Under the pieces are notes generated by a model. The model saw nothing but the letters and a program-made list of their open reading frames with translations, searched no databases and was not told the DNA's origin. The position numbers and the translations under genes were made by a program. From assembly GCA_019308745.1 (NCBI GenBank), contig JAFDHO010000009.1:1-64000 (forward strand): a DNA stretch of 64,000 nucleotides. Reading direction: 5' to 3'. The stretch is from Deltaproteobacteria bacterium. GTDB taxonomy: Bacteria; Desulfobacterota; DSM-4660; Desulfatiglandales; HGW-15. Shown here one piece after another: positions 1-64,000 of the stretch; the first letter of the stretch is position 1, and each line of letters begins with the position of its first letter.

Positions 1-360
1 TGCTCGCTCTAAGTCGATTTCAAGGGCCTGTAGTTTCTTCTTCAGCTCTTCGTTTTCCTTGGACAAGGTGCTTGCCTTGAGTTCCCATGGGACCCGGGAC
101 GTCAGGTACCGGGTCAATACCCATCCCTCCTCTGTATCATCACCTCTACCCAGGAGGCGAACCCGGCTCCAGTCCCCCTGGGATTCCAAGACTTCCACCG
201 CCTGCCCCGAGGCCAGCATGGCGACAATCTTGTTTTCCAGGGTCGGGCCCGTCCGAAAAGTGATCCTAAAAGAATCGGTCACATAGGCCTTCTCTGCCAG
301 GGCCGGGCCAGTGACATTGAGTAAGAAAAGCAGGCAAAGTATGATAATACTCTTGGTCAT
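1..360 (-). CDS. SH3-domain envelope protein, TIGR04211-like (partial)
   Basis: This gene runs off the left edge of the window and is absent from the ORF track because it has no stop inside the window. Translating the minus strand from the ATG at 360 gives an open frame of 120 codons. A hydrophobic signal peptide (MTKSIIILCLLFLLNVTGPALA) is followed by a bacterial SH3-like segment at about residues 23-85 (VTDSFRITFRTGP, then DWSRVRLLGRG and GWVLTRYL). A coiled coil begins near residue 100 (KENEELKKKLQALE). This order matches the deltaproteobacterial and gammaproteobacterial SH3 proteins of the TIGR04211 type, which end in a membrane anchor; that end lies outside the window. It is probably periplasmic and envelope-associated. 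The molecular role is unknown. Confidence 0.75.
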   Translation of the reverse strand, partial: MTKSIIILCLLFLLNVTGPALAEKAYVTDSFRITFRTGPTLENKIVAMLASGQAVEVLESQGDWSRVRLLGRGDDTEEGWVLTRYLTSRVPWELKASTLSKENEELKKKLQALEIDLERA

Positions 361-447
361 AGTCCTAACTCCAAGAAAGGTGATTATCCATTTCCTGTCA
401 TCCCGCCATAATCAAGATCGAGCAAAAGGCCGGTTCAAAGCCTCCGT

Positions 448-490
448 TCACTCGCCATCGCCAGGATGCCCCGGCTTCTGCCGGGGGAGC
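448..490 (-). repeat. REP-like hairpin element, copy C
   Basis: Read on the minus strand, a hairpin (CCCCGGC-agaa-GCCGGGG) is followed by CATCCTGGCGATGGCGAGTGA. The tail matches the copies at 4831 and 34917 with one change. The element starts about nine bases after the stop codon of the PEP-binding gene and has the same orientation as that gene. It has no T-tract, so it is not a classical terminator. Confidence 0.65.
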
Positions 491-498
491 TTCACTCG

Positions 499-2802
499 TC
501 AAGATTGATTCTTCTCCGGAAACTCTACAAATCCGATTCCCTTTTGGGATCTGACGTCCTGGTAGATATGGAGGAATCTCCCGCCACAGCACCCTGGTAC
601 ATGCACGACCCGCACCACATCGCCGTAAGGTGCCAGCTCCTTACTCAGGGCCGTCAATTTATTGGGGGACTCCAGAAAGAACTCTTCTTTGAACAGAAGG
701 CCGGTTTCATCGGGATAGATCGCTATGGGGACGATAGATGCCTCGATCAGGTCATTGAAAAAATGTGTCCCGGAGGAGACCTCAGGAGCCACACCATCCT
801 TCTCAAAGGCTATCTCGGCCAGGATGCAAGTACGGTTGATGTCCTCGTAACCTACACGAACGCCAAGGTTAATGTCGTTGCTTCCCCATCTGCCCGGGCC
901 AAAGAGCCCGTATCGCTTGCCTGCCAGCTTCCTATTGAGCTGGCTCACCACGCTTCCTATCCTTAGCTTTTCCTCGTAGGAGCCCAGGTTGGCATAGGCC
1001 TTGGGATCAACATAGACGACATACTCTATGTCTCTTGTTATGCTGTTTGAGAGGATCCTGTTGTTGGTAAAGATGACATGTTCCTCGGGGATGTCCTCTG
1101 GGAGTTCCACCACCTCCACCCCCTCCGGCATGGACAGGGTCCGGCACTGGAGGAGATACAATTTCCCCTGGTCCCATGCGAACTCCATGTCTATGGGCCT
1201 CCCATAGGCATCTTCCAAACTCCGCAGGATCTTCTTGATCAAACCGATAAAGGGGCTCTTCCGGATGAAGTTATCAAAGGTTACGCAAGGGTTCTTCACA
1301 TCCCCGGGTCGGACCATGACCAAAGGGACGGAAAGATGCCCTGATTCTTCCATGGAGCATGCCTCGAAGATATACTCCTTTGGCAAGTCCGGCATTAGTT
1401 CCTGGAAGGGGACGGACTCCAGCCTCCCGGTTTCTAGATTCAAAAGATCCACCAGTCTCTGAGAGTACTTCCTGATCTGTGCCGCATCCACCTCTGGCCT
1501 GAGCAGTGGGTGGCTCAAGGGGATCATCCTGGGATAATCTGAGCCGACCCTGTCCACTGCCCTCGTTCCCAGCCCGAAGACCAGCCTGACCACCCCGTCT
1601 TCCTTTCTGATGCGAGGCGACCACCTGAAGGGATTCTGGGAGAAGGCCACTCCCGCCGCCATGGGAAAGATGTAATTCCCGATCTTTCTCCCCACTACCT
1701 TTTGAACCAGGACACTCATCCTTTCATCAAAATCCAAGAGGTCGTGGTCCTTCCGATAGAGTATAGGAGCCGGCCCATAGGTGCTCATGTGCACCCTCTT
1801 GAGCCCCCGTATGAAGGAGTCAAGGCGGTCTTCTATAGGCCCTTGGTTGGCGATAAATACGGAATCGTACTTCCGTGAAAAGGCATAACCGAAGTTGTCT
1901 TCCAGGAGGCTGGAGGACCTCAGAATAAGGGGATGTTCTCCAACCTTCCTAAGGAATTCTCGAAACATCTCGATCATGTCCGGCGGGAAGGAGGCGCCTT
2001 CGAAGAGTTGGGAGATGTTCTTGTATTCCTCTTCTATGGCCTCCCTTGTCTTGTATTTCTGGCTATGGAAGTGGTGGAAATTGTTGTAATCAATAAAGTC
2101 GGAGAATATGCCCGAGTTGAAGTAGTAGGACTCCGGGATGCGGACATACCTCTGAAATTCAGGGTCTTTCCTGGAAAGCCGGGGGAGCAGGATCCTGTAG
2201 GCCAGGAACATCCCGGCTGCCTTGCCCCCTATCTTTCCCGGTCTCCTGGGATTCCAGTAACTGCATTCCAGCATCTCATCCACATCACGGATCGTTATGA
2301 AACGCTTGCCAACACCCAGAAAGGGCAACTGGTTGGAGATGAAATGGCTGATAAGGGCCACCCTGACCCCTTCCGCCTCGTCGGGATTGATGAAAAGATC
2401 TCCCTGGGGAATCTCACAAAACTCCTTGAGGGCCTTCTTTATCTTGAGAGAAGTCACCCCTTCCGTGTTCACGACCCTGTTGAGATTCCTGAACCTGTCC
2501 TGCTTCCTGGCCAGGTTGATATGGTCTTCTATCTCCCTTTCATCGAAGTAATTCGCGAAGTAAAGATCAATCAATGCATCCCTGTACTCTTCAACCCTCC
2601 CTTCTTCTGGAAGGATACCCTTTTCCTCAAGGGTCTCCAGGGCCTCCCTGCGAAGTCTTTCCCCATCAGCTATTCCGCGCCTTTCCAGGGCGGACAGGAA
2701 GATGAACCTCATCTCCTTCACCAGTTGCGGGTATGCCGTCATCTTCTGGTAGAGCCGGTAGGCCAGGACAGGGTCCATCTTCCTGTGCGTGCCTGCCGCC
2801 AT
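499..2802 (-). CDS. PEP/pyruvate-binding ATP-grasp domain protein
   Basis: The 767-residue protein has the nucleotide-binding domain of PEP synthase/pyruvate phosphate dikinase. Its signatures are GKIGGKAAGMFLAY near residue 190, LRSSSLLEDNFGYAFSRKY near 295, and DMEFAWDQGKLYLLQCR near 560. The phosphohistidine swivel domain and the PEP-binding TIM barrel of true PEP synthase are missing. Instead the C-terminus carries GPGRWGSNDINLGVRV and SSGTHFFNDLIEA, a pattern seen in an uncharacterised deltaproteobacterial subfamily. Catalysis of a full PpsA reaction is therefore unlikely, and the function is unknown. The ATG directly abuts the gdhA stop codon with no intervening base, so the two are almost certainly translated from one message. 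An internal ATG nine codons in is a possible alternative start. Confidence 0.85.
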   Translation of the reverse strand: MAAGTHRKMDPVLAYRLYQKMTAYPQLVKEMRFIFLSALERRGIADGERLRREALETLEEKGILPEEGRVEEYRDALIDLYFANYFDEREIEDHINLARKQDRFRNLNRVVNTEGVTSLKIKKALKEFCEIPQGDLFINPDEAEGVRVALISHFISNQLPFLGVGKRFITIRDVDEMLECSYWNPRRPGKIGGKAAGMFLAYRILLPRLSRKDPEFQRYVRIPESYYFNSGIFSDFIDYNNFHHFHSQKYKTREAIEEEYKNISQLFEGASFPPDMIEMFREFLRKVGEHPLILRSSSLLEDNFGYAFSRKYDSVFIANQGPIEDRLDSFIRGLKRVHMSTYGPAPILYRKDHDLLDFDERMSVLVQKVVGRKIGNYIFPMAAGVAFSQNPFRWSPRIRKEDGVVRLVFGLGTRAVDRVGSDYPRMIPLSHPLLRPEVDAAQIRKYSQRLVDLLNLETGRLESVPFQELMPDLPKEYIFEACSMEESGHLSVPLVMVRPGDVKNPCVTFDNFIRKSPFIGLIKKILRSLEDAYGRPIDMEFAWDQGKLYLLQCRTLSMPEGVEVVELPEDIPEEHVIFTNNRILSNSITRDIEYVVYVDPKAYANLGSYEEKLRIGSVVSQLNRKLAGKRYGLFGPGRWGSNDINLGVRVGYEDINRTCILAEIAFEKDGVAPEVSSGTHFFNDLIEASIVPIAIYPDETGLLFKEEFFLESPNKLTALSKELAPYGDVVRVVHVPGCCGGRFLHIYQDVRSQKGIGFVEFPEKNQS

Positions 2803-4074
2803 CTAGACCCAACCCCTCATCTTACAAGCCTCTGCTACCCTTGACACCGCCACAAGGTAGGCCGCCATTCGCATGGGGATCTTCTCTTGCCTGCTGGCCT
2901 CATGGACGCTCTGAAAGGCCATTGTCATCTTCTCATCCAGACGCCTGTGCACTTCCCCAAGGCTCCAGTAGTAATTGTAGGTGTTTTGGACATGTTCAAA
3001 ATAGGAGACGGTCACGCCGCCGGCGTTTGCCAGGAAATCCGGCAGCACAATGATACCCCTGTCATAGAGGATCTCATCTGCGTCGGGAGTCGTAGGACCA
3101 TTGGCCAATTCACATGAAATCTTGCACCTGATCTTCGCGGCATTCCCTCCGGTAATGACATTTTCAAGGGCTGCCGGAAAGAGTACCGTTGTTTCAAGCT
3201 CGAGTAATTCCTCGTTGGTGATGGGGTCTGTGTCGGGGAATCCCTCCAGCGACCCGTTGTCCTGCTTGTATCGGACCAGCCTTTCCACGTCGATCCCCTT
3301 GGGGTTATAAACCCCTCCCCTGGAATCCGATGCCGCGATCAGTTTGAGACCCAGCAGCTCCCTGCCGAGGATTGCCGCATTCTGCCCGGCATTCCCAAAA
3401 CCCTGGACCACCATGGTCTCCCCTTCCAACTCTGTCCCGTAGGCCCTCGCCGCTTCCCTGGTCACATAGATGCCCCCCCGTGCGGTGGCATCATCCCGCC
3501 CCGGGGAACCGCCCAGGGACAAAGGTTTTCCCGTAATGACGCCAGGGTGTTTCTCTCCTGCAAGGACCTCGTACTCATCCATCATCCAGGCCATTATCTG
3601 AGGGGTGGTGTAAACGTCCGGGGCCGGGACATCCTTGGTAACTCCCAGGCCAGAAGCGATCGCCCTTATGTAGGCCCTTGCAAGGCGTTCCTTCTCCGTG
3701 TCCGTAAGCTCCTTGGGATTGCAGATGATGCCGCCCTTTCCCCCGCCCAGCGGGATATCAACGACCGATGTCTTCCAAGTCATCCAGGCAGCCAGGGCCC
3801 TGACCGTGTCAATCGTTTCGTCCGGATGCCACCGGATCCCTCCCTTTGCGGGCCCCCGTGCGGTGTTGTAAACGACCCGAAAGGCGTGGAAGATCTTGCA
3901 AGATCCATCATCCATTCTCACGGGGAGGGTAACCTTCAATTCCTTCATGGGCCATCTTAACATCTCGTGGGTGGCGTCATCAAGACCCAGCCGGTCCACA
4001 GCCTCATCCAATTGCTGTTGTGCTATCCTGAAAGGATTCAGTGCCTCGTTCGTGGATTCCCTCTTAACCTCCAT
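2803..4074 (-). CDS. gdhA: Glu/Leu/Phe/Val dehydrogenase (glutamate dehydrogenase)
   Basis: This cytosolic enzyme reversibly deaminates glutamate to 2-oxoglutarate. The dimerisation/substrate domain contains KGGIRWHP and the catalytic-lysine loop PLGGGKGG. The Rossmann domain contains [13 protein letters not shown], and the conserved [10 protein letters not shown] appears near residue 325. The total length of 423 residues is normal for the hexameric family. I moved the start from the track's 4098 to the ATG at 4074: GGAGGT lies nine bases upstream of it, whereas the longer start would place that ribosome site inside the coding sequence. The gene is the first of a two-gene unit with the PEP-binding protein. 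Cofactor preference cannot be decided by eye. Confidence 0.95.
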
Positions 4075-4099
4075 AAAATGGTTACCTCCAATCAGCAAA

Positions 4100-4125
4100 G
4101 TTATTTACATTCTCCAAGAAATAAC
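4100..4125. promoter_or_regulatory. dyad in the gdhA upstream region
   Basis: GTTATTT and AAATAAC form a perfect 7-bp inverted repeat with a 12-base spacer, 26 bases upstream of the gdhA start. It could be an operator or a 5'-UTR hairpin. No regulator is identifiable from the sequence. Confidence 0.3.
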
Positions 4126-4269
4126 CTATTAAAGGTATCATTAATCTTTCTGGTTGATTTTTGCAACCCTTACACACACAAAAACCTAAGGATCCCAGTC
4201 TCGACCTCAGGACAATCGGCTTTCAGTAATCCCTGACCTGTGGGACACGAGAATTAGGCGGTATGGAAA

Positions 4270-4830
4270 ATGATCATGGTCCCTTCGAATCATAATCCTT
4301 TGCTCCGGAGGGAGGACTCCCTTCTCATCATTATCGACATGCAGGAAAGGCTCGTGCCGGTAATGGAGCAGAAGGATACACTGGTCAAGAACGTCTGCAC
4401 ATTGCTCAAGTGCTCAAATCTCCTCGGTATCCCCCTGGTTGTTACGGAACAACAAAAACTCGGAGGCACCATCCCGGAAATCCGTGAAGAATTGGGGAGC
4501 ATTTCTCCCATAGAAAAGGTGGAATTTGATTGTTTCCGCTCCGGGGCATTCCGAACGAGACTGGCCGATCTGGGAAAGCAGGCCCTGGCCCTGGCAGGTA
4601 TCGAGGCCCACATCTGCGTGACTCAAACGGCCTTGCATGCTGCGCCAGACTATCAGGTGCATGTCGTAAGCGACGCTGTTTCTTCCCGATCTCTCGAGAA
4701 CAAGCGGGTGGCCCTCGGCAGAATGGCACGGGCCGGCGTTATCCTCTCGTCCACTGAAATGGCCATCTTCGAGCTCCTTGAGAAGGCGGGAACCGATACT
4801 TTCAAAGAGGTATTGAAGCTTGTGAAATGA
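4270..4830 (+). CDS. isochorismatase-family cysteine hydrolase
   Basis: The 186-residue protein has the three catalytic positions of the cysteine-hydrolase fold: Asp in IIIDMQE near residue 23, Lys in IEKVEFDCF near 82, and Cys in HICVTQTA near 118. It resembles the YcaC-like branch, which hydrolyses amides or related bonds. The real substrate is unknown, and no enterobactin or pyrazinamide context exists here. ATG at 4270 and ATG at 4276 are both possible starts; no strong ribosome site separates them. A REP-like element begins immediately after its stop codon. It is divergent from gdhA across about 195 bases. Confidence 0.85.
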   Translation: MIMVPSNHNPLLRREDSLLIIIDMQERLVPVMEQKDTLVKNVCTLLKCSNLLGIPLVVTEQQKLGGTIPEIREELGSISPIEKVEFDCFRSGAFRTRLADLGKQALALAGIEAHICVTQTALHAAPDYQVHVVSDAVSSRSLENKRVALGRMARAGVILSSTEMAIFELLEKAGTDTFKEVLKLVK

Positions 4831-4874
4831 TGCCCCCGGGCTTCCGCACGGGGCATGCCGGCGAAGGCGAGTGA
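4831..4874 (+). repeat. REP-like hairpin element, copy A
   Basis: The element starts at the base after the isochorismatase stop codon. An imperfect hairpin (ATGCCCC ... GGGGCAT, loop around CTTCCG) is followed by GCCGGCGAAGGCGAGTGA. The tail is nearly identical to copies B and C. Similarity to copy B continues for about 15 further bases (ATTCCT ... AGGAG). A second hairpin, CAAAACG ... CGTTTTG, follows at about 4890-4921. Confidence 0.65.
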
Positions 4875-4988
4875 TTCCTTAAAGGAGCGACAAAACGTCT
4901 CGTAGGGGCACGACCCGTTTTGAAGCTCTTTTGTAAGAATGCAGGACAAAGGAACCCAAAGGACAGCAGGCACAACAAGGAGGCAAGA

Positions 4989-5411
4989 ATGGAAGACTGT
5001 ATCTTTTGCAAGATAGTCAAGGGTGATCTGCCCTGCTTCAAGGTCTACGAGGATGAAAAGGTGCTGGCATTCGAAGATATCAATCCGGTATCTCAAGGCC
5101 ACACCCTCATCATACCAAAGAGGCACGCGGAGAACCTGTGGGAGGTCCCTGAAGATGACCTTGCCGCCATACACGCGGCTTCGAAGAGGGTCATAGCCGC
5201 CATGAGGAAGGCCCTGGACCCGGTTGGGGTAGCCCTTCTCCAGTTGAACGGCCGGGGCGTGAATCAGGTGGTGATGCACTACCATCTCCACTTAATGCCC
5301 CGCTCGCGCGATGAGCCTCCGTTGCCCGTCACCAGCTGGGAACTCAAGGAAGGTGATATGGATTCCATAAGAGAAGTCTCTAAAAGGATTGCAGCAGCGA
5401 TAGCAGAATAG
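4989..5411 (+). CDS. HIT family nucleotide hydrolase/transferase
   Basis: The 140-residue cytosolic protein has the histidine-triad motif HYHLHLMPR near residue 100 and the zinc-like CIFCKI at the N-terminus. These mark the HinT/HIT branch, which acts on AMP-linked phosphoramidates. The track's start at 4920 is too early: AAGGAGG lies just upstream of the ATG at 4989, and the intervening codons run through repeat-flank sequence. The sulfatase-like gene follows after 17 bases, so they may be cotranscribed. Confidence 0.92.
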   Translation: MEDCIFCKIVKGDLPCFKVYEDEKVLAFEDINPVSQGHTLIIPKRHAENLWEVPEDDLAAIHAASKRVIAAMRKALDPVGVALLQLNGRGVNQVVMHYHLHLMPRSRDEPPLPVTSWELKEGDMDSIREVSKRIAAAIAE

Positions 5412-5428
5412 AAGGAGGAACGTCAACA

Positions 5429-6826
5429 ATGAATCTCATCGTGATTTGCATAGACAGCCTGAGAAAAGACCACCTCGGATGTTTCAGCAACCCCTGGATC
5501 ATGACACCCAATTTCGATCGCTTTTACGAAAATTCTATTGTCTTCGAAAATTTCAAAATGAACGGCATACCAACCATCCCTTTTAGGCGGGGAATGATGC
5601 TCGGCAGAAAGATCTTCCCCTTCAAGGACACTGTCCACATACCCGGGGTCAGCAAGATACTCGGATGGCAACCTCTCTCCCACGACGAAGTTACCTTCCA
5701 GGAGATTCTCAATAAAGCCGGCTATGTCACCGGGATGATTACGGACGTGTGGCACTATTTCTGGCCCGCCTACAACTTCCACAGGGGGTTCGACTCCTGG
5801 CAGTTTATCAGGGGGCACGAGGCCGATCCTTACATGACAGGGGAATCTTTCATTGATCCCGACCAGTTCGTAAATCAGGACCTTGAAGGTACCAAGGTGA
5901 AGGCCTTCCTCGAACAATACATTCGCAACTTCGGCAACCGTTCTTCTGAGGAGGACTACTTCTCGCCTCGAGTATTCAGAACAGCAGAGCGGTGGCTCGA
6001 AAAAAATGCGAGGTACTATGAGAACTTCTACCTTTATATCGATTGCTTTGATCCCCACGAGCCATGGGACCCCCCCAGGGAGTACAGGGAGCTCTACGAT
6101 CCGGGTTACAGGGGCAAAGAGATCATTTTTCCCATGAACGGGTACAACGAATACCTGACGCAAGAGGAAATCAGGCATATCCGGGCCCTGTATGCCGGCA
6201 AAGTGACCATGGTTGACCGGTGGTTCGGACATTTTATGGAGAAATTTCACATCATGGGGTTGGACAAGGATACGGCTGTCCTGCTTTTGTCCGACCATGG
6301 CGTCGGGCTGGGCGAACATGGGATTTTCAAGAAGACACCCGCGGTCCTCTATCCGGAGCTACTGGAGGTCCCCATGATGCTGATGATGCCAAAGGGATCC
6401 CGGGAAAAGAGACCTGTCAAAGGGTTCGTCCAGGAATACGATATCGCCCCAACCCTTCTCAAACTCCTTGGTATTGAGATACCTGAGTCCATGAACGGGA
6501 TTGATCTGTGGCCTCTGATCAAGGGAGAAGTGACTTCCCAGAGGGAATACGTCGTTGGGGGCTTCCACACCCACGCCTATCTTCGAGATCAGAGGTACCA
6601 CTACTTCCGCAGCTTGAAGGAAGGGGAAGAGGAGCCCCAGCTCTTTGACCTTGAGAAGGATCCTGGGATGGAGCGCAACATTGCGAAGAAAGACACCCAA
6701 TTGGTTCGCATCATGGAAGAGAGGCTCCTCGAGGAGCTGGATGGATGGCGCTTGCCAGAAATGATCGGGAAGAGCGTGGCCCAGCTGCCCTATGAACCGC
6801 TCGGGAAGAGGAGAAGCCAAACATAG
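5429..6826 (+). CDS. sulfatase-like alkaline-phosphatase-superfamily hydrolase
   Basis: The 465-residue protein has the sulfatase/phosphonate-hydrolase fold. Metal ligands are visible at CIDSLRKDHLG (residues 7-17) and LSDHGVGLGEHG near 289. The usual nucleophile box C/S-x-P-x-R reads T-I-P-F-R with Thr49, so formylglycine formation is not possible by the normal rule. Thr nucleophiles occur in phosphoglycerol transferases of the same superfamily. No signal peptide is visible, so it is probably cytosolic. GAAGGAGG sits well placed before the ATG. I assign no substrate. It could be a phosphodiesterase, phosphatase or phosphotransferase. Confidence 0.85.
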   Translation: MNLIVICIDSLRKDHLGCFSNPWIMTPNFDRFYENSIVFENFKMNGIPTIPFRRGMMLGRKIFPFKDTVHIPGVSKILGWQPLSHDEVTFQEILNKAGYVTGMITDVWHYFWPAYNFHRGFDSWQFIRGHEADPYMTGESFIDPDQFVNQDLEGTKVKAFLEQYIRNFGNRSSEEDYFSPRVFRTAERWLEKNARYYENFYLYIDCFDPHEPWDPPREYRELYDPGYRGKEIIFPMNGYNEYLTQEEIRHIRALYAGKVTMVDRWFGHFMEKFHIMGLDKDTAVLLLSDHGVGLGEHGIFKKTPAVLYPELLEVPMMLMMPKGSREKRPVKGFVQEYDIAPTLLKLLGIEIPESMNGIDLWPLIKGEVTSQREYVVGGFHTHAYLRDQRYHYFRSLKEGEEEPQLFDLEKDPGMERNIAKKDTQLVRIMEERLLEELDGWRLPEMIGKSVAQLPYEPLGKRRSQT

Positions 6827-6948
6827 AGGGCACAGTGGCCGGCCCCCATCCCTTGGAACCGGGAAAGACCGGCAGAAGAACCAGGCCTTTACCGCTAAGA
6901 AATTACAGGGAGTGAGGCTGATTCTCGAGATGAAAGGGGGAATCGCGC

Positions 6949-7389
6949 ATGGAAAGGGAAGAACTCCTTCGAAAGGTAACGCTCTTTTCTGTTTTGAAGG
7001 ACTCGGATATCAAAAGCCTGGCCGACTTTTGTGCGGAGAGGTCCTTTAGGGAAGGGCAGACCCTTGTCCAACAAGGAGAACCCGGAGTCGGTCTCTATAT
7101 TATCAAGACAGGAAAGGTCAAAATCGTCAAAAAGACCGCCAGCGGCCAGGATCTCGAAATTGCAATCCTCGGGCCGGGCGAGTTTTTCGGAGAAATGAGC
7201 GTGCTTGATGACGCGCCAAGATCGGCCAGCGTCGCCGCTCTTGAGGATACTAGATGCCTCTTCTTGACGGCCTGGGATTTCAAGGCCAGGATGAAGGTCC
7301 ACCCGGAGATAGCGCTCCAGATCTTGCCCGTTGTGGTGCAGAGATTCAGGGAGACGAATGAAAGGCTCCTGGCCCTGTCCGCCCTCTGA
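6949..7389 (+). CDS. cyclic nucleotide-binding (CRP-like) domain protein
   Basis: The protein is 146 residues and is essentially one cNMP-binding domain. The phosphate-binding cassette reads FFGEMSVLDDAPRSASVAA, with Glu and Arg at the expected positions, so it may bind a cyclic nucleotide. There is no C-terminal helix-turn-helix, so it is not a CRP-type transcription factor; it probably acts by protein contact. GAAAGGGGG precedes the ATG. The DUF4388 protein at 10792 carries two more such domains, which suggests a shared local theme, though no operon link is visible. Confidence 0.88.
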   Translation: MEREELLRKVTLFSVLKDSDIKSLADFCAERSFREGQTLVQQGEPGVGLYIIKTGKVKIVKKTASGQDLEIAILGPGEFFGEMSVLDDAPRSASVAALEDTRCLFLTAWDFKARMKVHPEIALQILPVVVQRFRETNERLLALSAL

Positions 7390-7434
7390 CCTGGTTCCAT
7401 AACCCTCATCCCGGTCTCACATGAGGAAGGCACT

Positions 7435-7992
7435 TCAAAAGATTATCAGGGGGATGGCCTCATATTTCCTATTCCGGTCCAGGGGAAGCACCCTCAAGGA
7501 ATACTCGAAGTTCTCCTCCTGTGTCTCCTCGTTAACCTGACCTGACAGAGGCACATAATAGAAGGCCAGTTTCATTTCTCCCTTGAGTTCCCACAACTTG
7601 AGTTTGATCTTAATCTTTCCCGCCTTCCACTGGTAGACAGAATGATCTTTGCGCACCTTGATTTTGGGCGTGCCGTACAAGGAGGTGATCTCCTGCCTGA
7701 TCTCACTGAGGGCTTCCCAAGAGTTAAAGCTGATATATCCCGCGAAGAATCTGTCCAGATAGAACCCGTAGACGACCCTGGAAGGGTATCTGCCCTTCAA
7801 CCTGTAGGTGACATCCGTTCGCGCGAAATAGGATACTTTGTCCCTCTGGTGCAGCTCAGAAAGTCCCTCCACCTGAGTTATGCTCTCACCCCAATTGACG
7901 CCCAGAAAGCCCTCCTCCAGGCTGGCCCCGTAGAGGACTCCTCCCCACAGGAGACAGAAAACCGCCAAACCCAGACCTGTTAATCTTTTCAC
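7435..7992 (-). CDS. secreted hypothetical protein
   Basis: I do not recognise this 185-residue protein. A GTG at 7992, with GGGAG ten bases upstream, starts a clear signal peptide (MKRLTGLGLAVFCLLWGGVLYGA). The track's longer frame adds residues with no ribosome site. The mature part is rich in beta-strand patterns, for example FLGVNWGESITQVEGL, then VVYGFYLDRFFAGYISF, then ITSLYGTPKIKVRK. This resembles small periplasmic proteins that compare an expected and an observed value, but that is only an impression. It is convergent with the cNMP gene across 45 bases. Confidence 0.6.
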   Translation of the reverse strand: MKRLTGLGLAVFCLLWGGVLYGASLEEGFLGVNWGESITQVEGLSELHQRDKVSYFARTDVTYRLKGRYPSRVVYGFYLDRFFAGYISFNSWEALSEIRQEITSLYGTPKIKVRKDHSVYQWKAGKIKIKLKLWELKGEMKLAFYYVPLSGQVNEETQEENFEYSLRVLPLDRNRKYEAIPLIIF

Positions 7993-8066
7993 GTCTATCC
8001 GACTCCCTTCGGTCTCAGTCACATATTGACGGGCTGCTGCCCAAAACACAACAGTGATGGCCGTTA

Positions 8067-8098
8067 GCCCCTTGGGAGGTCTTTTCAAAAGGCTCAAT
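8067..8098 (+). repeat. perfect 32-bp inverted repeat, left arm
   Basis: The arm begins GCCCCTTGGGAGGTC and ends AAAAGGCTCAAT. It is an exact reverse complement of 8252-8283. The arms are separated by 153 bases. No target-site duplication is evident outside the arms. Confidence 0.9.
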
Positions 8099-8251
8099 CA
8101 AATTCCTCCCAAGACTTTGGCAACGGCACCAAAATTTAATAGCAGCCCCCAATAGCCCCAAAAGATCATCTCCATCGGAGTCTCCGTCTTTTGTGCCTGT
8201 CAGGAGACGACTATGAGGATTATGGGGGCGCATAAAAGGATCAGGACGAAT

Positions 8252-8283
8252 ATTGAGCCTTTTGAAAAGACCTCCCAAGGGGC
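8252..8283 (-). repeat. perfect 32-bp inverted repeat, right arm
   Basis: This is the exact reverse complement of 8067-8098, and the match stops abruptly at both ends. Neither arm is coding in any plausible frame. The pair could be a miniature element, an inverted duplication or a long RNA stem. Confidence 0.9.
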
Positions 8284-8567
8284 GCAATACTCCCTTGATA
8301 GTCCCTGTTCGGGGGTAGAACAGACAAAGGGATCTGGGCAACAGCTCGTTGAATATGTGGCTTGAAGACATGACTCTTTGTCCCAAAAAAAATATGATAA
8401 AGCAAGGCAAGGACGTATGCAAGTGGAGATTGATTCTAAATTCAATGCCTGCAGTCCCCCCGCCTCAGGGGCTTGTGGACCTCAAGATGCCCTAGGATCT
8501 GGAGCGGGTTATAATTATCTGAAATCACGGGAATATTGAAATTCTCATTTATCTTTAGCTCCATTTG

Positions 8568-8576
8568 TGTTATATT
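8568..8576 (+). promoter_or_regulatory. possible extended -10 promoter for the PilZ gene
   Basis: TG-T-TATATT is an extended -10 pattern inside an AT-rich stretch, with no good -35. It would give a 5' leader of about 105 bases containing the hairpin at 8603. Confidence 0.3.
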
Positions 8577-8602
8577 CTATTATTTATGGCAGATGAAAGG
8601 GG

Positions 8603-8633
8603 CCTTAGGGGATTTGGTTTTCGTCCCCTAGGG
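8603..8633 (+). promoter_or_regulatory. leader hairpin upstream of PilZ gene
   Basis: CCTTAGGGGA pairs with TCCCCTAGGG (ten pairs, one G-T) across an 11-base loop. There is no T-run afterwards. It does not show the conserved features of a cyclic-di-GMP riboswitch. Its role is unknown. Confidence 0.35.
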
Positions 8634-8686
8634 CTCTGTGGTACCCGCAGAATTCCAGGGAAGACCCTTGATCCCGAGTGTTCACT

Positions 8687-9040
8687 ATGGACCCTAAAGA
8701 TAGAAGAAGACCTCGAATTGAGTCTGAAAACCTTGTGAGTTATACTTTAATAGATAAGGATAACTACCCTATTGGGCAAGGCATTGGAAGGACACTGAAT
8801 GTCTCTGAAGGTGGTATCCTGCTCCAGACACACTCGCCTCTCGATGCTCGAAATACCCTGCTACTTACAATTGGTCTTGAGGATGATCTCACGGAATTCG
8901 AGGGGCAAATCATCTATACCAGGTCCTTGCAAGAGAAGCGTTACGAGCATGGTATCAAGTTTATTCATTTGGATAAGGAGAAGCTGAATTTCCTCAGGCA
9001 GTATATCGTTATGTTCGATGAGCGGAGACGAAACAATTAA
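8687..9040 (+). CDS. PilZ domain protein
   Basis: The 117-residue protein is a single PilZ domain. The N-terminal RRRPRIE fits the RxxxR switch, and LNVSEGGILLQT fits the D/NxSxxG strand motif, with N/S/G retained. It therefore probably binds cyclic-di-GMP. The ATG at 8687 is preferred over the GTG at 8678 because the PilZ signature begins directly after it. No strong ribosome site is visible for either start. It is the first gene of a same-strand run that includes an MglA GTPase, so a role in surface motility or polarity signalling is plausible but inferred. Confidence 0.85.
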   Translation: MDPKDRRRPRIESENLVSYTLIDKDNYPIGQGIGRTLNVSEGGILLQTHSPLDARNTLLLTIGLEDDLTEFEGQIIYTRSLQEKRYEHGIKFIHLDKEKLNFLRQYIVMFDERRRNN

Positions 9041-9067
9041 GCCGGTTATCCTGCATAGTGGAGTCCG

Positions 9068-9973
9068 ATGACTGAGAAAGAGCAAATAAGGTCCCTGTTG
9101 AAGCAAGCGGAAATGTACAGGTCACAGGGCCTCCTTGCGGAAGCCAAAATGAGTTATCTAAAGGCCGTTCGAATTGTCAAGAAAAGCGGGACACTGGCCG
9201 GGAATAAAGACATCATAAGGGCCATCGCAAAAAGGATCCGGGGCATTGAAAAAGAGATCAAAGAAATCAATGAAGACGAGGGAAAACCGGAATTGACCCC
9301 CGAGGTGCAAGCCTTGATCACCAAGTTGTTTGCGTTCTCAAAGGACCATGAGACGGCCGCTATAGAGGGGGCAGTGGCGCTGGCCAAATTCGGTCAATAT
9401 GACAAGGCCCTTGTTGAGTTCAAGAGGTTATTGCAGCTGGGAGTATTACCCCTTGTGGCCGCAAAAAACATCCTCAGGTGTTACTTGAGCCTCTCTTCAC
9501 CCGAATCAGCGGTCAATCAGTTGAAACTATGGATATCGGAGAACGCTTTCTCAAGCCGGTATTTGGTGAACCTGCACAATTTCCTGGGAGATCTCTTTGA
9601 AAAGCGCGGCATAGACATGGAACTCCCCGAAGTGGCGGTTCAACCTTCTGACAACGATTCCTCACCGGACAAGGAGATGGAAATACTTGACATATCCCTG
9701 GTGAGCATAAAACTGGACAATGGGCCTAGGAAAGGCGCTGTCATGGAGTATGATGTCAACTTCCAAACCGGAAACACTATCAGCATTATGATCCCTGCCG
9801 ATCAGAAAGACATTATCGAGGCCTTGAAGCCAGGGACTCGACTTCCTGAGATGCAGTGCTATTCACTGCTGGCCGTATTCAATGGCAGTGGGACGGTCTC
9901 CGGCCTGAACAGGATTGCTTCAGGTCCAAAGAAAGGAAATTACACTCTTGATGTGACGATCAATGGATCCTAG
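9068..9973 (+). CDS. TPR-like protein with C-terminal beta-rich domain
   Basis: The 301-residue protein is not assigned to a named family. Residues 1-45 form a tetratricopeptide-like helix pair (LLAEAKMSYLKAVRI). Residues 105-190 continue with helical repeats (FGQYDKALVEFKRLL). Residues 215-301 are strand-rich and may form a PilZ-like or similar barrel (ISLVSIKLDNGPRKG, TVSGLNRIASGPKKG). It follows the PilZ gene after 27 bases and precedes the MglA gene by about 190 bases. It is likely a cytosolic scaffold in the same pathway. Confidence 0.7.
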   Translation: MTEKEQIRSLLKQAEMYRSQGLLAEAKMSYLKAVRIVKKSGTLAGNKDIIRAIAKRIRGIEKEIKEINEDEGKPELTPEVQALITKLFAFSKDHETAAIEGAVALAKFGQYDKALVEFKRLLQLGVLPLVAAKNILRCYLSLSSPESAVNQLKLWISENAFSSRYLVNLHNFLGDLFEKRGIDMELPEVAVQPSDNDSSPDKEMEILDISLVSIKLDNGPRKGAVMEYDVNFQTGNTISIMIPADQKDIIEALKPGTRLPEMQCYSLLAVFNGSGTVSGLNRIASGPKKGNYTLDVTINGS

Positions 9974-10165
9974 CTAGCCGGGGGCGACAGGGTGTACTCG
10001 TCTCGCGCACCTTGCCCTAACTCGTGACCTTGACCAAGGGAGGCCCGTGGGCTCGAAACCCGTCACCCCGCTCCGGTTCCGATGATAGGACAGAGACCTG
10101 GGCACCATTCGAGCAATTTCTGTAGCTCGAGATAAAGGACCGAGAGAGGAGACCCATCACATTCT

Positions 10166-10780
10166 ATGGCAATATTCAATGCAAAAGAAAGAGTTATAGA
10201 ATGCAAGATAGTATACTACGGACCGGGAAGAGGCGGCAAGACGACGAACCTGGAGTACATCTTTAAGGCAGGCAAGAAATACGCCACCAGCGACATGATC
10301 TCTATTGATACCAAGGGCGATCGGACCCTTTACTTCGATTTCTTGCCCCTGGGGCTGGGGAAGATAAGGGGGTGCGATGTAAAGGTTCAGCTCTACACGG
10401 TCCCTGGCCAAGTGAAGTATGTATCTACCAGAAAGCTGGTCCTGAAGAATGTGGATGGAATCGTTTTTGTCGCGGACTCCCTTGAAATTCGTAGAAAGGC
10501 AAATATCATGTCGTTGAAGGATCTGCAGCAAAACCTCGCAGAGCAAGACATGAGCATTTTCAAGGTGCCGCTTGTCATGCAGTACAACAAGAGGGATCTC
10601 GCCGAGCAGGGTATACCAGTCCTACCGATGGAGGTCCTTGAGAAGGACCTCAACAGAAAACTTGGGGCACCTTCTTTCCCTGCCAGCGCCTTGAAAGGGA
10701 AAGGAGTGGGTGATACGCTAAAAAAGTGTCTCGTACTCACCTTGCGCCACTTGCAAAACGAGCTTTCTTGGGCTGAGTAG
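10166..10780 (+). CDS. mglA: MglA-family small Ras-like GTPase
   Basis: The 204-residue cytosolic GTPase has the P-loop GPGRGGKTT near residue 20. The switch/G3 region reads TVPGQVKYVSTRKLVLKNVDGIVFVADS, in which the Ras DxxG is replaced by the MglA-type TVPGQ. The G4 motif is QYNKRDL. MglA sets cell polarity and drives gliding and type IV pilus reversals in myxobacteria; homologues in other deltaproteobacteria are mostly untested. No roadblock/MglB partner is in the window. The nearest ribosome site (GAGAGGAG) lies unusually far, about 14 bases, from the ATG. The DUF4388 gene follows after 11 bases. Specific orthology to M. xanthus MglA is not established. Confidence 0.88.
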   Translation: MAIFNAKERVIECKIVYYGPGRGGKTTNLEYIFKAGKKYATSDMISIDTKGDRTLYFDFLPLGLGKIRGCDVKVQLYTVPGQVKYVSTRKLVLKNVDGIVFVADSLEIRRKANIMSLKDLQQNLAEQDMSIFKVPLVMQYNKRDLAEQGIPVLPMEVLEKDLNRKLGAPSFPASALKGKGVGDTLKKCLVLTLRHLQNELSWAE

Positions 10781-10791
10781 TTGAATAAGTT

Positions 10792-11967
10792 ATGTCGAGC
10801 AAAACCGTACTAAGAGGGGAATTGACCTTCCTGGGCCTCCCGGACCTCTTTCAGATCTTGGGCTCGGCCAAAGGCACAGGCCTCCTGAAGATTACCAGTC
10901 GGTTCAACCCCGATACAGCACGGATCTACTTCCTAAACGGAAACCCCGTGAATGGCTCAAACGGGCAGCTGCGCGGCTTGAAGGCCGTTTACTCCCTCTT
11001 TGGATGGACCGAAGGGGCCTTTGAATTCAGTGAAGAAAAGGTGCGGGTTGAAAGAGCCATCAAGAAGAGCAGGATGGAGATCATTCTTGATGCCCTGAAG
11101 ATGTTGGACGACGGAGTGATAAAGAAGGTGGGCCCGCCCGCGGTGTCTGAGGGCACCGTATCTGGAAAAGACGGTCAGGAAAAGGCCCCCTCCCTGCCGG
11201 TTGTCAAAGGACCCCTGCCTGACTACCTCTACATTATAGAAGAAGAGGAATATCGGGAGGGAGAACATATTGTCAAGGAAGGCGGCTTTGGCAAATGGAT
11301 TTGGGTTGTTCTCGAGGGGCAAGTGAAGATCACGAGAGACACGGATAAGGGCCCACTGACCTTAGCCCTGGTTGGAGAAGGGAGCTTCATAGGAACCTTT
11401 TCCTCCTTTCTCTTCAAGGAGACCGCTCGAAGTGCCACCGCTACAACCATGGGGGAGGTCAGGTTGGGCCTATTGGATAATGAACGCCTCGCCGGTGAAT
11501 ACGAGAGCCTGCAATCGGAAGTCCGAAAGCTCCTGATCAGCCTCGATCGGAGACTGAGAAAGATCACGGACAGAGTCGTTGATCTCGCCATGAAGAAAGA
11601 CCCTTTGAGCGCACTCATAAAAGGGAAAAGGGTCATCATGAAGAGGGGCTCCCAAGAGGAGGGGCTTTACATGATAAACCAAGGAGAAGCCCTTGTCGTT
11701 GGGAAATCCTCAAAGCGCCACATCCCTCTCTTGCGCCTCGAAAAAGACGACTTTTTTGGTTCAATCCCCTTCCTGGATTATGCCCAGGAACCGGGCTCCG
11801 CATCCGTCTTGGCCTCGGAGGACCTGGAGATCATCGAGCTTAAGCTCGCGCCCCTTCAAGAGGCATACGAAAAAGTCCCCGAGATTCTGAAGAACCTGGC
11901 AAACAATATCTCCACTAATATCGCCATGACGACCGGTCTGCTTTACCGCATGATAGAACGCGGATAA
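10792..11967 (+). CDS. DUF4388 protein with two cyclic-nucleotide-binding-like domains
   Basis: The 391-residue protein starts with a DUF4388/PatA-like domain at about residues 5-85 (LRGELTFLGLPDLFQIL, GLLKITSRF, YFLNGNPV). A linker follows, then a CRP-like domain at about 140-245 and a second at about 275-370. The binding cassettes are degenerate: FIGTFSSFLFKETARSATA keeps the Arg but lacks the usual GE, and the second reads FFGSIPFLDYAQEPGSASV without Arg. They may bind protein rather than ligand. Its position 11 bases after mglA supports an effector or scaffold role in GTPase signalling. Confidence 0.8.
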   Translation: MSSKTVLRGELTFLGLPDLFQILGSAKGTGLLKITSRFNPDTARIYFLNGNPVNGSNGQLRGLKAVYSLFGWTEGAFEFSEEKVRVERAIKKSRMEIILDALKMLDDGVIKKVGPPAVSEGTVSGKDGQEKAPSLPVVKGPLPDYLYIIEEEEYREGEHIVKEGGFGKWIWVVLEGQVKITRDTDKGPLTLALVGEGSFIGTFSSFLFKETARSATATTMGEVRLGLLDNERLAGEYESLQSEVRKLLISLDRRLRKITDRVVDLAMKKDPLSALIKGKRVIMKRGSQEEGLYMINQGEALVVGKSSKRHIPLLRLEKDDFFGSIPFLDYAQEPGSASVLASEDLEIIELKLAPLQEAYEKVPEILKNLANNISTNIAMTTGLLYRMIERG

Positions 11968-12090
11968 TCACGAAAACGCAGTGCTGTCTTGAACACGGGC
12001 CGTTGCCCAAGAGCTTAGTGCTGCAGTTACCTCGGGATAGGCCGGCTTGAATCGCTCGATAGAACCTCTTTGTTTCCATAGTGGTTAAGG

Positions 12091-13017
12091 ATGATCGTTC
12101 AAATCTATGAAATACAGACCCCACATGAGGCGGAGAATTGCGCCCGGCTTGGTGTAGACCATATCGGATGTGTCCTTTTTCCAGAGGAAGAGGGCCAGGA
12201 CCGGAACCTGAAAGAGGTAATGCGGGTTTCAAGGGAAGCTGGATTGAAAAGCAGTCTCTTGCCCCTTTTTCAAGAAAGGGATCTGGTCTGGAGGGCAATC
12301 GAAGATTACTCTCCTGATTATGTTCATTTCTGCCAGAGCCTGACAAACCATCTCGGACAACCCGCGGGAATCGAGGATCTGGTCTCTTTTCAGGCCGACT
12401 TCAAGGAATCATTTCCACAGACAGGCATTATTCGGACCCTGCCTGTTCCAAGAAAGGGATACGGCACCTTTTCCTTCCCCCATCTCGAGGTCCTTCGGTC
12501 TTTGGAGGAAGTGAGCGATTTTTTTCTCCTGGATACATGGATAGAGAAGGAACCTGTAAAGGGCTTCATAGGTATTACCGGGAGGATTTCGAACTGGAGC
12601 GCGGCACGAGAGATCGTGCTCAACAGTAGGATCCCTGTGATCTTGGCAGGAGGGATATCTCCGGAGAATGCCCATGAGGCCGTGTTGAGCGTTGTCCCGG
12701 CAGGCATAGATAGCTGCACCTGGACCAACAGGGTTGACAAGGAAGGAAACCCTATCCGCTTTCAAAAGGACTTCAACAAGGTGGAAGCGCTCGTGAAGGA
12801 GGCCAGGAGGGCGGAGCAGGCCCTCGAAAACATGAAAGACCATATAGAAGAGACGCTCACCCGCCTTAAGGCAGAACTGGCTGAAAGAGAAGCAGCTCTT
12901 CCAGCCCACTCGATTCGCCCCCATCAGTTGCTGCTGATCGAGGACCTTGAAGATCAGATTGCACAAAAGGAAAAAGAGCTTGCCTGCCTTGAATTGGCTG
13001 TCTCCATAGGAAGGTAA
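12091..13017 (+). CDS. phosphoribosylanthranilate isomerase-like (TrpF-like) protein with coiled-coil tail
   Basis: The first 215 of 308 residues follow the TrpF barrel: GVDHIGCVLFP near residue 22, FLLDTW near 147, and LAGGISPENAHEAV near 189. The N-terminal strand that carries the catalytic Cys in TrpF (K-I-C-G-I) reads Q-I-Y-E-I here, so the general acid/base Cys is absent. The GGTG phosphate loop is altered to IGITG. Residues 230-308 form a charged coiled coil (RAEQALENMKDHIEETLTRLKAELAERE) not found in TrpF. No trp genes are nearby. The aldo/keto reductase starts at the next base. It is probably not a tryptophan enzyme, and its function is unknown. Confidence 0.7.
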   Translation: MIVQIYEIQTPHEAENCARLGVDHIGCVLFPEEEGQDRNLKEVMRVSREAGLKSSLLPLFQERDLVWRAIEDYSPDYVHFCQSLTNHLGQPAGIEDLVSFQADFKESFPQTGIIRTLPVPRKGYGTFSFPHLEVLRSLEEVSDFFLLDTWIEKEPVKGFIGITGRISNWSAAREIVLNSRIPVILAGGISPENAHEAVLSVVPAGIDSCTWTNRVDKEGNPIRFQKDFNKVEALVKEARRAEQALENMKDHIEETLTRLKAELAEREAALPAHSIRPHQLLLIEDLEDQIAQKEKELACLELAVSIGR

Positions 13018-13977
13018 ATGGAAAAACGACCCCTTGGAATCTCCGGCATCTATGTGACCCCCATAATCATGGGGACCTGGCAAGCAGGCAAGGCCATGTG
13101 GTCCGGGGTCAAGGATTCGGAATCTCGCGAGGCCATACGACGCGCCTACGAGGCCGGGATCACCACCTTTGACACAGCCGAGGCATACGGTAACGGGCAC
13201 AGCGAGAGATTGCTGGGTAAAACCCTGGCCGATGTGAGAGAGAGCACCGTCTATGCAACAAAGGTCTCCCCAAACCACCTGAACTACCCCCAAGTGCTGG
13301 CGGCCTGTGACAGGTCGCTCAAGAACTTAAGGACGGACTATATTGACCTCTACCAGATTCATTGGCCGGCCGGTTCCTGGGGCGGCAAAAGGGTCCCTAT
13401 AGAGGAAACCATGGAGGCGTTGAACGACCTAAAGGAAAAAGGGAAGATCAGAGCCATAGGCGTATCAAATTTCTCACTAAGTCAGCTTCAAGACGCATGC
13501 AGGCATGGAAGAATAGACAGCCTTCAACCCCCCTATTCTCTCTTCTGGCGGCATGCCGAAAGGGATCTTATCCCCTTTTGTCTTGAAAACCGCATCACCC
13601 TGTTAGCCTATTCTCCACTGGCGCAGGGGCTTCTAACGGGCAAATTCGGACCTCAGCACACGTTCCCCCCGGGAGACAACAGATCAAGAAACAAGCTATT
13701 CAAGGGAAAGAACATGGACAGGGCACAGGCAGCCCTCCGGAGACTCCGACCAATTGCAGAAAGACACGGGGCGACCCTGGCTCAATTGGCATTATGCTGG
13801 GTAATCGCCCATCCCCGGACCTGCGCCGTCGTGGGGGCCAGCAAGGCAAATCAGGTCCTGGAGAATGTCCGGGCAGCCGGCCTGCGTATTACCGAGGCGG
13901 ACCTCCGGGAAATGGATTCCATCAGCCGCATCGTTACGGATCACCTGGATGACGATCCAGTCCTATGGGATACTTAG
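13018..13977 (+). CDS. aldo/keto reductase
   Basis: The 319-residue NADPH-type oxidoreductase shows the catalytic tetrad: Asp and Tyr in DTAEAYG, Lys in ATKVS, His in YQIHWP. The cofactor motif GVSNFS is near residue 145, and VVGASKANQ is near 276. The start follows the TrpF-like stop codon directly, with AGGAAGG as ribosome site inside the previous gene. Translational coupling is therefore likely. The substrate cannot be assigned. Confidence 0.92.
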   Translation: MEKRPLGISGIYVTPIIMGTWQAGKAMWSGVKDSESREAIRRAYEAGITTFDTAEAYGNGHSERLLGKTLADVRESTVYATKVSPNHLNYPQVLAACDRSLKNLRTDYIDLYQIHWPAGSWGGKRVPIEETMEALNDLKEKGKIRAIGVSNFSLSQLQDACRHGRIDSLQPPYSLFWRHAERDLIPFCLENRITLLAYSPLAQGLLTGKFGPQHTFPPGDNRSRNKLFKGKNMDRAQAALRRLRPIAERHGATLAQLALCWVIAHPRTCAVVGASKANQVLENVRAAGLRITEADLREMDSISRIVTDHLDDDPVLWDT

Positions 13978-14043
13978 AATTCACCGGAATGTTCTTGATC
14001 TGAATGGAGGATAGTGATGTGGCAGAATACGGTAACAGACCTT

Positions 14044-14184
14044 TCAGGCTTGATCACTTGCGGATAATTCCCTCAATGCTTCTGCATTCTTCTTGATCCG
14101 TTTCATATCCGCCTTGAGATTGGCCTTGTTCGGCCTCTTTTTCCTGTCTCGAATTCGACTAACTTTTTTCGTCTTGGATGCCAT
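14044..14184 (-). CDS. small basic protein, 46 residues
   Basis: This gene is too short for the ORF track. The minus strand from ATG 14184 reads MASKTKKVSRIRDRKKRPNK and continues to ...LRELSASDQA, then TGA. Lys and Arg make up about 40 percent. AAGGGGG lies ten bases before the ATG. Together with the next small gene it forms a minus-strand pair between two plus-strand genes. Possible roles include nucleic-acid or ribosome binding, but nothing in the sequence proves it. Confidence 0.55.
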   Translation of the reverse strand: MASKTKKVSRIRDRKKRPNKANLKADMKRIKKNAEALRELSASDQA

Positions 14185-14244
14185 TGTCGAAATACCCCCT
14201 TAGACCGGTATTCTCTAAAGATTTGTGCTCTTTTCTTTCAATGA

Positions 14245-14367
14245 TTATTGCGTTCCTGGAGCCTGCTGTGCGAGGCGCTCCTTTGCCCTCTGCTTCAATC
14301 TCTTCTGTCTTCTCCGTCTTCTCCGCTCAATCTCCCTGCGCCGCTCGATCTTCTTGTGCCGACCCAT
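14245..14367 (-). CDS. small arginine-rich protein, 40 residues
   Basis: The track shows a longer frame (14245..14556), but the best start is the ATG at 14367, which has GGAGGT eight bases upstream. The product begins MGRHKKIERRREIERRRRRR and ends QQAPGTQ. It looks like a short, highly charged helix. It is separated from the other small basic gene by 60 bases on the same strand. The function is unknown, and low complexity leaves some doubt that it is expressed. Confidence 0.5.
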   Translation of the reverse strand: MGRHKKIERRREIERRRRRRQKRLKQRAKERLAQQAPGTQ

Positions 14368-14737
14368 AGGCCCCCACCTCCTCGCATAAGGCTTTCTCCC
14401 CCATAGGATACGAATCACCTTGGGAAAGTTGACTATGTAACCAAATCCTTTCCCAATAGTCAACATGAAAATGGACTCCTGCGGTGAAGTTCCCACGGCA
14501 GGAGCCCGGGGAATCCGTGACAGAATTTGCTGTTGACCTGGCAACAAACTTTTCATATATTCCCAAGGGTTCCCGGACTATTCTCTCGAGGTCGGGACTA
14601 TCTTGTCGGGCTTCTCCATTTCGCCTGGAGCCCAACAGAGGCGAGGAAGCCGGGCGTCGTATCTCTTGTTTCTTGACACCATTGAAGACCTGCCAACCCC
14701 CGTGCATGGGGGAAGTCTACTAGATGAGGATAATGCC
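14368..14737. other. intergenic region before speE
   Basis: I see no gene. A hairpin (CTCCTGC ... GCAGGAG) spans about 14476-14504 without a T-run. The track extends speE upstream through this region, but without a ribosome site or family similarity. Confidence 0.4.
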
Positions 14738-15646
14738 ATGAAAAAAGCAGATGAAAAAGATATCTCCCTGGTCGATTTCAATCCCAGGACAGACCAGATG
14801 ACGGAGTTGTGGTTCCAGGACAGTATCGAGTTCGGACACGGATGCAGCCTGCACATAAAGATCAAGAATGTCCTTTTCCATTACAAGTCAAAGTTCCAGG
14901 AAATCATTATCATGGAGACTGAAAAGATGGGCAGAATGCTGGCCATAGACGGGATCACCATGCTCACGGAATTCGATGAATTCGCTTACCACGAAATGAT
15001 CGTCCACGTGCCACTCCTGGTCCATCCTGACCCGAGAAAGGTCCTCGTTATCGGAGGCGGAGACGGGGGCACTGTCCGTGAAATCATCAAACACCCGGAG
15101 GTTCAAGAGGTTCATGTGTGCGAGATCGACGAGGAGGTAGTCAGGGCATGCCGGGAATACTTGCCCTCCCTGGCCTCGTCCTTTGACGACCCGAGGGTGA
15201 AGGTCTTCTATGAAGATGGGGCCAAGTACGTAAAGGAGTCTCCAGGCTCCTATGACGTGATCATTGTTGACTCCACGGACCCCTTGGGCCCTGGCCAGAT
15301 CCTCTTTCAGAGGGAGTTCTACGAGGACATGAAGGGGGCGCTCCTGGACCAGGGGATAGCCGTGACACAGTGCGAATCCATGTACCTCCACCAACATGTC
15401 ATAAGAGGAGTCTATTCCTTTGCAAAGGACATCTTTCCAAGACTGGGCTACTATTTCACCATGGTGCCCACCTATCCAAGCGGGCTCATAGGCTTCTATT
15501 TCTGTTCCCTGTCCCGGGATCCCGTTTCAGATATCGACGAGGACCGTGCAAGGACCTTGAAAGGCCTCAAATACTACACTCCGGAACTGCATCGGTCTTC
15601 CTTCACTTTGCCTCGATTCGCAACGGAGTTCTTCCGCCCCGAGTAA
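14738..15646 (+). CDS. speE: spermidine synthase (polyamine aminopropyltransferase)
   Basis: This enzyme transfers the aminopropyl group of decarboxylated AdoMet to putrescine. Signatures are DGITMLTEFDEFAYHEM near residue 70, VIGGGDGGTVREI near 103, CEIDEEVV near 126 and VDSTDPLGPGQILF near 177. At 302 residues it is slightly longer than the usual 280-290. The ATG at 14738 was chosen because family similarity begins soon after it and GAGG precedes it; the track's 14603 start adds 45 unrelated residues. No speD or decarboxylase gene is nearby. Confidence 0.93.
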   Translation: MKKADEKDISLVDFNPRTDQMTELWFQDSIEFGHGCSLHIKIKNVLFHYKSKFQEIIIMETEKMGRMLAIDGITMLTEFDEFAYHEMIVHVPLLVHPDPRKVLVIGGGDGGTVREIIKHPEVQEVHVCEIDEEVVRACREYLPSLASSFDDPRVKVFYEDGAKYVKESPGSYDVIIVDSTDPLGPGQILFQREFYEDMKGALLDQGIAVTQCESMYLHQHVIRGVYSFAKDIFPRLGYYFTMVPTYPSGLIGFYFCSLSRDPVSDIDEDRARTLKGLKYYTPELHRSSFTLPRFATEFFRPE

Positions 15647-15661
15647 GCCCGAGATGCGCCT

Positions 15662-16492
15662 TCAGGCATGTTTCACAACCCGCTTCTTTCTGCCCTTTAC
15701 CGAATCAATTACAAGGGAAATGAAGAAGCCGACCCCTGCAACGAGGATGATCGTTGCGCCGGAAGTGAGATCAAAGGTGTAGGAGAGCCATATCCCGGCC
15801 AGAGTAAACAGCATGCCCAGAATTGTGGCAAGGAGCATCATCCTGCCCAGAGACTTTGTATATCTTTCCGCAATGTAAGGCGGTATGGTCAAGAGGGCAA
15901 TGACAAGGACCAGGCCGACCACCCGAATTATCAAGACGACCGAAAGTGATATCAATCCCATGAGAAGGAAATAGAGGGCCTTCACGGGCACGCCAACGAC
16001 AAATGAAAACTCCTCATCATAGGACATGGCCAGAAATTCCTTGTAGAACACCAAAACCACTGACAGGACAAGAATTCCAAGGCACAACATAAAGACGATG
16101 TCCACCAGGGGTACGGAGAGAATGCTGCCGAAGAGATAGCCCATGAGGTCTGCGTTGTAGCCGGGTGTCAGATCCGTCAGAAGTATGCCTACGGCCATTC
16201 CAACAGCCCACAGCACTCCTATGATTGTGTCGGATCTCTCTCTCCTCTTGAAGCTGGTAAAAGCCATAATCATGGCGAAAAGGATGGAAAACAGCGCTGC
16301 CCCGGCCAGGGGAGGAATCTTTGTGTAGAAGGCCAACCCGATGCCCCCGAAGGCGGCGTGAGCAATACCTCCGGATATGAAGACGATCCTGTTGACGACC
16401 ACAAGGGTGCCGATGATCCCACAGATCATGCTGACGAGGGCCCCAGCAAGCAGGGCGTTCCTCATGAACTCAAGATGCAGGGCCTCCCACAC
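15662..16492 (-). CDS. znuB: metal (zinc/manganese-type) ABC transporter permease
   Basis: The roughly 276-residue protein is an ABC-3 family permease with about eight membrane helices. It opens with the typical FMRNALLAGALVSMICGIIGTLVV and contains ISGGIAHAAFGGIGLA. I place the start at GTG 16492, which nearly overlaps the znuC stop (TGAgGTG) and has AAGGAGGAG before it; ATG 16459 is the alternative. It pairs with the ATPase upstream. The metal is not decided by sequence: Zn, Mn and Fe systems share this fold. Confidence 0.88.
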   Translation of the reverse strand: MWEALHLEFMRNALLAGALVSMICGIIGTLVVVNRIVFISGGIAHAAFGGIGLAFYTKIPPLAGAALFSILFAMIMAFTSFKRRERSDTIIGVLWAVGMAVGILLTDLTPGYNADLMGYLFGSILSVPLVDIVFMLCLGILVLSVVLVFYKEFLAMSYDEEFSFVVGVPVKALYFLLMGLISLSVVLIIRVVGLVLVIALLTIPPYIAERYTKSLGRMMLLATILGMLFTLAGIWLSYTFDLTSGATIILVAGVGFFISLVIDSVKGRKKRVVKHA

Positions 16493-16493
16493 C

Positions 16494-17255
16494 TCACTCC
16501 TCCTTGTGGACAGGCAGCACCCTGTGGGGGACACCATGTGCTATGAGATCAACAGGGCACTGATAGGCCATGTCAATCATTTCTTGTGTGATCTTTCCCC
16601 CTTCATGGAATATGAGATATTGATTCACGCAGGCTATGGACTTCATGTGGCTGGAGACCACGCCGATGTCATGGGTAATGATGACGATGGTCACTGACCT
16701 GTTGAGTTCATGGAAAAAATCGTAGAGGTCCGTCTGGAAGTCTGGATCAACACTGGCGGTGGGCTCATCCAGGAACAATATGTCCGGCTCGGCGGCGAGG
16801 GCCCGGGCTATGAATACGCGCTGCCTTTGTCCCACGGAAAGCTTACCTATGGGTGCGGATCGGTGCTCCCACATGCCCATTTCCTCTAAGAGACGTGCGA
16901 CCTTGTCCCGGTCCTCCTGTCCGTACTTTCTTCCCAGGGGAGACCTGCCTATTCTCCCCATGAGAGCCACGTCCATCGCTGAAATGGGAAACCCCAAGTT
17001 GAAGCTCAGATCCTGGGGAACATATCCCATCCGGTGCCTGACCTCGCGGGGTGATTGCCCAAGAATCCTAACGCTCCCCTTGTCAGGCTTCAGCAGGCCG
17101 AGCATGAGCTTCAAAAGTGTGGTCTTTCCGCCCCCATTCGGTCCGATTATGCCAAGGAATTCCCCCTGTTCGAGCTTGAGGTTGACGTCCCTCAGCACCT
17201 CGGTATCATCATAGGCAAAACTCAGGTCTTCTATCTCTATTGCATAGGCTCTCAT
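16494..17255 (-). CDS. znuC: metal ABC transporter ATP-binding protein
   Basis: The 253-residue ATPase has Walker A GPNGGGKTT, Q-loop YVPQD, signature LSVGQRQR, Walker B ILFLDEPTASVD and H-loop IITHD. It couples to the permease just downstream. The periplasmic metal-binding subunit (znuA) is not adjacent, and neither is a Fur/Zur regulator. Only 24 bases separate it from valS upstream, so it may be read from the valS message. Confidence 0.9.
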   Translation of the reverse strand: MRAYAIEIEDLSFAYDDTEVLRDVNLKLEQGEFLGIIGPNGGGKTTLLKLMLGLLKPDKGSVRILGQSPREVRHRMGYVPQDLSFNLGFPISAMDVALMGRIGRSPLGRKYGQEDRDKVARLLEEMGMWEHRSAPIGKLSVGQRQRVFIARALAAEPDILFLDEPTASVDPDFQTDLYDFFHELNRSVTIVIITHDIGVVSSHMKSIACVNQYLIFHEGGKITQEMIDMAYQCPVDLIAHGVPHRVLPVHKEE

Positions 17256-17279
17256 GGCCGTGTGGAGACCTTCTTAGGT

Positions 17280-19925
17280 CTAAAGGGTGTCGAGAAGATC
17301 CAAGTTTCGGTTAAGTTTTTCCAGCCTGATATCCAGCTCCTTTACCCTGTTCCGGACCTTTTCAACGATGTCCGCCGGTGCCCTCTCCAAGAACTGCTTG
17401 TTGGACAGTTTTGCCCTTGCTGCGTCCATCTCTTGACCGATGGTGTTGATCTGTTTGCGCAGCCTGTTTCTCTCTTCTTCGAAATCAATCAGTCCCTTCA
17501 AGAGGACGTGCACCTGGTTTTGCCCATATACTGCCGTGGCTGAGGCTTCCGGTTTCGGTGTGCTTTCCACGACATCCATGCCCTCCACCCCTGCCAAGGT
17601 CTTGATATGAACCCTGTTTTCCTCGATGAGATTCCTATCCCTTTCAAGAGGCGCTTCCACGACAATGTTCACCTTTTTGCCAGGTGGTATGTTCATCTCC
17701 CCCCTTATGTTCCTCACCCCTGTTACCACACCCACAATTGTCTCGATTTCGGTTAGAGCCTCTTCGTCGCTCATGAATTCAGACGGCTCTGGGAAAGAAG
17801 AGACCATGATGCTTCCTTGGGTCCATGGCAATCTTTGCCAAATCTCTTCTGTCACAAAGGGCAAAAAGGGGTGGGCAAGCCGCAAGACTGCTCCTAAGGC
17901 CTTTTGCAATACGGCTTTGGTGGACTTCCTGTGCCCGGCATCTTGACCGTAGAGACCCGGTTTGGCCATCTCGACGTACCAATCACAGAACTCATGCCAA
18001 ATGAATTGGTAGCAGGTATTTGCAGCTTCATTGAAGCGGTATTCATCGATGGCACTGGCCATATCGTGGCTCACCCGACCCAGCCGCGTCAAAATCCATC
18101 TTTCTGGCAAACTTCTGGGGGGTTCGCTTGTAACCTGGTCCTCCTCACCTTCCAGATTCATAAGCACGAAGCGGGCCGAATTCCAGATCTTGTTCACGAA
18201 GTGCCTGTAGCCCTCTATCCTCTCTTCCGATAGCTTTATGTCCCTCCCTTGTGCGGCCAGGGCTGCCAGTGTAAAGCGGAATGCGTCCGTTCCGAACCGG
18301 TCCATCACCTCAAGCGGATCAATGACATTCCCCTTGGATTTGCTCATCTTTTTGCCCTCGGCATCCCGTACCAGGGCATGGATGTAGACATCGTAAAATG
18401 GAACATCACCCATGAAGTGGATTCCCACCATCATCATCCTGGCCACCCAGAAAAAGAGTATGTCAAAGCCCGTGACAAGAACCGACGTAGGATAAAAGGT
18501 CCTGAGTTCTTTTGTCTCCTCGGGCCAGCCCAAAGTGGAAAAGGGCCATAGGGCGGAACTGAACCACGTATCCAGGACATCCCTCTCCTGCCTGAGATCC
18601 TCGCTTCCGCAAGACCGGCACGACGCTGGGGCCTCCATGGCTACGATCACTTCCCCGCATTTGTCACAATACCATGCTGGGATCCGATGCCCCCACCATA
18701 TCTGTCTGGAAACACACCAATCCTTGATATTGTTCATCCACTCGAAGTACACCCCCTCCCAGTTTCCCGGGATGATCCTTGTCCTTCCCTCTTTCACCGC
18801 TTCAACGGCCTTCTCAGCAAGGGGGCCGACTTTTACAAACCATTGCTTCGAAAGGAGAGGTTCAATCATGGTCTTGCATCTATAGCAATGTCCCACTGCA
18901 TGGCGGTAAGGCTCCACTCTTTCCAGCAGCCCGGACTTCTCAAGATCCCGGAGTATCTCCTCCCTGCACTCGAATCTGTCCATCCCTTTGTAGGGCCCGG
19001 CACGGTCATTCATCCGACCTTCCTCGTCAATGACCTTGACCCTCTCGAGATTATGCACGTTGCCTATTTCGAAGTCATTGGGGTCGTGGGCAGGGGTTAT
19101 CTTTAACGCCCCTGTCCCGAATTCCCTGTCCACGTATCTATCAAATATGATGGGGATAGGCTTGTTCAGCAGGGGCAGGAGAACATGGACCCCGGACAGA
19201 TGCTCATACCTCTCGTCCTCCGGATTCACGGCTACCGCAGTGTCCCCAAGAAGGGTCTCAGGCCTTGTGGTGGCCACTGTCACGTGACCATCTCCTCTTT
19301 GGAAGGGGTATCGAATGTAGTACAGGGCACTTTCTCTTTCCTCGTGTTCCACCTCTAAGTCAGCCAGCGCGGTTTGACACCTCGTACACCAATTTATGAT
19401 GTAGTCTCCCCGGTAAACGAGGCCTTCATCGTAGAGATGGACAAAGACCTTTCTTACCGCCCTGGAAAGCCCTTCGTCCATGGTAAAGCGTTCCCTGCTC
19501 CAATCACACGAGCTCCCAAGACGTTTGAGCTGGTTGATGATCATCCCGCCGTATTTTTCCCGCCACTCCCAAACGAGTTCGATGAATCTATCACGTCCGA
19601 TCTTGTGTCGATCCGTCTCCCTGGATGCCAAGTCCTTCTCCACAACGTTTTGGGTTGCAATACCCGCGTGATCGGTCCCTGGCTGCCAGAGCACGTTGTA
19701 GTCCTTCATCCTCTTGTACCTGCAAAGAATGTCCTGCAAGGTATTGTTGAGGGCATGTCCCATGTGCAAAGAACCAGTAACGTTGGGCGGCGGTATCACA
19801 ATGCAGAAGGGTGTCTTGTCCGAATCAAGATCCGGCCGAAAAAGGCCCTCCTGTTCCCAATACCTGTACCAGCGATCTTCCACATCCCTTGGTTCATATG
19901 CTTTGGCCAAAGTCTGTCTCTGCAT
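17280..19925 (-). CDS. valS: valyl-tRNA synthetase
   Basis: This 881-residue class I synthetase charges tRNA-Val and edits Thr. The HIGH box appears as PPPNVTGSLHMGHA near residue 46, and KMSKS appears as GKKMSKSKGNVIDP near 525. The editing domain holds TTRPETLLGDTAVAV near 215. A C-terminal coiled coil (DFEEERNRLRKQI) completes the normal ValS layout. Length is standard. The metal transporter genes follow closely. Confidence 0.97.
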   Translation of the reverse strand: MQRQTLAKAYEPRDVEDRWYRYWEQEGLFRPDLDSDKTPFCIVIPPPNVTGSLHMGHALNNTLQDILCRYKRMKDYNVLWQPGTDHAGIATQNVVEKDLASRETDRHKIGRDRFIELVWEWREKYGGMIINQLKRLGSSCDWSRERFTMDEGLSRAVRKVFVHLYDEGLVYRGDYIINWCTRCQTALADLEVEHEERESALYYIRYPFQRGDGHVTVATTRPETLLGDTAVAVNPEDERYEHLSGVHVLLPLLNKPIPIIFDRYVDREFGTGALKITPAHDPNDFEIGNVHNLERVKVIDEEGRMNDRAGPYKGMDRFECREEILRDLEKSGLLERVEPYRHAVGHCYRCKTMIEPLLSKQWFVKVGPLAEKAVEAVKEGRTRIIPGNWEGVYFEWMNNIKDWCVSRQIWWGHRIPAWYCDKCGEVIVAMEAPASCRSCGSEDLRQERDVLDTWFSSALWPFSTLGWPEETKELRTFYPTSVLVTGFDILFFWVARMMMVGIHFMGDVPFYDVYIHALVRDAEGKKMSKSKGNVIDPLEVMDRFGTDAFRFTLAALAAQGRDIKLSEERIEGYRHFVNKIWNSARFVLMNLEGEEDQVTSEPPRSLPERWILTRLGRVSHDMASAIDEYRFNEAANTCYQFIWHEFCDWYVEMAKPGLYGQDAGHRKSTKAVLQKALGAVLRLAHPFLPFVTEEIWQRLPWTQGSIMVSSFPEPSEFMSDEEALTEIETIVGVVTGVRNIRGEMNIPPGKKVNIVVEAPLERDRNLIEENRVHIKTLAGVEGMDVVESTPKPEASATAVYGQNQVHVLLKGLIDFEEERNRLRKQINTIGQEMDAARAKLSNKQFLERAPADIVEKVRNRVKELDIRLEKLNRNLDLLDTL

Positions 19926-20011
19926 TTACCAATAATCCCCCGCACTTGTACTAGAATGATGCGCTCCTGCAACTGCTGCCGTATGCTTGTCCCTCTTGCA
20001 TTCAAATTGAA

Positions 20012-20038
20012 AAGGGGTTGCACACGGAACAACCCCTT
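20012..20038 (-). terminator. terminator after the acidic-protein gene
   Basis: On the minus strand, AAGGGGTTG and CAACCCCTT form a perfect 9-bp stem with a nine-base loop, followed by TTCAATTTG. It lies about 50 bases after the stop of the acidic gene and before valS, so it should separate the two transcripts. Confidence 0.65.
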
Positions 20039-20087
20039 AACTAACCACAGATTTGCAAGAATTCAAAGATTTTTGTTTGGCTTCGTC

Positions 20088-21083
20088 CTAATCTTCCCGG
20101 GATTTGATACTCTCCCTCAAGGTCTCAATAGCCTCTTTGATGACCCGCTCCGCCACCTCGGCCATGGTCTCCCTCGTAACCCTTTCCAAGACGTCCGAGA
20201 CCACTCTTGTCACTATCTCTTCAATCTTTTCCTCTGTCAAGGCCTGGAGTCCAACACCCGCAACTTCAGCTTCTTTCCGGATTTCTTCCGGGGGAGGCGC
20301 TTCGCTCACTGCCGCAATAGCCTCACTGACCTTTAACTCCTCCCTGGGTTCGTCCTCCAGCTCCACTTCCTCCCCCATGCCTTCGGGTTGACTTTCCTTG
20401 GCCAATTCGGCCGTAGCTCCCTCCTCCTTCACAGACCCTTCAAGACCTCGAGAGGGTTCTCCCGCGGGCTCCTCGACTTCTTTCAGTTCAATCTCTCCAG
20501 CTCCCTGTCGTTCGGCACCTTCCAGTTCCAGATCCACAAGTTCCGTCGGTGCCTCTTCAAGCATAGCCTCGAGTTCCCTCTCCGTCACTTCCCCTTCGGT
20601 CGTCCCCTCTGCCTTCTCAGCTCCCTTTTCTTCAACACCAAAGTCTATCGCCTCGGTGGCGTCCTCCTCGAGCAGCCCTTCTATCTCGAGTTCCGAATCC
20701 TGGACCTCTTCCATCTCCTCCTCGGACTCATCCTCCAGGGTGAGATCCGAGAGTGACAGATCTGACAGGTTCATACCGTACTCGGTTTCCCCACCCGGCT
20801 CCTTATCAAATTCGCCCGTAAGGTCCGACAGTTCATCGGTGGAAAACTCTATCTCCTCTTCTGAATCGCCGGGTTCTTCTTCCTCTATCAAGCTCTCCGG
20901 CTCTTCCTGACCTTCCTCCCGTTCCTTTTCGCCCTTTTCCACCAGGTCCACAAGTTCCAGTATTTCCTCGTCCGTATCTGCAACCGTGTCCCCGCCCTCG
21001 CCTTCGAAATCGAGGTCCTCCAGCTCAAAGTCTATCAGGTCCTCTTCGGTTATTTCTTTGCTCTGATCCTCTTTTTCTTCCAT
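20088..21083 (-). CDS. highly acidic low-complexity protein with C-terminal amphipathic helix
   Basis: I do not recognise a family over the whole length. The 331 residues are dominated by Glu and Asp, with irregular ELEDLDFEGE and LSDLSLSDLTLEDE repeats up to about residue 270. A more ordinary helix ends the protein (LTEEKIEEIVTRVVSDVLERV ... ERVIKEAIETLRESI). Similar short C-terminal helices occur in deltaproteobacterial response-regulator-like and polarity proteins, so it may be a partner-binding tail on a disordered spacer. That is an inference. Low-complexity composition will mislead simple homology searches. Confidence 0.65.
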   Translation of the reverse strand: MEEKEDQSKEITEEDLIDFELEDLDFEGEGGDTVADTDEEILELVDLVEKGEKEREEGQEEPESLIEEEEPGDSEEEIEFSTDELSDLTGEFDKEPGGETEYGMNLSDLSLSDLTLEDESEEEMEEVQDSELEIEGLLEEDATEAIDFGVEEKGAEKAEGTTEGEVTERELEAMLEEAPTELVDLELEGAERQGAGEIELKEVEEPAGEPSRGLEGSVKEEGATAELAKESQPEGMGEEVELEDEPREELKVSEAIAAVSEAPPPEEIRKEAEVAGVGLQALTEEKIEEIVTRVVSDVLERVTRETMAEVAERVIKEAIETLRESIKSRED

Positions 21084-21261
21084 GGGGATCCCCTATCAAA
21101 TGAATTTATTGACAGCCCTGGAGGCCGTCTCCCCTCATTGGCCTTGGCCAAAACGTCCCCACCCGGCTTCTCCCAAGAAGAGCCGTCCGCAGGGCCTCAT
21201 ATAGGAGCTGTATATCATGGACAGTAACGACTGAATCTTTCAATTTAACCTATTTCTGCTA

Positions 21262-21290
21262 TTCCTAACATAGTTGGATCTCCCTGTCAA
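21262..21290 (-). promoter_or_regulatory. candidate sigma-70 promoter for the acidic-protein gene
   Basis: Minus strand TTGACA, 17 bases, TAGGAA. The -35 is perfect and the -10 is weak. It implies a leader of about 170 bases. Confidence 0.4.
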
Positions 21291-21406
21291 GATTTTTTCA
21301 ATTTGAGCCTAATTAATCTTAAGTCCTTTAAAAAACAGCTTAACAAAATAACCCTGGTTTACGAACCCTCTCTTTACATAACTGCCCATAAGTGGGAAGA
21401 TCTCTG

Positions 21407-21435
21407 TTGACCCCTGTCCCAAAAGGGCCTACAAT
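21407..21435 (+). promoter_or_regulatory. sigma-70 promoter of tRNA-Arg
   Basis: TTGACC, exactly 17 bases, TACAAT. The -10 ends nine bases before the mature tRNA, so the leader is only a few bases. Confidence 0.8.
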
Positions 21436-21444
21436 GGGCAAAAA

Positions 21445-21521
21445 GGGCGATTAGCTCAGTTGGATAGAGCGTTGGTCTCCGGAACCAGAGGTCGCGCGTT
21501 CGAGTCGCGCATCGCCCACCA
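21445..21521 (+). tRNA. tRNA-Arg (anticodon CCG)
   Basis: The acceptor stem GGGCGAT pairs with ATCGCCC. The anticodon stem TTGGT/ACCAG encloses loop CTCCGGA, giving anticodon CCG (codon CGG). The T-arm is GCGCG-TTCGAGT-CGCGC. Discriminator A and an encoded CCA complete the 77 bases. Confidence 0.95.
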
Positions 21522-21531
21522 TCCGTGAATT

Positions 21532-21566
21532 AGGGGGGTCGGTTGATTTCCGCCCCCTTTCTTTTT
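21532..21566 (+). terminator. terminator after tRNA-Arg
   Basis: A GGGGGGTCGG ... CCGCCCCC stem with a short AT loop is followed by TTTCTTTTT, ten bases after the tRNA CCA. Confidence 0.65.
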
Positions 21567-21762
21567 GCAGTCACCTCTAAATCAATATTTCGAGCTTCCG
21601 GGGCTGGCCCTTTTGGCCATTGAAGAACGCAGATATTGGAGAATTGATTTCAGGCTATCAAGATAGTAGCTTGTGGTTTGGCTGAGAGCGACCAAGTTTC
21701 TCCTTCCAACTGATCCCAGAAGGGAACCGGGTTGTCTCCCGGGCCTCCACCCCAGATCATGA

Positions 21763-21850
21763 TGGTGCCTGGGACGAGAATCGAACTCGTACGGGGCAAT
21801 GCCCCAAGGGATTTTAAGTCCCTTGCGTCTACCAGTTCCGCCACCCAGGC
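21763..21850 (-). tRNA. tRNA-Leu (anticodon UAA)
   Basis: The acceptor stem GCCTGGG pairs with CCCAGGC. The anticodon stem AGGGA/TCCCT encloses CTTAAAA, giving anticodon TAA. The long variable arm (GGGGCATTGCCCC) and encoded CCA fit a class II leucine tRNA. Track ORFs across it are read-through artefacts. Confidence 0.95.
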
Positions 21851-21945
21851 ACGTCAACCCTCTCATTGGATACCGGATTTTCCCATCGCCGGAAACCTGC
21901 GTCCACCCCTCCGGAATTGAACATGGCTCCACAGCCCCAACTATC

Positions 21946-21974
21946 TATATAGCGAAGAGCCCTTGCGTTGTCAA
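21946..21974 (-). promoter_or_regulatory. sigma-70 promoter of tRNA-Leu
   Basis: Minus strand TTGACA, exactly 17 bases, TATATA. The predicted start lies about 90 bases before the tRNA. Confidence 0.75.
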
Positions 21975-22021
21975 AAACAAATCCTGTGTCCCCCTGTCTC
22001 ACTGGCTTTTGGACATGGCGC

Positions 22022-22050
22022 TTGACCCTGCGGGATAACCCCTATATGCT
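22022..22050 (+). promoter_or_regulatory. candidate sigma-70 promoter for the PA14 protein gene
   Basis: TTGACC, 17 bases, TATGCT. The predicted start is about 40 bases before the ATG at 22097. Confidence 0.55.
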
Positions 22051-22096
22051 TATATGGTGGTATTGCTGAAAGACAAGGAAACGAGGCTTATCAATT

Positions 22097-22786
22097 ATGG
22101 AAACAGGTAGGTTCCAATGGACGAGAAGGCCGTGCGCACTCTTCTGGATCCTTTTGTTCATGCTCCTTTTCTCCTTTGGCTGTGCTGAGAGGTCAAAGCA
22201 ACAAAAGACAGGGGTTGAGACCCCTGTCCCAGCGAGTCGAGTAACGGGGCTCAAGCCCCTCAAGCCTCAACCCAATGAAGCGGATATGGAACCGGGCCTC
22301 AAGGTCTGGTACTTCACCGAGCTTTTCATCAGGCGTATTGAAGAGATGCCCCAGGGCAAACCGCCCTTCAGCTGGGGGAAGCAAGGTAAACCCATCCCCT
22401 ATCTAAATCACCACTTTGTCGGGGAAAACAGGAAGAAACTGGAGGTCTTTGACAGCGGAACCCATAGGGGTGTCGCAATGTATCTGTGGGGGATGATAAG
22501 ATTTCCATCGGCTGGCAGATACTTCTTTAAATCCATGGTCAACGACGGGATACTTGTCCTGATTGACGAGAAGACAATAATCGATGATTCCACCTGGGGC
22601 AGTGATCGCTTCTCTAAAGAGACGGTCGTCGAGGTATCAGAGCCTGGATGGTACCCTATCGTTGTGAAGTATTTCCAACGGAAAGGGACCGCAAGGGTAC
22701 ACTTGTTTTGGAAGAGGCCCGGCCAAGATGCTTATGTTTTTGTCCCTCCCGAGGCCTACGCCCATCTGAGGACAAGCTCAAATTGA
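22097..22786 (+). CDS. membrane-anchored PA14-domain protein (probable lipoprotein)
   Basis: The 229-residue protein has an N-terminal hydrophobic segment ending LLFSFGCAERS. The Cys at about residue 29 may be lipidated, although the lipobox is not canonical (Ser at -3 rather than Leu). Residues 70-220 look like a PA14 domain: GLKVWYFTEL, then GMIRFPSAGRYFFKSMVNDGI, then GWYPIVVKYFQRKG and VHLFWKRPG. PA14 domains usually bind carbohydrate. It probably sits in the periplasm or on the outer membrane. The HAD gene follows after 42 bases. Confidence 0.75.
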   Translation: METGRFQWTRRPCALFWILLFMLLFSFGCAERSKQQKTGVETPVPASRVTGLKPLKPQPNEADMEPGLKVWYFTELFIRRIEEMPQGKPPFSWGKQGKPIPYLNHHFVGENRKKLEVFDSGTHRGVAMYLWGMIRFPSAGRYFFKSMVNDGILVLIDEKTIIDDSTWGSDRFSKETVVEVSEPGWYPIVVKYFQRKGTARVHLFWKRPGQDAYVFVPPEAYAHLRTSSN

Positions 22787-22828
22787 TCCTTCCACGCCAA
22801 TCGGGATATCTGCCGCAGGAGATCTCCA

Positions 22829-23608
22829 ATGGCCCGATCAGACAATAGCGTAGAGGTCAACCCAGGAGGGAAATTGGGCAGAGATGCACCCGTACCCGAA
22901 ATGCAGAGACCAAAGGGGATCCTACTGGACCTGGGGAATACTCTGCTTGCCGAACTCCGCTTTGACCCCTTTGCAGGCACGGACAGGCTCCTGGCCCTTT
23001 CAGGTAGTCTTGAAAGACATGATGCCGGCAAAATCCATGATTTCATCAATCAACTATACCGTGATGTCAAGAGGGAGCATGAAATCTCGCAACTGGAGTG
23101 GCCCACTGCCCTGATCCAGAAGGTCGTTTATGAGATCTTCGGGATCAGGTCCACCTTGAATTCCAAGGAATTGGAAAGGGAATTCTGGGCCGCTTCCAGC
23201 CGGACTTGCCTTGAGCCGGGTGTCAAAGAGGCCTTGGATACCGTGGCCCACAGGGGAATACCAATGGGGATCCTAAGCAACTCGGCGTTTAGCGGTGAAA
23301 CCCTTCTAACAGGGCTTGAGAAACATGGAATCTCGGGATACTTTGAGTTCTTGATTTCCAGTTCCGATTATGGGATCCGCAAACCCCACCCTGCCCTGTT
23401 CCTGGTCGGCGCATCGAAGCTCGGCTTGCCTGCTGAGAGCATTTGGTTCATTGGCAATTCTCTCCACCATGACATAGAAGGGGCTATGGGGGTAGGAATG
23501 GGGGCGGTTTGGTATAACAGAGAAGGCGATCCAAGATACGGGGAAGGCCCTTGGCTGGAGTCAAACGACTGGTACCGTTTCCCGGCTCTCCTGAAAGAGC
23601 ACCTGTAA
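22829..23608 (+). CDS. HAD-superfamily hydrolase-like protein
   Basis: The 259-residue protein has HAD motif I as LLDLGNTLL, motif II as GILSNSA, motif III Lys in IRKPHP and motif IV as FIGNSLHHDIEGA. The second Asp of the DxDxT box is replaced (D-L-G-N-T), which removes the usual acid/base for phosphatase action. Such DLGNT proteins form a recognised subset with uncertain chemistry. GGAG lies eight bases before the ATG. It converges with the M20 gene, leaving 13 bases between stops. Confidence 0.85.
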   Translation: MARSDNSVEVNPGGKLGRDAPVPEMQRPKGILLDLGNTLLAELRFDPFAGTDRLLALSGSLERHDAGKIHDFINQLYRDVKREHEISQLEWPTALIQKVVYEIFGIRSTLNSKELEREFWAASSRTCLEPGVKEALDTVAHRGIPMGILSNSAFSGETLLTGLEKHGISGYFEFLISSSDYGIRKPHPALFLVGASKLGLPAESIWFIGNSLHHDIEGAMGVGMGAVWYNREGDPRYGEGPWLESNDWYRFPALLKEHL

Positions 23609-23621
23609 AGATGAATGAATC

Positions 23622-24869
23622 CTAATTCCCGTCCACGTGATCCATATAGAGGCACGCAAAGATCTTGGCATCGCTGATAACGTTGCTGATGTGACAATAC
23701 TCGTTGGGCTGATGGGCGCAGTCCGGAGAGGTCATCCACACAGCGGCCGGAAGGCCTGCCTTGCGGAAAAAGGCTGCGACTGTTCCCCCGCCTATGCCCC
23801 TCGGGCTGGCATCTTTTCCGGTCACGAGTTTGATTGCCGAGGACAAGGCCCTTACCACGGGCGCGTCCACGGGCGTTGGGTTGGAATTCTCCTGGCGGTA
23901 GACCTCTTCGACCTCTATTGACATCCCTATCTCGGCCCCCACCTCTGCGGCAATCTTCCCGGCCTCTTCCAGGACCTGATCCACCCCATAGTGAGGCAAT
24001 ATCCTGCAATCCAAGTAGAACACGTCTTTTCCCGGGATTGTGTTGATATTGCCGACGTTGGCCTCTATCTTGGTGGGCTCCAGCGTAGAGTATTCCGGCC
24101 GGAAGAGCCCGTCCTTCTTCGAGAAGGTCTCCTTCAGCCGGTCGAGGGCGACAATCAGCCGGGAAGCCCCCACCAGGCTATTCTTGCCCCTGTCGGGCAT
24201 GCTTGCGTGGCACTGTTTCCCCAGGACCGTGAATCGCAACCACAGCATGGACTTCTCCGCGATTTCTATCATGGTCCCTTCCTCGTTGCCGCCGTCGGGG
24301 ACAACGATGAGATCACTCTCCTTGAAGAAGTCTCGATGGTGAGAAAGTATGTACTCGAGACCAAAAGCGCTCCCGGTCTCTTCATCAGCCACGAACGCAA
24401 GGCCCACAGGCCTGACCGGCCTGAGGCCGAATTCAAGGATAGCCTTGAGTGAAAGGTAGGAACTGATAATCCCCTGGTGATTGTCCAGTACGCCCCTGCC
24501 GATTATCCTGTCTCCCTCCACCGTGATCTTGTAGGGATCACTCTGCCAAAGGGAAAGATCACCCGGAGGAACAATGTCCATGTGGCTCAGGACCCAAACC
24601 CTGCTCCCCGTGCCTTCACCTCCCCATCCAGCCAAAAGGTTGGGCCGGTACCCCCCCTCTGCCTGCTCATCCGAGGCCTTTATCTCTTCTAGAAACTCGG
24701 GTTTCAGATCGCCGAGCCTTTCTCGGAGGTACCTGGCCTTTTCGTACTCCCCGGTTCCACCGTTTTTCGGGCCAATGGCTATCCTCGAGGTAAGCTCCTT
24801 CTGGAGCCCTATGATTTCATCCTTGTAGCCCTCAATCCTGCTAAAAATCCCTTTTATGTCCGGTGTCAT
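23622..24869 (-). CDS. M20-family metallopeptidase
   Basis: The roughly 415-residue protein has the two-zinc ligands of the M20/ArgE/DapE/CPG2 family: His in VLSHMDIVPPG, Asp in GRGVLDNHQG, Glu-Glu in VADEETGSAFG, and a C-terminal His in CAHQPNEYCH. The dimerisation domain lies between (KQCHASMPDRGKNS). I use the ATG at 24869, preceded by TGGAGGAG, rather than the track's 24899. It is last in the serS-PBP-glmS line. The substrate may be a dipeptide or an N-acyl amino acid. Confidence 0.9.
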   Translation of the reverse strand: MTPDIKGIFSRIEGYKDEIIGLQKELTSRIAIGPKNGGTGEYEKARYLRERLGDLKPEFLEEIKASDEQAEGGYRPNLLAGWGGEGTGSRVWVLSHMDIVPPGDLSLWQSDPYKITVEGDRIIGRGVLDNHQGIISSYLSLKAILEFGLRPVRPVGLAFVADEETGSAFGLEYILSHHRDFFKESDLIVVPDGGNEEGTMIEIAEKSMLWLRFTVLGKQCHASMPDRGKNSLVGASRLIVALDRLKETFSKKDGLFRPEYSTLEPTKIEANVGNINTIPGKDVFYLDCRILPHYGVDQVLEEAGKIAAEVGAEIGMSIEVEEVYRQENSNPTPVDAPVVRALSSAIKLVTGKDASPRGIGGGTVAAFFRKAGLPAAVWMTSPDCAHQPNEYCHISNVISDAKIFACLYMDHVDGN

Positions 24870-24932
24870 GGCTCCTCCACAAGGGGGGCACAGGGCCATC
24901 CCGCGTGGCCCTCCCCCTTCCCTGCTCTCCTC

Positions 24933-26759
24933 TTACTCGACGGTTACGCTCTTGGCCAGGTTCCTTGGCTTGTCAATTTCCCGATTCAAGAATCTGGCAC
25001 AGTGGTAGGCCAGGAGTTGGCATGGGACAACGCATAGGATGGGATAGAGATAGTCGAGGGTTTGTGGAATCTCGATGACATCATCCGCCATTTCCTTTAT
25101 CTTCTCGTCACCTTCGGTAGCTATGGCGATGACCGGCCCTCTCCGGCTTTTGATCTCATGGATGTTGTTGAGCATCTTTTCGTGCATGGAATCCTTTGGA
25201 ACTATAGCGACCGTTGGCATCTCCGGGTTGATCAGGGCTATGGGTCCATGTTTCATTTCTCCTGCAGCGTACCCCTCTGCGTGAATATAGGATATCTCCT
25301 TGAGCTTCAGGGCACCCTCCATTGCTATGGGATACCCGTACTTCCTCCCCAGGAAGAGCCAGTTGTTCCACCTGTAATACTTCTCAGCAACTGCCTGAAT
25401 ATAATTATCCTGGGCCAGGACCCTTTTCAGTTGGTCAGGGAGTGCTGAAAGGGCCTTGATGGCTTCAACCCCTTCTGTCAGGGAGAGTTTCTGATGCCGT
25501 CCCAACAGGAGCGCCAGCAGGGTCAGGATCGTCAGCTGGGAAATGAATATCTTTGTGGAAGCCACTCCTATCTCCGGACCCGCATGGCAATAGATGCCGG
25601 CCTCCGTCTCCCTGGATATGGAGCTCCCGACCACGTTCACGATCCCCATCAGGTGGGCACCCTTTCTTTTGGCCTCCCTTATGGCGGCAAGGGTGTCCGC
25701 CGTTTCTCCTGACTGGCTTATGGCAATGATGAAAGTATTAGGTGGGAAGTTGAGTTTCCTGTAACGAAACTCCGAGGCAAGTTCCACTTCTACGCCAATC
25801 TCAGTCAACTTTTCGAAGGTGTAACGCCCCACGCAGCCGGCATAGTAGGACGTGCCACAGGCCACTATGACAACGTGCCTGCATTCCTTGAGCTTCTCCC
25901 ACACGGGCATTATCCCACCCAGTTTGGGGACTCCTTCTCCGGGTTCGAGTCTCCCCCTAATGGCATTCCTGATGGTTTCGGGTTGTTCGAATATCTCCTT
26001 TAACATGAAGTGGGGGAACCCGTTCAATTCAGCGTCTTCAGGCTGCCATTCCACCGTCTCGGTAGCCCGTTCGACCGTCTTGGCCTGGGCCGTGGATATG
26101 GTTATCCCTTCATCGGAGAGGGAGGCGAGCTCATTATCGTTCAGATGGATGACCTTGTTGGTGTACCTCACCATGGCAGCCACGTCCGATGCCGCAAAAT
26201 TCTCGTCTTTCCCGATGCCTATGATCAGGGGGCTGCCCCTGCGGGCCACAACAACCTCACCTGGCTTGTGCCTGTGGATCACGGCCAATCCGAAGGTCCC
26301 TTCTACCTGGGCCATGGTCTTTCTTACGGCCTCGTCCAGATTTCCATCGAAGTTGAGTGCAATGAGGTGGGCCAGGACCTCTGTGTCGGTCTCTGAACGG
26401 AAGACCGTGCCCGACTTCTCCAACCTCTTTTTCAGGGTGTGGTAGTTCTCTATTATCCCGTTATGAATAAGGAAGATGTTTTCGTCCTGGTCCATCTGGG
26501 GGTGGGCATTTGCCTCCGAGGGCTCTCCGTGGGTGGCCCATCGGGTATGGGCAATACCTGTTGTGCCGCAAATGTCCAGATCATTGATCTTCTTTTCCAG
26601 TTCGATTATCTTTCCCGTGGTCCTGAAGCAGTGGATGTGGTTCCCGTCCTGGACTGCAAGGCCTGCAGAATCATACCCCCGGTACTCCAGCCTCTTCAAT
26701 CCTTCCAGTAGAATGGGCTTCGCCTTCTTCTTTCCCACGTAGCACACTATTCCGCACAT
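24933..26759 (-). CDS. glmS: glucosamine-6-phosphate synthase (isomerizing)
   Basis: The 608-residue enzyme makes glucosamine-6-phosphate from fructose-6-phosphate and glutamine for cell-wall and lipopolysaccharide sugars. The glutaminase nucleophile is Cys2 (MCGIVCYVG), with TRWATHGEPSE and NGIIENY. Two SIS domains follow (ACGTSYYAG, ISQSGETADTL, YPIAMEGALKLKEISY). The C-terminus LAKSVTVE is the conserved family end. It starts three bases after the PBP stop. No glmS ribozyme is apparent upstream. Confidence 0.97.
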   Translation of the reverse strand: MCGIVCYVGKKKAKPILLEGLKRLEYRGYDSAGLAVQDGNHIHCFRTTGKIIELEKKINDLDICGTTGIAHTRWATHGEPSEANAHPQMDQDENIFLIHNGIIENYHTLKKRLEKSGTVFRSETDTEVLAHLIALNFDGNLDEAVRKTMAQVEGTFGLAVIHRHKPGEVVVARRGSPLIIGIGKDENFAASDVAAMVRYTNKVIHLNDNELASLSDEGITISTAQAKTVERATETVEWQPEDAELNGFPHFMLKEIFEQPETIRNAIRGRLEPGEGVPKLGGIMPVWEKLKECRHVVIVACGTSYYAGCVGRYTFEKLTEIGVEVELASEFRYRKLNFPPNTFIIAISQSGETADTLAAIREAKRKGAHLMGIVNVVGSSISRETEAGIYCHAGPEIGVASTKIFISQLTILTLLALLLGRHQKLSLTEGVEAIKALSALPDQLKRVLAQDNYIQAVAEKYYRWNNWLFLGRKYGYPIAMEGALKLKEISYIHAEGYAAGEMKHGPIALINPEMPTVAIVPKDSMHEKMLNNIHEIKSRRGPVIAIATEGDEKIKEMADDVIEIPQTLDYLYPILCVVPCQLLAYHCARFLNREIDKPRNLAKSVTVE

Positions 26760-26762
26760 CTC

Positions 26763-29410
<2,648 letters not shown>

Positions 29411-29598
29411 TCACTCTCGCTAACGACAGCATTCGAACTATCATTCTTAGCATATGCAGGGCATTAAGGTCAAATATTTTGGACTCCTGTCTAATCGTGT
29501 CTAATAAACACACTGAGGCAAATTCTCAGATATTGCAAATAATTGTAGGCAAACCTGACACCAGCCCGAGGTCTTCTCAAGACATCCCCTATCGAAAA

Positions 29599-29637
29599 GA
29601 AAACCGCCCCCTCTCGCATCACGTCAGGGCGGTTTTC
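29599..29637 (-). terminator. terminator after cstA
   Basis: On the minus strand, GAAAACCGCCC pairs with GGGCGGTTTTC and is followed by TTTTC. It sits 27 bases after the cstA stop codon. Confidence 0.8.
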
Positions 29638-29663
29638 ATGAAGTGCCATCCTGGAAGCCTGAT

Positions 29664-31382
29664 CTATCCCAGGGCCGTAGCAGGCTCTATCTCGGCCCCA
29701 TAGACCTTTCTCAATACGATGATACTCTCGATGACCATCCAAATCTCTAACAGGAATACTGCCAATCCGATCAGGAAGAGGAGCCAGTTGGACGTGCCAA
29801 AATACTTGCTCAGGTTGATTAGCATGGCCCATCCTGTCATGAATAGCATGAATATCATGGGAATCATCGTATATTTCAGCGGAGCCTTCTTGTGTGCCAG
29901 ATAAACCGTGATGACCAGCAAGGCCAGACCGGCCAGGAGCTGGTTGACTGACCCGAACAATGGCCAGAGTGTCAATGCCCCCTTTCCGCTGCCATTGTAA
30001 AAGGCCAGCACCATGGCCGTGCCCACTGCAATAATGGTGGCCGGATGCCTTTTTGCAAGAGACGGAACCCCCCATGCGGTGGTCAGCTCACCCACGATGT
30101 AGCGCTGGAGACGGGTGGCCGTGTCCAGGGTGGTTGCCGCAAAGGAGGCGACGAAGACCCCCATGATGGTCAAGGTTATCTTGTGGGGAATGCCGATCCT
30201 TTCGATCATGTTTGCCGAACCCACCACAAAGGCATTGATCTTGGATCCGAGACCGGCTGCAGCCCCCCAACTCGCATAATGCTCGCTGAAGGCCGCCGCT
30301 CCCGTGATGGTCTGGCCTCCTTTGGTCAAACCCAGGGCGAGACCGGCCCCGCAGGCCACAACGACCAGGGTTGCCAACATGCCCTCCATGAGCATCCCCC
30401 CGTAGCCGATGGGCAAGGAACTTGTCTCCGCATCACACTGCTTTGAGGATGTGCCGGAGGATACGAGGGAGTGAAAGCCCGAGATGGCCCCGCAGGCAAT
30501 GACCACGAATAGCATGGGCCATATGGGTGGGGCTCCCTTTGGCGAAAAGTTTGCGGCCGGTGCAACCATCGCGGGATGGGCGACCAGTACCCCCAGCAAG
30601 AGCAGCCCCAGCGCCACAAAGAGCTGGTGGGAGTTGATATAGTCCCTCGGCTGGAGCAAAGTTTGCACGGGAAGGGTCGAGGCTATATATGCGTAAATGA
30701 GGAGGATGATGACCCAGCTTGCCACGGGGTTCAACCCCAGAATCGTGGGCATCTTGATGGGCACGTACGCCCCGATGATCACTGTTATATACATGATGAT
30801 CACAGCAACAATACTCATGGGAAGATGGGACGCCCCTTTGTTATAGACCATGTAACCCAGCCAAACAGCGATAGGGATCTCCAACCAGACCGGTAATACG
30901 GCCTGCGGAAACATGTTGAACACCACTGCAATGACGACCCCGAAAATGGCAACCACGATCCACAGTTCGAAAAAGATAATCAAGAGAAATAGGGTCCTCA
31001 CGCGGCTGTTTACGATATCAGATGCAATATCCCCGATGGATCGCCCCTGATTTCTCAGGGACACCACCATGGCCCCGAAGTCGTGAACAGCCCCCATAAA
31101 AATGGACCCCACAACAATCCATATGATGGCGGGGACCCAGCCCCAAATGATCGCGATGGCGGGTCCCACAATGGGACCAGTGCCTGCGATGGATGTAAAG
31201 TGATGTCCGAAGAGGATGGGTTTTTGGGTTGGAATGTAATCGACGTTGTCCCGCAGGGACTCGCTGGGGCACACCGCCTCGGGATTGAGTCGGAAGATCC
31301 TCCTGCCCAAGTACTTGCCATACGTGTGGTAGGCAATGAGATACAAGATCCCTGCCCCTATGGCCAAAACCAATGAATTCAT
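29664..31382 (-). CDS. cstA: CstA-family peptide/pyruvate transporter
   Basis: The roughly 572-residue inner-membrane protein has many membrane helices and the conserved CstA core: GHHFTSIAGTGPIVGPAIA near residue 70, GAVHDFGAMVVSLRNQGRSIGD near 110, and SGFHSLVSSGTSSKQ near 320. The family imports peptides or pyruvate during carbon limitation. I use the ATG at 31382, preceded by AAGGGG, instead of the track's 31415. It is a single-gene unit with its own terminator and a candidate promoter at 31517. No LytS/LytT-type regulator is nearby. Confidence 0.93.
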   Translation of the reverse strand: MNSLVLAIGAGILYLIAYHTYGKYLGRRIFRLNPEAVCPSESLRDNVDYIPTQKPILFGHHFTSIAGTGPIVGPAIAIIWGWVPAIIWIVVGSIFMGAVHDFGAMVVSLRNQGRSIGDIASDIVNSRVRTLFLLIIFFELWIVVAIFGVVIAVVFNMFPQAVLPVWLEIPIAVWLGYMVYNKGASHLPMSIVAVIIMYITVIIGAYVPIKMPTILGLNPVASWVIILLIYAYIASTLPVQTLLQPRDYINSHQLFVALGLLLLGVLVAHPAMVAPAANFSPKGAPPIWPMLFVVIACGAISGFHSLVSSGTSSKQCDAETSSLPIGYGGMLMEGMLATLVVVACGAGLALGLTKGGQTITGAAAFSEHYASWGAAAGLGSKINAFVVGSANMIERIGIPHKITLTIMGVFVASFAATTLDTATRLQRYIVGELTTAWGVPSLAKRHPATIIAVGTAMVLAFYNGSGKGALTLWPLFGSVNQLLAGLALLVITVYLAHKKAPLKYTMIPMIFMLFMTGWAMLINLSKYFGTSNWLLFLIGLAVFLLEIWMVIESIIVLRKVYGAEIEPATALG

Positions 31383-31397
31383 AACAGCACCCCTTTC

Positions 31398-31414
31398 TGA
31401 CCTGTACAAGGTCA
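31398..31414. promoter_or_regulatory. dyad next to cstA start
   Basis: TGACCT-GTACA-AGGTCA is a 6-bp inverted repeat 16 bases upstream of the cstA start codon, overlapping the ribosome-site approach. It could be an operator. Confidence 0.3.
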
Positions 31415-31516
31415 AGAATTATTAGAATGCAACCAATGTCCTCCTGCCCTTCATCACCTCCTTTTCTCGCGAAAGATTCTGTGCATCAACTGAAACACAA
31501 TGACTGACTTGGCGAA

Positions 31517-31545
31517 AAAATAGCATTTATACATAAAAAAGTCAA
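31517..31545 (-). promoter_or_regulatory. candidate sigma-70 promoter for cstA
   Basis: Minus strand TTGACT, exactly 17 bases, TATTTT, in an AT-rich tract. It implies a leader of roughly 130 bases. Confidence 0.5.
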
Positions 31546-31913
31546 CAATAAACAAAAGTAGCCTATTTGGATTCGATATTCTTATTTCTGACGAGAAATC
31601 TCAAAAACTAGCTATTGCTGATTAAGGTCGGACGCGCACATGCGTTCGAGACCGGGCCGATGCATTTGCCTGTTGATCCTTTTCACGTCCGGTGAATATT
31701 GTGACATACAGAATTGACCGCCGGGCAAAAAAGCCATATATTCTGTTTGGCGGGTATGGGTTCGAACGCCATGAAACGGAGACAGGAGATACTGAGGGGC
31801 CGCGATCTGCCTTGCGAGGGGACCATGTAATTGAAACCCTTGATACTTTTCGGAAGATGGCTTCCTGAACTCGGTCCCCAAAGAAGGTCATCTCCGTGTT
31901 GGCGGTTAAAGGT

Positions 31914-32210
31914 ATGAAGATCTCCATAAGTCCAAAGGCAAAGAGGTTCATGGAAGAGAGGGGCATCGAGGATGTGACTTTTCATCTGAGAGAGTCAGAG
32001 GCTGTCGGATGCTGCCTGGGCATCGTCAAGGAAATAGAACCCGTTTATCGCGCTGTGAAGAACGCCTCGGATTATCGGTACTTCTATACTGAAGGAAAAC
32101 ACATCTTCGTTTCGAGGAAGATAAAGATATTGGGCCCTTTGACCATAACGACGGAAGGTTTTTGGAAGACAAAACGCCTTGCCCTTAGCGGAGCTACCGT
32201 ACCGATTTGA
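31914..32210 (+). CDS. CC/Se-motif (HesB-like) small protein
   Basis: The 98-residue protein begins MKISISPKAKRFMEERG and contains VGCCLGIVKEIEP, the Cys-Cys pair of the CC/Se-motif family, some members of which carry selenocysteine at this site. The fold is thought to be HesB/IscA-like. This copy uses ordinary Cys codons and has no in-frame TGA. I use ATG 31914 rather than the TTG start of the track. The role may be redox or metal-sulfur related, which is inferred. Confidence 0.7.
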   Translation: MKISISPKAKRFMEERGIEDVTFHLRESEAVGCCLGIVKEIEPVYRAVKNASDYRYFYTEGKHIFVSRKIKILGPLTITTEGFWKTKRLALSGATVPI

Positions 32211-32521
32211 CCGGCCGAAGGACCCGTTCCTCAGCTGCCCGAGCCTCAGCCTTCTCCAGTGGCAATTGCTCTTTCCTGTTTGGCTGCTTGCCGCCTCCGG
32301 CCTTCTAAACATCTTCCGTTCATCCGATACCCGGGACTCCCTGTTCACCCTTGGCCAAGGGATGACGGCCCATTGAAATGGCGGCCTTTTTTGGATTTGC
32401 ACTTGAAAATAAGGGGTGTTATAAAAAATGGCTTTGAAGTGGATTTTCATTCCCTTCAGGAAGGCCCCTCAAGCAGGGGGCCTTTCCCGGCGAAAAAGAG
32501 GATCCATATCTTAGAGGCACA
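32211..32521. other. intergenic region before resB
   Basis: This 311-base gap contains a terminator at 32367 and, nearer resB, a GC-rich hairpin (AAGGCCCC ... GGGGCCTT) without a T-run. No gene is seen. Confidence 0.45.
32367..32392 (+). terminator. terminator after the CC-motif gene
   Basis: A GGCCCATT-GA-AATGGCGGCC stem with a small bulge is followed by six T residues. Confidence 0.55.
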
Positions 32522-33925
32522 ATGGAAACAAAGACCAAGAGTTCCAACGCCATCTGGAACATCTTTAGCTCAGTAAAGACAACGATTGCGCTCCTGATCG
32601 TCCTTGCCGTCATTTCAGTTATAGGCACCCTTGTCCCCCAACAGGAAGAGGCCGTGCAATTTGCTCAGAAGCTCAGCCCTCAGTTGTTCCGAATTCTCAG
32701 CTTCCTCCAGATCTTTGACCTCTACCATTCAACCTGGTTCAGGATTATCATCGGCATGTTGTCAGTAAACCTGATCATATGCTCACTCGATCGCCTCCCG
32801 GGCGCCCTGAGGCTCTTTCGGACAAAACCCAGGGCTGACAGGAAGAGGCCCTTTGAGAATATCCCAGAGCACCGGCAACTCACGGTGAAGGGAAGGTTGG
32901 AAGATGTCACTGCTAGGACCGCCGATATTCTTAGAAAAAGATTCAAGAAGATCGAAATCAAAGAAGCCGGGGATGACACCTTTCTCTACGGGGACAAAGG
33001 TCGCTATTCCTATTTTGGGGCTTACATCGTGCACCTCAGCGTCCTGCTCATCCTGTCAGGTGGTATCATAGGGTCCATTTTCGGTTTTGAAGCCTACGTG
33101 AATATTCCAGAAGGGGGAGTCATAGAGGCCGTTAGGCTTCGCAAGAGCGGAATCCCCAAAAACCTGGGGTTTGCCATCAGATGCGATAGGTTTCTGGTTG
33201 ATTTCTACCAGGACGGCACCCCCAAGGAGTATCGCTCTGATCTCAGTTTCCTTTCCGACGGAAGTGTCATCTTGAAGGGAAGCGTGCTTGTAAACCATCC
33301 TATTACATTCAAGGGAATCACCTTCTACCAGTCCAGCTACGGAAATGTCCCCGGCGACAGGGTGAGGATAAGGGTGTCTCAAAACGATGCGGCTGAGAAC
33401 ACCCCTCCCATTGACCTTATAAAGGGGAGCAGCTTTGAATTGCCCGGAGGTGAAGGGAAAATCCAGCTGATGGAGATCTCACAGAATTTTAGGGGAATGA
33501 TGGGTCCGGCCGCCCTTCTGTTCGTGAAACCAACACACGGTGATGGATCGCGATTCTGGGTGTTTCAATATATCGATATGTTGAAGAAGAGATTTCCTCC
33601 TGCCATGTTCAAGGCTCCCATCCTGAATCCTTCGTCATTCAAGCCCTACACCTTTGAATTGGTTGACATTGAAAGCAAATACTACACGGGTCTCCAGGTC
33701 AACAGGGATCCCGGGGTCCCGCTGGTGTGGATCGGGTGTTTTCTGATGGTGGCAGGCTTCTTCATAACCTTTTTCGCTTCCCACAGGGGGGTCTGGATCA
33801 GGATAACCAAGAAGGGAGAAAGCCTTAGAATAAGTGTGGCAGGAAGGACCAACAGGAACCCTGTCGGGCTTGAAAGGGAACTCGACCAATTGGCCCTCAA
33901 ATTAACAAATCAATTTAAGAAATAA
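32522..33925 (+). CDS. resB: cytochrome c biogenesis protein ResB
   Basis: The 467-residue membrane protein starts IWNIFSSVKTTIALLIVLAVISVIGTLVPQ, the typical first ResB/Ccs1 helix. A second helix follows at about 75-95, a third near 175, then a large periplasmic domain (VLVNHPITFKGITFYQSSYG) and a final helix near 405. ResB works with CcsA in System II haem delivery to apocytochromes c. ccsA lies nine bases downstream, so the pair is complete. Confidence 0.93.
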   Translation: METKTKSSNAIWNIFSSVKTTIALLIVLAVISVIGTLVPQQEEAVQFAQKLSPQLFRILSFLQIFDLYHSTWFRIIIGMLSVNLIICSLDRLPGALRLFRTKPRADRKRPFENIPEHRQLTVKGRLEDVTARTADILRKRFKKIEIKEAGDDTFLYGDKGRYSYFGAYIVHLSVLLILSGGIIGSIFGFEAYVNIPEGGVIEAVRLRKSGIPKNLGFAIRCDRFLVDFYQDGTPKEYRSDLSFLSDGSVILKGSVLVNHPITFKGITFYQSSYGNVPGDRVRIRVSQNDAAENTPPIDLIKGSSFELPGGEGKIQLMEISQNFRGMMGPAALLFVKPTHGDGSRFWVFQYIDMLKKRFPPAMFKAPILNPSSFKPYTFELVDIESKYYTGLQVNRDPGVPLVWIGCFLMVAGFFITFFASHRGVWIRITKKGESLRISVAGRTNRNPVGLERELDQLALKLTNQFKK

Positions 33926-33934
33926 AGGTATGTG

Positions 33935-34777
33935 ATGATAAATGCAACAATATTGAGCTATGTTACTTTCGTGTTATTCTTCAGCTTTATGTCCTATCTC
34001 ATATGGATGGTCATGGGAAAAGAACTCTTCGGCCGGATAGGAACCTACATTACCCTGCTGGGGTTGATAGGCCAGAGCGTTGCTATTGTCCTCAGGTGGA
34101 TTGAGTCCTATGACCTGGGAATAGGTCATGCGCCCTTTTCCAACCTCTACGAATCCTTGATCTTTTTTGCGTGGACCATAGTCTTTCTCTATGTGCTCGT
34201 GGAGTGGCGCACTCGAAACCGGAGCATTGGGGTCTTCGTCACACCCATTGCCTTTTTGTCCATGGCCTATGCATCTTACTCACCGGGCATTAGCAGTAAG
34301 ATCCAACCCCTCGTGCCGGCCCTCAAGAGCAACTGGCTCATCGCCCATGTGATTACCTGCTTTTTTGGCTACGCCGCTTTCGGGCTTGCATTTGCCTTTA
34401 GCCTGATGTATCTCCTCAAGAGGATGGAGAACCCGGCCACAAAGAATCTCTTCCTGAGACTCATTCCAAGGCCCGCGGTCCTGGATGATCTCAATTACCA
34501 ACTCGTGGTCATCGGGTTCCTGTTGTTGACATTGGGCATCATAACGGGTTCTGTTTGGGCCCATTCTGCCTGGGGCACTTACTGGAGCTGGGACCCAAAG
34601 GAGACCTGGTCGTTGATCACGTGGCTGGTCTACGCCGCTTTCCTCCATTCGCGTATGGTAAGGGGGTGGAGGGGCAAGAGGCTTGCCTTTCTCAGCATAA
34701 TCGGTTTCTGTTGCGTCATCTTTACTTATTTGGGCGTCAATTACCTTTCCGGGCTCCATAGCTACGCCCAGTCCTAG
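33935..34777 (+). CDS. ccsA: cytochrome c biogenesis protein CcsA/ResC
   Basis: The roughly 280-residue membrane protein has about eight helices and the haem-handling WWD motif, WGTYWSWDPKETWSLITW, near residue 212. Conserved His residues flank it (SNWLIAHVITCFFGYA, FLHSRMVRGW). It is the partner of ResB in System II cytochrome c maturation. The track opens at GTG 33932, but the ATG at 33935 has better spacing to AAAGG. A compound REP-like element follows the stop codon. Confidence 0.93.
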   Translation: MINATILSYVTFVLFFSFMSYLIWMVMGKELFGRIGTYITLLGLIGQSVAIVLRWIESYDLGIGHAPFSNLYESLIFFAWTIVFLYVLVEWRTRNRSIGVFVTPIAFLSMAYASYSPGISSKIQPLVPALKSNWLIAHVITCFFGYAAFGLAFAFSLMYLLKRMENPATKNLFLRLIPRPAVLDDLNYQLVVIGFLLLTLGIITGSVWAHSAWGTYWSWDPKETWSLITWLVYAAFLHSRMVRGWRGKRLAFLSIIGFCCVIFTYLGVNYLSGLHSYAQS

Positions 34778-34809
34778 TTGGATCACCCGGGGATTGAGCC
34801 CGGGCAGCT

Positions 34810-34957
34810 CCCCCGGCACGAGCCGGGGGCATCCGTGGCAAAGCCAAGCGGACGTGCGCCGAAGCCAACCCGGCTTCACTCTGCGGGCTGCGCCGCGGTC
34901 ACCTTTAGCCCTTCCTCCCCGTGCTTCCGCACGGGGCATCCTGGCGAAGGCGAGTGA
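34810..34957 (+). repeat. compound REP-like element, copy B
   Basis: Two hairpins are separated by about 90 bases. The first (34810-34829) is a perfect CCCCCGGC-ACGA-GCCGGGGG stem followed by a diverged tail. The second (34917-34957) is CCCCGTGC-TTCC-GCACGGGG followed by CATCCTGGCGAAGGCGAGTGA, matching copies A and C. The element lies about 30 bases after the ccsA stop and ends 28 bases before the bactofilin start. Frames on both strands through it (34794.. and 34280..35401) are artefacts. Confidence 0.7.
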
Positions 34958-34985
34958 TATTCCTCTTTCAGGAGAACGCTGCATA

Positions 34986-35633
34986 ATGAAGAAGAAAAAC
35001 AAAGTCATCACCTTCTTGGGACAGGACACGGAGTTTGAGGGAAGGCTCAACTTCCGGGGAACCATCAGGATAGACGGCCATTTTAGGGGCGAAATCAGAT
35101 CGGGGGGCAACCTTATCGTGGGAGAGGACGGCATCATCGAGGCCAATATGCATGTGGAGCACATGGTCGTTAAGGGCGAGGTCCACGGAAACATTATTGC
35201 AGAGAAGAGGGTCGACGTGCTCTCGCCCGGCAAGGTCTTCGGTAACATTGAAGCCCCCTCGGTGGTCATCGATGAAGGGGTCATCTTCGAGGGAAAGACC
35301 AGGATGTACAGGGCGAGGGACAACGATAAATCCGTGTCGCTTGGGGGCCAGGAGGCCCTCGAACAGGAGCCTCCGCCAAGGATTACCGCAATATACGGCA
35401 TTGTTAGAGATCAGGAGACCGGTGATCCCATAAGAAATGCGGAGGTAGTGTGCAAAGGTGCGAATGAATTGAAGACCAAGACCAACGCTTCAGGTTATTA
35501 TGAGCAGATCAATCTCCGGGAGGGCAAATGGAGCCTGGTCGTGCGGGCCAAGGGCTACAAGAAGGCAAAGACAAAGGTCCTGATAACAGGTAAGGGCACT
35601 CATGAACAGAACTTTCAATTAGCCCCCAAATAA
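34986..35633 (+). CDS. bactofilin with C-terminal carboxypeptidase-regulatory-like domain
   Basis: Residues 1-115 are a bactofilin core of short beta-helix turns (FEGRLNFRGTIRIDGHFRGE, GNLIVGEDGIIEANMHVEH, VVIDEGVIFEGKTRMY). Bactofilins polymerise into cytoskeletal filaments. Residues 133-215 add a CarboxypepD_reg-like beta-sandwich (AIYGIVRDQETGDPIRNAEV, TNASGYYEQINLREGKWSL). That domain is normally extracytoplasmic, so its fusion to a cytoplasmic filament protein is unusual. The true start is ATG 34986 with AGGAG upstream; the track's start lies in repeat sequence. Confidence 0.85.
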   Translation: MKKKNKVITFLGQDTEFEGRLNFRGTIRIDGHFRGEIRSGGNLIVGEDGIIEANMHVEHMVVKGEVHGNIIAEKRVDVLSPGKVFGNIEAPSVVIDEGVIFEGKTRMYRARDNDKSVSLGGQEALEQEPPPRITAIYGIVRDQETGDPIRNAEVVCKGANELKTKTNASGYYEQINLREGKWSLVVRAKGYKKAKTKVLITGKGTHEQNFQLAPK

Positions 35634-35749
35634 ACCCCTCCCCAAGCCGCCCTTTGCGTTTCCTAACCAGAGTTCCAGGGTGACGCATTGCACCGGATAC
35701 CATTTTATGATAAAAGGGGCTCTCCAAGAAACAACGGAAAGGTCGATTC

Positions 35750-36262
35750 ATGATGATGGGCGTTGAGCGGTTCAAGAAAGGTTTTGAGACCTGGATATAT
35801 CCCTTTGCCAGGCTCACGGACCACATTGCCTCAGCAGTTCTTTTCCTTTTGATGGCCCTGACGATCACCGACGTGTTCCTGAGGAAGGTCTTCAGCCGGT
35901 CAATTCTGGGAACTGTGGAAGTGAGCGAGTTCATGCTCCTGATCATCATCTTTTTCTCCCTCGCCCGCACGGAGGCGCTCAATGGGCATGTGAAGGTAGA
36001 TCTGGTCATGAGCCGTCTTGGGCCGCGAATTCAAGGAATCGTAGATATGGTTACCCAGGGGGTATGTTGCGTCCTGTCGGTACTGATCACCTGGTCCTCA
36101 CTGGTCTATTCGGAAAAGATGAGGGAAGCAGGCGAGGTAAGTCAGGACCTCTGGCTGCCCATATATCCTTTTATCTATGTTGTGGCCTTGGGATGCGCCC
36201 TTTTGAGCCTGACGCTCATGGTCAAGTTCCTCCAATCTCTGGTGAAAGCCATAGAGCCATGA
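35750..36262 (+). CDS. dctQ: TRAP transporter small permease (DctQ)
   Basis: The 170-residue membrane protein has four helices and the DctQ signatures TITDVFLRKVFSRSI, GTVEVSEFMLLIIIFFSLA and GHVKVDLV. It is the small membrane subunit of a TRAP transporter for carboxylates or related anions. It overlaps dctM by four bases (ATGA). The ATG follows GGAAAGG; three ATG codons in a row make the exact start ambiguous by one or two residues. Confidence 0.92.
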   Translation: MMMGVERFKKGFETWIYPFARLTDHIASAVLFLLMALTITDVFLRKVFSRSILGTVEVSEFMLLIIIFFSLARTEALNGHVKVDLVMSRLGPRIQGIVDMVTQGVCCVLSVLITWSSLVYSEKMREAGEVSQDLWLPIYPFIYVVALGCALLSLTLMVKFLQSLVKAIEP

Positions 36263-37563
36263 ACCCCATAACCGTCGGCATAATTGGGATCTTTTGTCTG
36301 TTCCTGCTCCTGGCAATGAGGATGCAGATAGGCTTCAGCATGGCGGTCGTGGGATTCTTGGGATTTGCTGTCCTGACGTCCTTTACCCCGAGCTTTTCGA
36401 TCCTCGGCATGGAACCTTACAAGATCGGGGCCTCTTACAGCCTGACAGTTATTCCCCTTTTTATTCTTATGGGCCAGTTTGCAAACTACTCCGGGATGGG
36501 GTTCGAGATCTACCAGACTGTATACCGGTGGCTCGGTTTCCTCCCCGGCGGGTTGAGCATGGCCACGATCGGGGCCTGCGGGGGCTTTGCCGCCATATCA
36601 GGATCATCCCTTGCCGCCGCTGCCACGATGGGAATGGTGGCCCTTCCCGAGATGAAGCGCTTCAGGTACGACGATTCCCTGGCAACAGGGTGTATTGCCG
36701 CAGGTGGGACCCTCGGGATCCTGATCCCTCCCAGCACGGTCATGATCATTTACGGTATACTGACAGAGCAGCCCATTGCGACGCTCTTCATAGCCGGTGT
36801 TTTTCCGGGCCTTTTGCTGGCCGGGCTCTTCATCCTCACCATATACATCATGACGAAGATCAAGCCCTCCCTGGGACCCCCAGGGCCGAAGTTTACCATG
36901 AAGGAAAAGCTATATTCCCTCAAGGATACCTGGAGCATCCTTTCCCTGTTCTTCCTTGTCATGGGAGGGCTTTACACGGGATGGTTCACCCCCACCGAGG
37001 CAGCGGGTGTTGGGGCCTTTGGTGCCTTCTTGATCACGATTGTCAAGGGGAAGCTGACACGCGCCAACCTGTGGGCATCCCTTGCAGAAACCACCAAGAC
37101 GACCGCCATGGTGTTCCTGATCCTGATCGGCGCCCACATATTCGGTTACTTCCTCACTATCAGCCAGATACCGGATCAGCTTTCAATCCTGGCAACCGAG
37201 GCCGGCCTGGATCGGTACGTCGTAATGTCCCTGCTGGTCCTTGCCTACGCCATCCTGGGTTGTTTCATGGAAGGTCTGGCCATAATGGTCCTCACGATAC
37301 CGGTCGTGTATCCCATGGTGTTGGACCTTGGGTTCGATCCCATATGGTTCGGAGTGATCATCACCCTGGTCATGGAAATGAGCCTGATAACACCCCCGGT
37401 GGGAGTCAATGTATTCATCCTCAGCGGAATAGCAAAGGATGTTCCCATGTACACCATCTTCCGGGGAATCGTTCCCTTCTGGATCGCCATGGTGGCATGC
37501 ATTATCCTGGTAACGATCTTTCCTCAAATAGCCTTGTTCCTGCCGGCAACCATGGGCGGTTAA
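36259..37563 (+). CDS. dctM: TRAP transporter large permease (DctM)
   Basis: The 434-residue protein with about 12 membrane helices carries DctM hallmarks: IPLFILMGQFANYSGM, GACGGFAAISGSSLAAAATMG, GTLGILIPPSTVMIIYG and TPPVGVNVFILSGIAK. The start is ATG 36259 overlapping the dctQ stop; the track's 36064 start reads through dctQ in another frame. The periplasmic binding subunit (DctP) is not in this neighbourhood, so the substrate cannot be guessed. A 447-residue frame on the same strand (36294..37637) is a shadow. Confidence 0.93.
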   Translation: MNPITVGIIGIFCLFLLLAMRMQIGFSMAVVGFLGFAVLTSFTPSFSILGMEPYKIGASYSLTVIPLFILMGQFANYSGMGFEIYQTVYRWLGFLPGGLSMATIGACGGFAAISGSSLAAAATMGMVALPEMKRFRYDDSLATGCIAAGGTLGILIPPSTVMIIYGILTEQPIATLFIAGVFPGLLLAGLFILTIYIMTKIKPSLGPPGPKFTMKEKLYSLKDTWSILSLFFLVMGGLYTGWFTPTEAAGVGAFGAFLITIVKGKLTRANLWASLAETTKTTAMVFLILIGAHIFGYFLTISQIPDQLSILATEAGLDRYVVMSLLVLAYAILGCFMEGLAIMVLTIPVVYPMVLDLGFDPIWFGVIITLVMEMSLITPPVGVNVFILSGIAKDVPMYTIFRGIVPFWIAMVACIILVTIFPQIALFLPATMGG

Positions 37564-37654
37564 GGAAGGAGACCAGGATGTTGGCTGGAAATGCTCCCCC
37601 GCGATCTCTGCCCCATGCCTGCTTTTTCTCCTATTGATCGCAAGAGACATCCGC

Positions 37655-38068
37655 TCAATGGATCTCAAAGGGAATGACCATCAACAATCTGCCCTCGGGA
37701 CCAAGGACATCCACGTGCCATTCCCCTATTTCATGGGCTTGAATCCGCTTTGAGCTGTAAGTCCGCCAATTGGAGGATCCTACCTTGAGATTGACCCGTG
37801 CCCTCTCCTTGTCCCCGTAATACCAGACATGGGTAACAGAGGTGGGGTTCTCCGCGCCCACGATCCTGGTAAAACAGAAAAGCCGATCCGGAGGGACGGC
37901 AAATCGAGTATTCGCATTGAGACATTCCCTGTCTACGACATCTGAGCAAATCTTCCCCTCCGCGACGCTTAGGCCCCCGGGACCCTGGCCGTGGGAGATG
38001 CCTTGAGACACTACCACGACACCCAGGATGACGAGCAGGCCGAAAATACCGGCAAACGTTCGCTTCAT
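37655..38068 (-). CDS. DUF2914 domain protein, secreted or anchored
   Basis: The 137-residue protein begins MKRTFAGIFGLLVILGVVVVSQG, a signal or anchor helix. A DUF2914 domain follows: LFCFTRIVGAENPTSVTHVWYYGDKERARVNLKV, then WRTYSSKRI, then GEWHVDVLGPEGRLL. These domains are periplasmic and of unknown function. ATG 38068 with GAGGAT upstream is preferred over the track's 38128. It converges with dctM. Confidence 0.82.
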   Translation of the reverse strand: MKRTFAGIFGLLVILGVVVVSQGISHGQGPGGLSVAEGKICSDVVDRECLNANTRFAVPPDRLFCFTRIVGAENPTSVTHVWYYGDKERARVNLKVGSSNWRTYSSKRIQAHEIGEWHVDVLGPEGRLLMVIPFEIH

Positions 38069-38350
38069 ACTGTTATCCTCCCGAAATGAATTCCAAAAAA
38101 TTAGATCACAATACGTCCTATTTTTCAACCAGATAATTAGTGGGCCTTTCCCCCTTCACCCTTGTCTTGAAGGTGTTTTTGTGCCACTATGAGACCGATC
38201 AGTCGCGGCCTGTTGCTCGAAGCGAGATGCTATTGCAACTCATCCATCCGGCATGGCCCATCCGGGCGTAAGGCAAACAAAGGGATTCGGCGCGTAGACC
38301 CATGGGGAGTGTCGGGCATTTCTTGTGATGCCCGACCGATCGCAGAGATC

Positions 38351-38851
38351 ATGAAAACAGATGGAGATCATATCCCCGGAGGGGACGAACTAAGGACCCT
38401 GGCCATCAAACTAGTCCTTGAGCAGACCACCATGACCCTGGCAACGGCCAGCGGGGATATGGCGTGGTCAGCGCCCGTCTATTATGTGAACCGGGACTTT
38501 GACTTCTATTTCTTTTCCGATCCGGAATCCAGGCACATAAGGGAGTCCCTGAAGACGGGGCAGGCGTCGGCGAGCATATTTGCCCCTGCCTCCTCCTGGA
38601 GGGACATCAAGGGGATACAGATGTCCGGCGCAGTAGAAACCCACCCTCCTGGACTGGAGGCCATTAATGTCCTGCGAGTCTACCTCAAGAAATACCCCTT
38701 TACCGAAGACTTTTTTGATCCCGGTCAAAAGATCGATCTGGCCACTCTCCTGAAACGGTTCCGGGTGAGATTGTATCGGTTTAGGCCCGACCTGCTCTAC
38801 TATTTAGACAACAGAATCAAGTTCAGCTTCAGGGAAAAGATACCCCTGTGA
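38351..38851 (+). CDS. pyridoxamine 5'-phosphate oxidase-like flavin-binding protein
   Basis: The core of about 166 residues is a split-barrel PNPOx-like domain (TTMTLATASGDMAWSAPVYYVN, FYFFSDPESRHIRESLKTGQASASIF, GIQMSGAVE). It probably binds FMN or a related cofactor, but PdxH-specific residues are not evident. The track frame starts at 38189, but the upstream 54 residues look non-coding. ATG 38351 is my choice, with only a weak AGAG site. Confidence 0.75.
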   Translation: MKTDGDHIPGGDELRTLAIKLVLEQTTMTLATASGDMAWSAPVYYVNRDFDFYFFSDPESRHIRESLKTGQASASIFAPASSWRDIKGIQMSGAVETHPPGLEAINVLRVYLKKYPFTEDFFDPGQKIDLATLLKRFRVRLYRFRPDLLYYLDNRIKFSFREKIPL

Positions 38852-38914
38852 GGTTATGCCCTTGGTTGTTGGCCTAGGACCCAAAGTAATAATCATGGGG
38901 TCAAGGATTGAGCC

Positions 38915-39394
38915 ATGAGTCGGGAATTGAGCAAAAAGGCACAGGTGGTGCAGGAGGCCCTCAGGGAATTCGGGCTTTCCTGCGAAGTGGTCCAATTACC
39001 TGATTCCACGAGGACCGCGAAAGAGGCGGCCCAGGCCATTGGATGCTCTGTCGATCAGATAGCAAAGTCCATTGTGTTCAAGGGCATACAGACCGGTAGG
39101 CCATACTTGGTCGTCGCCAGGGGGACCAAGAGGGTGGACGAAAGAAAACTGGAGGCAATTGTTCGAGAGCCTGTGGAAAAGGCCGATGCTGATTTCGTGC
39201 GCAGGGAGACAGGCTTTGCCATCGGCGGTGTCCCTCCATTAGGCCACACGAAAAAGATAGACACCTTCATCGATGAAGGCCTGAGCCAGCATGAGAGTTT
39301 GTGGGCGGCTGCGGGCACCCCTCATGCTGTCTTTAAGCTTACCCCGGAAGACTTGTCCAGGATCACCTCCGGGCTGATTGTCAAGATAAGCTAG
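38915..39394 (+). CDS. ybaK: YbaK/EbsC-family aminoacyl-tRNA deacylase-like protein
   Basis: The 159-residue protein shows the YbaK/ProX core: IAKSIVFKG with the conserved Lys near residue 51, AIGGVPPLGH near 105, and AAAGTPHAVFKL near 133. The family clears misacylated Cys- or Ala-tRNA-Pro and similar errors. Its 3' end overlaps the gpmI 3' end by four bases (convergent). Which mischarged tRNA it acts on is not decided by sequence. Confidence 0.88.
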   Translation: MSRELSKKAQVVQEALREFGLSCEVVQLPDSTRTAKEAAQAIGCSVDQIAKSIVFKGIQTGRPYLVVARGTKRVDERKLEAIVREPVEKADADFVRRETGFAIGGVPPLGHTKKIDTFIDEGLSQHESLWAAAGTPHAVFKLTPEDLSRITSGLIVKIS

Positions 39395-41031
39395 GTGCTG
39401 CCTGCCATCCTGATCAGAGACGGGTCATAGTCTTCGGGCTTTTCGTAGCCCAGGAGGTTCAAGAGTGTGGCAGCTACGTTTGAAAGGCCGGGCCTTTCCA
39501 CCGGGGCCATCTCGTATTCCCGGTTATACCCTGGATCGAATATCGCAAAGGGCACCGGATTCAAAGAGTGGGCGGTCCTTACCTTTCTGTTGCCCCCGTT
39601 ATCGTAGGTAAACATGAGATCCGCGTTGCCGTGATCCGAGGTCACGACGGCAATCCCTCCCAATTCCTCCGTGACCTTCAGGAGATCCCCTACACATCGG
39701 TCAACCGTCTCCACGGCGACTATTGCCGCCTCCATAACTCCCGTATGCCCGACCATGTCCCCGTTGGCGAAGTTCAAGCGACCGAACCGGTAACTCCTTT
39801 CTTCGAGCAGCCCTATTGTCCTTTTTGTTATTTCAGGTGCCTTCATTGCGGGCGCCCTGTCGAATTCTATCTTGTCTGAAGGAATCTCTATATAGGTCTC
39901 CAGATTTTCATCAATATAACCGGACCTGTTGCCGTTCCAAAAGTAGGTAACATGCCCAAATTTCTGCGTCTCGGATATGGCGAACATCTCCACCGCTTCA
40001 CTGCAAAGATATTCGCTTATGGTCCTGTCGATGGCCGGAGGATGAACAAGGTAATTAGGAGGGATGTGCAAATCCCCGTCGTACTCCATAATCCCCGCAT
40101 ACAGGATATCAGGAAGCGGTCCCCTGTCGAACTCGCTAAAATCCTTTTCACTGAAGGCCCTGGATATTTCAATGGCCCTGTCCCCCCTGAAATTGAAACA
40201 AATCACCGCATCCCCGTCCAATACGGGGCCTATGGGATTCCCTCTGCCATCTACTACCACAAAGGCATCGAGATATTGATCCGTCACAGCCGGACCTTCC
40301 TCATAGAAAACCCTTATGGCCTCGGAGGCCGAGGAAAAGGGCCTCGCTTTACCCAGGACATGGGCTTCCCACCCTCTCTTTACGATGGACCAATCTGCAT
40401 TGTATCTGTCCATCGTAACCTTCATGCGGCCTCCCCCTGAGGCGATGGCATAGTCCAGTCCCCTTTCCTTTGATATTTTCTTGAGCTTTTTTTCCGTGGG
40501 AATGACATATCTCAATGCAGTACGTTCTCCCACATCTCTCCCATCCAATAGGGCATGCACCCTTACCCTTTTTATACTCGTCTCCGCGCACCTGTCCAAG
40601 AAGGCAAAGAGGTGGTCGATATGAGAGTGGACATTCCCGTCAGACAGGAGCCCCAGAAAATGAATCGTCCCTCCCTCCTCGCCCCTTTGAACGATCCTTT
40701 TCCACAGATCTGTCTCGAAGATCTCTCCCTTTTCAATAGCCCTGTTTACGAGCCTGGCGCCCTGGTCAAACACCCTGCCCGCTCCGAGGGCATTGTGTCC
40801 CACCTCGCTATTCCCCATGTCCTGGTCAGTGGGCAGGCCAACGGCCGTTCCGTGGGCCTGGAGTTGTGTGTAAAACCTCGATCCCGTCAACCGGTCGATG
40901 TTGGGGGTCCTTGCCAGGTACACGGCATTCCTTTCATCCTGGGGACCCACTCCAATGCCGTCCATGATAATGAGTAGTAAGGGGCCCTTTCTTCCTTCAA
41001 AGCTTCCAAGTTTCTTCAGGCTAAGTTGCAC
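39391..41031 (-). CDS. gpmI: 2,3-bisphosphoglycerate-independent phosphoglycerate mutase
   Basis: The 546-residue glycolytic enzyme has the alkaline-phosphatase-like metal site: IIMDGIGVGP near residue 22, catalytic Ser in DMGNSEVGHNALGAG near 74, and VVTSDHGNADLM near 465. It interconverts 3- and 2-phosphoglycerate. The start is a GTG at 41031 with AAGGAG eight bases before it. It is about 30 residues longer than E. coli GpmI because of a short N-terminal extension and inserts. Confidence 0.95.
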   Translation of the reverse strand: MQLSLKKLGSFEGRKGPLLLIIMDGIGVGPQDERNAVYLARTPNIDRLTGSRFYTQLQAHGTAVGLPTDQDMGNSEVGHNALGAGRVFDQGARLVNRAIEKGEIFETDLWKRIVQRGEEGGTIHFLGLLSDGNVHSHIDHLFAFLDRCAETSIKRVRVHALLDGRDVGERTALRYVIPTEKKLKKISKERGLDYAIASGGGRMKVTMDRYNADWSIVKRGWEAHVLGKARPFSSASEAIRVFYEEGPAVTDQYLDAFVVVDGRGNPIGPVLDGDAVICFNFRGDRAIEISRAFSEKDFSEFDRGPLPDILYAGIMEYDGDLHIPPNYLVHPPAIDRTISEYLCSEAVEMFAISETQKFGHVTYFWNGNRSGYIDENLETYIEIPSDKIEFDRAPAMKAPEITKRTIGLLEERSYRFGRLNFANGDMVGHTGVMEAAIVAVETVDRCVGDLLKVTEELGGIAVVTSDHGNADLMFTYDNGGNRKVRTAHSLNPVPFAIFDPGYNREYEMAPVERPGLSNVAATLLNLLGYEKPEDYDPSLIRMAGST

Positions 41032-41110
41032 CGTATTTTCTCCTTCCAGGCGCGAGGCATACCAGGCCGTGACTTTCTCCCGATTCGCTCGAAGAATTCT
41101 GATGGTTGAC

Positions 41111-42262
41111 TCACTTTTGGCAAGGATTCGGAAAGGTTTCAGAATAGTGGCTCAGTTTTCTTAGGTTCTCGTTGCTTACCCCAATACCCAGACCGGAGCC
41201 CCCCAGAGGCCCGGCTTCCCCCCCGGGCCCGAAGGAGACGTCTTCTAAAGTTATGTTTTCCCTAAGCAGAAATCGGTCATAGGAGCCGTCATAGTAGAGG
41301 GAATCCCTGCACAGGAGAGAAAGGGCCCTTCCCGCAGCAGAAAGAAGGCCTGACTCCCCCAGTTGGCAGGCTATCTGGAAGACAATCCCCTGTTCCCGGA
41401 GATACTCTATTATCCTCAGGGACCTCCGGAAGCCGCCGCATTTGGATAGTCTGACATTGATCATATCGTAATGGCCTTCAGCCACAAGATCTTTGACATC
41501 TTCCAGGGTGCAGGCAGACTCATCGGCCATGAGCTTGACATTCAACTCCTTAAGGATGTTCGAGAAATCGCTTAGCCCTTGGTCTCCAGGCACCATAGGC
41601 TGTTCCACTACCCTTATATTGTACTCTTCAATAAGGGGAATATGGCTAAGGGAAAGGCCCAGGTCCCACGCCCCGTTCACGTCTATCTTGAGGTCGCAAC
41701 CCCTTTCAAAAACATCAACTATCACTTTAAGCATCTCACTATTTTTCTTGAAATCCCGATCCATTTTCAGTTTTATCCTTGTGATTCCCAGCCCCTTGAT
41801 GAACTCGGCTATCTCAAGGATCTGATCCCTCCCACCCAGGGGCATGGCAGCACCGTAAAAGATCTTTTCTGTGAAATGGCCGAGGGGAAAGTACTCGATG
41901 ATAGGTTTCCCCTCCTTCTTCCCGAGGGCGTCCAGCAGGGACATCTCCACAGCACAGAGGGCTGCATTACGTTCTCGGCCCTCCGGGACACTATCCACAA
42001 ACTCCCATACCTGTGATATGTCCTCCAGATCCCAGGGGAAATGGGGGTGGGCCAGGAACAACTTGATGCTCTCGATTGAACTCTCCTGGGTTTCGCCCGT
42101 GACGTAGGGCCTTGGGGCCCCTTCGCCGTAACCGGTCACGCCTCCGTTTCCGAGAATTTCGACGATTGTATTCTCTGCTATCGTCCCGCTCTTCAGTGCA
42201 TGGGGAAAGGCCTGCAAGAACGGCAAAGAAACATGATAAAGGTTTACTCTGTCGACTCTCAT
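41111..42262 (-). CDS. enolase-superfamily enzyme (muconate cycloisomerase/dipeptide epimerase group)
   Basis: The 383-residue protein has the two-lysine MLE-subgroup active site: KLKM near residue 175, metal ligands Asp in IDVNGAW near 200, Glu in VVEQP near 227 and Asp in MADES near 253, and the second Lys in RLSKCGG near 279. Possible activities include Ala-Glu dipeptide epimerase and o-succinylbenzoate synthase. No menaquinone or murein-recycling genes are adjacent to decide. No ribosome site is visible, and it follows the kinase gene after 12 bases, so it may be translationally coupled. Confidence 0.85.
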   Translation of the reverse strand: MRVDRVNLYHVSLPFLQAFPHALKSGTIAENTIVEILGNGGVTGYGEGAPRPYVTGETQESSIESIKLFLAHPHFPWDLEDISQVWEFVDSVPEGRERNAALCAVEMSLLDALGKKEGKPIIEYFPLGHFTEKIFYGAAMPLGGRDQILEIAEFIKGLGITRIKLKMDRDFKKNSEMLKVIVDVFERGCDLKIDVNGAWDLGLSLSHIPLIEEYNIRVVEQPMVPGDQGLSDFSNILKELNVKLMADESACTLEDVKDLVAEGHYDMINVRLSKCGGFRRSLRIIEYLREQGIVFQIACQLGESGLLSAAGRALSLLCRDSLYYDGSYDRFLLRENITLEDVSFGPGGEAGPLGGSGLGIGVSNENLRKLSHYSETFPNPCQK

Positions 42263-42274
42263 AGCGGGGTATTT

Positions 42275-44221
42275 CTAATGTCGTGCCATCGGGGAACCGA
42301 CTGCGGGGTCAAAGGGGATATTCAGTACAAAGGTGGTGCCTTCATTGACCTTGCTCTTCACTTCGATAGTGCCACCGTGGTCACGTATATTCTGGTATGC
42401 GATGAAGAGCCCCAGGCCGGTACCGTTATGAAGGCTGCTCTTGTGCTTCGTTGTGAAGTAGGGATCAAAGATCTTGTCAATGTTGGATTCCTCTATGCCC
42501 GGCCCTGTATCCCTGATTTCTATTATCACTCCTTGACGCTTACCCTCCCTTTCGATTCCCCTCGTCACGATTTCAATTTCCCCCCCCTCCGGGGTAAACT
42601 CTACCGCATTCGAGAGGAGGTTGATGATTACTTGCTTCATCTTTTCAGCATCCAGCCAGACCTTCCCGAACCTGGGATCAAACTTCCTTAGAATGCTTAT
42701 CTTTTTTGCGTTACTTTGAGGGGAAAGGAGCAGGATCATCCTATCAATCAGGCTATGGAGGTCATTGTATTCAAAGTGGGACTCCTTTGTCTTCACCAGA
42801 TCAAGCAATTCAGTAATGAGATTATTAACCCTTTCGGTCTCCTCCATCGCAATCTTGTAAAAGTCATTTCTGAACTCCTCATCGTCGTATTTCGCAGGAA
42901 GAAGCTGAATGAAGGTCCCTATTGCCGTCATGGGGTTCTTTATCTCGTGGGCGAGCCTTGCCGCCAGATTGCCCAGAAAGGAGAACTTCTCCGCCCTGCT
43001 CAAAAGGGTCTGGGATTCCTTGAGCTCCAGCATCTGCTCTTTAAGCCTGCTGTATAGCTTGGCGTTCTCGATGGCAATTGCGATCTGGGGTGCAAATATG
43101 TCCAAGGTCTCCCTCGTCTCCTTGGGAACCCCTTTACCATGGACCGCGTCTGTCGCGAGAACGCCTATGACCTTGGACCTCGTGATCAAAGGGACCACGT
43201 AGGCCGAGGCCGGCTGGCCGTAGACCAGCATGATGTTTCCCTTTCGGAGCCTCGAGCTCTCAATGTCCGGAACATATTCCGACTTGCCCGTATTGGTTAC
43301 CCTGACCAGCAGATTGCTTACTCGCTCCAGGGGAATTTTGTAGTTTCTTATGGCCTCCGGAACTCCTCCCTCAAAACCGACCCCGTAGAGGTACTGGAGG
43401 CACTGCTCTTCCTCCTTGACCAGCATGATCAAGGCGCGATTAATCTCGCACACGTTGGAGAGGAGGTTCATAATAGACTTCATTAACTGATCCAACTCCA
43501 GGATGGACAGTATGGCCTTTCCCGTCTCCTGGATTGCCGTTACCTGCTTGATCTTCCTGTCAAGCTCCTGGTTCAAGCGATTGACTTCTTCATATTTCTG
43601 CTCGATGATCTCTTTGTCGTCCTCCATCTCCTTGATGATTTCCATGAGGACGGCCTTTGACCCAAAGAACCTGGAGAAGACCTCGTGGAACCGAAAACAG
43701 CAATTCTCTGTCAGCTTCAAGGGTTTTCCCCCCCATATGATAGGCATGTACGTGTAGGAGCCTTGGTTCATGAGACACAGATGCTTTGAGACCTTCATGT
43801 TCCCGTCCCAGTGAAGCCTCACGAGGGCCTCATTCTTTTCTATTTCGACCAGATCGACTCTCTTATTTCTATTGTAAGTGTCATTTATCTTCTGGGCGTG
43901 CTTGAGGGCGTTTTTGTAAGACCAGAACGCCTTGACCAGGATTCGCTGGGTATAGCCCAGAGATGTGTTTTCGATGGCGTGCCTGGCAATTTTGTAGGCA
44001 ATTGTCTTATCGTTGAAGAGGAGGCTCGCCCTTTCATACAATTCTGAGGCCAGGGCACAGGAAATCCAGTTGTTGGGGTCCCTCAAGAATTGTTCGGGTT
44101 CGGGTAAGTCATCGATTTCAGGATGGAGGTCCTTCAGCAGGGATGAACAATCACCGTTGTTGTGTTCTCTGACATAGTCCAGTATTGCCCGTGAATTGAT
44201 GCAGCTTACTTCCTTTTCCAT
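42275..44221 (-). CDS. GAF-domain sensor histidine kinase with unassigned N-terminal domain
   Basis: The 648-residue cytosolic kinase has a GAF domain at about residues 245-400, a HisKA domain with the phospho-acceptor His in LAHEIKNPMTAIG near 423, and an HATPase with NLLSNAVEFTPEGG, DTGPGIEESNIDKIF and GTGLGLFIA. Residues 1-190 form a conserved-looking, Cys/Trp/His-containing domain (PNNWISCALASELYERA, LVRLHWDGNMKVSKHLCLMNQGS, ENCCFRFHEVF) I cannot name. No membrane helix is seen. Its likely partner is the sigma-54 response regulator at 47494, by proximity only. Confidence 0.9.
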   Translation of the reverse strand: MEKEVSCINSRAILDYVREHNNGDCSSLLKDLHPEIDDLPEPEQFLRDPNNWISCALASELYERASLLFNDKTIAYKIARHAIENTSLGYTQRILVKAFWSYKNALKHAQKINDTYNRNKRVDLVEIEKNEALVRLHWDGNMKVSKHLCLMNQGSYTYMPIIWGGKPLKLTENCCFRFHEVFSRFFGSKAVLMEIIKEMEDDKEIIEQKYEEVNRLNQELDRKIKQVTAIQETGKAILSILELDQLMKSIMNLLSNVCEINRALIMLVKEEEQCLQYLYGVGFEGGVPEAIRNYKIPLERVSNLLVRVTNTGKSEYVPDIESSRLRKGNIMLVYGQPASAYVVPLITRSKVIGVLATDAVHGKGVPKETRETLDIFAPQIAIAIENAKLYSRLKEQMLELKESQTLLSRAEKFSFLGNLAARLAHEIKNPMTAIGTFIQLLPAKYDDEEFRNDFYKIAMEETERVNNLITELLDLVKTKESHFEYNDLHSLIDRMILLLSPQSNAKKISILRKFDPRFGKVWLDAEKMKQVIINLLSNAVEFTPEGGEIEIVTRGIEREGKRQGVIIEIRDTGPGIEESNIDKIFDPYFTTKHKSSLHNGTGLGLFIAYQNIRDHGGTIEVKSKVNEGTTFVLNIPFDPAVGSPMARH

Positions 44222-44259
44222 GGCCTATGCCCTCCAAAAGAAGTTGTTCCAAGCTCGCC

Positions 44260-45798
44260 TTATATGTCCAGCTGCCGTATACTTCTCTCTCCGGCCATCA
44301 ACTTCTTGTATTTTGCAGTGAGTGCCGGGACTGCCTCCCTGAAGGCTCTCAGACTTCCGCTCCTTGCGTCAAACACCCCCCTTCCGGTCCCTCTGTAGCA
44401 GCACTCTGGAATCGAAGCATCTTTCAGTGACTTCGCAGGCAAACGAAAAAAAGGCATCATATTCAAGATTTCACCTTGAAGTCTTTCGGTGGGATTGGAT
44501 AGATGAAAAATTTCTTCCATGTACGCTAAGATCTTTTCGAAATCGAGATCTCTTGATGTCCGGGTGACCACGTTATCGCTGAAGACCCCATTGTCATGAA
44601 AGATCACATCGGGCAAGGATTTGGCAAACTTATATAACTTTGTCTTGGGGTAGACCCTGCACTCCCCTATCTTGAACACATATCCGCCGGGCCCTTTGAT
44701 CCTCGAAAGCTCTCTAACGAATTGGAGGCTTTCCTCCAAATCCTTTTCGGTGTCCCCCGGATAGCCGGCTATCATGAAAATCATAATGGGAATGTCGTTT
44801 CTTACGGCCTCCTCGAAGACCCTGACCGTATTTCCCACATATTTTGCATAATGGGACCGGTCTTTGACCTTGTTCATCCGCTTCAATGTGTCAAAGCTCG
44901 CTGATTCAAAACCAAGGGCAATCATGCCGACTGCGTTTGAGATCTCCGGAATGATAGAGGGATCCATCACGTCACTGCGAGTCTCGAAGTTTACCTTTAA
45001 CCCTAGCGAGCGCAGCATTGGAAACAGGTGAAAAGACCGAAACAGGGCGTCGCTGACCATGAGTGTTTTCGCATTACTTGCTTTTGAAAGCCTCCCCAAA
45101 TCCTCTCTAACCACTTCAGAGGGAACTTCCCTCCGAATTGGCCGGATAAACTCCTCCATGCAAAAATTACATTGATAGGGACAGCCCCTGCTGAAGGAAT
45201 AAGGCAAAATATCATAGGCCATAGGATATTTTAATAGCCCCAAATCCATCGGTGCCTTGGTGCTCAAGTCAACTCTGACCGGTTGCCTGTTTGCGTGAAT
45301 CTCCCCGCCTCGCCTGTAGGCAGTATTAGGAATCTCTTCTCCGAGGGGGTCGCCTCCCTTTTCCAGGATCGAGACAATCCTAAGCGCCCCGGGCTCCCCT
45401 TCTCCTAGCACAATGATATCTACCGCAGAGGTCCTCGAAAGCAATTCCTCATAGTAGAGGGTCGGGAAATAACCCCCCATGAAGACAAAGATATTCGGAT
45501 CCGCAGCCTTAATGGCCTCGCTCAGGTGGATGGCTTCCTCCGCCTGGGATATAGCCGTGCAAGATATTCCGACACCCGATGGCTTCATTGACTGGACATC
45601 TTCCAGAAACGAGGCGTAAATCTCTTCCTTCCCTTTCTGGTCAAGAGGCAACCCGTAATCCACGGGGATAGAAATGATCTTGATATCTAAGCCGGGGAGG
45701 TGGGACTTGATATAGCTGCCTATCTCCAGGATGGGCAGGGGGTAGGCAGGTATATACATATCGATGTTCTTTGATATTGGCTCCACCAGAAGGATCAT
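44260..45798 (-). CDS. B12-binding-domain radical SAM protein
   Basis: The 512-residue protein has an N-terminal cobalamin-binding-like Rossmann domain (residues 1-150, MGGYFPTLYYEELL and VLGEGEPGAL) and a radical SAM core with the iron-sulfur motif CPYQCNFC near residue 213. SAM-binding segments include ALGFESASFDTLKRMNK. The DxHxxG cobalamin motif is not evident, so B12 may not bind. The substrate is unknown; related proteins act in lipid, hopanoid or antibiotic modification. It lies between the acyltransferase and kinase genes on the same strand, so a role in lipid modification is a guess. Confidence 0.85.
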   Translation of the reverse strand: MILLVEPISKNIDMYIPAYPLPILEIGSYIKSHLPGLDIKIISIPVDYGLPLDQKGKEEIYASFLEDVQSMKPSGVGISCTAISQAEEAIHLSEAIKAADPNIFVFMGGYFPTLYYEELLSRTSAVDIIVLGEGEPGALRIVSILEKGGDPLGEEIPNTAYRRGGEIHANRQPVRVDLSTKAPMDLGLLKYPMAYDILPYSFSRGCPYQCNFCMEEFIRPIRREVPSEVVREDLGRLSKASNAKTLMVSDALFRSFHLFPMLRSLGLKVNFETRSDVMDPSIIPEISNAVGMIALGFESASFDTLKRMNKVKDRSHYAKYVGNTVRVFEEAVRNDIPIMIFMIAGYPGDTEKDLEESLQFVRELSRIKGPGGYVFKIGECRVYPKTKLYKFAKSLPDVIFHDNGVFSDNVVTRTSRDLDFEKILAYMEEIFHLSNPTERLQGEILNMMPFFRLPAKSLKDASIPECCYRGTGRGVFDARSGSLRAFREAVPALTAKYKKLMAGERSIRQLDI

Positions 45799-45956
45799 GG
45801 GATGAGTTCCAAATCAATTGTTCGGTTAACGATGATCAAGTATCTTATGAAAAAAATGGGATATGTCAAAAAGATTTGTCTGTCTATGTTCAAACTCCAG
45901 GGCGCCTCCCTCTGGCAAAGGCCTGCGCACAAACCTCTTCCGGGCCCGGCCGAGAA

Positions 45957-46934
45957 CTAGACTGCATTGTCATTAAAGGCCGCCCTTGGCAGAGAGACGC
46001 CTGCCCTGAACATCTTTCTATCTAAGGCAGACGTGGCTCGCATCTGAGCAAAGTTATTCCACTGATACCATGCCTCGGGGTGAATGTAAATGAGTTTTTC
46101 GAAGTACTTCAGGATGGCGACCCCGACAGAATAGGACCTCTTTCCCAGACTTTGAAGGATTCCTTCATAATCATTGAGGAGCAACTCGTAGTCATCCAAG
46201 CTGGCCCTGTGCAAGAGGCCAAAAAGTACGACCGCGCCCGCCCTTTTTTGGATAAGGTTGATCGTCCTGTCAACGCCCACCCTCTTTTTCAGAAAGGAGA
46301 TGGTCTCCTTTTTAGATGGCCTCCACTCTTCAATTTCATCACACTCAAAAAACACGATTCGATTGTGTCTTAGTTCCCTGATGATCTTGTTCAATATGTG
46401 TGTCTCTTCCCTCGCATCGATAATCCTTAACCCCAGGTCCTTTGTCTTCAAGTAAAGGCTCTCCTTGAGCTCTCTGGTGGAAAACTTTGCTATGACCGAA
46501 ATGGGATATCCCTCAAGGGCAAGGAACATGGGGATATATTCTATCCCTCCGTAGTGGCCCGTCACAAAAAGCACGCCCCTCCCCTTGGAAAGGCCCCTAT
46601 CAAGCTTTTCAAGGCCTCCCCTCGTCCTTATGCTGGTCCTGAAAAACCCCTTCAACGCCTCCAAGTCCTCATAGGCGTTGAAGAGCTTTTCGTAGTAGTG
46701 GGCCAATATGCCCTGAAATACGCCTCTCTTAAGTTTGTCTATTTCAGATTTGTCCTTTCCCTCCTTGAAAACCTCCTCAACACATTCTTCGATCCTTTCT
46801 TTCTCTCTTCTATTCACCAAGTAGTAAAGGCTTCCAAGTATCAGGACATACCGGTAGGTCAATCTCCAGCCCAACTTCCGGTAGAGAAGAACATTTAGTC
46901 TCCATTGCAAAAAAGCACTCAGCTTCACCCTCAT
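45957..46934 (-). CDS. LpxL/HtrB-like lysophospholipid acyltransferase
   Basis: The 325-residue protein belongs to the LpxL/LpxM-like acyltransferases. The catalytic H-x4-E motif is GHYGGIEY near residue 123, after a membrane-associated N-terminus. It probably transfers a fatty acyl chain to a lipid A-like or other glycolipid acceptor at the inner membrane. A good sigma-54 promoter lies about 80 bases upstream, so expression is probably conditional. It lacks the company of other lipid A genes. Confidence 0.8.
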   Translation of the reverse strand: MRVKLSAFLQWRLNVLLYRKLGWRLTYRYVLILGSLYYLVNRREKERIEECVEEVFKEGKDKSEIDKLKRGVFQGILAHYYEKLFNAYEDLEALKGFFRTSIRTRGGLEKLDRGLSKGRGVLFVTGHYGGIEYIPMFLALEGYPISVIAKFSTRELKESLYLKTKDLGLRIIDAREETHILNKIIRELRHNRIVFFECDEIEEWRPSKKETISFLKKRVGVDRTINLIQKRAGAVVLFGLLHRASLDDYELLLNDYEGILQSLGKRSYSVGVAILKYFEKLIYIHPEAWYQWNNFAQMRATSALDRKMFRAGVSLPRAAFNDNAV

Positions 46935-47014
46935 TTCAAGGCGGTCCCTTTTCTGTTACCTGGTTTACCCCCCCTGTTATTACTAGATGGCTTCTATTTC
47001 CAAATTATGTCATA

Positions 47015-47030
47015 TGCCATTTTCGTGCCA
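47015..47030 (-). promoter_or_regulatory. sigma-54 promoter of the acyltransferase gene
   Basis: The minus strand reads TGGCACGAAAATGGCA. It has GG at -24 and GC at -12 with the required ten-base spacing, and an exact TGGCACG upstream half. It predicts transcription starting near 47003, about 70 bases before the coding start. Confidence 0.75.
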
Positions 47031-47157
47031 ACTTTACTTTTTTCAATATTGCCTTGGGTATACCGTAAGATGGCACTATCATTTAGCCTAACTTACTAAT
47101 ATTGCATAACTAATATCACCATCAAATTTGCGGCTTTCCCTCGTTCATGAATTCATC

Positions 47158-47186
47158 TTGGAATGGCACCATGAGGGGCTTTCCAA
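47158..47186. promoter_or_regulatory. dyad, candidate activator site
   Basis: TTGGAA and TTCCAA form an inverted repeat with a 17-base spacer. The site is about 130-170 bases upstream of the sigma-54 promoter, a normal distance for an enhancer-binding protein. Confidence 0.35.
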
Positions 47187-47493
47187 ACTTAGTCAAATCT
47201 TTCAAAATTTGCACAAAATTCTGCCAATTTTCGTCATTTTCTGGGAGGTGAGCCAAATACTACAGAGACGGGAAATGATCAGAATGCTTGACCTGGAATG
47301 TATTATGTGTTGATATACACCCACGCGCTGATTCGTCCTCAGCGGCTTCTACCCAACAGGCGTTATTCTCTCAACATATTGATTTCTGGGAAAAACACTG
47401 TTTCGAGCTCGGTATACTCTCTTCTGCCTCCTCCCTGCGGGTTCCCTGACCTTGGGGGTGGTGGATGAGGGCCCATGGAATAGAGAAAGCCCC

Positions 47494-48837
47494 ATGCATG
47501 ACAAGCCCACCATTCTCGTCGTAGATGATGAACCCGGAGTCCGCCAGTCATTTAACATCGTCCTGAAGGACAAATATAAGGTCTTCCTCGCCGGCACAGG
47601 GGAAGAGGCTATTGATCTCCTGAGCAGGAAGTCCATTGGCCTGGCCCTCCTGGATATCAGGCTCCCGGACCTGGACGGGATCGAACTCCTTGGAAAGCTC
47701 AAGGAAATTGACCCCAACTGTGAAATCATCATGGTCACGGCCGTCAAGGAGATAAAGACCGCGGTCAAGGCCATAAAACTGGGGGCCTATGAATACATAC
47801 TAAAACCTTTCTCCGTAGAGGAAGTGCTCAATACCATCAAGAGGGCCTTGGAAAAGCATGAGCTCGAAAAGGAGGTGACCTATCTCAGAAATGAGCTTCA
47901 GCGCTATCAGCCATTTGAGGAGATCGTGGGTCAGGACAAGAAAATGCAGGAGGTCTTCGGGATTGTATCCAGTATTGCCGACAGTGATGGTGCCGTGCTC
48001 ATCCAAGGGGAAAGCGGGACAGGGAAAGAACTTGTGGCACGGGCCATACACAATCTGAGTCTCAGAAAGATCTACCCCTTTGTGGTAGTCAATTGTGCGG
48101 CCATTCCCCCGAATCTGATGGAGAGCGCCCTCTTCGGCTACCACAAAGGTGCCTTCACAGGGGCTGTGGCCACCACCCTGGGCAAACTCGAGATCGCAAA
48201 CAGGGGCACCGTGTTCCTTGATGACATCGATACCCTGGATATCAACATGCAGGCAAAGCTCCTCAGGGCGATCCAGGAAAAAGAGTTCGAAAGGCTGGGG
48301 GGTACCAAGACCATCACCGTTAATGTCAGGTTTATTGCCGCCTCGAACAAGGATCTCACGAGACTGATAGAGGAAGGGAGGTTCAGAGAAGACCTTTACT
48401 ACCGCCTCAATGTCTTTCCCGTAACCCTACCCCCTTTGCGAGAAAGGAAAAAAGACATCCCTCTCTTACTGGATCATTTTCTGAGGCTCAATGCAAAGAA
48501 CACTGGGAAGCCACTCAAGAGATTCTCCAAGAGTGCCATAAAAACCCTTATGGAATATGATTGGCCGGGAAATGTACGGGAGCTTCAAAACCTGGTGGAG
48601 AGATCCTTCACCATATCCAGAAATCCCGTCATTCACCTTGACGATATTGCTCCCTACAGGAGAAAGCGAGCGGACTTCAAAGAGATGACATTGAAGGAGG
48701 CAGTTGCTGACTTTGAACGGAGATACGTAAACGAGGTGTTGGAGCTAGTCAACGGCAACAAGAAGAAGGCGGCAGAAATCCTCGCAGTTCACCGAAACAC
48801 CCTCTCCGCCAAGATGGATTCCACTAAACCCAAGTAG
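47494..48837 (+). CDS. sigma-54-dependent response regulator (NtrC family)
   Basis: The 447-residue activator has a receiver domain with phospho-acceptor Asp in LLDIRLPDLDG. The AAA+ domain has Walker A GESGTGKE, the sigma-54 contact loop KGAFTGA and the RFREDLYYRLNVFPV segment. A Fis-type helix-turn-helix ends the protein (NGNKKKAAEILAVHRNTLSAKM). I use ATG 47494 rather than the TTG start of the track. It is divergent from the acyltransferase gene, whose promoter is a sigma-54 type, which makes that gene the obvious candidate target. Confidence 0.93.
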   Translation: MHDKPTILVVDDEPGVRQSFNIVLKDKYKVFLAGTGEEAIDLLSRKSIGLALLDIRLPDLDGIELLGKLKEIDPNCEIIMVTAVKEIKTAVKAIKLGAYEYILKPFSVEEVLNTIKRALEKHELEKEVTYLRNELQRYQPFEEIVGQDKKMQEVFGIVSSIADSDGAVLIQGESGTGKELVARAIHNLSLRKIYPFVVVNCAAIPPNLMESALFGYHKGAFTGAVATTLGKLEIANRGTVFLDDIDTLDINMQAKLLRAIQEKEFERLGGTKTITVNVRFIAASNKDLTRLIEEGRFREDLYYRLNVFPVTLPPLRERKKDIPLLLDHFLRLNAKNTGKPLKRFSKSAIKTLMEYDWPGNVRELQNLVERSFTISRNPVIHLDDIAPYRRKRADFKEMTLKEAVADFERRYVNEVLELVNGNKKKAAEILAVHRNTLSAKMDSTKPK

Positions 48838-48891
48838 TCTGTCCGACCCTCCTCTCAGACGCGAGAGGTTCCACCATCCCGGACCGGGTCA

Positions 48892-49587
48892 TCAAATCCC
48901 GCAGGTCCTTCTGACGTCCTCATTCTCCATGAGCTCTTCGACCTTGCCCTCGTAACATATCCTCCCGTTATCGATGATATAGCCGTAATCGCTCAAAGAC
49001 AGAGTGAACTTGACATTTTGCTCCGCAATGAGGACGGTCAATCCGGTCTCCTTTAGACTGGTCGTTGTCTCCCCCAGGGACTTGACCAGGGCCGGAGCGA
49101 GACCCTCCGTGGGCTCGTCCAGCAGAAGGAAGTCCGGATTGCCCATCAGGGCACGGCCGATTGCGAGCATCTTCTGCTCGCCTCCGCTGAGAAGCCCTCC
49201 CCTTCGTGATTCCATCCCCTTCAGGGCGGGGAAGAGTTCGTAGACCCTTTCCTTGTCCCACAGGTCCCTCCCTTCGGATCTCCTCGCAGCGATTTCCAGG
49301 TTCTCCCCCACGGTCAAATCTGCAAAGATCCTCCTGTCGTCCGGAACATAACCGATTCCCCGCCGCACGAGCCTGAAGGGTTCCTCTCCAGTGACATCTT
49401 TATTCTTGAACCTGATCCTTCCGGCCTTCGGAGGAGCGAGTCCGAGAATACTCTTGAGGGTGGTCGTCTTGCCCGCCCCGTTACGCCCCAGCAGGCAAAC
49501 CATCTGGCGGGACTCCACCTTCAGCGACACCCCGAAGAGGATATGGCTCAGGCCATAGAAGGTGTGGATGGACTCGACTTCAAGCAT
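48892..49587 (-). CDS. livF: branched-chain amino-acid ABC transporter ATPase LivF
   Basis: The 231-residue ATPase has Walker A GRNGAGKTTT, signature LSGGEQKMLAIGRAL, Walker B FLLLDEPTEGLAP, and the LivF trait of ending near the H-loop-type LIAEQNVKF. It is the last gene of livKHMGF and overlaps livG by eight bases; GGGGGAG precedes the ATG. It drives import together with LivG. Confidence 0.95.
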   Translation of the reverse strand: MLEVESIHTFYGLSHILFGVSLKVESRQMVCLLGRNGAGKTTTLKSILGLAPPKAGRIRFKNKDVTGEEPFRLVRRGIGYVPDDRRIFADLTVGENLEIAARRSEGRDLWDKERVYELFPALKGMESRRGGLLSGGEQKMLAIGRALMGNPDFLLLDEPTEGLAPALVKSLGETTTSLKETGLTVLIAEQNVKFTLSLSDYGYIIDNGRICYEGKVEELMENEDVRRTCGI

Positions 49588-50320
49588 AATCTCCCCCTAA
49601 GTAAGCCTCCTGGACGGCCTGGTTTTGCCTTACCTTCTCGGGTGAATCCTGAACCAGGGTCCTCCCGTGGTGCATCACCATTATGCTCTGTGCCACATTG
49701 AAGACCACATCCATGTCGTGCTCGCAGAACAGGACCGTGAGACCCTCCTTCTCGGCAAGCTGCTTTATGAGCCCCATGGTCGCCGTCGTCTCCTCGGGAG
49801 ACATGCCAGCTGTGGGTTCGTCCAGGATCAACATCTTCGGCCTGTTGCCGAGGGCTATGGCTATTTCAAGGATCCTTTGATCCCCGTGAGACAAGGAGCC
49901 TGCGGTGTAGGCGGCCTTGTCCAGAATCCCGACGCTCTTCAAGATCCTGTTCGTCTCTTGGATTGCCATCCTCCCGGAAAACCGGAAGAGTTTCCGGCTC
50001 ATCTGCCTTTGAGACAGAACCGATACCTGGACATTCCTGAACACGGACAGTCGATGGAAGATATTGGCGATCTGGAAGGACCTGGCAATCCCCCTCCTGC
50101 AAATCCTGTAGGCGGGCAGCCTGGTGATATCCACATTGTCAAAGATTATCCTGCCCTTTTCCGGCCTGAGCTGTCCGGTAATCAAGTTAAAGAGGGTGGT
50201 CTTTCCCGCCCCGTTCGGCCCGATGACCGCCACCAATTCTCCTTCCTTGACGCTTAGGCTTGCACCGTCAACTGCCTTGAAATCATCAAAGGACTTGTGG
50301 ACGCCCTCAACCTGTAGCAT
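49580..50320 (-). CDS. livG: branched-chain amino-acid ABC transporter ATPase LivG
   Basis: The 246-residue ATPase has Walker A GPNGAGKTTLFN, LSHGDQRILEIAIAL (a LivG-type variant signature), Walker B MLILDEPTAGMSPEE and H-loop FCEHDMDVVF. The ATG at 50320 has GGAG nine bases upstream, and the gene overlaps the livM end by 14 bases. Confidence 0.95.
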   Translation of the reverse strand: MLQVEGVHKSFDDFKAVDGASLSVKEGELVAVIGPNGAGKTTLFNLITGQLRPEKGRIIFDNVDITRLPAYRICRRGIARSFQIANIFHRLSVFRNVQVSVLSQRQMSRKLFRFSGRMAIQETNRILKSVGILDKAAYTAGSLSHGDQRILEIAIALGNRPKMLILDEPTAGMSPEETTATMGLIKQLAEKEGLTVLFCEHDMDVVFNVAQSIMVMHHGRTLVQDSPEKVRQNQAVQEAYLGGDYA

Positions 50321-51278
50321 CAATCTCTTCTCCTGTGATCTTCTCTTCCCCCAGGTGCAATTTTTCCAATAGGAAACCCATCACCCCCTCAGGCAGGAAG
50401 AAAATCAGCAAAATGAGGATTATCCCCAATATGAGGGTCCAGTACTCGGTGTATGTCCCTACAAACGTGCGGAGAGCGACTGTTATGGCTGCCCCGAGTA
50501 TGGGCCCCGCAAAGGTGAACCAGCCCCCCAGGAGGCACATGATAAGAACTTCCAGGGAGAGGACCCAGAAAAGGAGGTCCGGGAATACGGATCGCTCCAA
50601 GATGACGAAAAGGACCCCGGCCACCCCTGCGAAAAAAGCAGCTATGACGATGGCCAAGAGCCTGTGTTGTTTGACATTGATGCCCACCGCCTCGCACCTC
50701 TCGGGATTGTCCCGTATGGCCTGGAGGGTGGTCCCAAAGGGTGATTCCAGAATCACGTACATGAGCCCAAGGCAAACCGCCATGACTATCAAGACAAAAT
50801 AATAAGAACTGCTCAGGGAACTCAGGAAATCAGGCACGGGTATGCCGTGGATACCATCGTCGCCGCCTGTGAGGCTGTACCACCGGAAGGCGATCGCCCA
50901 AATGAGCGACCCCAAGGATATCTGCAGCATGCCGAAATAAAGTCTTGACAGCCTCACACAAAACCATCCTATGAGAAAGCCCGCCAGGGCCGCCACGAGG
51001 GGAGCAACCACAAATGCAATCCACGAGGGTAATGAGGTCTTCGCTTGAATCAATGCAAAACAATAGGCACCCACCCCGTAAAACACGGCATGATGAAACT
51101 GGTACAAACCCCCGTAACCGACGACAAGATTGAGACTCATGGCAAGCAAGGCAGTAATCAAGATGATGGCCGTCAAATAGGTATAGAACTTAATGACAAG
51201 AAACGGCAGAATAAGGAGGAGCAATAGGATGGGTATGGAGAGCACCTGGGGCCTTCTTTTGAGGACTCTTGCTAACAA
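50307..51278 (-). CDS. livM: branched-chain amino-acid ABC transporter permease LivM
   Basis: The 323-residue permease has about nine membrane helices and the family segments LNLVVGYGGLYQFHHAVFYGVGAY, QAIRDNPERCEAVGINV and LEVLIMCLLGGWFTFAGPILGA. It starts with TTG at 51278, with AAAGGA eight bases upstream, and lies 15 bases after livH. Confidence 0.94.
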   Translation of the reverse strand: MLARVLKRRPQVLSIPILLLLLILPFLVIKFYTYLTAIILITALLAMSLNLVVGYGGLYQFHHAVFYGVGAYCFALIQAKTSLPSWIAFVVAPLVAALAGFLIGWFCVRLSRLYFGMLQISLGSLIWAIAFRWYSLTGGDDGIHGIPVPDFLSSLSSSYYFVLIVMAVCLGLMYVILESPFGTTLQAIRDNPERCEAVGINVKQHRLLAIVIAAFFAGVAGVLFVILERSVFPDLLFWVLSLEVLIMCLLGGWFTFAGPILGAAITVALRTFVGTYTEYWTLILGIILILLIFFLPEGVMGFLLEKLHLGEEKITGEEIDATG

Positions 51279-51293
51279 GGTCGAATTCCTTTC

Positions 51294-52190
51294 TTACCAA
51301 ACCGATTTCAACATTCCCTTGGGCCTTATCAAGAGCACGATAACAACGGCCATATAAGGGAAGACGATTGCAAATTGGGGCCAAAAGAGGACACCAAAAG
51401 ATTGTGTCAAGCCGAATATGAGAGAACCCACCATGGCCCCCCACATATTGCCGAGCCCCCCTATTGTTACTATGAGAAACGCTTCGATGATAATGTTATG
51501 ATCCATCCCGATGGTGATGCTTATGGTGGGTGCAACGAGGGCTCCTCCCAGGCCTGCCAGAAAACACCCGATCACAAAGGCAAAGGCAAAGACCCAGCTG
51601 ACATTTATGCCTATGGCATTCACCATTTCCATATCGACTGCCGCTGCCCTTGAAATCTTGCCTATCTTTGTCTTGTTGGTAAATAACCAGAGTCCCGCGG
51701 CCGCGGCCGGACCAATGATCAACAGGAAGAGATTGTACCTGGGAAATGATGACCCAAATATTGATATGGAGCCCCTCAGGAACTCAGGCGCCATGATTGA
51801 CCTGTATTCGGCACCCCAGACGATCTTCACCAGGTCACCGAAAATCAGCATTAGGGCAAAGGTGAAGAGCAGGAGCATCAGGTGCTCCCTCTGGTACAGA
51901 TGGCAAAACAAAAGCCTCTCGGTCACAAGACTGACGGCCGCTACCATACAAGGCGCAAGAACCAGTGAAAGCCAGAAACCGGTCGCGCCCCCGCCCAGCA
52001 TCTTGGACATGCTGAAGGCCAAAAAGGCCCCCAGCATGTAGAGGGAGCCATGGGCCACATTGGGTACCCTGAGTACGCCCAGAACAAAGCTGAGCCCTGA
52101 TGAGACAATGAAGAGGATCATTGCCCTGCTCAGCCCCACGAAGAAATGACTGCCTAACGCTGCTAAGGTAACTCCGGCACCCGCTTCCAT
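51294..52190 (-). CDS. livH: branched-chain amino-acid ABC transporter permease LivH
   Basis: The roughly 298-residue permease has about eight helices and typical LivH features: VPNVAHGSLYMLGAFLAF, RAAAVDMEMVNAIGINV and TIGGLGNMWGAMVGSLIFG. I start at ATG 52190, preceded by AAAGGAG; the TTG start at 52265 in the track would enclose that ribosome site. A gap of about 190 bases separates it from livK. Confidence 0.93.
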   Translation of the reverse strand: MEAGAGVTLAALGSHFFVGLSRAMILFIVSSGLSFVLGVLRVPNVAHGSLYMLGAFLAFSMSKMLGGGATGFWLSLVLAPCMVAAVSLVTERLLFCHLYQREHLMLLLFTFALMLIFGDLVKIVWGAEYRSIMAPEFLRGSISIFGSSFPRYNLFLLIIGPAAAAGLWLFTNKTKIGKISRAAAVDMEMVNAIGINVSWVFAFAFVIGCFLAGLGGALVAPTISITIGMDHNIIIEAFLIVTIGGLGNMWGAMVGSLIFGLTQSFGVLFWPQFAIVFPYMAVVIVLLIRPKGMLKSVW

Positions 52191-52381
52191 TGAAAAGATC
52201 TCCTTTGATCGCTGAGTACTTCCCTGATCATGGAAGAAAGCATCCCTGTCAAAAAACTCCTGCAAGAAGCTCCCAAAAGGTCGCTCTCGCCAGGAACGGT
52301 CTCATGGGAGCTTTAAGGTCATAACAACCTTTACTGCTCCATCTGTTTCCACGGGCCCAGGCCTACCCACTATCTTCCATC

Positions 52382-53620
52382 CTACTTTCTTGACCTGGCC
52401 TCTCTGATTTCATCGCAGGAAGGCATAACGTCATCTCCCGTGAGGGTGATAATGTCGCTGGCAGTCAAGAAATCATACTGGGGCGTCTTCTTGGTAACAC
52501 CCATGAAGATGGGCAAAACAGCTTGATGATCACAGGCCCTCATTTCTATCTCACCGGCAGGGCTGTCTATCCTGAGTCCCTCCAGGGCGTCAATAAACTT
52601 CTCCTTGTCCACAGAGCCCGCCTTCCTGAACGCTTCTGCTATTAGATGTGCCGTAATATAACCGTGAAAACCCGAGAACCCTGGAGGGGCTCCATATTCC
52701 GCTTGAAAGGCACTGGCAAATCCCCTGTTGGCCGGCGTATCAGGGTAATAGAAAAGGTAGTCGCTGGTTCCCATGACGCCCTCAGGGGCCCCGGGACCGA
52801 GTGCCCTGAGAATGGAAGTCTCTGTGGCCGTGTGGACCCAGGCCTGGACTTTGCTTGTAAGGCCCGTGGCCTTGGCTGTCTTCATGACGTTTACCATGCT
52901 TGCCCCGCCGGTGCAAAATATCACCGCATCGGGCTTAGCAGCCAGGATGGCCGTGATATAGGGAACCAGGTCAGGCTCCCCTATTTTCCACCAGGACTGT
53001 CCGAGCAATTGAACATTCGGTTTGAGCTTCTTCAGGTTTCGCCATGCCGCGTCTGCTATGGCGTGGCCGTATTCATAGTCATCCCCGGCTATCCAATACT
53101 TGGTGAAGGGCTTCTTGGCGAGGGCAACACCGCCCGCCTTACCAAACATGGCTGTGTTCTCACTCGTGGAAAAGACATACCTGTGCCCCTTTTGCCCGGT
53201 AATCCTCTCGCTCTTGGCGATCCAAACGATCAGGGGCACCTTTTCCCTCCTAGCATAGTCAGAGACAGCAAGGGCAACGCTACTGCTGATAACACCAACC
53301 AGCACATCCACGCCTTCCCTCATTATCAATTCCTTGGCGACGCTGAGTCCAATGTCGACCTTGAATTTCGTGTCTCGCGTGGTATATTCGATCTTCCTTC
53401 CGAGAACCCCTTTCTCGTTAATCCCCTTGAGGGCGAGCTTGAAACCGTTCAGCGCCTCTTTACAAAACATGGCAGGTGGCCCGCTGTAGGTGTCGATAAT
53501 CCCGACCTTGATATTCCGGGCCTTTGCCTCTAAGGGTGGAATAGCCACAAAAGCGATAAACAGGGCCAAGACACAAACCACAAGCTTCAAATGGACATTA
53601 ATCTTTGCGCTGCTAGACAT
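52382..53620 (-). CDS. livK: ABC transporter substrate-binding protein, LivK/Peripla_BP_6 family
   Basis: The 412-residue periplasmic protein has a signal peptide (LKLVVCVLALFIAFVAIPPLEAKA) and a type I periplasmic-binding fold (IKVGIIDTYSGPPAMFCKEALNG, VDVLVGVISSSVALAV, KYWIAGDDYEYGHA). It feeds LivHMGF. The ligand may be a branched-chain amino acid, amide or aromatic acid; the pocket is not readable by eye. ATG 53620 follows AGGGAGGG. A strong promoter lies at 53789. Confidence 0.92.
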   Translation of the reverse strand: MSSSAKINVHLKLVVCVLALFIAFVAIPPLEAKARNIKVGIIDTYSGPPAMFCKEALNGFKLALKGINEKGVLGRKIEYTTRDTKFKVDIGLSVAKELIMREGVDVLVGVISSSVALAVSDYARREKVPLIVWIAKSERITGQKGHRYVFSTSENTAMFGKAGGVALAKKPFTKYWIAGDDYEYGHAIADAAWRNLKKLKPNVQLLGQSWWKIGEPDLVPYITAILAAKPDAVIFCTGGASMVNVMKTAKATGLTSKVQAWVHTATETSILRALGPGAPEGVMGTSDYLFYYPDTPANRGFASAFQAEYGAPPGFSGFHGYITAHLIAEAFRKAGSVDKEKFIDALEGLRIDSPAGEIEMRACDHQAVLPIFMGVTKKTPQYDFLTASDIITLTGDDVMPSCDEIREARSRK

Positions 53621-53953
53621 TTTTATCCCTCCCTTGGTCAAAAAAGTTAATGTTAGAGAAACTAATAGGTTCTGCGAAACGGTGTCCTACGGGTGCTTCT
53701 CAGTCCAAAATGGTTAATGCTCTAAAGGATGGCCCTAATTGTGATAGGTTATTCGAGAATACCGGTTTCCCGGGAATTATCGTTCGCAAGTATAGGGGAA
53801 ACAACTTAGCGTGTCAATTCCCATCTGAAGGCCCCTGAAAAACCCCCGTAACATATTCCCGTTGACAAGCTCTCCTTAAACTGGTAGGGGCCTTTGTTGG
53901 TTCATGACAGGATGAAGAGATGAGTCCTTTACGGGGGAGGTCCAAGAGACAAA
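53621..53953. other. divergent promoter region, liv operon and M24 gene
   Basis: This 333-base gap holds the liv promoter. A TTGACA near 53873 on the plus strand lacks a good -10 at the right distance. No gene is seen. Confidence 0.5.
53789..53817 (-). promoter_or_regulatory. sigma-70 promoter of the liv operon
   Basis: Minus strand TTGACA, exactly 17 bases, TATACT. This is one of the best sigma-70 matches in the window, with a predicted leader of about 160 bases before livK. Confidence 0.8.
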
Positions 53954-55150
53954 ATGGGTGATGATTTTACAATTCCTTTATCCGAGATCCAGGACAGAAC
54001 GAAAAGGGTCCAGACCCAGCTACAAGAAAGCCCCATGGACGGCCTCTTCATAGTCCAGCGTGTAGACTTATTTTACTTTTCCGGGACCGCACAAAACGGC
54101 TTCCTCTACATTCCCGCCGACGGCAAGCCACTCCTCTTCATTAAGAAATATCTGCCCAGGGCAAGAAAAGAGTCCCCAATAGAAAACATTATCCAAATCA
54201 GCACCGTGAGGGAGATCCCGGGATTGATCCGAGATTTCTATGGTCGCCTTCCAAGAGTTCTGGGGTTTGAACTTGATGTCATTCCGGTAAATGACTTTAA
54301 CTTTTACAGGACCCTCTTTCCCAAACAGGAATGCGTGGATGGTTCTCCATTGATCCTCCGTGTAAGGATGATCAAGAGCCCGTGGGAAATAGAAATAATG
54401 GAAGAAGCGGCAGAGGTATCCTGGAAGACCTTTGAACATATGAAGACCCTTATACGGCCCGGACTGACGGAGATGGAGTTCTCGGGCCTGTTCGAGGCGT
54501 TTGCCAGGAAACTGGGGCACGGCGGGCAATTGAGGGTCAGACACCATCTGACGGAAGGATATCCGTGGCATGTTCTCAGCGGCACAAACGGAGGCATGGT
54601 CGGCCTTCTTGACTCCCCGGCAAGCGGTCAAGGGACCTCGCCTGCCTTTCCTTGCGGCGCGGGCTGGAAAGAGCTCCAGAGAGATGAACCCATCATGGTG
54701 GATCTCGGGGTAATGGTCAAGGGCTACCACATAGATGAAACCCGGATGTTCGCCATCGGCTCAATGCCCGCAGAGGCCCTGCGGGCCAGCGAGGCAGCCA
54801 TATCCATACACAATGGCGTCCTTGAAAGAGCGCGACCCGGAGTCACGGTGGGGGAACTCTTCCAGCACTCCTTGACCTTGGCCGAGAGGCTGGGCTACGG
54901 GGAACCCTACCTTGGTCCTCCCGGCTACAAGGTCACCTTCATCGGGCATGGCATAGGGCTTGAACTGGTGGAGCCTCCCATCATGGCCAAGAACAAAGAT
55001 GACCTGCTTCAGCCCGGCATGACCTTTTCTCTGGAACCCAAAATGGTATTTGAAGATGAATTCTCCGCCGGGGTGGAAAGCGTCTTCCTGGTGACGGAAT
55101 CGGGGGCCCGCCTCATTAGCAAGGTACCCCTGGAGATCTTCCTGTGCTGA
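53954..55150 (+). CDS. M24-family metallopeptidase (Xaa-Pro aminopeptidase-like)
   Basis: The 398-residue protein has an N-terminal creatinase-like domain (residues 10-150) and a pita-bread M24 domain. Metal ligands are Asp in MVDLGVMVKG, Asp in YHIDETRMF, His in IGHGIGLELVEPP, Glu in SLEPKMVF and Glu in GVESVF. It probably cleaves Xaa-Pro peptides or a related amide. Its neighbour across the promoter region is the liv operon, so amino-acid scavenging is a plausible common theme. Confidence 0.9.
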   Translation: MGDDFTIPLSEIQDRTKRVQTQLQESPMDGLFIVQRVDLFYFSGTAQNGFLYIPADGKPLLFIKKYLPRARKESPIENIIQISTVREIPGLIRDFYGRLPRVLGFELDVIPVNDFNFYRTLFPKQECVDGSPLILRVRMIKSPWEIEIMEEAAEVSWKTFEHMKTLIRPGLTEMEFSGLFEAFARKLGHGGQLRVRHHLTEGYPWHVLSGTNGGMVGLLDSPASGQGTSPAFPCGAGWKELQRDEPIMVDLGVMVKGYHIDETRMFAIGSMPAEALRASEAAISIHNGVLERARPGVTVGELFQHSLTLAERLGYGEPYLGPPGYKVTFIGHGIGLELVEPPIMAKNKDDLLQPGMTFSLEPKMVFEDEFSAGVESVFLVTESGARLISKVPLEIFLC

Positions 55151-55160
55151 ACCCGGAGAC

Positions 55161-55481
55161 CTAGGAGAGTTCCTTCAAGATGTCCCTCAACTCCTCCTTT
55201 AACCCGGAAATAAGCGAAGGATGTTCCCCAAGGACCTTCTTCTGCCTCAACCTCTTCCTCGCCCCCTCTATGGTCAGCTTTTCCTCGTAAAGGAGCCGCT
55301 TTATTTCGAGAATGATCTCCAGATCCTTTTTCTGATAAGTCCTCTGATTTGTATCTGCCCTTTGGGGTTTGATTTGAGGGAATTCATGCTCCCAGTACCT
55401 GAGCACGTAGGGTTCGACGCCGATGATACGGCTCACTTCACCGATCCTGAAATACCTTTTTTCTTCGGGGAGGTCCTTCAT
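55161..55481 (-). CDS. MerR-family transcriptional regulator
   Basis: The roughly 106-residue protein is little more than a MerR helix-turn-helix with its wing (YFRIGEVSRIIGVEPYVLRYWEHEFPQIKP, NQRTYQKKDLEIILEIKRLL) and a short coiled tail. It has no effector domain. The ATG at 55481 lies four bases after the pheT stop, so it is coupled to the pheT message. In E. coli this place is held by ihfA. The target is unknown. Confidence 0.88.
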   Translation of the reverse strand: MKDLPEEKRYFRIGEVSRIIGVEPYVLRYWEHEFPQIKPQRADTNQRTYQKKDLEIILEIKRLLYEEKLTIEGARKRLRQKKVLGEHPSLISGLKEELRDILKELS

Positions 55482-55485
55482 AACG

Positions 55486-57903
55486 TTACCCCTCACGCAA
55501 CCTGGCGCCCGTCTTTGACATGATCCTCTCGATGATATGATCATGGAGCCGGTTTACCTCTTTGCCGTCAAGGGTATGATCTTTCGAGCGATAGCATATC
55601 CTGAAATTGAGCGCCTTTTCCGATGGATCCAGTCCTCTGCCTTCGTATATATCAAAGATGTGGGCAGACTCCACCAGGCCGCTCCCTTCCCCCTTTATAA
55701 CCTTCACGACCTCGGCGCTTTCCAGTCTCCTCCTGACAATCAGGGAAATATCCCTGTAGACGGCGGGATATTTTGGAACGGGTTGGAAGCGTCTTACGGG
55801 TTCTATCTCGCCTGCCAGGACCTGCATGTCCAATTCGAAGAGAAAGACATTGCTCTCCTTTAGATCAATCTTCTCAAGGATCCGACCCGAGATCCGGCCC
55901 AGATTCCCTATGTGGATTCCGGAGCAGTGAATGGAGGCCGAAACCTCACCGTCATAATGGGGCGGCGTGTTCCCCCGCTCAAAGGACACCCTGTCAATGA
56001 GACCCACTGCCCTGAGAAGGGCCTCAATAGATCCTTTCATGTCATAGAAGTCGGCCTTTCTCGGTGGTGCATACCATTCTTGTCTGTTGTAGAGACCTGT
56101 CATCACGGAGGCCAGAAAGGGCCTTTCCACGGGAAGCTCATCTTCCTCCCTTGCAAGGAATATCCTGCCAAGCTCGAAGAGTTTCAAGTTCTCTTCTCCA
56201 TAGGATACATTCAGCTTGACCGCGTCGAGAAGCCCCGGGATGAGAGATGTCCTCATAACAGATTGCTCCAAGCTCAAGGGGTTCATCAACTTCACAAAGG
56301 AGCGGACGGGACTGTCCTCCTCCGCCTCCATGAGGTCCGCGGAATCGGAAGATATGAAACTGTAAGATATGATTTCAGTAAAACCCAGACCTACCATTAT
56401 GTCCTTGACCCTGGCGCTGACCAAATCCTGTGAGTCCTCTTCCTCTTCTGCGGCCTTTATGGGCGGTGCCGTTACCGGAATGCTCTCGAACCCTTCGATC
56501 CTCGAGATCTCCTCTACCAGGTCTACCTCACGTGTGATATCCACTCGAAAGGAAGGGGGGCTTACGCGAATGGTATTGCTGTCAAGCTCCTCCACCGTCA
56601 TCTCCAGGGATCGAAGATACCGCGACATGGTTCTCTGCTCAATGGATGTCCCCAGAAAGGCATTCGTCCTGTCCACCCGTAGATCAATCACAGGAGCCAC
56701 ATAGGGTTTCGGATACCGGTCTATCACTCCCTTCGCGATCCTTCCTCCTGCCAGGCCTTTCATGAGCATTAAGGCCCTCTTGAGCGCCGTCACCGTACCC
56801 TCAATATCGATCCCTCTCTCGAAACGGTAGGATGCCTCCGTGAAAAGGCCGAGCATCTTTGACCCCCTCCTTATGGTGACTGGGTCAAAAAAGGCGCTTT
56901 CCACCAGGACGTTCCTCGATCCTTCAAAGATCTCCGAGTTCAGACCACCCATGATCCCGGCAAGGGCCACGGACCTCTCTCCGTCACAGATCATGAGCAC
57001 CTCCCTGTTGAGGCCTCTGGTCTGCCCGTCTAAGGTGGTGAAGACTTCTCCCTCTTCCGCCCTTCTGACGACGATCCTTTTCTCCCTCAGCCTGTCGTAG
57101 TCAAAGGCATGGAGGGGCTGCCCCATTTCCAGGAGCACGTAGTTCGTTACATCGACTATGTTATTGATGCTCCTGATGCCCGATACAAAAAGGCGGTATC
57201 GTATCCAGAAGGGGGAAGGCCCCAGGTGCACGTCTTGTATGATCCCGGCCGAATAGCGGGGGCAACCCTCCGGATCAATGAGGGTGACATCTGCCAAGTC
57301 CTCTGCCGGGGTGTCCTCCTCCTCCAGTTCAATCGCAGGTTTCTTCAAGGTCTTCCCTGTCAGGGCGACGATTTCCCGCGCAATCCCAATAACCGACGTG
57401 CAGTCCGAACGGTTGGGGGTAATACTGATATCGATTGCCCAGTCCTCGATGTCCGACGCCAAGGGCAGCGGGGTCCCGGGCCTGAGCTCGGGGGACAGGA
57501 TCATGATCCCACTGTGATCATCAGTAAGACCCATTTCATCTTCGGCCAGGAGCATCCCAACAGATTTCTCGCCCCTTATGACACTCTCCTTGACCTTGAT
57601 GCCCCCCGGAAGCCTTGTGCCGGGGGGCGCGAGAGGCACCATCGCTCCGACCTCAAGGTTAGGAGCACTGCATATGACCGGCACCACCCCATCTCCCCTG
57701 TCCACCTCACAAACGTAAAGGCGATCTGCCCGGGGGTGGGGTCTTATGGCCGATATCCTTGCGGTGAGGACATCATGGAGCGAATGACCCACGGGTTCAA
57801 GGGATTCAACCTCAAGGCCGGCAAGGGTCAGCAACTCGGCCAGATCCGAGGGGCTCGCATCAATTTCGACAAACTCCTTCAGCCATTTCAGACTGACGCG
57901 CAT
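55486..57903 (-). CDS. pheT: phenylalanyl-tRNA synthetase beta subunit
   Basis: The 805-residue subunit has the N-terminal tRNA-binding (EMAP-like) domain (VLTARISAIRPHPRADRLYVCEV), B3/B4 editing region (INNIVDVTNYVLLEMGQPLHAFD), B5, the catalytic-like core and the C-terminal FDX-ACB domain (RFQPVPKYPAVYRDISLIV). It pairs with PheS from the same operon. Length is normal. Confidence 0.97.
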   Translation of the reverse strand: MRVSLKWLKEFVEIDASPSDLAELLTLAGLEVESLEPVGHSLHDVLTARISAIRPHPRADRLYVCEVDRGDGVVPVICSAPNLEVGAMVPLAPPGTRLPGGIKVKESVIRGEKSVGMLLAEDEMGLTDDHSGIMILSPELRPGTPLPLASDIEDWAIDISITPNRSDCTSVIGIAREIVALTGKTLKKPAIELEEEDTPAEDLADVTLIDPEGCPRYSAGIIQDVHLGPSPFWIRYRLFVSGIRSINNIVDVTNYVLLEMGQPLHAFDYDRLREKRIVVRRAEEGEVFTTLDGQTRGLNREVLMICDGERSVALAGIMGGLNSEIFEGSRNVLVESAFFDPVTIRRGSKMLGLFTEASYRFERGIDIEGTVTALKRALMLMKGLAGGRIAKGVIDRYPKPYVAPVIDLRVDRTNAFLGTSIEQRTMSRYLRSLEMTVEELDSNTIRVSPPSFRVDITREVDLVEEISRIEGFESIPVTAPPIKAAEEEEDSQDLVSARVKDIMVGLGFTEIISYSFISSDSADLMEAEEDSPVRSFVKLMNPLSLEQSVMRTSLIPGLLDAVKLNVSYGEENLKLFELGRIFLAREEDELPVERPFLASVMTGLYNRQEWYAPPRKADFYDMKGSIEALLRAVGLIDRVSFERGNTPPHYDGEVSASIHCSGIHIGNLGRISGRILEKIDLKESNVFLFELDMQVLAGEIEPVRRFQPVPKYPAVYRDISLIVRRRLESAEVVKVIKGEGSGLVESAHIFDIYEGRGLDPSEKALNFRICYRSKDHTLDGKEVNRLHDHIIERIMSKTGARLREG

Positions 57904-58061
57904 CTCATGATCCTGACAATTCCAAGAAGTTAGTATGGTGTTTGCTCATGAGCATATCTGACCCCAATCCCAAGTGCAGAAGCCCCAATCCCCCTGAGAG
58001 GGTTATGAATCGGATTGAATCAGGCGATCCGACGTGCAAAGACCCCCATGATCTGGGCTCC

Positions 58062-59069
58062 CTAGAACTGCCCCAAGAAACGGATATCATTTCTAAAGAA
58101 CATATGGATATCATCGATCCCGTACTTGAGCATGGCTATCCTTTCAATTCCCAGTCCAAAGGCAAAACCGGAATACACCTCGGGATCATAATCCACGAAT
58201 TCATACACGGCGGGATCCACCATGCCTGAGCCCAGGATTTCCAGCCATCCGGTTTGTCCGCAGGTCCGGCACCCCTCCCCTTTGCAGATCACGCAACGGA
58301 TATCCACCTCGGCGCTGGGCTCCGTGAAGGGAAAGAAACTGGGCCTGAACCTTAACGCTGTCTTCTTGCCGAACATCTGGTGAACGAAGCTCGTGAGCGT
58401 GCCCTTGAGATCGCCGAAGGTCACTCCCCTATCCACGAGCAACCCCTCGACTTGGTGGAACATGGGGGTGTGCGACACGTCAGAGTCCCTCCTGTAAACC
58501 CTGCCCGGAGCGATTACGGCCACGGGCGGAGGGTGCCTCTCCATAGTCCTGACCTGCATGGGAGATGTGTGGGTCCTCAGCACCACATTTTCGGAAATGT
58601 AGAAGGTGTCCTGCATGTCCCGTGCAGGATGATCCTTGGGGATGTTGAGGGCCTCAAAATTGTAGTAATCCAGTTCCACGTTGGGGCCCTTCACGATTCT
58701 GTAGCCCATCCGTACGAATATTCGGCACACCTCTTCCAGTACCTGTGTAATCGGGTGCAGTTGCCCCCTCGGCGGCTCTCTCCCGGGCAAAGAGACATCC
58801 AAAAAGGCCTTCTCGTCCCTTCGGCCTGGCCCGAAATCTCTCTTTTTCTCCTCGAACAGTCTGTTGAGTTTCTCCTTGAGGCGATTGGCCAGCTTTCCGA
58901 CCTCCGGCCTTTCCTGTGGCGGCAGCCGTCCCAGGTCTCGCATGATGGAGGTTATTTCTCCCTTTTTCCCCAGGTACCTTACCCTGAACTGCTCCAGGGC
59001 CTCGGGGTCTGTCACCCCTTCAAGCTCCCTTGAAGCCTTCCTTTCGATTTCTAGGAGTCTGTCTTTCAT
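58062..59069 (-). CDS. pheS: phenylalanyl-tRNA synthetase alpha subunit
   Basis: This class II catalytic subunit has [10 protein letters not shown] near the start, [40 protein letters not shown] and [12 protein letters not shown] favour ATG 59069 (335 residues): it gives the usual distance to YLGKKG seen in E. coli PheS, and the track's ATG at 59093 sits five bases after a terminator T-run with no ribosome site. Either start is possible. A gap of 158 bases separates it from pheT. Confidence 0.95.
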
Positions 59070-59096
59070 CGCGCGAGCCTGGTCCTGTATCATGAG

Positions 59097-59138
59097 AGAA
59101 AAAATGCGAGCCCCGCCTGCTTCGCCAAACGGGGCCTC
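59097..59138 (-). terminator. terminator or attenuator between rplT and pheS
   Basis: On the minus strand GAGGCCCCG pairs with CGGGGCTC (one bulge) and is followed by GCATTTTTTCTC. It lies 30 bases after the rplT stop and ends next to pheS. It may cut down pheST expression relative to the ribosomal genes. There is no room for a separate leader peptide. Confidence 0.65.
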
Positions 59139-59168
59139 GGTGTAGAGATGCCGGAGATCTGCAAATCC

Positions 59169-59516
59169 TTACTGGAGAGCCATGCTGACGACTTTGGAGA
59201 ACCCTGCTCGGTCATTTACCGCCATATCCGCAAGGGTTTTCCTGTCTATATCCACCCCGGCCTTGTGGAGTCTACCCATCAATTGGCTGTAAGAGATTCC
59301 GTTCTCCCTGGCCGCGGCATTGATCCTGACAATCCACAGCCGCCTGAAATCCCTTTTCCTGTTCCTGCGGTCCCGGTAGGCATAGGCCCTCGCTCTACTC
59401 ACGGAGATGAAGGCCGTCTTATAGAGCCTGCTCATACCTCCTCTGTACCCCTTGGCCCCCTTCAGGACCTTCTTTCTTCTATGTCTCGCTTTCGTACCCC
59501 TCTTTACCCTTGGCAT
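59169..59516 (-). CDS. rplT: ribosomal protein L20
   Basis: The 115-residue protein is a canonical L20: [47 protein letters not shown] and [23 protein letters not shown]20 starts 50S assembly and, in several bacteria, represses its own operon by binding the leader of rpmI or infC. Confidence 0.98.
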
Positions 59517-59570
59517 TTCAATAACTCCTCATTGTTGATTCCCGCAAAAGAGCAGCCCCCTGCACATTTC

Positions 59571-59768
59571 CTACATGTACGGCAGGAGCCTCGACACGTT
59601 CTTCTTGTTGGTAGAATGAACCAGTTCTGACTTCCTCAAGTTCCTCTTTCTCTTGGTCGTTTTCTTGGTGAGGATGTGGTTTGCGAAGGCCTTACTCCTC
59701 ACGATCATCCCTGTGCCTGTGGCTTTGAACCTCTTGGCTGCCCCGCGGTTCGTCTTAAGCTTGGGCAT
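59571..59768 (-). CDS. rpmI: ribosomal protein L35
   Basis: The 65-residue basic protein begins [20 protein letters not shown], the L35 consensus, and ends LLPYM. GGGAGG precedes the ATG. It is followed by rplT after 54 bases. Confidence 0.98.
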
Positions 59769-59799
59769 GTTAAACCTCCCTAAGTAATTGATATCACGT

Positions 59800-59831
59800 A
59801 CTGCGGCACGGCTGCTTCCAGGTGCCGCAGT
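59800..59831 (-). promoter_or_regulatory. rpmI leader hairpin, possible L20 control site
   Basis: Between infC and rpmI, on the minus strand, ACTGCGGCAC and GTGCCGCAGT form a perfect 10-bp stem with a 12-base loop, about 30 bases before rpmI. A second stem, GCCGTG ... CACGGC, lies just upstream. There is no T-run. The place matches L20 autoregulatory sites in other bacteria, but the L20-specific bases were not checked. Confidence 0.4.
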
Positions 59832-59950
59832 GATTGCAATTCAAGCCCGTTGCCGTGCGCCACATTTACCCCTGGTCACGGCATGCCCGAGATTGAAGGA
59901 TTTACATGGTGATGTCTGCTGATGGTGATCCGTGAGACAAAAGAAGAGCG

Positions 59951-60466
59951 CTACTTTGGAACCAATACCATAGTGAGGCGCCATCCCTCTCTCGTTGGGG
60001 GCTGCTCCACAGTTCCGAGGTCCTCCACCTCTTCACTGATCCTCTTTAACAACTCGACCCCGGCGTCCATGTAAGCCATTTCCCTGCCCCTGAAAATCAC
60101 GGATACCTTGACGCGCGCCTTCTTTTCCAAAAACTTCTTGAGATTTCTTATTTTGAATCCCAGATCGTGTTCCTCGGTGTGGGGTCTCAGTTTTATCTCC
60201 TTGACCTGGAATGCCTTGCCTTTCTTCTTACCCCCCTGGACTTTCTTGCTGGTCTGGTACTTGTACTTCCCATAATCCATTATCCTGCAAACAGGGGGTG
60301 ATGAGTTGGGGGCAACCTCTACAAGATCCATCCCATCCTTTTCAGCTGCATCCAGGGCCTCCCTGAGTGGCACGATTCCCAGCTGGTTGCCATCAGCCGA
60401 AATGAGCCTGACCTCCTTGGCGCGAATCCTCTCATTTACTCTCACATCATCTTTTTTCTTGACTAT
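59951..60466 (-). CDS. infC: translation initiation factor IF-3 (apparent AUA start)
   Basis: IF-3 promotes subunit dissociation and start-codon proofreading. The core is canonical: VRVNERIRAKEVRLISADGNQ, PPVCRIMDYGKYKYQTSKK, IKLRPHTEEHDLGFKIRN and GREMAYMDAGVELL. The track starts at a GTG (60445), but that is 28 bases from the ribosome site. AGGAGG, lying over the thrS stop codon, is seven bases upstream of an in-frame AUA at 60466 that adds IVKKKDD, a normal IF-3 N-terminus. Non-standard AUU or AUC starts of infC allow IF-3 to repress itself; AUA would serve the same way. The thrS stop is four bases upstream. Confidence 0.93.
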   Translation of the reverse strand: MVKKKDDVRVNERIRAKEVRLISADGNQLGIVPLREALDAAEKDGMDLVEVAPNSSPPVCRIMDYGKYKYQTSKKVQGGKKKGKAFQVKEIKLRPHTEEHDLGFKIRNLKKFLEKKARVKVSVIFRGREMAYMDAGVELLKRISEEVEDLGTVEQPPTREGWRLTMVLVPK

Positions 60467-60470
60467 AGCC

Positions 60471-62384
60471 CTACCTCCTTTGTCTGCATTCTTCCCTGAG
60501 AAGATCGATAAACTCTTCTTTACTCATAAAAGGAAGGTTTTCGCCACTCCTCAATCTGGGTGTTACTCCTCCCTTCTCGGTTTCCCTCTCGCCGATAATC
60601 AACATGTAGGGGACCTTTTGAAGCTGGGCTTCCCTGATCTTGAGACCAAGCTTCTCGTTTCTGAAATCTCCCTCTGCCCGGACGCCTTCATCCCTCAACC
60701 GTGTCAAGACGCTTTTCCCGTAAGGGATGCTCCTGTCCGTCACAGTGAGAACAACGGCCTGGACCGGGGCCAGCCAAACCGGGAAAGCCCCCCCATAATG
60801 CTCTATCAAGACACCTATGAACCTCTCCAGGGCCCCAAGGATGACTCGATGGATCATAGCGGGTCTGCGCCTTTCTCCATCCCTGTCTATGAAGTGGAGG
60901 TTGAACCTCTCCGGGAGCGTAAAATCGCACTGGATAGTCGCGCACTGCCATTTCCTTTCCAGGGCGTCCTTGAGCTTTACATCGATTTTCGGCCCATAGA
61001 AGGCCCCCTCGCCCTCATTGATCTGATATGGCAGACCGCTGTCTTCCATCGCACTCATAAGTGCCTTTGTGGCCCGATCCCAGTCCTCATGGGAACCTAT
61101 TGATTTCTTCGGCCTGGTGCTGATTTCCAACTCGTAATCAAAGCGGAAGACGGCCATCACGTCCCTGACAAAATTCAGCACGCCTTTGATCTCCTCGTCC
61201 AGCTGTTGAGGCGTACACAGGATGTGGGCATCGTCTTGGGTGAATTCCCTGACCCTGAGGAGGCCATGCAGGACACCGGAACGTTCGTGCCTGTGAACCA
61301 GCCCCAATTCGAAATATCTCTTCGGAAGGTCCCTGTAGCTCCTTATCTTGGAGGCAAATATGAGCATGTGGGCCAGGCAATTCATGGGTTTGATACCGTA
61401 GGATTGCTTGTCTATCTCCGTGAAGTACATATTCTCACGGTAGTTTTCAAAGTGCCCCGATCTTTTCCACAGTTCCGTCTTCAAGATCTGGGGCCCCTTG
61501 ACCAGTTCGTACCCTCTTTTCAGGTGCTCCTCAATTTCAAAATCCTCCAGGATATGGCGGAGCATTGCCCCCTTTGGATGCCAAATAACCATCCCAGCAC
61601 CAACTTCCTCGTGGGTGCTGAAGAGCTCAAGCTGGTGGCCCAACTTGACGTGATCCCTTCTTCGTGCCTCCTCGATCTTCTTGACATAGGCCTTGAGGGA
61701 CTTCTGATCAGGAAAGGCGATACCGTAAATCCTGCTAAGCATGGGCCTGTTTTCATCACCACGCCAATAGGCCCCCGCAACTTTGGTAAGCCGAAAGGCC
61801 TTGATCTTGCCACTAGAAGGGATATGGGGACCCCTGCAAAGATCGGTGAAACTCCCTTGTCTGTAAAGCGTTACCTTATCTTGGCCCAGATCGTCTATCA
61901 CCTCAATCTTGTAGTCTTCTCCTTGCTCCTTGAAGAAATCAACGGCTTCCTGACTGCTCACCTCTTTTCTCTCAAAGGGCAGATCAGCCTTGATGATTTC
62001 CTTCATCTTGGCCTCAATCCCGGGAAGGTCTTCTTCTCTGAAGGGCCTTTCGTAATCGAAATCATAATAGAAACCATTTTCAATGGCAGGACCGATGGTG
62101 ACCTTCACCCCGGGGAAGAGTTCCTTTACCGCCAGCGCCATTACGTGGGCTGTACTGTGGCGCAGTATTTCAGTCCCCTCATCGGATTCCAGATAGATGG
62201 GTTCGATCTCAGCCTTGGGATTTATCTTGGTGGAGAGATCACGGATCTCTCCATTGATCCTTAGGGCTACGACCTTGTCCAAATCAGGTACATTGAGCTT
62301 TCTCAACGCGTCGAGGCCTGTAAGGTCATCAGCCTTCACGGTCTCGGGAGGTTTTCCCTTTAGATTTATCTCGAAAGTCTTCAT
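60471..62384 (-). CDS. thrS: threonyl-tRNA synthetase
   Basis: The 637-residue class II synthetase has an N-terminal TGS domain ([16 protein letters not shown]), the tRNA-SAD editing domain ([18 protein letters not shown]; HxxxH and C motifs), a catalytic core ([36 protein letters not shown]) and an anticodon domain. ATG 62384 is preferred over the track's 62417 because TGS similarity starts right there. It heads the translation operon. Confidence 0.96.
60474..60479 (-). promoter_or_regulatory. infC ribosome-binding site
   Basis: AGGAGG in the last two codons of thrS, followed by TAGGGCT and then AUA. Its spacing decides the infC start. Confidence 0.75.
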
Positions 62385-62837
62385 GGAACCAGGTCTCAAA
62401 CAAAATAAGGCATCCAAAGTATTACGGGACGTTACTTAGATGCCTCTCTAGGATATTATCTGCAGTTTTTTTGCCCTGTTCGTGCACCTTTCCTTTATTG
62501 CCTGCCCAACACCCAGAGATCTCCGAAAGTGCCCCCTTGTTCGTGATTCAAATGAAAATCATGTCCTGCTCCCCGGGAGGATACTCTCCGGTCTCTCCGG
62601 ATCAACATAGATAAGATCCAGTAATAATTGATATCTTTTTCTGTCTTTATCCAAAATAGAGCGAATTATTGCACAGAGATTTGCTTTGGCCCTAAATTAA
62701 GCGCTCTTTTGAGAACCGAATTCTTTCAGCTGGGAATAATTTCCTTTAGATTCCCTGGACTTTTTATGTCTTTATTTTTATTATTCATTTTGGTTTTGTT
62801 GTCAATAAAAAATTGATGAGCAACCCATACTCAAACA
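62385..62837. other. intergenic region, thrS leader
   Basis: This 453-base AT-rich gap lies between divergent genes. Near thrS a stem AGGCATC ... GATGCCT precedes TATTTTGTTT on the minus strand and could act as an attenuator. I see no T-box or gene. Confidence 0.4.
62778..62805 (-). promoter_or_regulatory. weak candidate promoter for thrS operon
   Basis: Minus strand TTGACA, 16 bases, TAATAA. The -35 is perfect and the -10 is poor. It would give a leader of nearly 400 bases. Confidence 0.3.
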
Positions 62838-63242
62838 ATGAAGCTCCTTGCAGCCCTGGCATCAGCAGACATCTGCATCAAGTTTGCTGCAGGCAAGCTC
62901 AACAATAGCTTAGGCCTCCTGTTCTATGGGGCCTGCACTTTTCTGACCGGTCTCACCTGGGTGCTCCTTGACTACTTGAAAGGGGCGACCTTCCAGGTCG
63001 AGTTAAGGGGACTCCTTGCAGCTATCGGAGTCGGAGTATCATTCAGCCTTGTAACCGTCGGTCTTTACATAACCTTCAGGGCCGGAGCCCCCATATCCCT
63101 CGTTTCACCCTTCGTCCGTCTAGGTGGTCTCCTTGTGGCCAGCCTGGTTGGTCTCACTCTCTTTCAAGAGGCCTTTTCATGGCGCTACGCCATTGGTATG
63201 GTCCTTTCCATGACCGGCGTCTATTTGATAGTTACGAGGTAA
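62838..63242 (+). CDS. half-size EamA/DMT-family membrane protein
   Basis: The 134-residue protein has about four membrane helices (LGLLFYGACTFLTGLTWVLL, GLLAAIGVGVSFSLVTVGLYI, LVASLVGLTLFQEAF, AIGMVLSMTGVYLIV) and the ISLVSPFVRLGGLLVASLVG stretch typical of one EamA repeat. Full EamA transporters have two such repeats; single-repeat forms work as dimers. An in-frame stop six codons upstream fixes ATG 62838 as the only start, but no ribosome site is visible and the first helix looks short. It may be a slightly truncated gene. Confidence 0.65.
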   Translation: MKLLAALASADICIKFAAGKLNNSLGLLFYGACTFLTGLTWVLLDYLKGATFQVELRGLLAAIGVGVSFSLVTVGLYITFRAGAPISLVSPFVRLGGLLVASLVGLTLFQEAFSWRYAIGMVLSMTGVYLIVTR

Positions 63243-63277
63243 TGCTGGGCCTCACACACTCCAATTTCGAAAGGCGG

Positions 63278-63311
63278 CAAAAACAAAAGGCTGGTCTCCT
63301 TGCCAGCCTTT
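63278..63311 (-). terminator. terminator after tRNA-Val
   Basis: On the minus strand AAAGGCTGG pairs with CCAGCCTTT (9 bp) and is followed by TGTTTTTG. It lies 13 bases past the tRNA 3' end. Confidence 0.8.
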
Positions 63312-63323
63312 GGGTACACATCC

Positions 63324-63398
63324 TGGTAGGCACGACGAGATTTGAACTCGTGACCTCTACCGTGTCAGGGTAGCGCTCTCCCCCTGAGCTACGTGCCT
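63324..63398 (-). tRNA. tRNA-Val (anticodon GAC)
   Basis: The acceptor stem AGGCACG pairs with CGTGCCT. The anticodon stem CTACC/GGTAG encloses loop CTGACAC, anticodon GAC (codons GTC/GTT). The T-arm is ACGAG-TTCAAAT-CTCGT, followed by A and an encoded CCA. It lies 36 bases after pgsA on the same strand, so it may share that transcript. Confidence 0.95.
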
Positions 63399-63434
63399 GC
63401 GGAGATCTTCTATTACCAACTCGCATCATCCCTG

Positions 63435-63989
63435 TCAAGAGATATTATTCTGGGCCCCAGAGCCTTCATTGATGATCTTAAACCATGCATGCATGTAGTG
63501 GAGGCCCGAACTGATGGTAAAAAGGCCGGTGACATAAAAGATAAATACAAGGAACTCAACAGGCAGACCCAAGTATTCCTTGGACAGTATGGATATGACC
63601 GTTGCGAACTGGGAGCATGTGGCCAGTTTTCCCAGGATGGAAGGCCTTATATTGAATTCAAGTCGGTTCAAGAAGAGGACAATGACCCCTGACAGAATCA
63701 GTATATCCCTTGCGATCACGACGACTGTCAGCCAGTTTGGGATGTGATTCCTTGCAAGGAGCGCGATGAAGGTCGCGATGAGGAGTATTTTGTCGGCAAG
63801 GGGATCCAGATATGTCCCCAGTCTGCTTTGCTGCTTGAACAACCTCGCCATCATTCCGTCAAGGCCGTCGCTGAGGGCGCAAAGGACGAAAACGATCAAA
63901 GCAGAGGAGAACTGCTCGTTTATGAGATAGATGATAAATATGGGCGCGAGAATGATCCTGATGGTGGTGATCAGATTGGCTACTGTCAT
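63435..63989 (-). CDS. pgsA: CDP-diacylglycerol--glycerol-3-phosphate 3-phosphatidyltransferase
   Basis: The 184-residue membrane enzyme makes phosphatidylglycerol phosphate. The CDP-alcohol phosphotransferase motif reads SDGLDGMMARLFKQQSRLGTYLDPLADK near residue 40, with all the conserved Asp residues. Four to six helices and the MTVANLITTIRIILAP opening fit PgsA rather than PssA. It is complete; the window ends 11 bases before its start. Confidence 0.94.
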   Translation of the reverse strand: MTVANLITTIRIILAPIFIIYLINEQFSSALIVFVLCALSDGLDGMMARLFKQQSRLGTYLDPLADKILLIATFIALLARNHIPNWLTVVVIARDILILSGVIVLFLNRLEFNIRPSILGKLATCSQFATVISILSKEYLGLPVEFLVFIFYVTGLFTISSGLHYMHAWFKIINEGSGAQNNIS

Positions 63990-64000
63990 CGCTATTTCCC

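Follow-up and report, generated by a model that had tools for sequence, protein, structure and literature searches.

The PrsK/PrsR pair of the PEP-CTERM regulon consists of a kinase and a Fis-type sigma-54 response regulator, and a dispersed upstream motif together with a sigma-54 site stands before the exported proteins. Motif 1 of PrsR has 17 nt, ends with TTTACA and lies at a mean distance of 63 nt before the promoter (PMC1569441, PMC9850573). In Desulfovibrio vulgaris, the response regulator DVU2934 has lpxC as its one target (PMC3333781), and one lipid A operon is listed among the sigma-54 operons (PMC4641369).

The locus described here shares with PrsK/PrsR both the pairing of proteins and the arrangement of a dispersed motif and a sigma-54 site before exported proteins. 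However, the motif is a tandem TGCACA-N6-TGTGCA palindrome, mostly at about 200 bases from the promoter. PrsK is a transmembrane protein, whereas in the kinase here (HK) no membrane domain was recognised and the sensor domain is predicted to be H-NOX-like. The response regulator (RR) also falls short of the PrsR cut-off (424 vs 502.6 bits). As in the DVU2934-lpxC case (PMC3333781, PMC4641369), a response regulator with a kinase from the same operon would target a lipid A gene. The target of DVU2934 is a deacetylase and is single, whereas here an LpxL-like acyltransferase (AT) seems to belong to a multi-operon regulon. The first-pass annotation had called sigma-54 control of lipid acyltransferases uncommon; lpxC and the listed lipid A operon provide a near precedent.

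RR resembles the NtrC and AtoC-ZraR activators in its domain order, GAFTGA motif and Fis-type HTH, but it scores under all of their NCBIfam cut-offs and has its own enhancer and partners. AT shares with the lipid A acyltransferases LpxL and LpxM (PDB 5kn7) the Pfam family, the invariant HX4E pair and a profile match (E 1.3e-4); it is, however, a distant relative, and its lipid A acylation is only putative. The literature searched contained no description of this regulon; the regulon, its enhancer and its two kinds of promoter appear to be new. For an understudied class of sediment sulfate-reducer relatives, they supply a predicted regulator of large exported RHS proteins, together with a candidate binding site and a list of targets.

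The regulator and the acyltransferase operon

The window, which means the whole stretch of 64,000 nucleotides analysed, is part of a 5.06-Mb draft genome (contig C115). The region 46935-47493 lies between AT and the divergent RR, in the following surroundings.

39391..41031, minus strand: BPG-independent phosphoglycerate mutase, a neighbour of the module in several relatives and an uncertain member of the operon
41111..42262, minus strand: enolase-superfamily (MR_MLE) protein, a conserved module member
42275..44221, minus strand: sensor histidine kinase HK, with a predicted H-NOX-like N-terminal domain, GAF, HisKA and HATPase
44260..45798, minus strand: B12-binding radical SAM protein (rSAM), second module gene, missing in some relatives
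45957..46934, minus strand: AT, LpxL/LpxM-like acyltransferase, first operon gene, with H127 and E132 (HX4E)
47494..48837, plus strand: RR, NtrC-family sigma-54 activator divergent from AT, with receiver, AAA+ with GAFTGA, and Fis-type HTH

AT passes the gathering cut-off of Lip_A_acyltrans (PF03279; 26.6 vs 22.3 bits), and its H127/E132 pair is invariant across 16 homologues. Another match in the same genome (C394) is only 22% identical.

RR starts with the ATG at 47494. It combines a receiver with a sigma-54 AAA+ domain and a Fis-HTH domain, and it has the GAFTGA motif that had been noted for the divergent activator. With a threshold of E <= 1e-135, 31 of the 85 genomes of the class have RR, with one orthologue per genome. 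The identity of these orthologues is 55-70%, and that of the closest own-genome paralogue by score is 47%; about 25 other sigma-54 activators are present in this genome. RR is below the curated NCBIfam cut-offs for NtrC, AtoC and PrsR: it gives 416.2 bits with the NtrC model (TIGR01818; cut-off 558.6) and 424.4 bits with the PrsR model (TIGR02915; cut-off 502.6), the latter being its second best NCBIfam match.

AT heads an operon with its own kinase and probably lies within a larger regulon, both of which the first-pass annotation overlooked. The kinase in this operon is probably the partner of RR.

The promoter in front of AT

47015..47030, minus strand: sigma-54 (-24/-12) promoter TGGCACGAAAATGGCA, facing AT and conserved in orthologous intergenic regions

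The AT start codon (46934) is 80 bases downstream of TGGCACGAAAATGGCA. This site is spaced as GG-N10-GC, departs from TGGCAC-N5-TTGCW at one position and ranks best among the 27 matches of that pattern in the window. Dinucleotide shuffling of the 562-base region yields TGGCAC-N5-KKGC by chance in 0.5% of cases, and TGGCACGNNNNTKGCA occurs three times in the whole 5.06-Mb genome (reversed control, 0). An rpoN gene was found in the same genome.

TGGCAY-N5-TTG is directed toward AT in 19 of the 27 orthologous RR-AT intergenic regions (shuffles: mean 0.2, maximum 1). The window is among the eight regions that lack this match; the -12 box of its promoter is TGGCA, unlike that of the family. No regulator-facing sigma-54 site is recognisable in the window intergenic region. 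The AT-facing sigma-54 promoter is, as judged from these patterns and as had been claimed, real and well placed for AT.

The tandem palindrome and its decayed copy

The ancestral enhancer is a TGCACA-N6-TGTGCA palindrome, usually in two copies 21-22 bases apart. A perfect palindrome is present in 18 of the 27 RR-AT intergenic regions (shuffles, 0). In regions that have both elements, the distance from the start of the proximal palindrome to the -24 element is mostly 194-210 bases, with extremes of 109 and 358.

47210..47227, no strand: decayed enhancer half/palindrome TGCACAAAATTCTGCCAA, best intergenic PWM match (consensus TGCACA-N6-TGTGCA)

One half of TGCACAAAATTCTGCCAA is perfect and the other is degenerate, and the site is 197 bases from the -24 element. 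With the PWM, which was built from 99 sites, it scores 5.2 against a median of 27.8 for known sites, and it is the fourth best match in the 64-kb window. No palindrome within two mismatches is present in the window intergenic region. Since TGCACAAAATTCTGCCAA is the best intergenic match, has a perfect half and keeps its distance from the promoter, the enhancer seems to be decayed but in place.

Possible IHF sites between enhancer and promoter were also considered, and the counts (3 of 50, vs 1.0 in mononucleotide shuffles) were too weak for a claim. No Rfam element was found in 44000-49000.

Unlinked candidate targets

In the same genome, tandem palindromes are present on contigs C141, C180, C187, C260, C273 (twice), C288, C339 and C117 (reversed control, 0). 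They are perfect or have one mismatch; the second copy has two mismatches on C141, C180, C339 and C117. TGGCAY-N5-TTG follows every one of them except that on C288, which is at a contig end, which gives eight loci besides the window. A search of this genome with an enhancer half and a sigma-54 site at fixed spacing matched only such loci (control, 0).

RHS-repeat exported proteins with a common N-terminal domain are encoded downstream of the enhancer on C339, C117 and C180 (partial). On C273 (L032; 215-1177 and 1780-2160), a perfect tandem enhancer and a sigma-54 site are followed by a lone receiver and then by a second AT (51% identical). The other own-genome candidate targets are a PilZ protein, an FHA-GAF protein and a nucleotide cyclase. 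On C187 (L142), the sigma-54 site at 5617 is followed by the gene of an exported cysteine-containing protein, whose reading frame is broken by an in-frame TGA.

In relatives, the candidate targets are proteins of the TIG/RHS and SpvB/RHS types, PilZ and HDOD proteins, PAS/GAF kinases and a cyclase, and in one relative the gspC-D-E-F type II secretion genes stand behind a tandem enhancer with a sigma-54 site. In genome G016 (contig C22, L153), a NifH-like gene lies behind a sigma-54-like site that has a tandem enhancer; this arrangement may represent an overlap with nitrogen control.

Most unlinked targets have at least one perfect palindrome, whereas the window AT enhancer has one good half-site. 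On this basis, control of the AT operon in this species is probably weaker or tuned in a special way.

Tandem enhancers were found in 23 of the 85 genomes. RR is present in 19 of these 23 (including G041, in which it is split over two contigs) and in 14 of the 62 genomes without a tandem (Fisher p = 7e-7, which overstates independence because the genomes are related). The four tandem-enhancer genomes without RR are 64-84% complete. In addition, 18 of the 66 tandem enhancers lie within 600 bases of the RR gene, on either side; we estimate the chance expectation at about 0.04.

Two kinds of promoter

The sigma-54 promoters are of two kinds: those facing AT or export genes have TTGA or TTGT at -12 and a distance of about 200 bases, and those facing the regulator or signalling genes have TTGC and 68-152 bases. 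Enhancer-proximal promoters (68-130 bases) have TTGC in 14 of 17 cases, and distant ones have a base other than C in 44 of 54 (p = 3e-6). At six loci, one enhancer pair lies between opposed promoters, of which the regulator-facing one has TTGC at 119-152 bases and the AT-facing one TTGA or TTGT at 194-205 bases. The systematic difference in the -12 base between these opposed promoters makes its role at natural promoters directly testable.

The sensor region of the kinase

The first 240 residues of HK were modelled with a pLDDT of 80 and a pTM of 0.66. The best 21 PDB matches of this model (Foldseek) are 20 H-NOX proteins and one soluble guanylate cyclase. The top H-NOX matches have a probability score of 1.00, a best E of 2.8e-3 and TM-scores of about 0.4-0.6. 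The HNOB profile matched neither the kinase sensor nor anything else in this genome, and a profile of the kinase sensor matched no PDB sequence. Because the match is in the fold only, with these E and TM values and no sequence profile, the predicted H-NOX-like fold is regarded as a lead.

It should be mentioned that the window kinase lacks a 17-residue YCEYH segment after residue 176, which is present in some form in 38 of 38 aligned relatives. This absence, together with the weak enhancer, may reflect a drifting module or a quirk of the assembly.

Proposed mechanism and alternative explanations

Judged by the conservation of promoter, enhancer, spacing, module and regulon, the intergenic region probably serves to control a two-component regulon that depends on sigma-54 and covers the AT operon and unlinked targets. 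From this we infer a phosphorelay, binding and activation by RR, a signal and an acyl acceptor. HK would perceive the signal through its H-NOX-like domain and phosphorylate the divergent RR. Bound to the tandem TGCACA-N6-TGTGCA palindromes, RR would then activate sigma-54 polymerase at TGGCAY-N5-TTG promoters through looping of the DNA. Its targets would be the AT-radicalSAM-HK-enolase operon and, in some relatives, its own gene. They would also include unlinked operons that encode RHS-repeat exported proteins or signalling proteins and, in one relative, type II secretion. Tentatively, this might be a class-specific regulon in which a gas/redox-type (H-NOX-like) kinase is coupled to RHS export and lipid acylation, and in which one and the same tandem enhancer serves targets sorted by promoter design (near, with the canonical -12 TTGC, toward regulator and signalling genes vs TTGA/T at about 200 bases toward AT and export genes) for an ordered or graded response.

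The first-pass annotation had placed the enhancer of this species in a TTGGAA/TTCCAA dyad. The dyad does exist upstream of the promoter (47158-47163 and 47181-47186; 128-156 bases), but its role as an enhancer is highly improbable and was rejected: six-base inverted repeats, counted with a spacer of at most 30, are no more frequent in the region than in shuffles (4 vs a mean of 4.9), the dyad is absent from every orthologous RR-AT intergenic region, and the HTH core HRNTL of the regulator is conserved. The likely regulator site is 30-50 bases further upstream. Control by the divergent NtrC-type regulator, as originally proposed, is supported by the conserved promoter, enhancer and gene order. 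It is rather unlikely that a housekeeping promoter mainly drives the AT operon here and that the sigma-54 site is a relic of a circuit whose enhancer decayed. A sigma-70-like TTGGCA-N16-CATAAT, in which TG precedes the second hexamer, is present at 47031-47004, and both the loss of any palindrome within two mismatches and the kinase segment missing in this species would fit such a relic. However, the sigma-70-like match overlaps the -24/-12 site and uses the same bases, so it is not independent evidence. In addition, the -24 element is intact, its distance to AT is about that of several orthologues, and the surviving half-site is at the usual spacing.

The NtrC half-site TGCAC is similar to the enhancer half. 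The tandem enhancers might belong to another NtrC-family activator, such as NtrC, with the module RR being incidental; binding to the unlinked enhancers is conceivable for the other activators of this genome, and the G016 site precedes a NifH-like gene. This explanation seems improbable: 18 of the 66 tandem sites adjoin the RR gene itself, RR accompanies them in 19 of 23 genomes, the other four being incomplete, and RR is distinct from NtrC, AtoC and PrsR by the curated cut-offs. Assignment of the enhancers to RR is therefore preferred.

Distribution and origin of the module

Orthologous loci were taken from relatives and from a set of 50 named loci, which a search with the N-terminal part of the kinase had yielded. 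They keep the order RR, AT-(rSAM)-HK-MLE, in which AT or rSAM is sometimes missing. Most of the named carriers are MAGs of Desulfobacterales/Desulfatiglandales and of other deltaproteobacteria; strain NaphS2 is also among them.

At seven distant loci (L097, L099-L101 and L105-L107), the AT-HK intergenic region has neither the palindrome nor TGGCAYN5TTG. The sigma-54 circuit thus looks like an addition made within the class, and an origin outside it was rejected. At six of these loci (L097, L099-L101 and L106-L107), kinase homologues (31-38%) are divergent to AT or to an AT-enolase pair, and no RR match, palindrome or TGGCAYN5TTG site was found there; this arrangement is probably the ancestral form of the module.

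On the other side of RR in the window, genes of a branched-chain amino-acid type ABC transporter (48892-53641) follow in convergent orientation, and LivF/LivG adjoin RR in several relatives.
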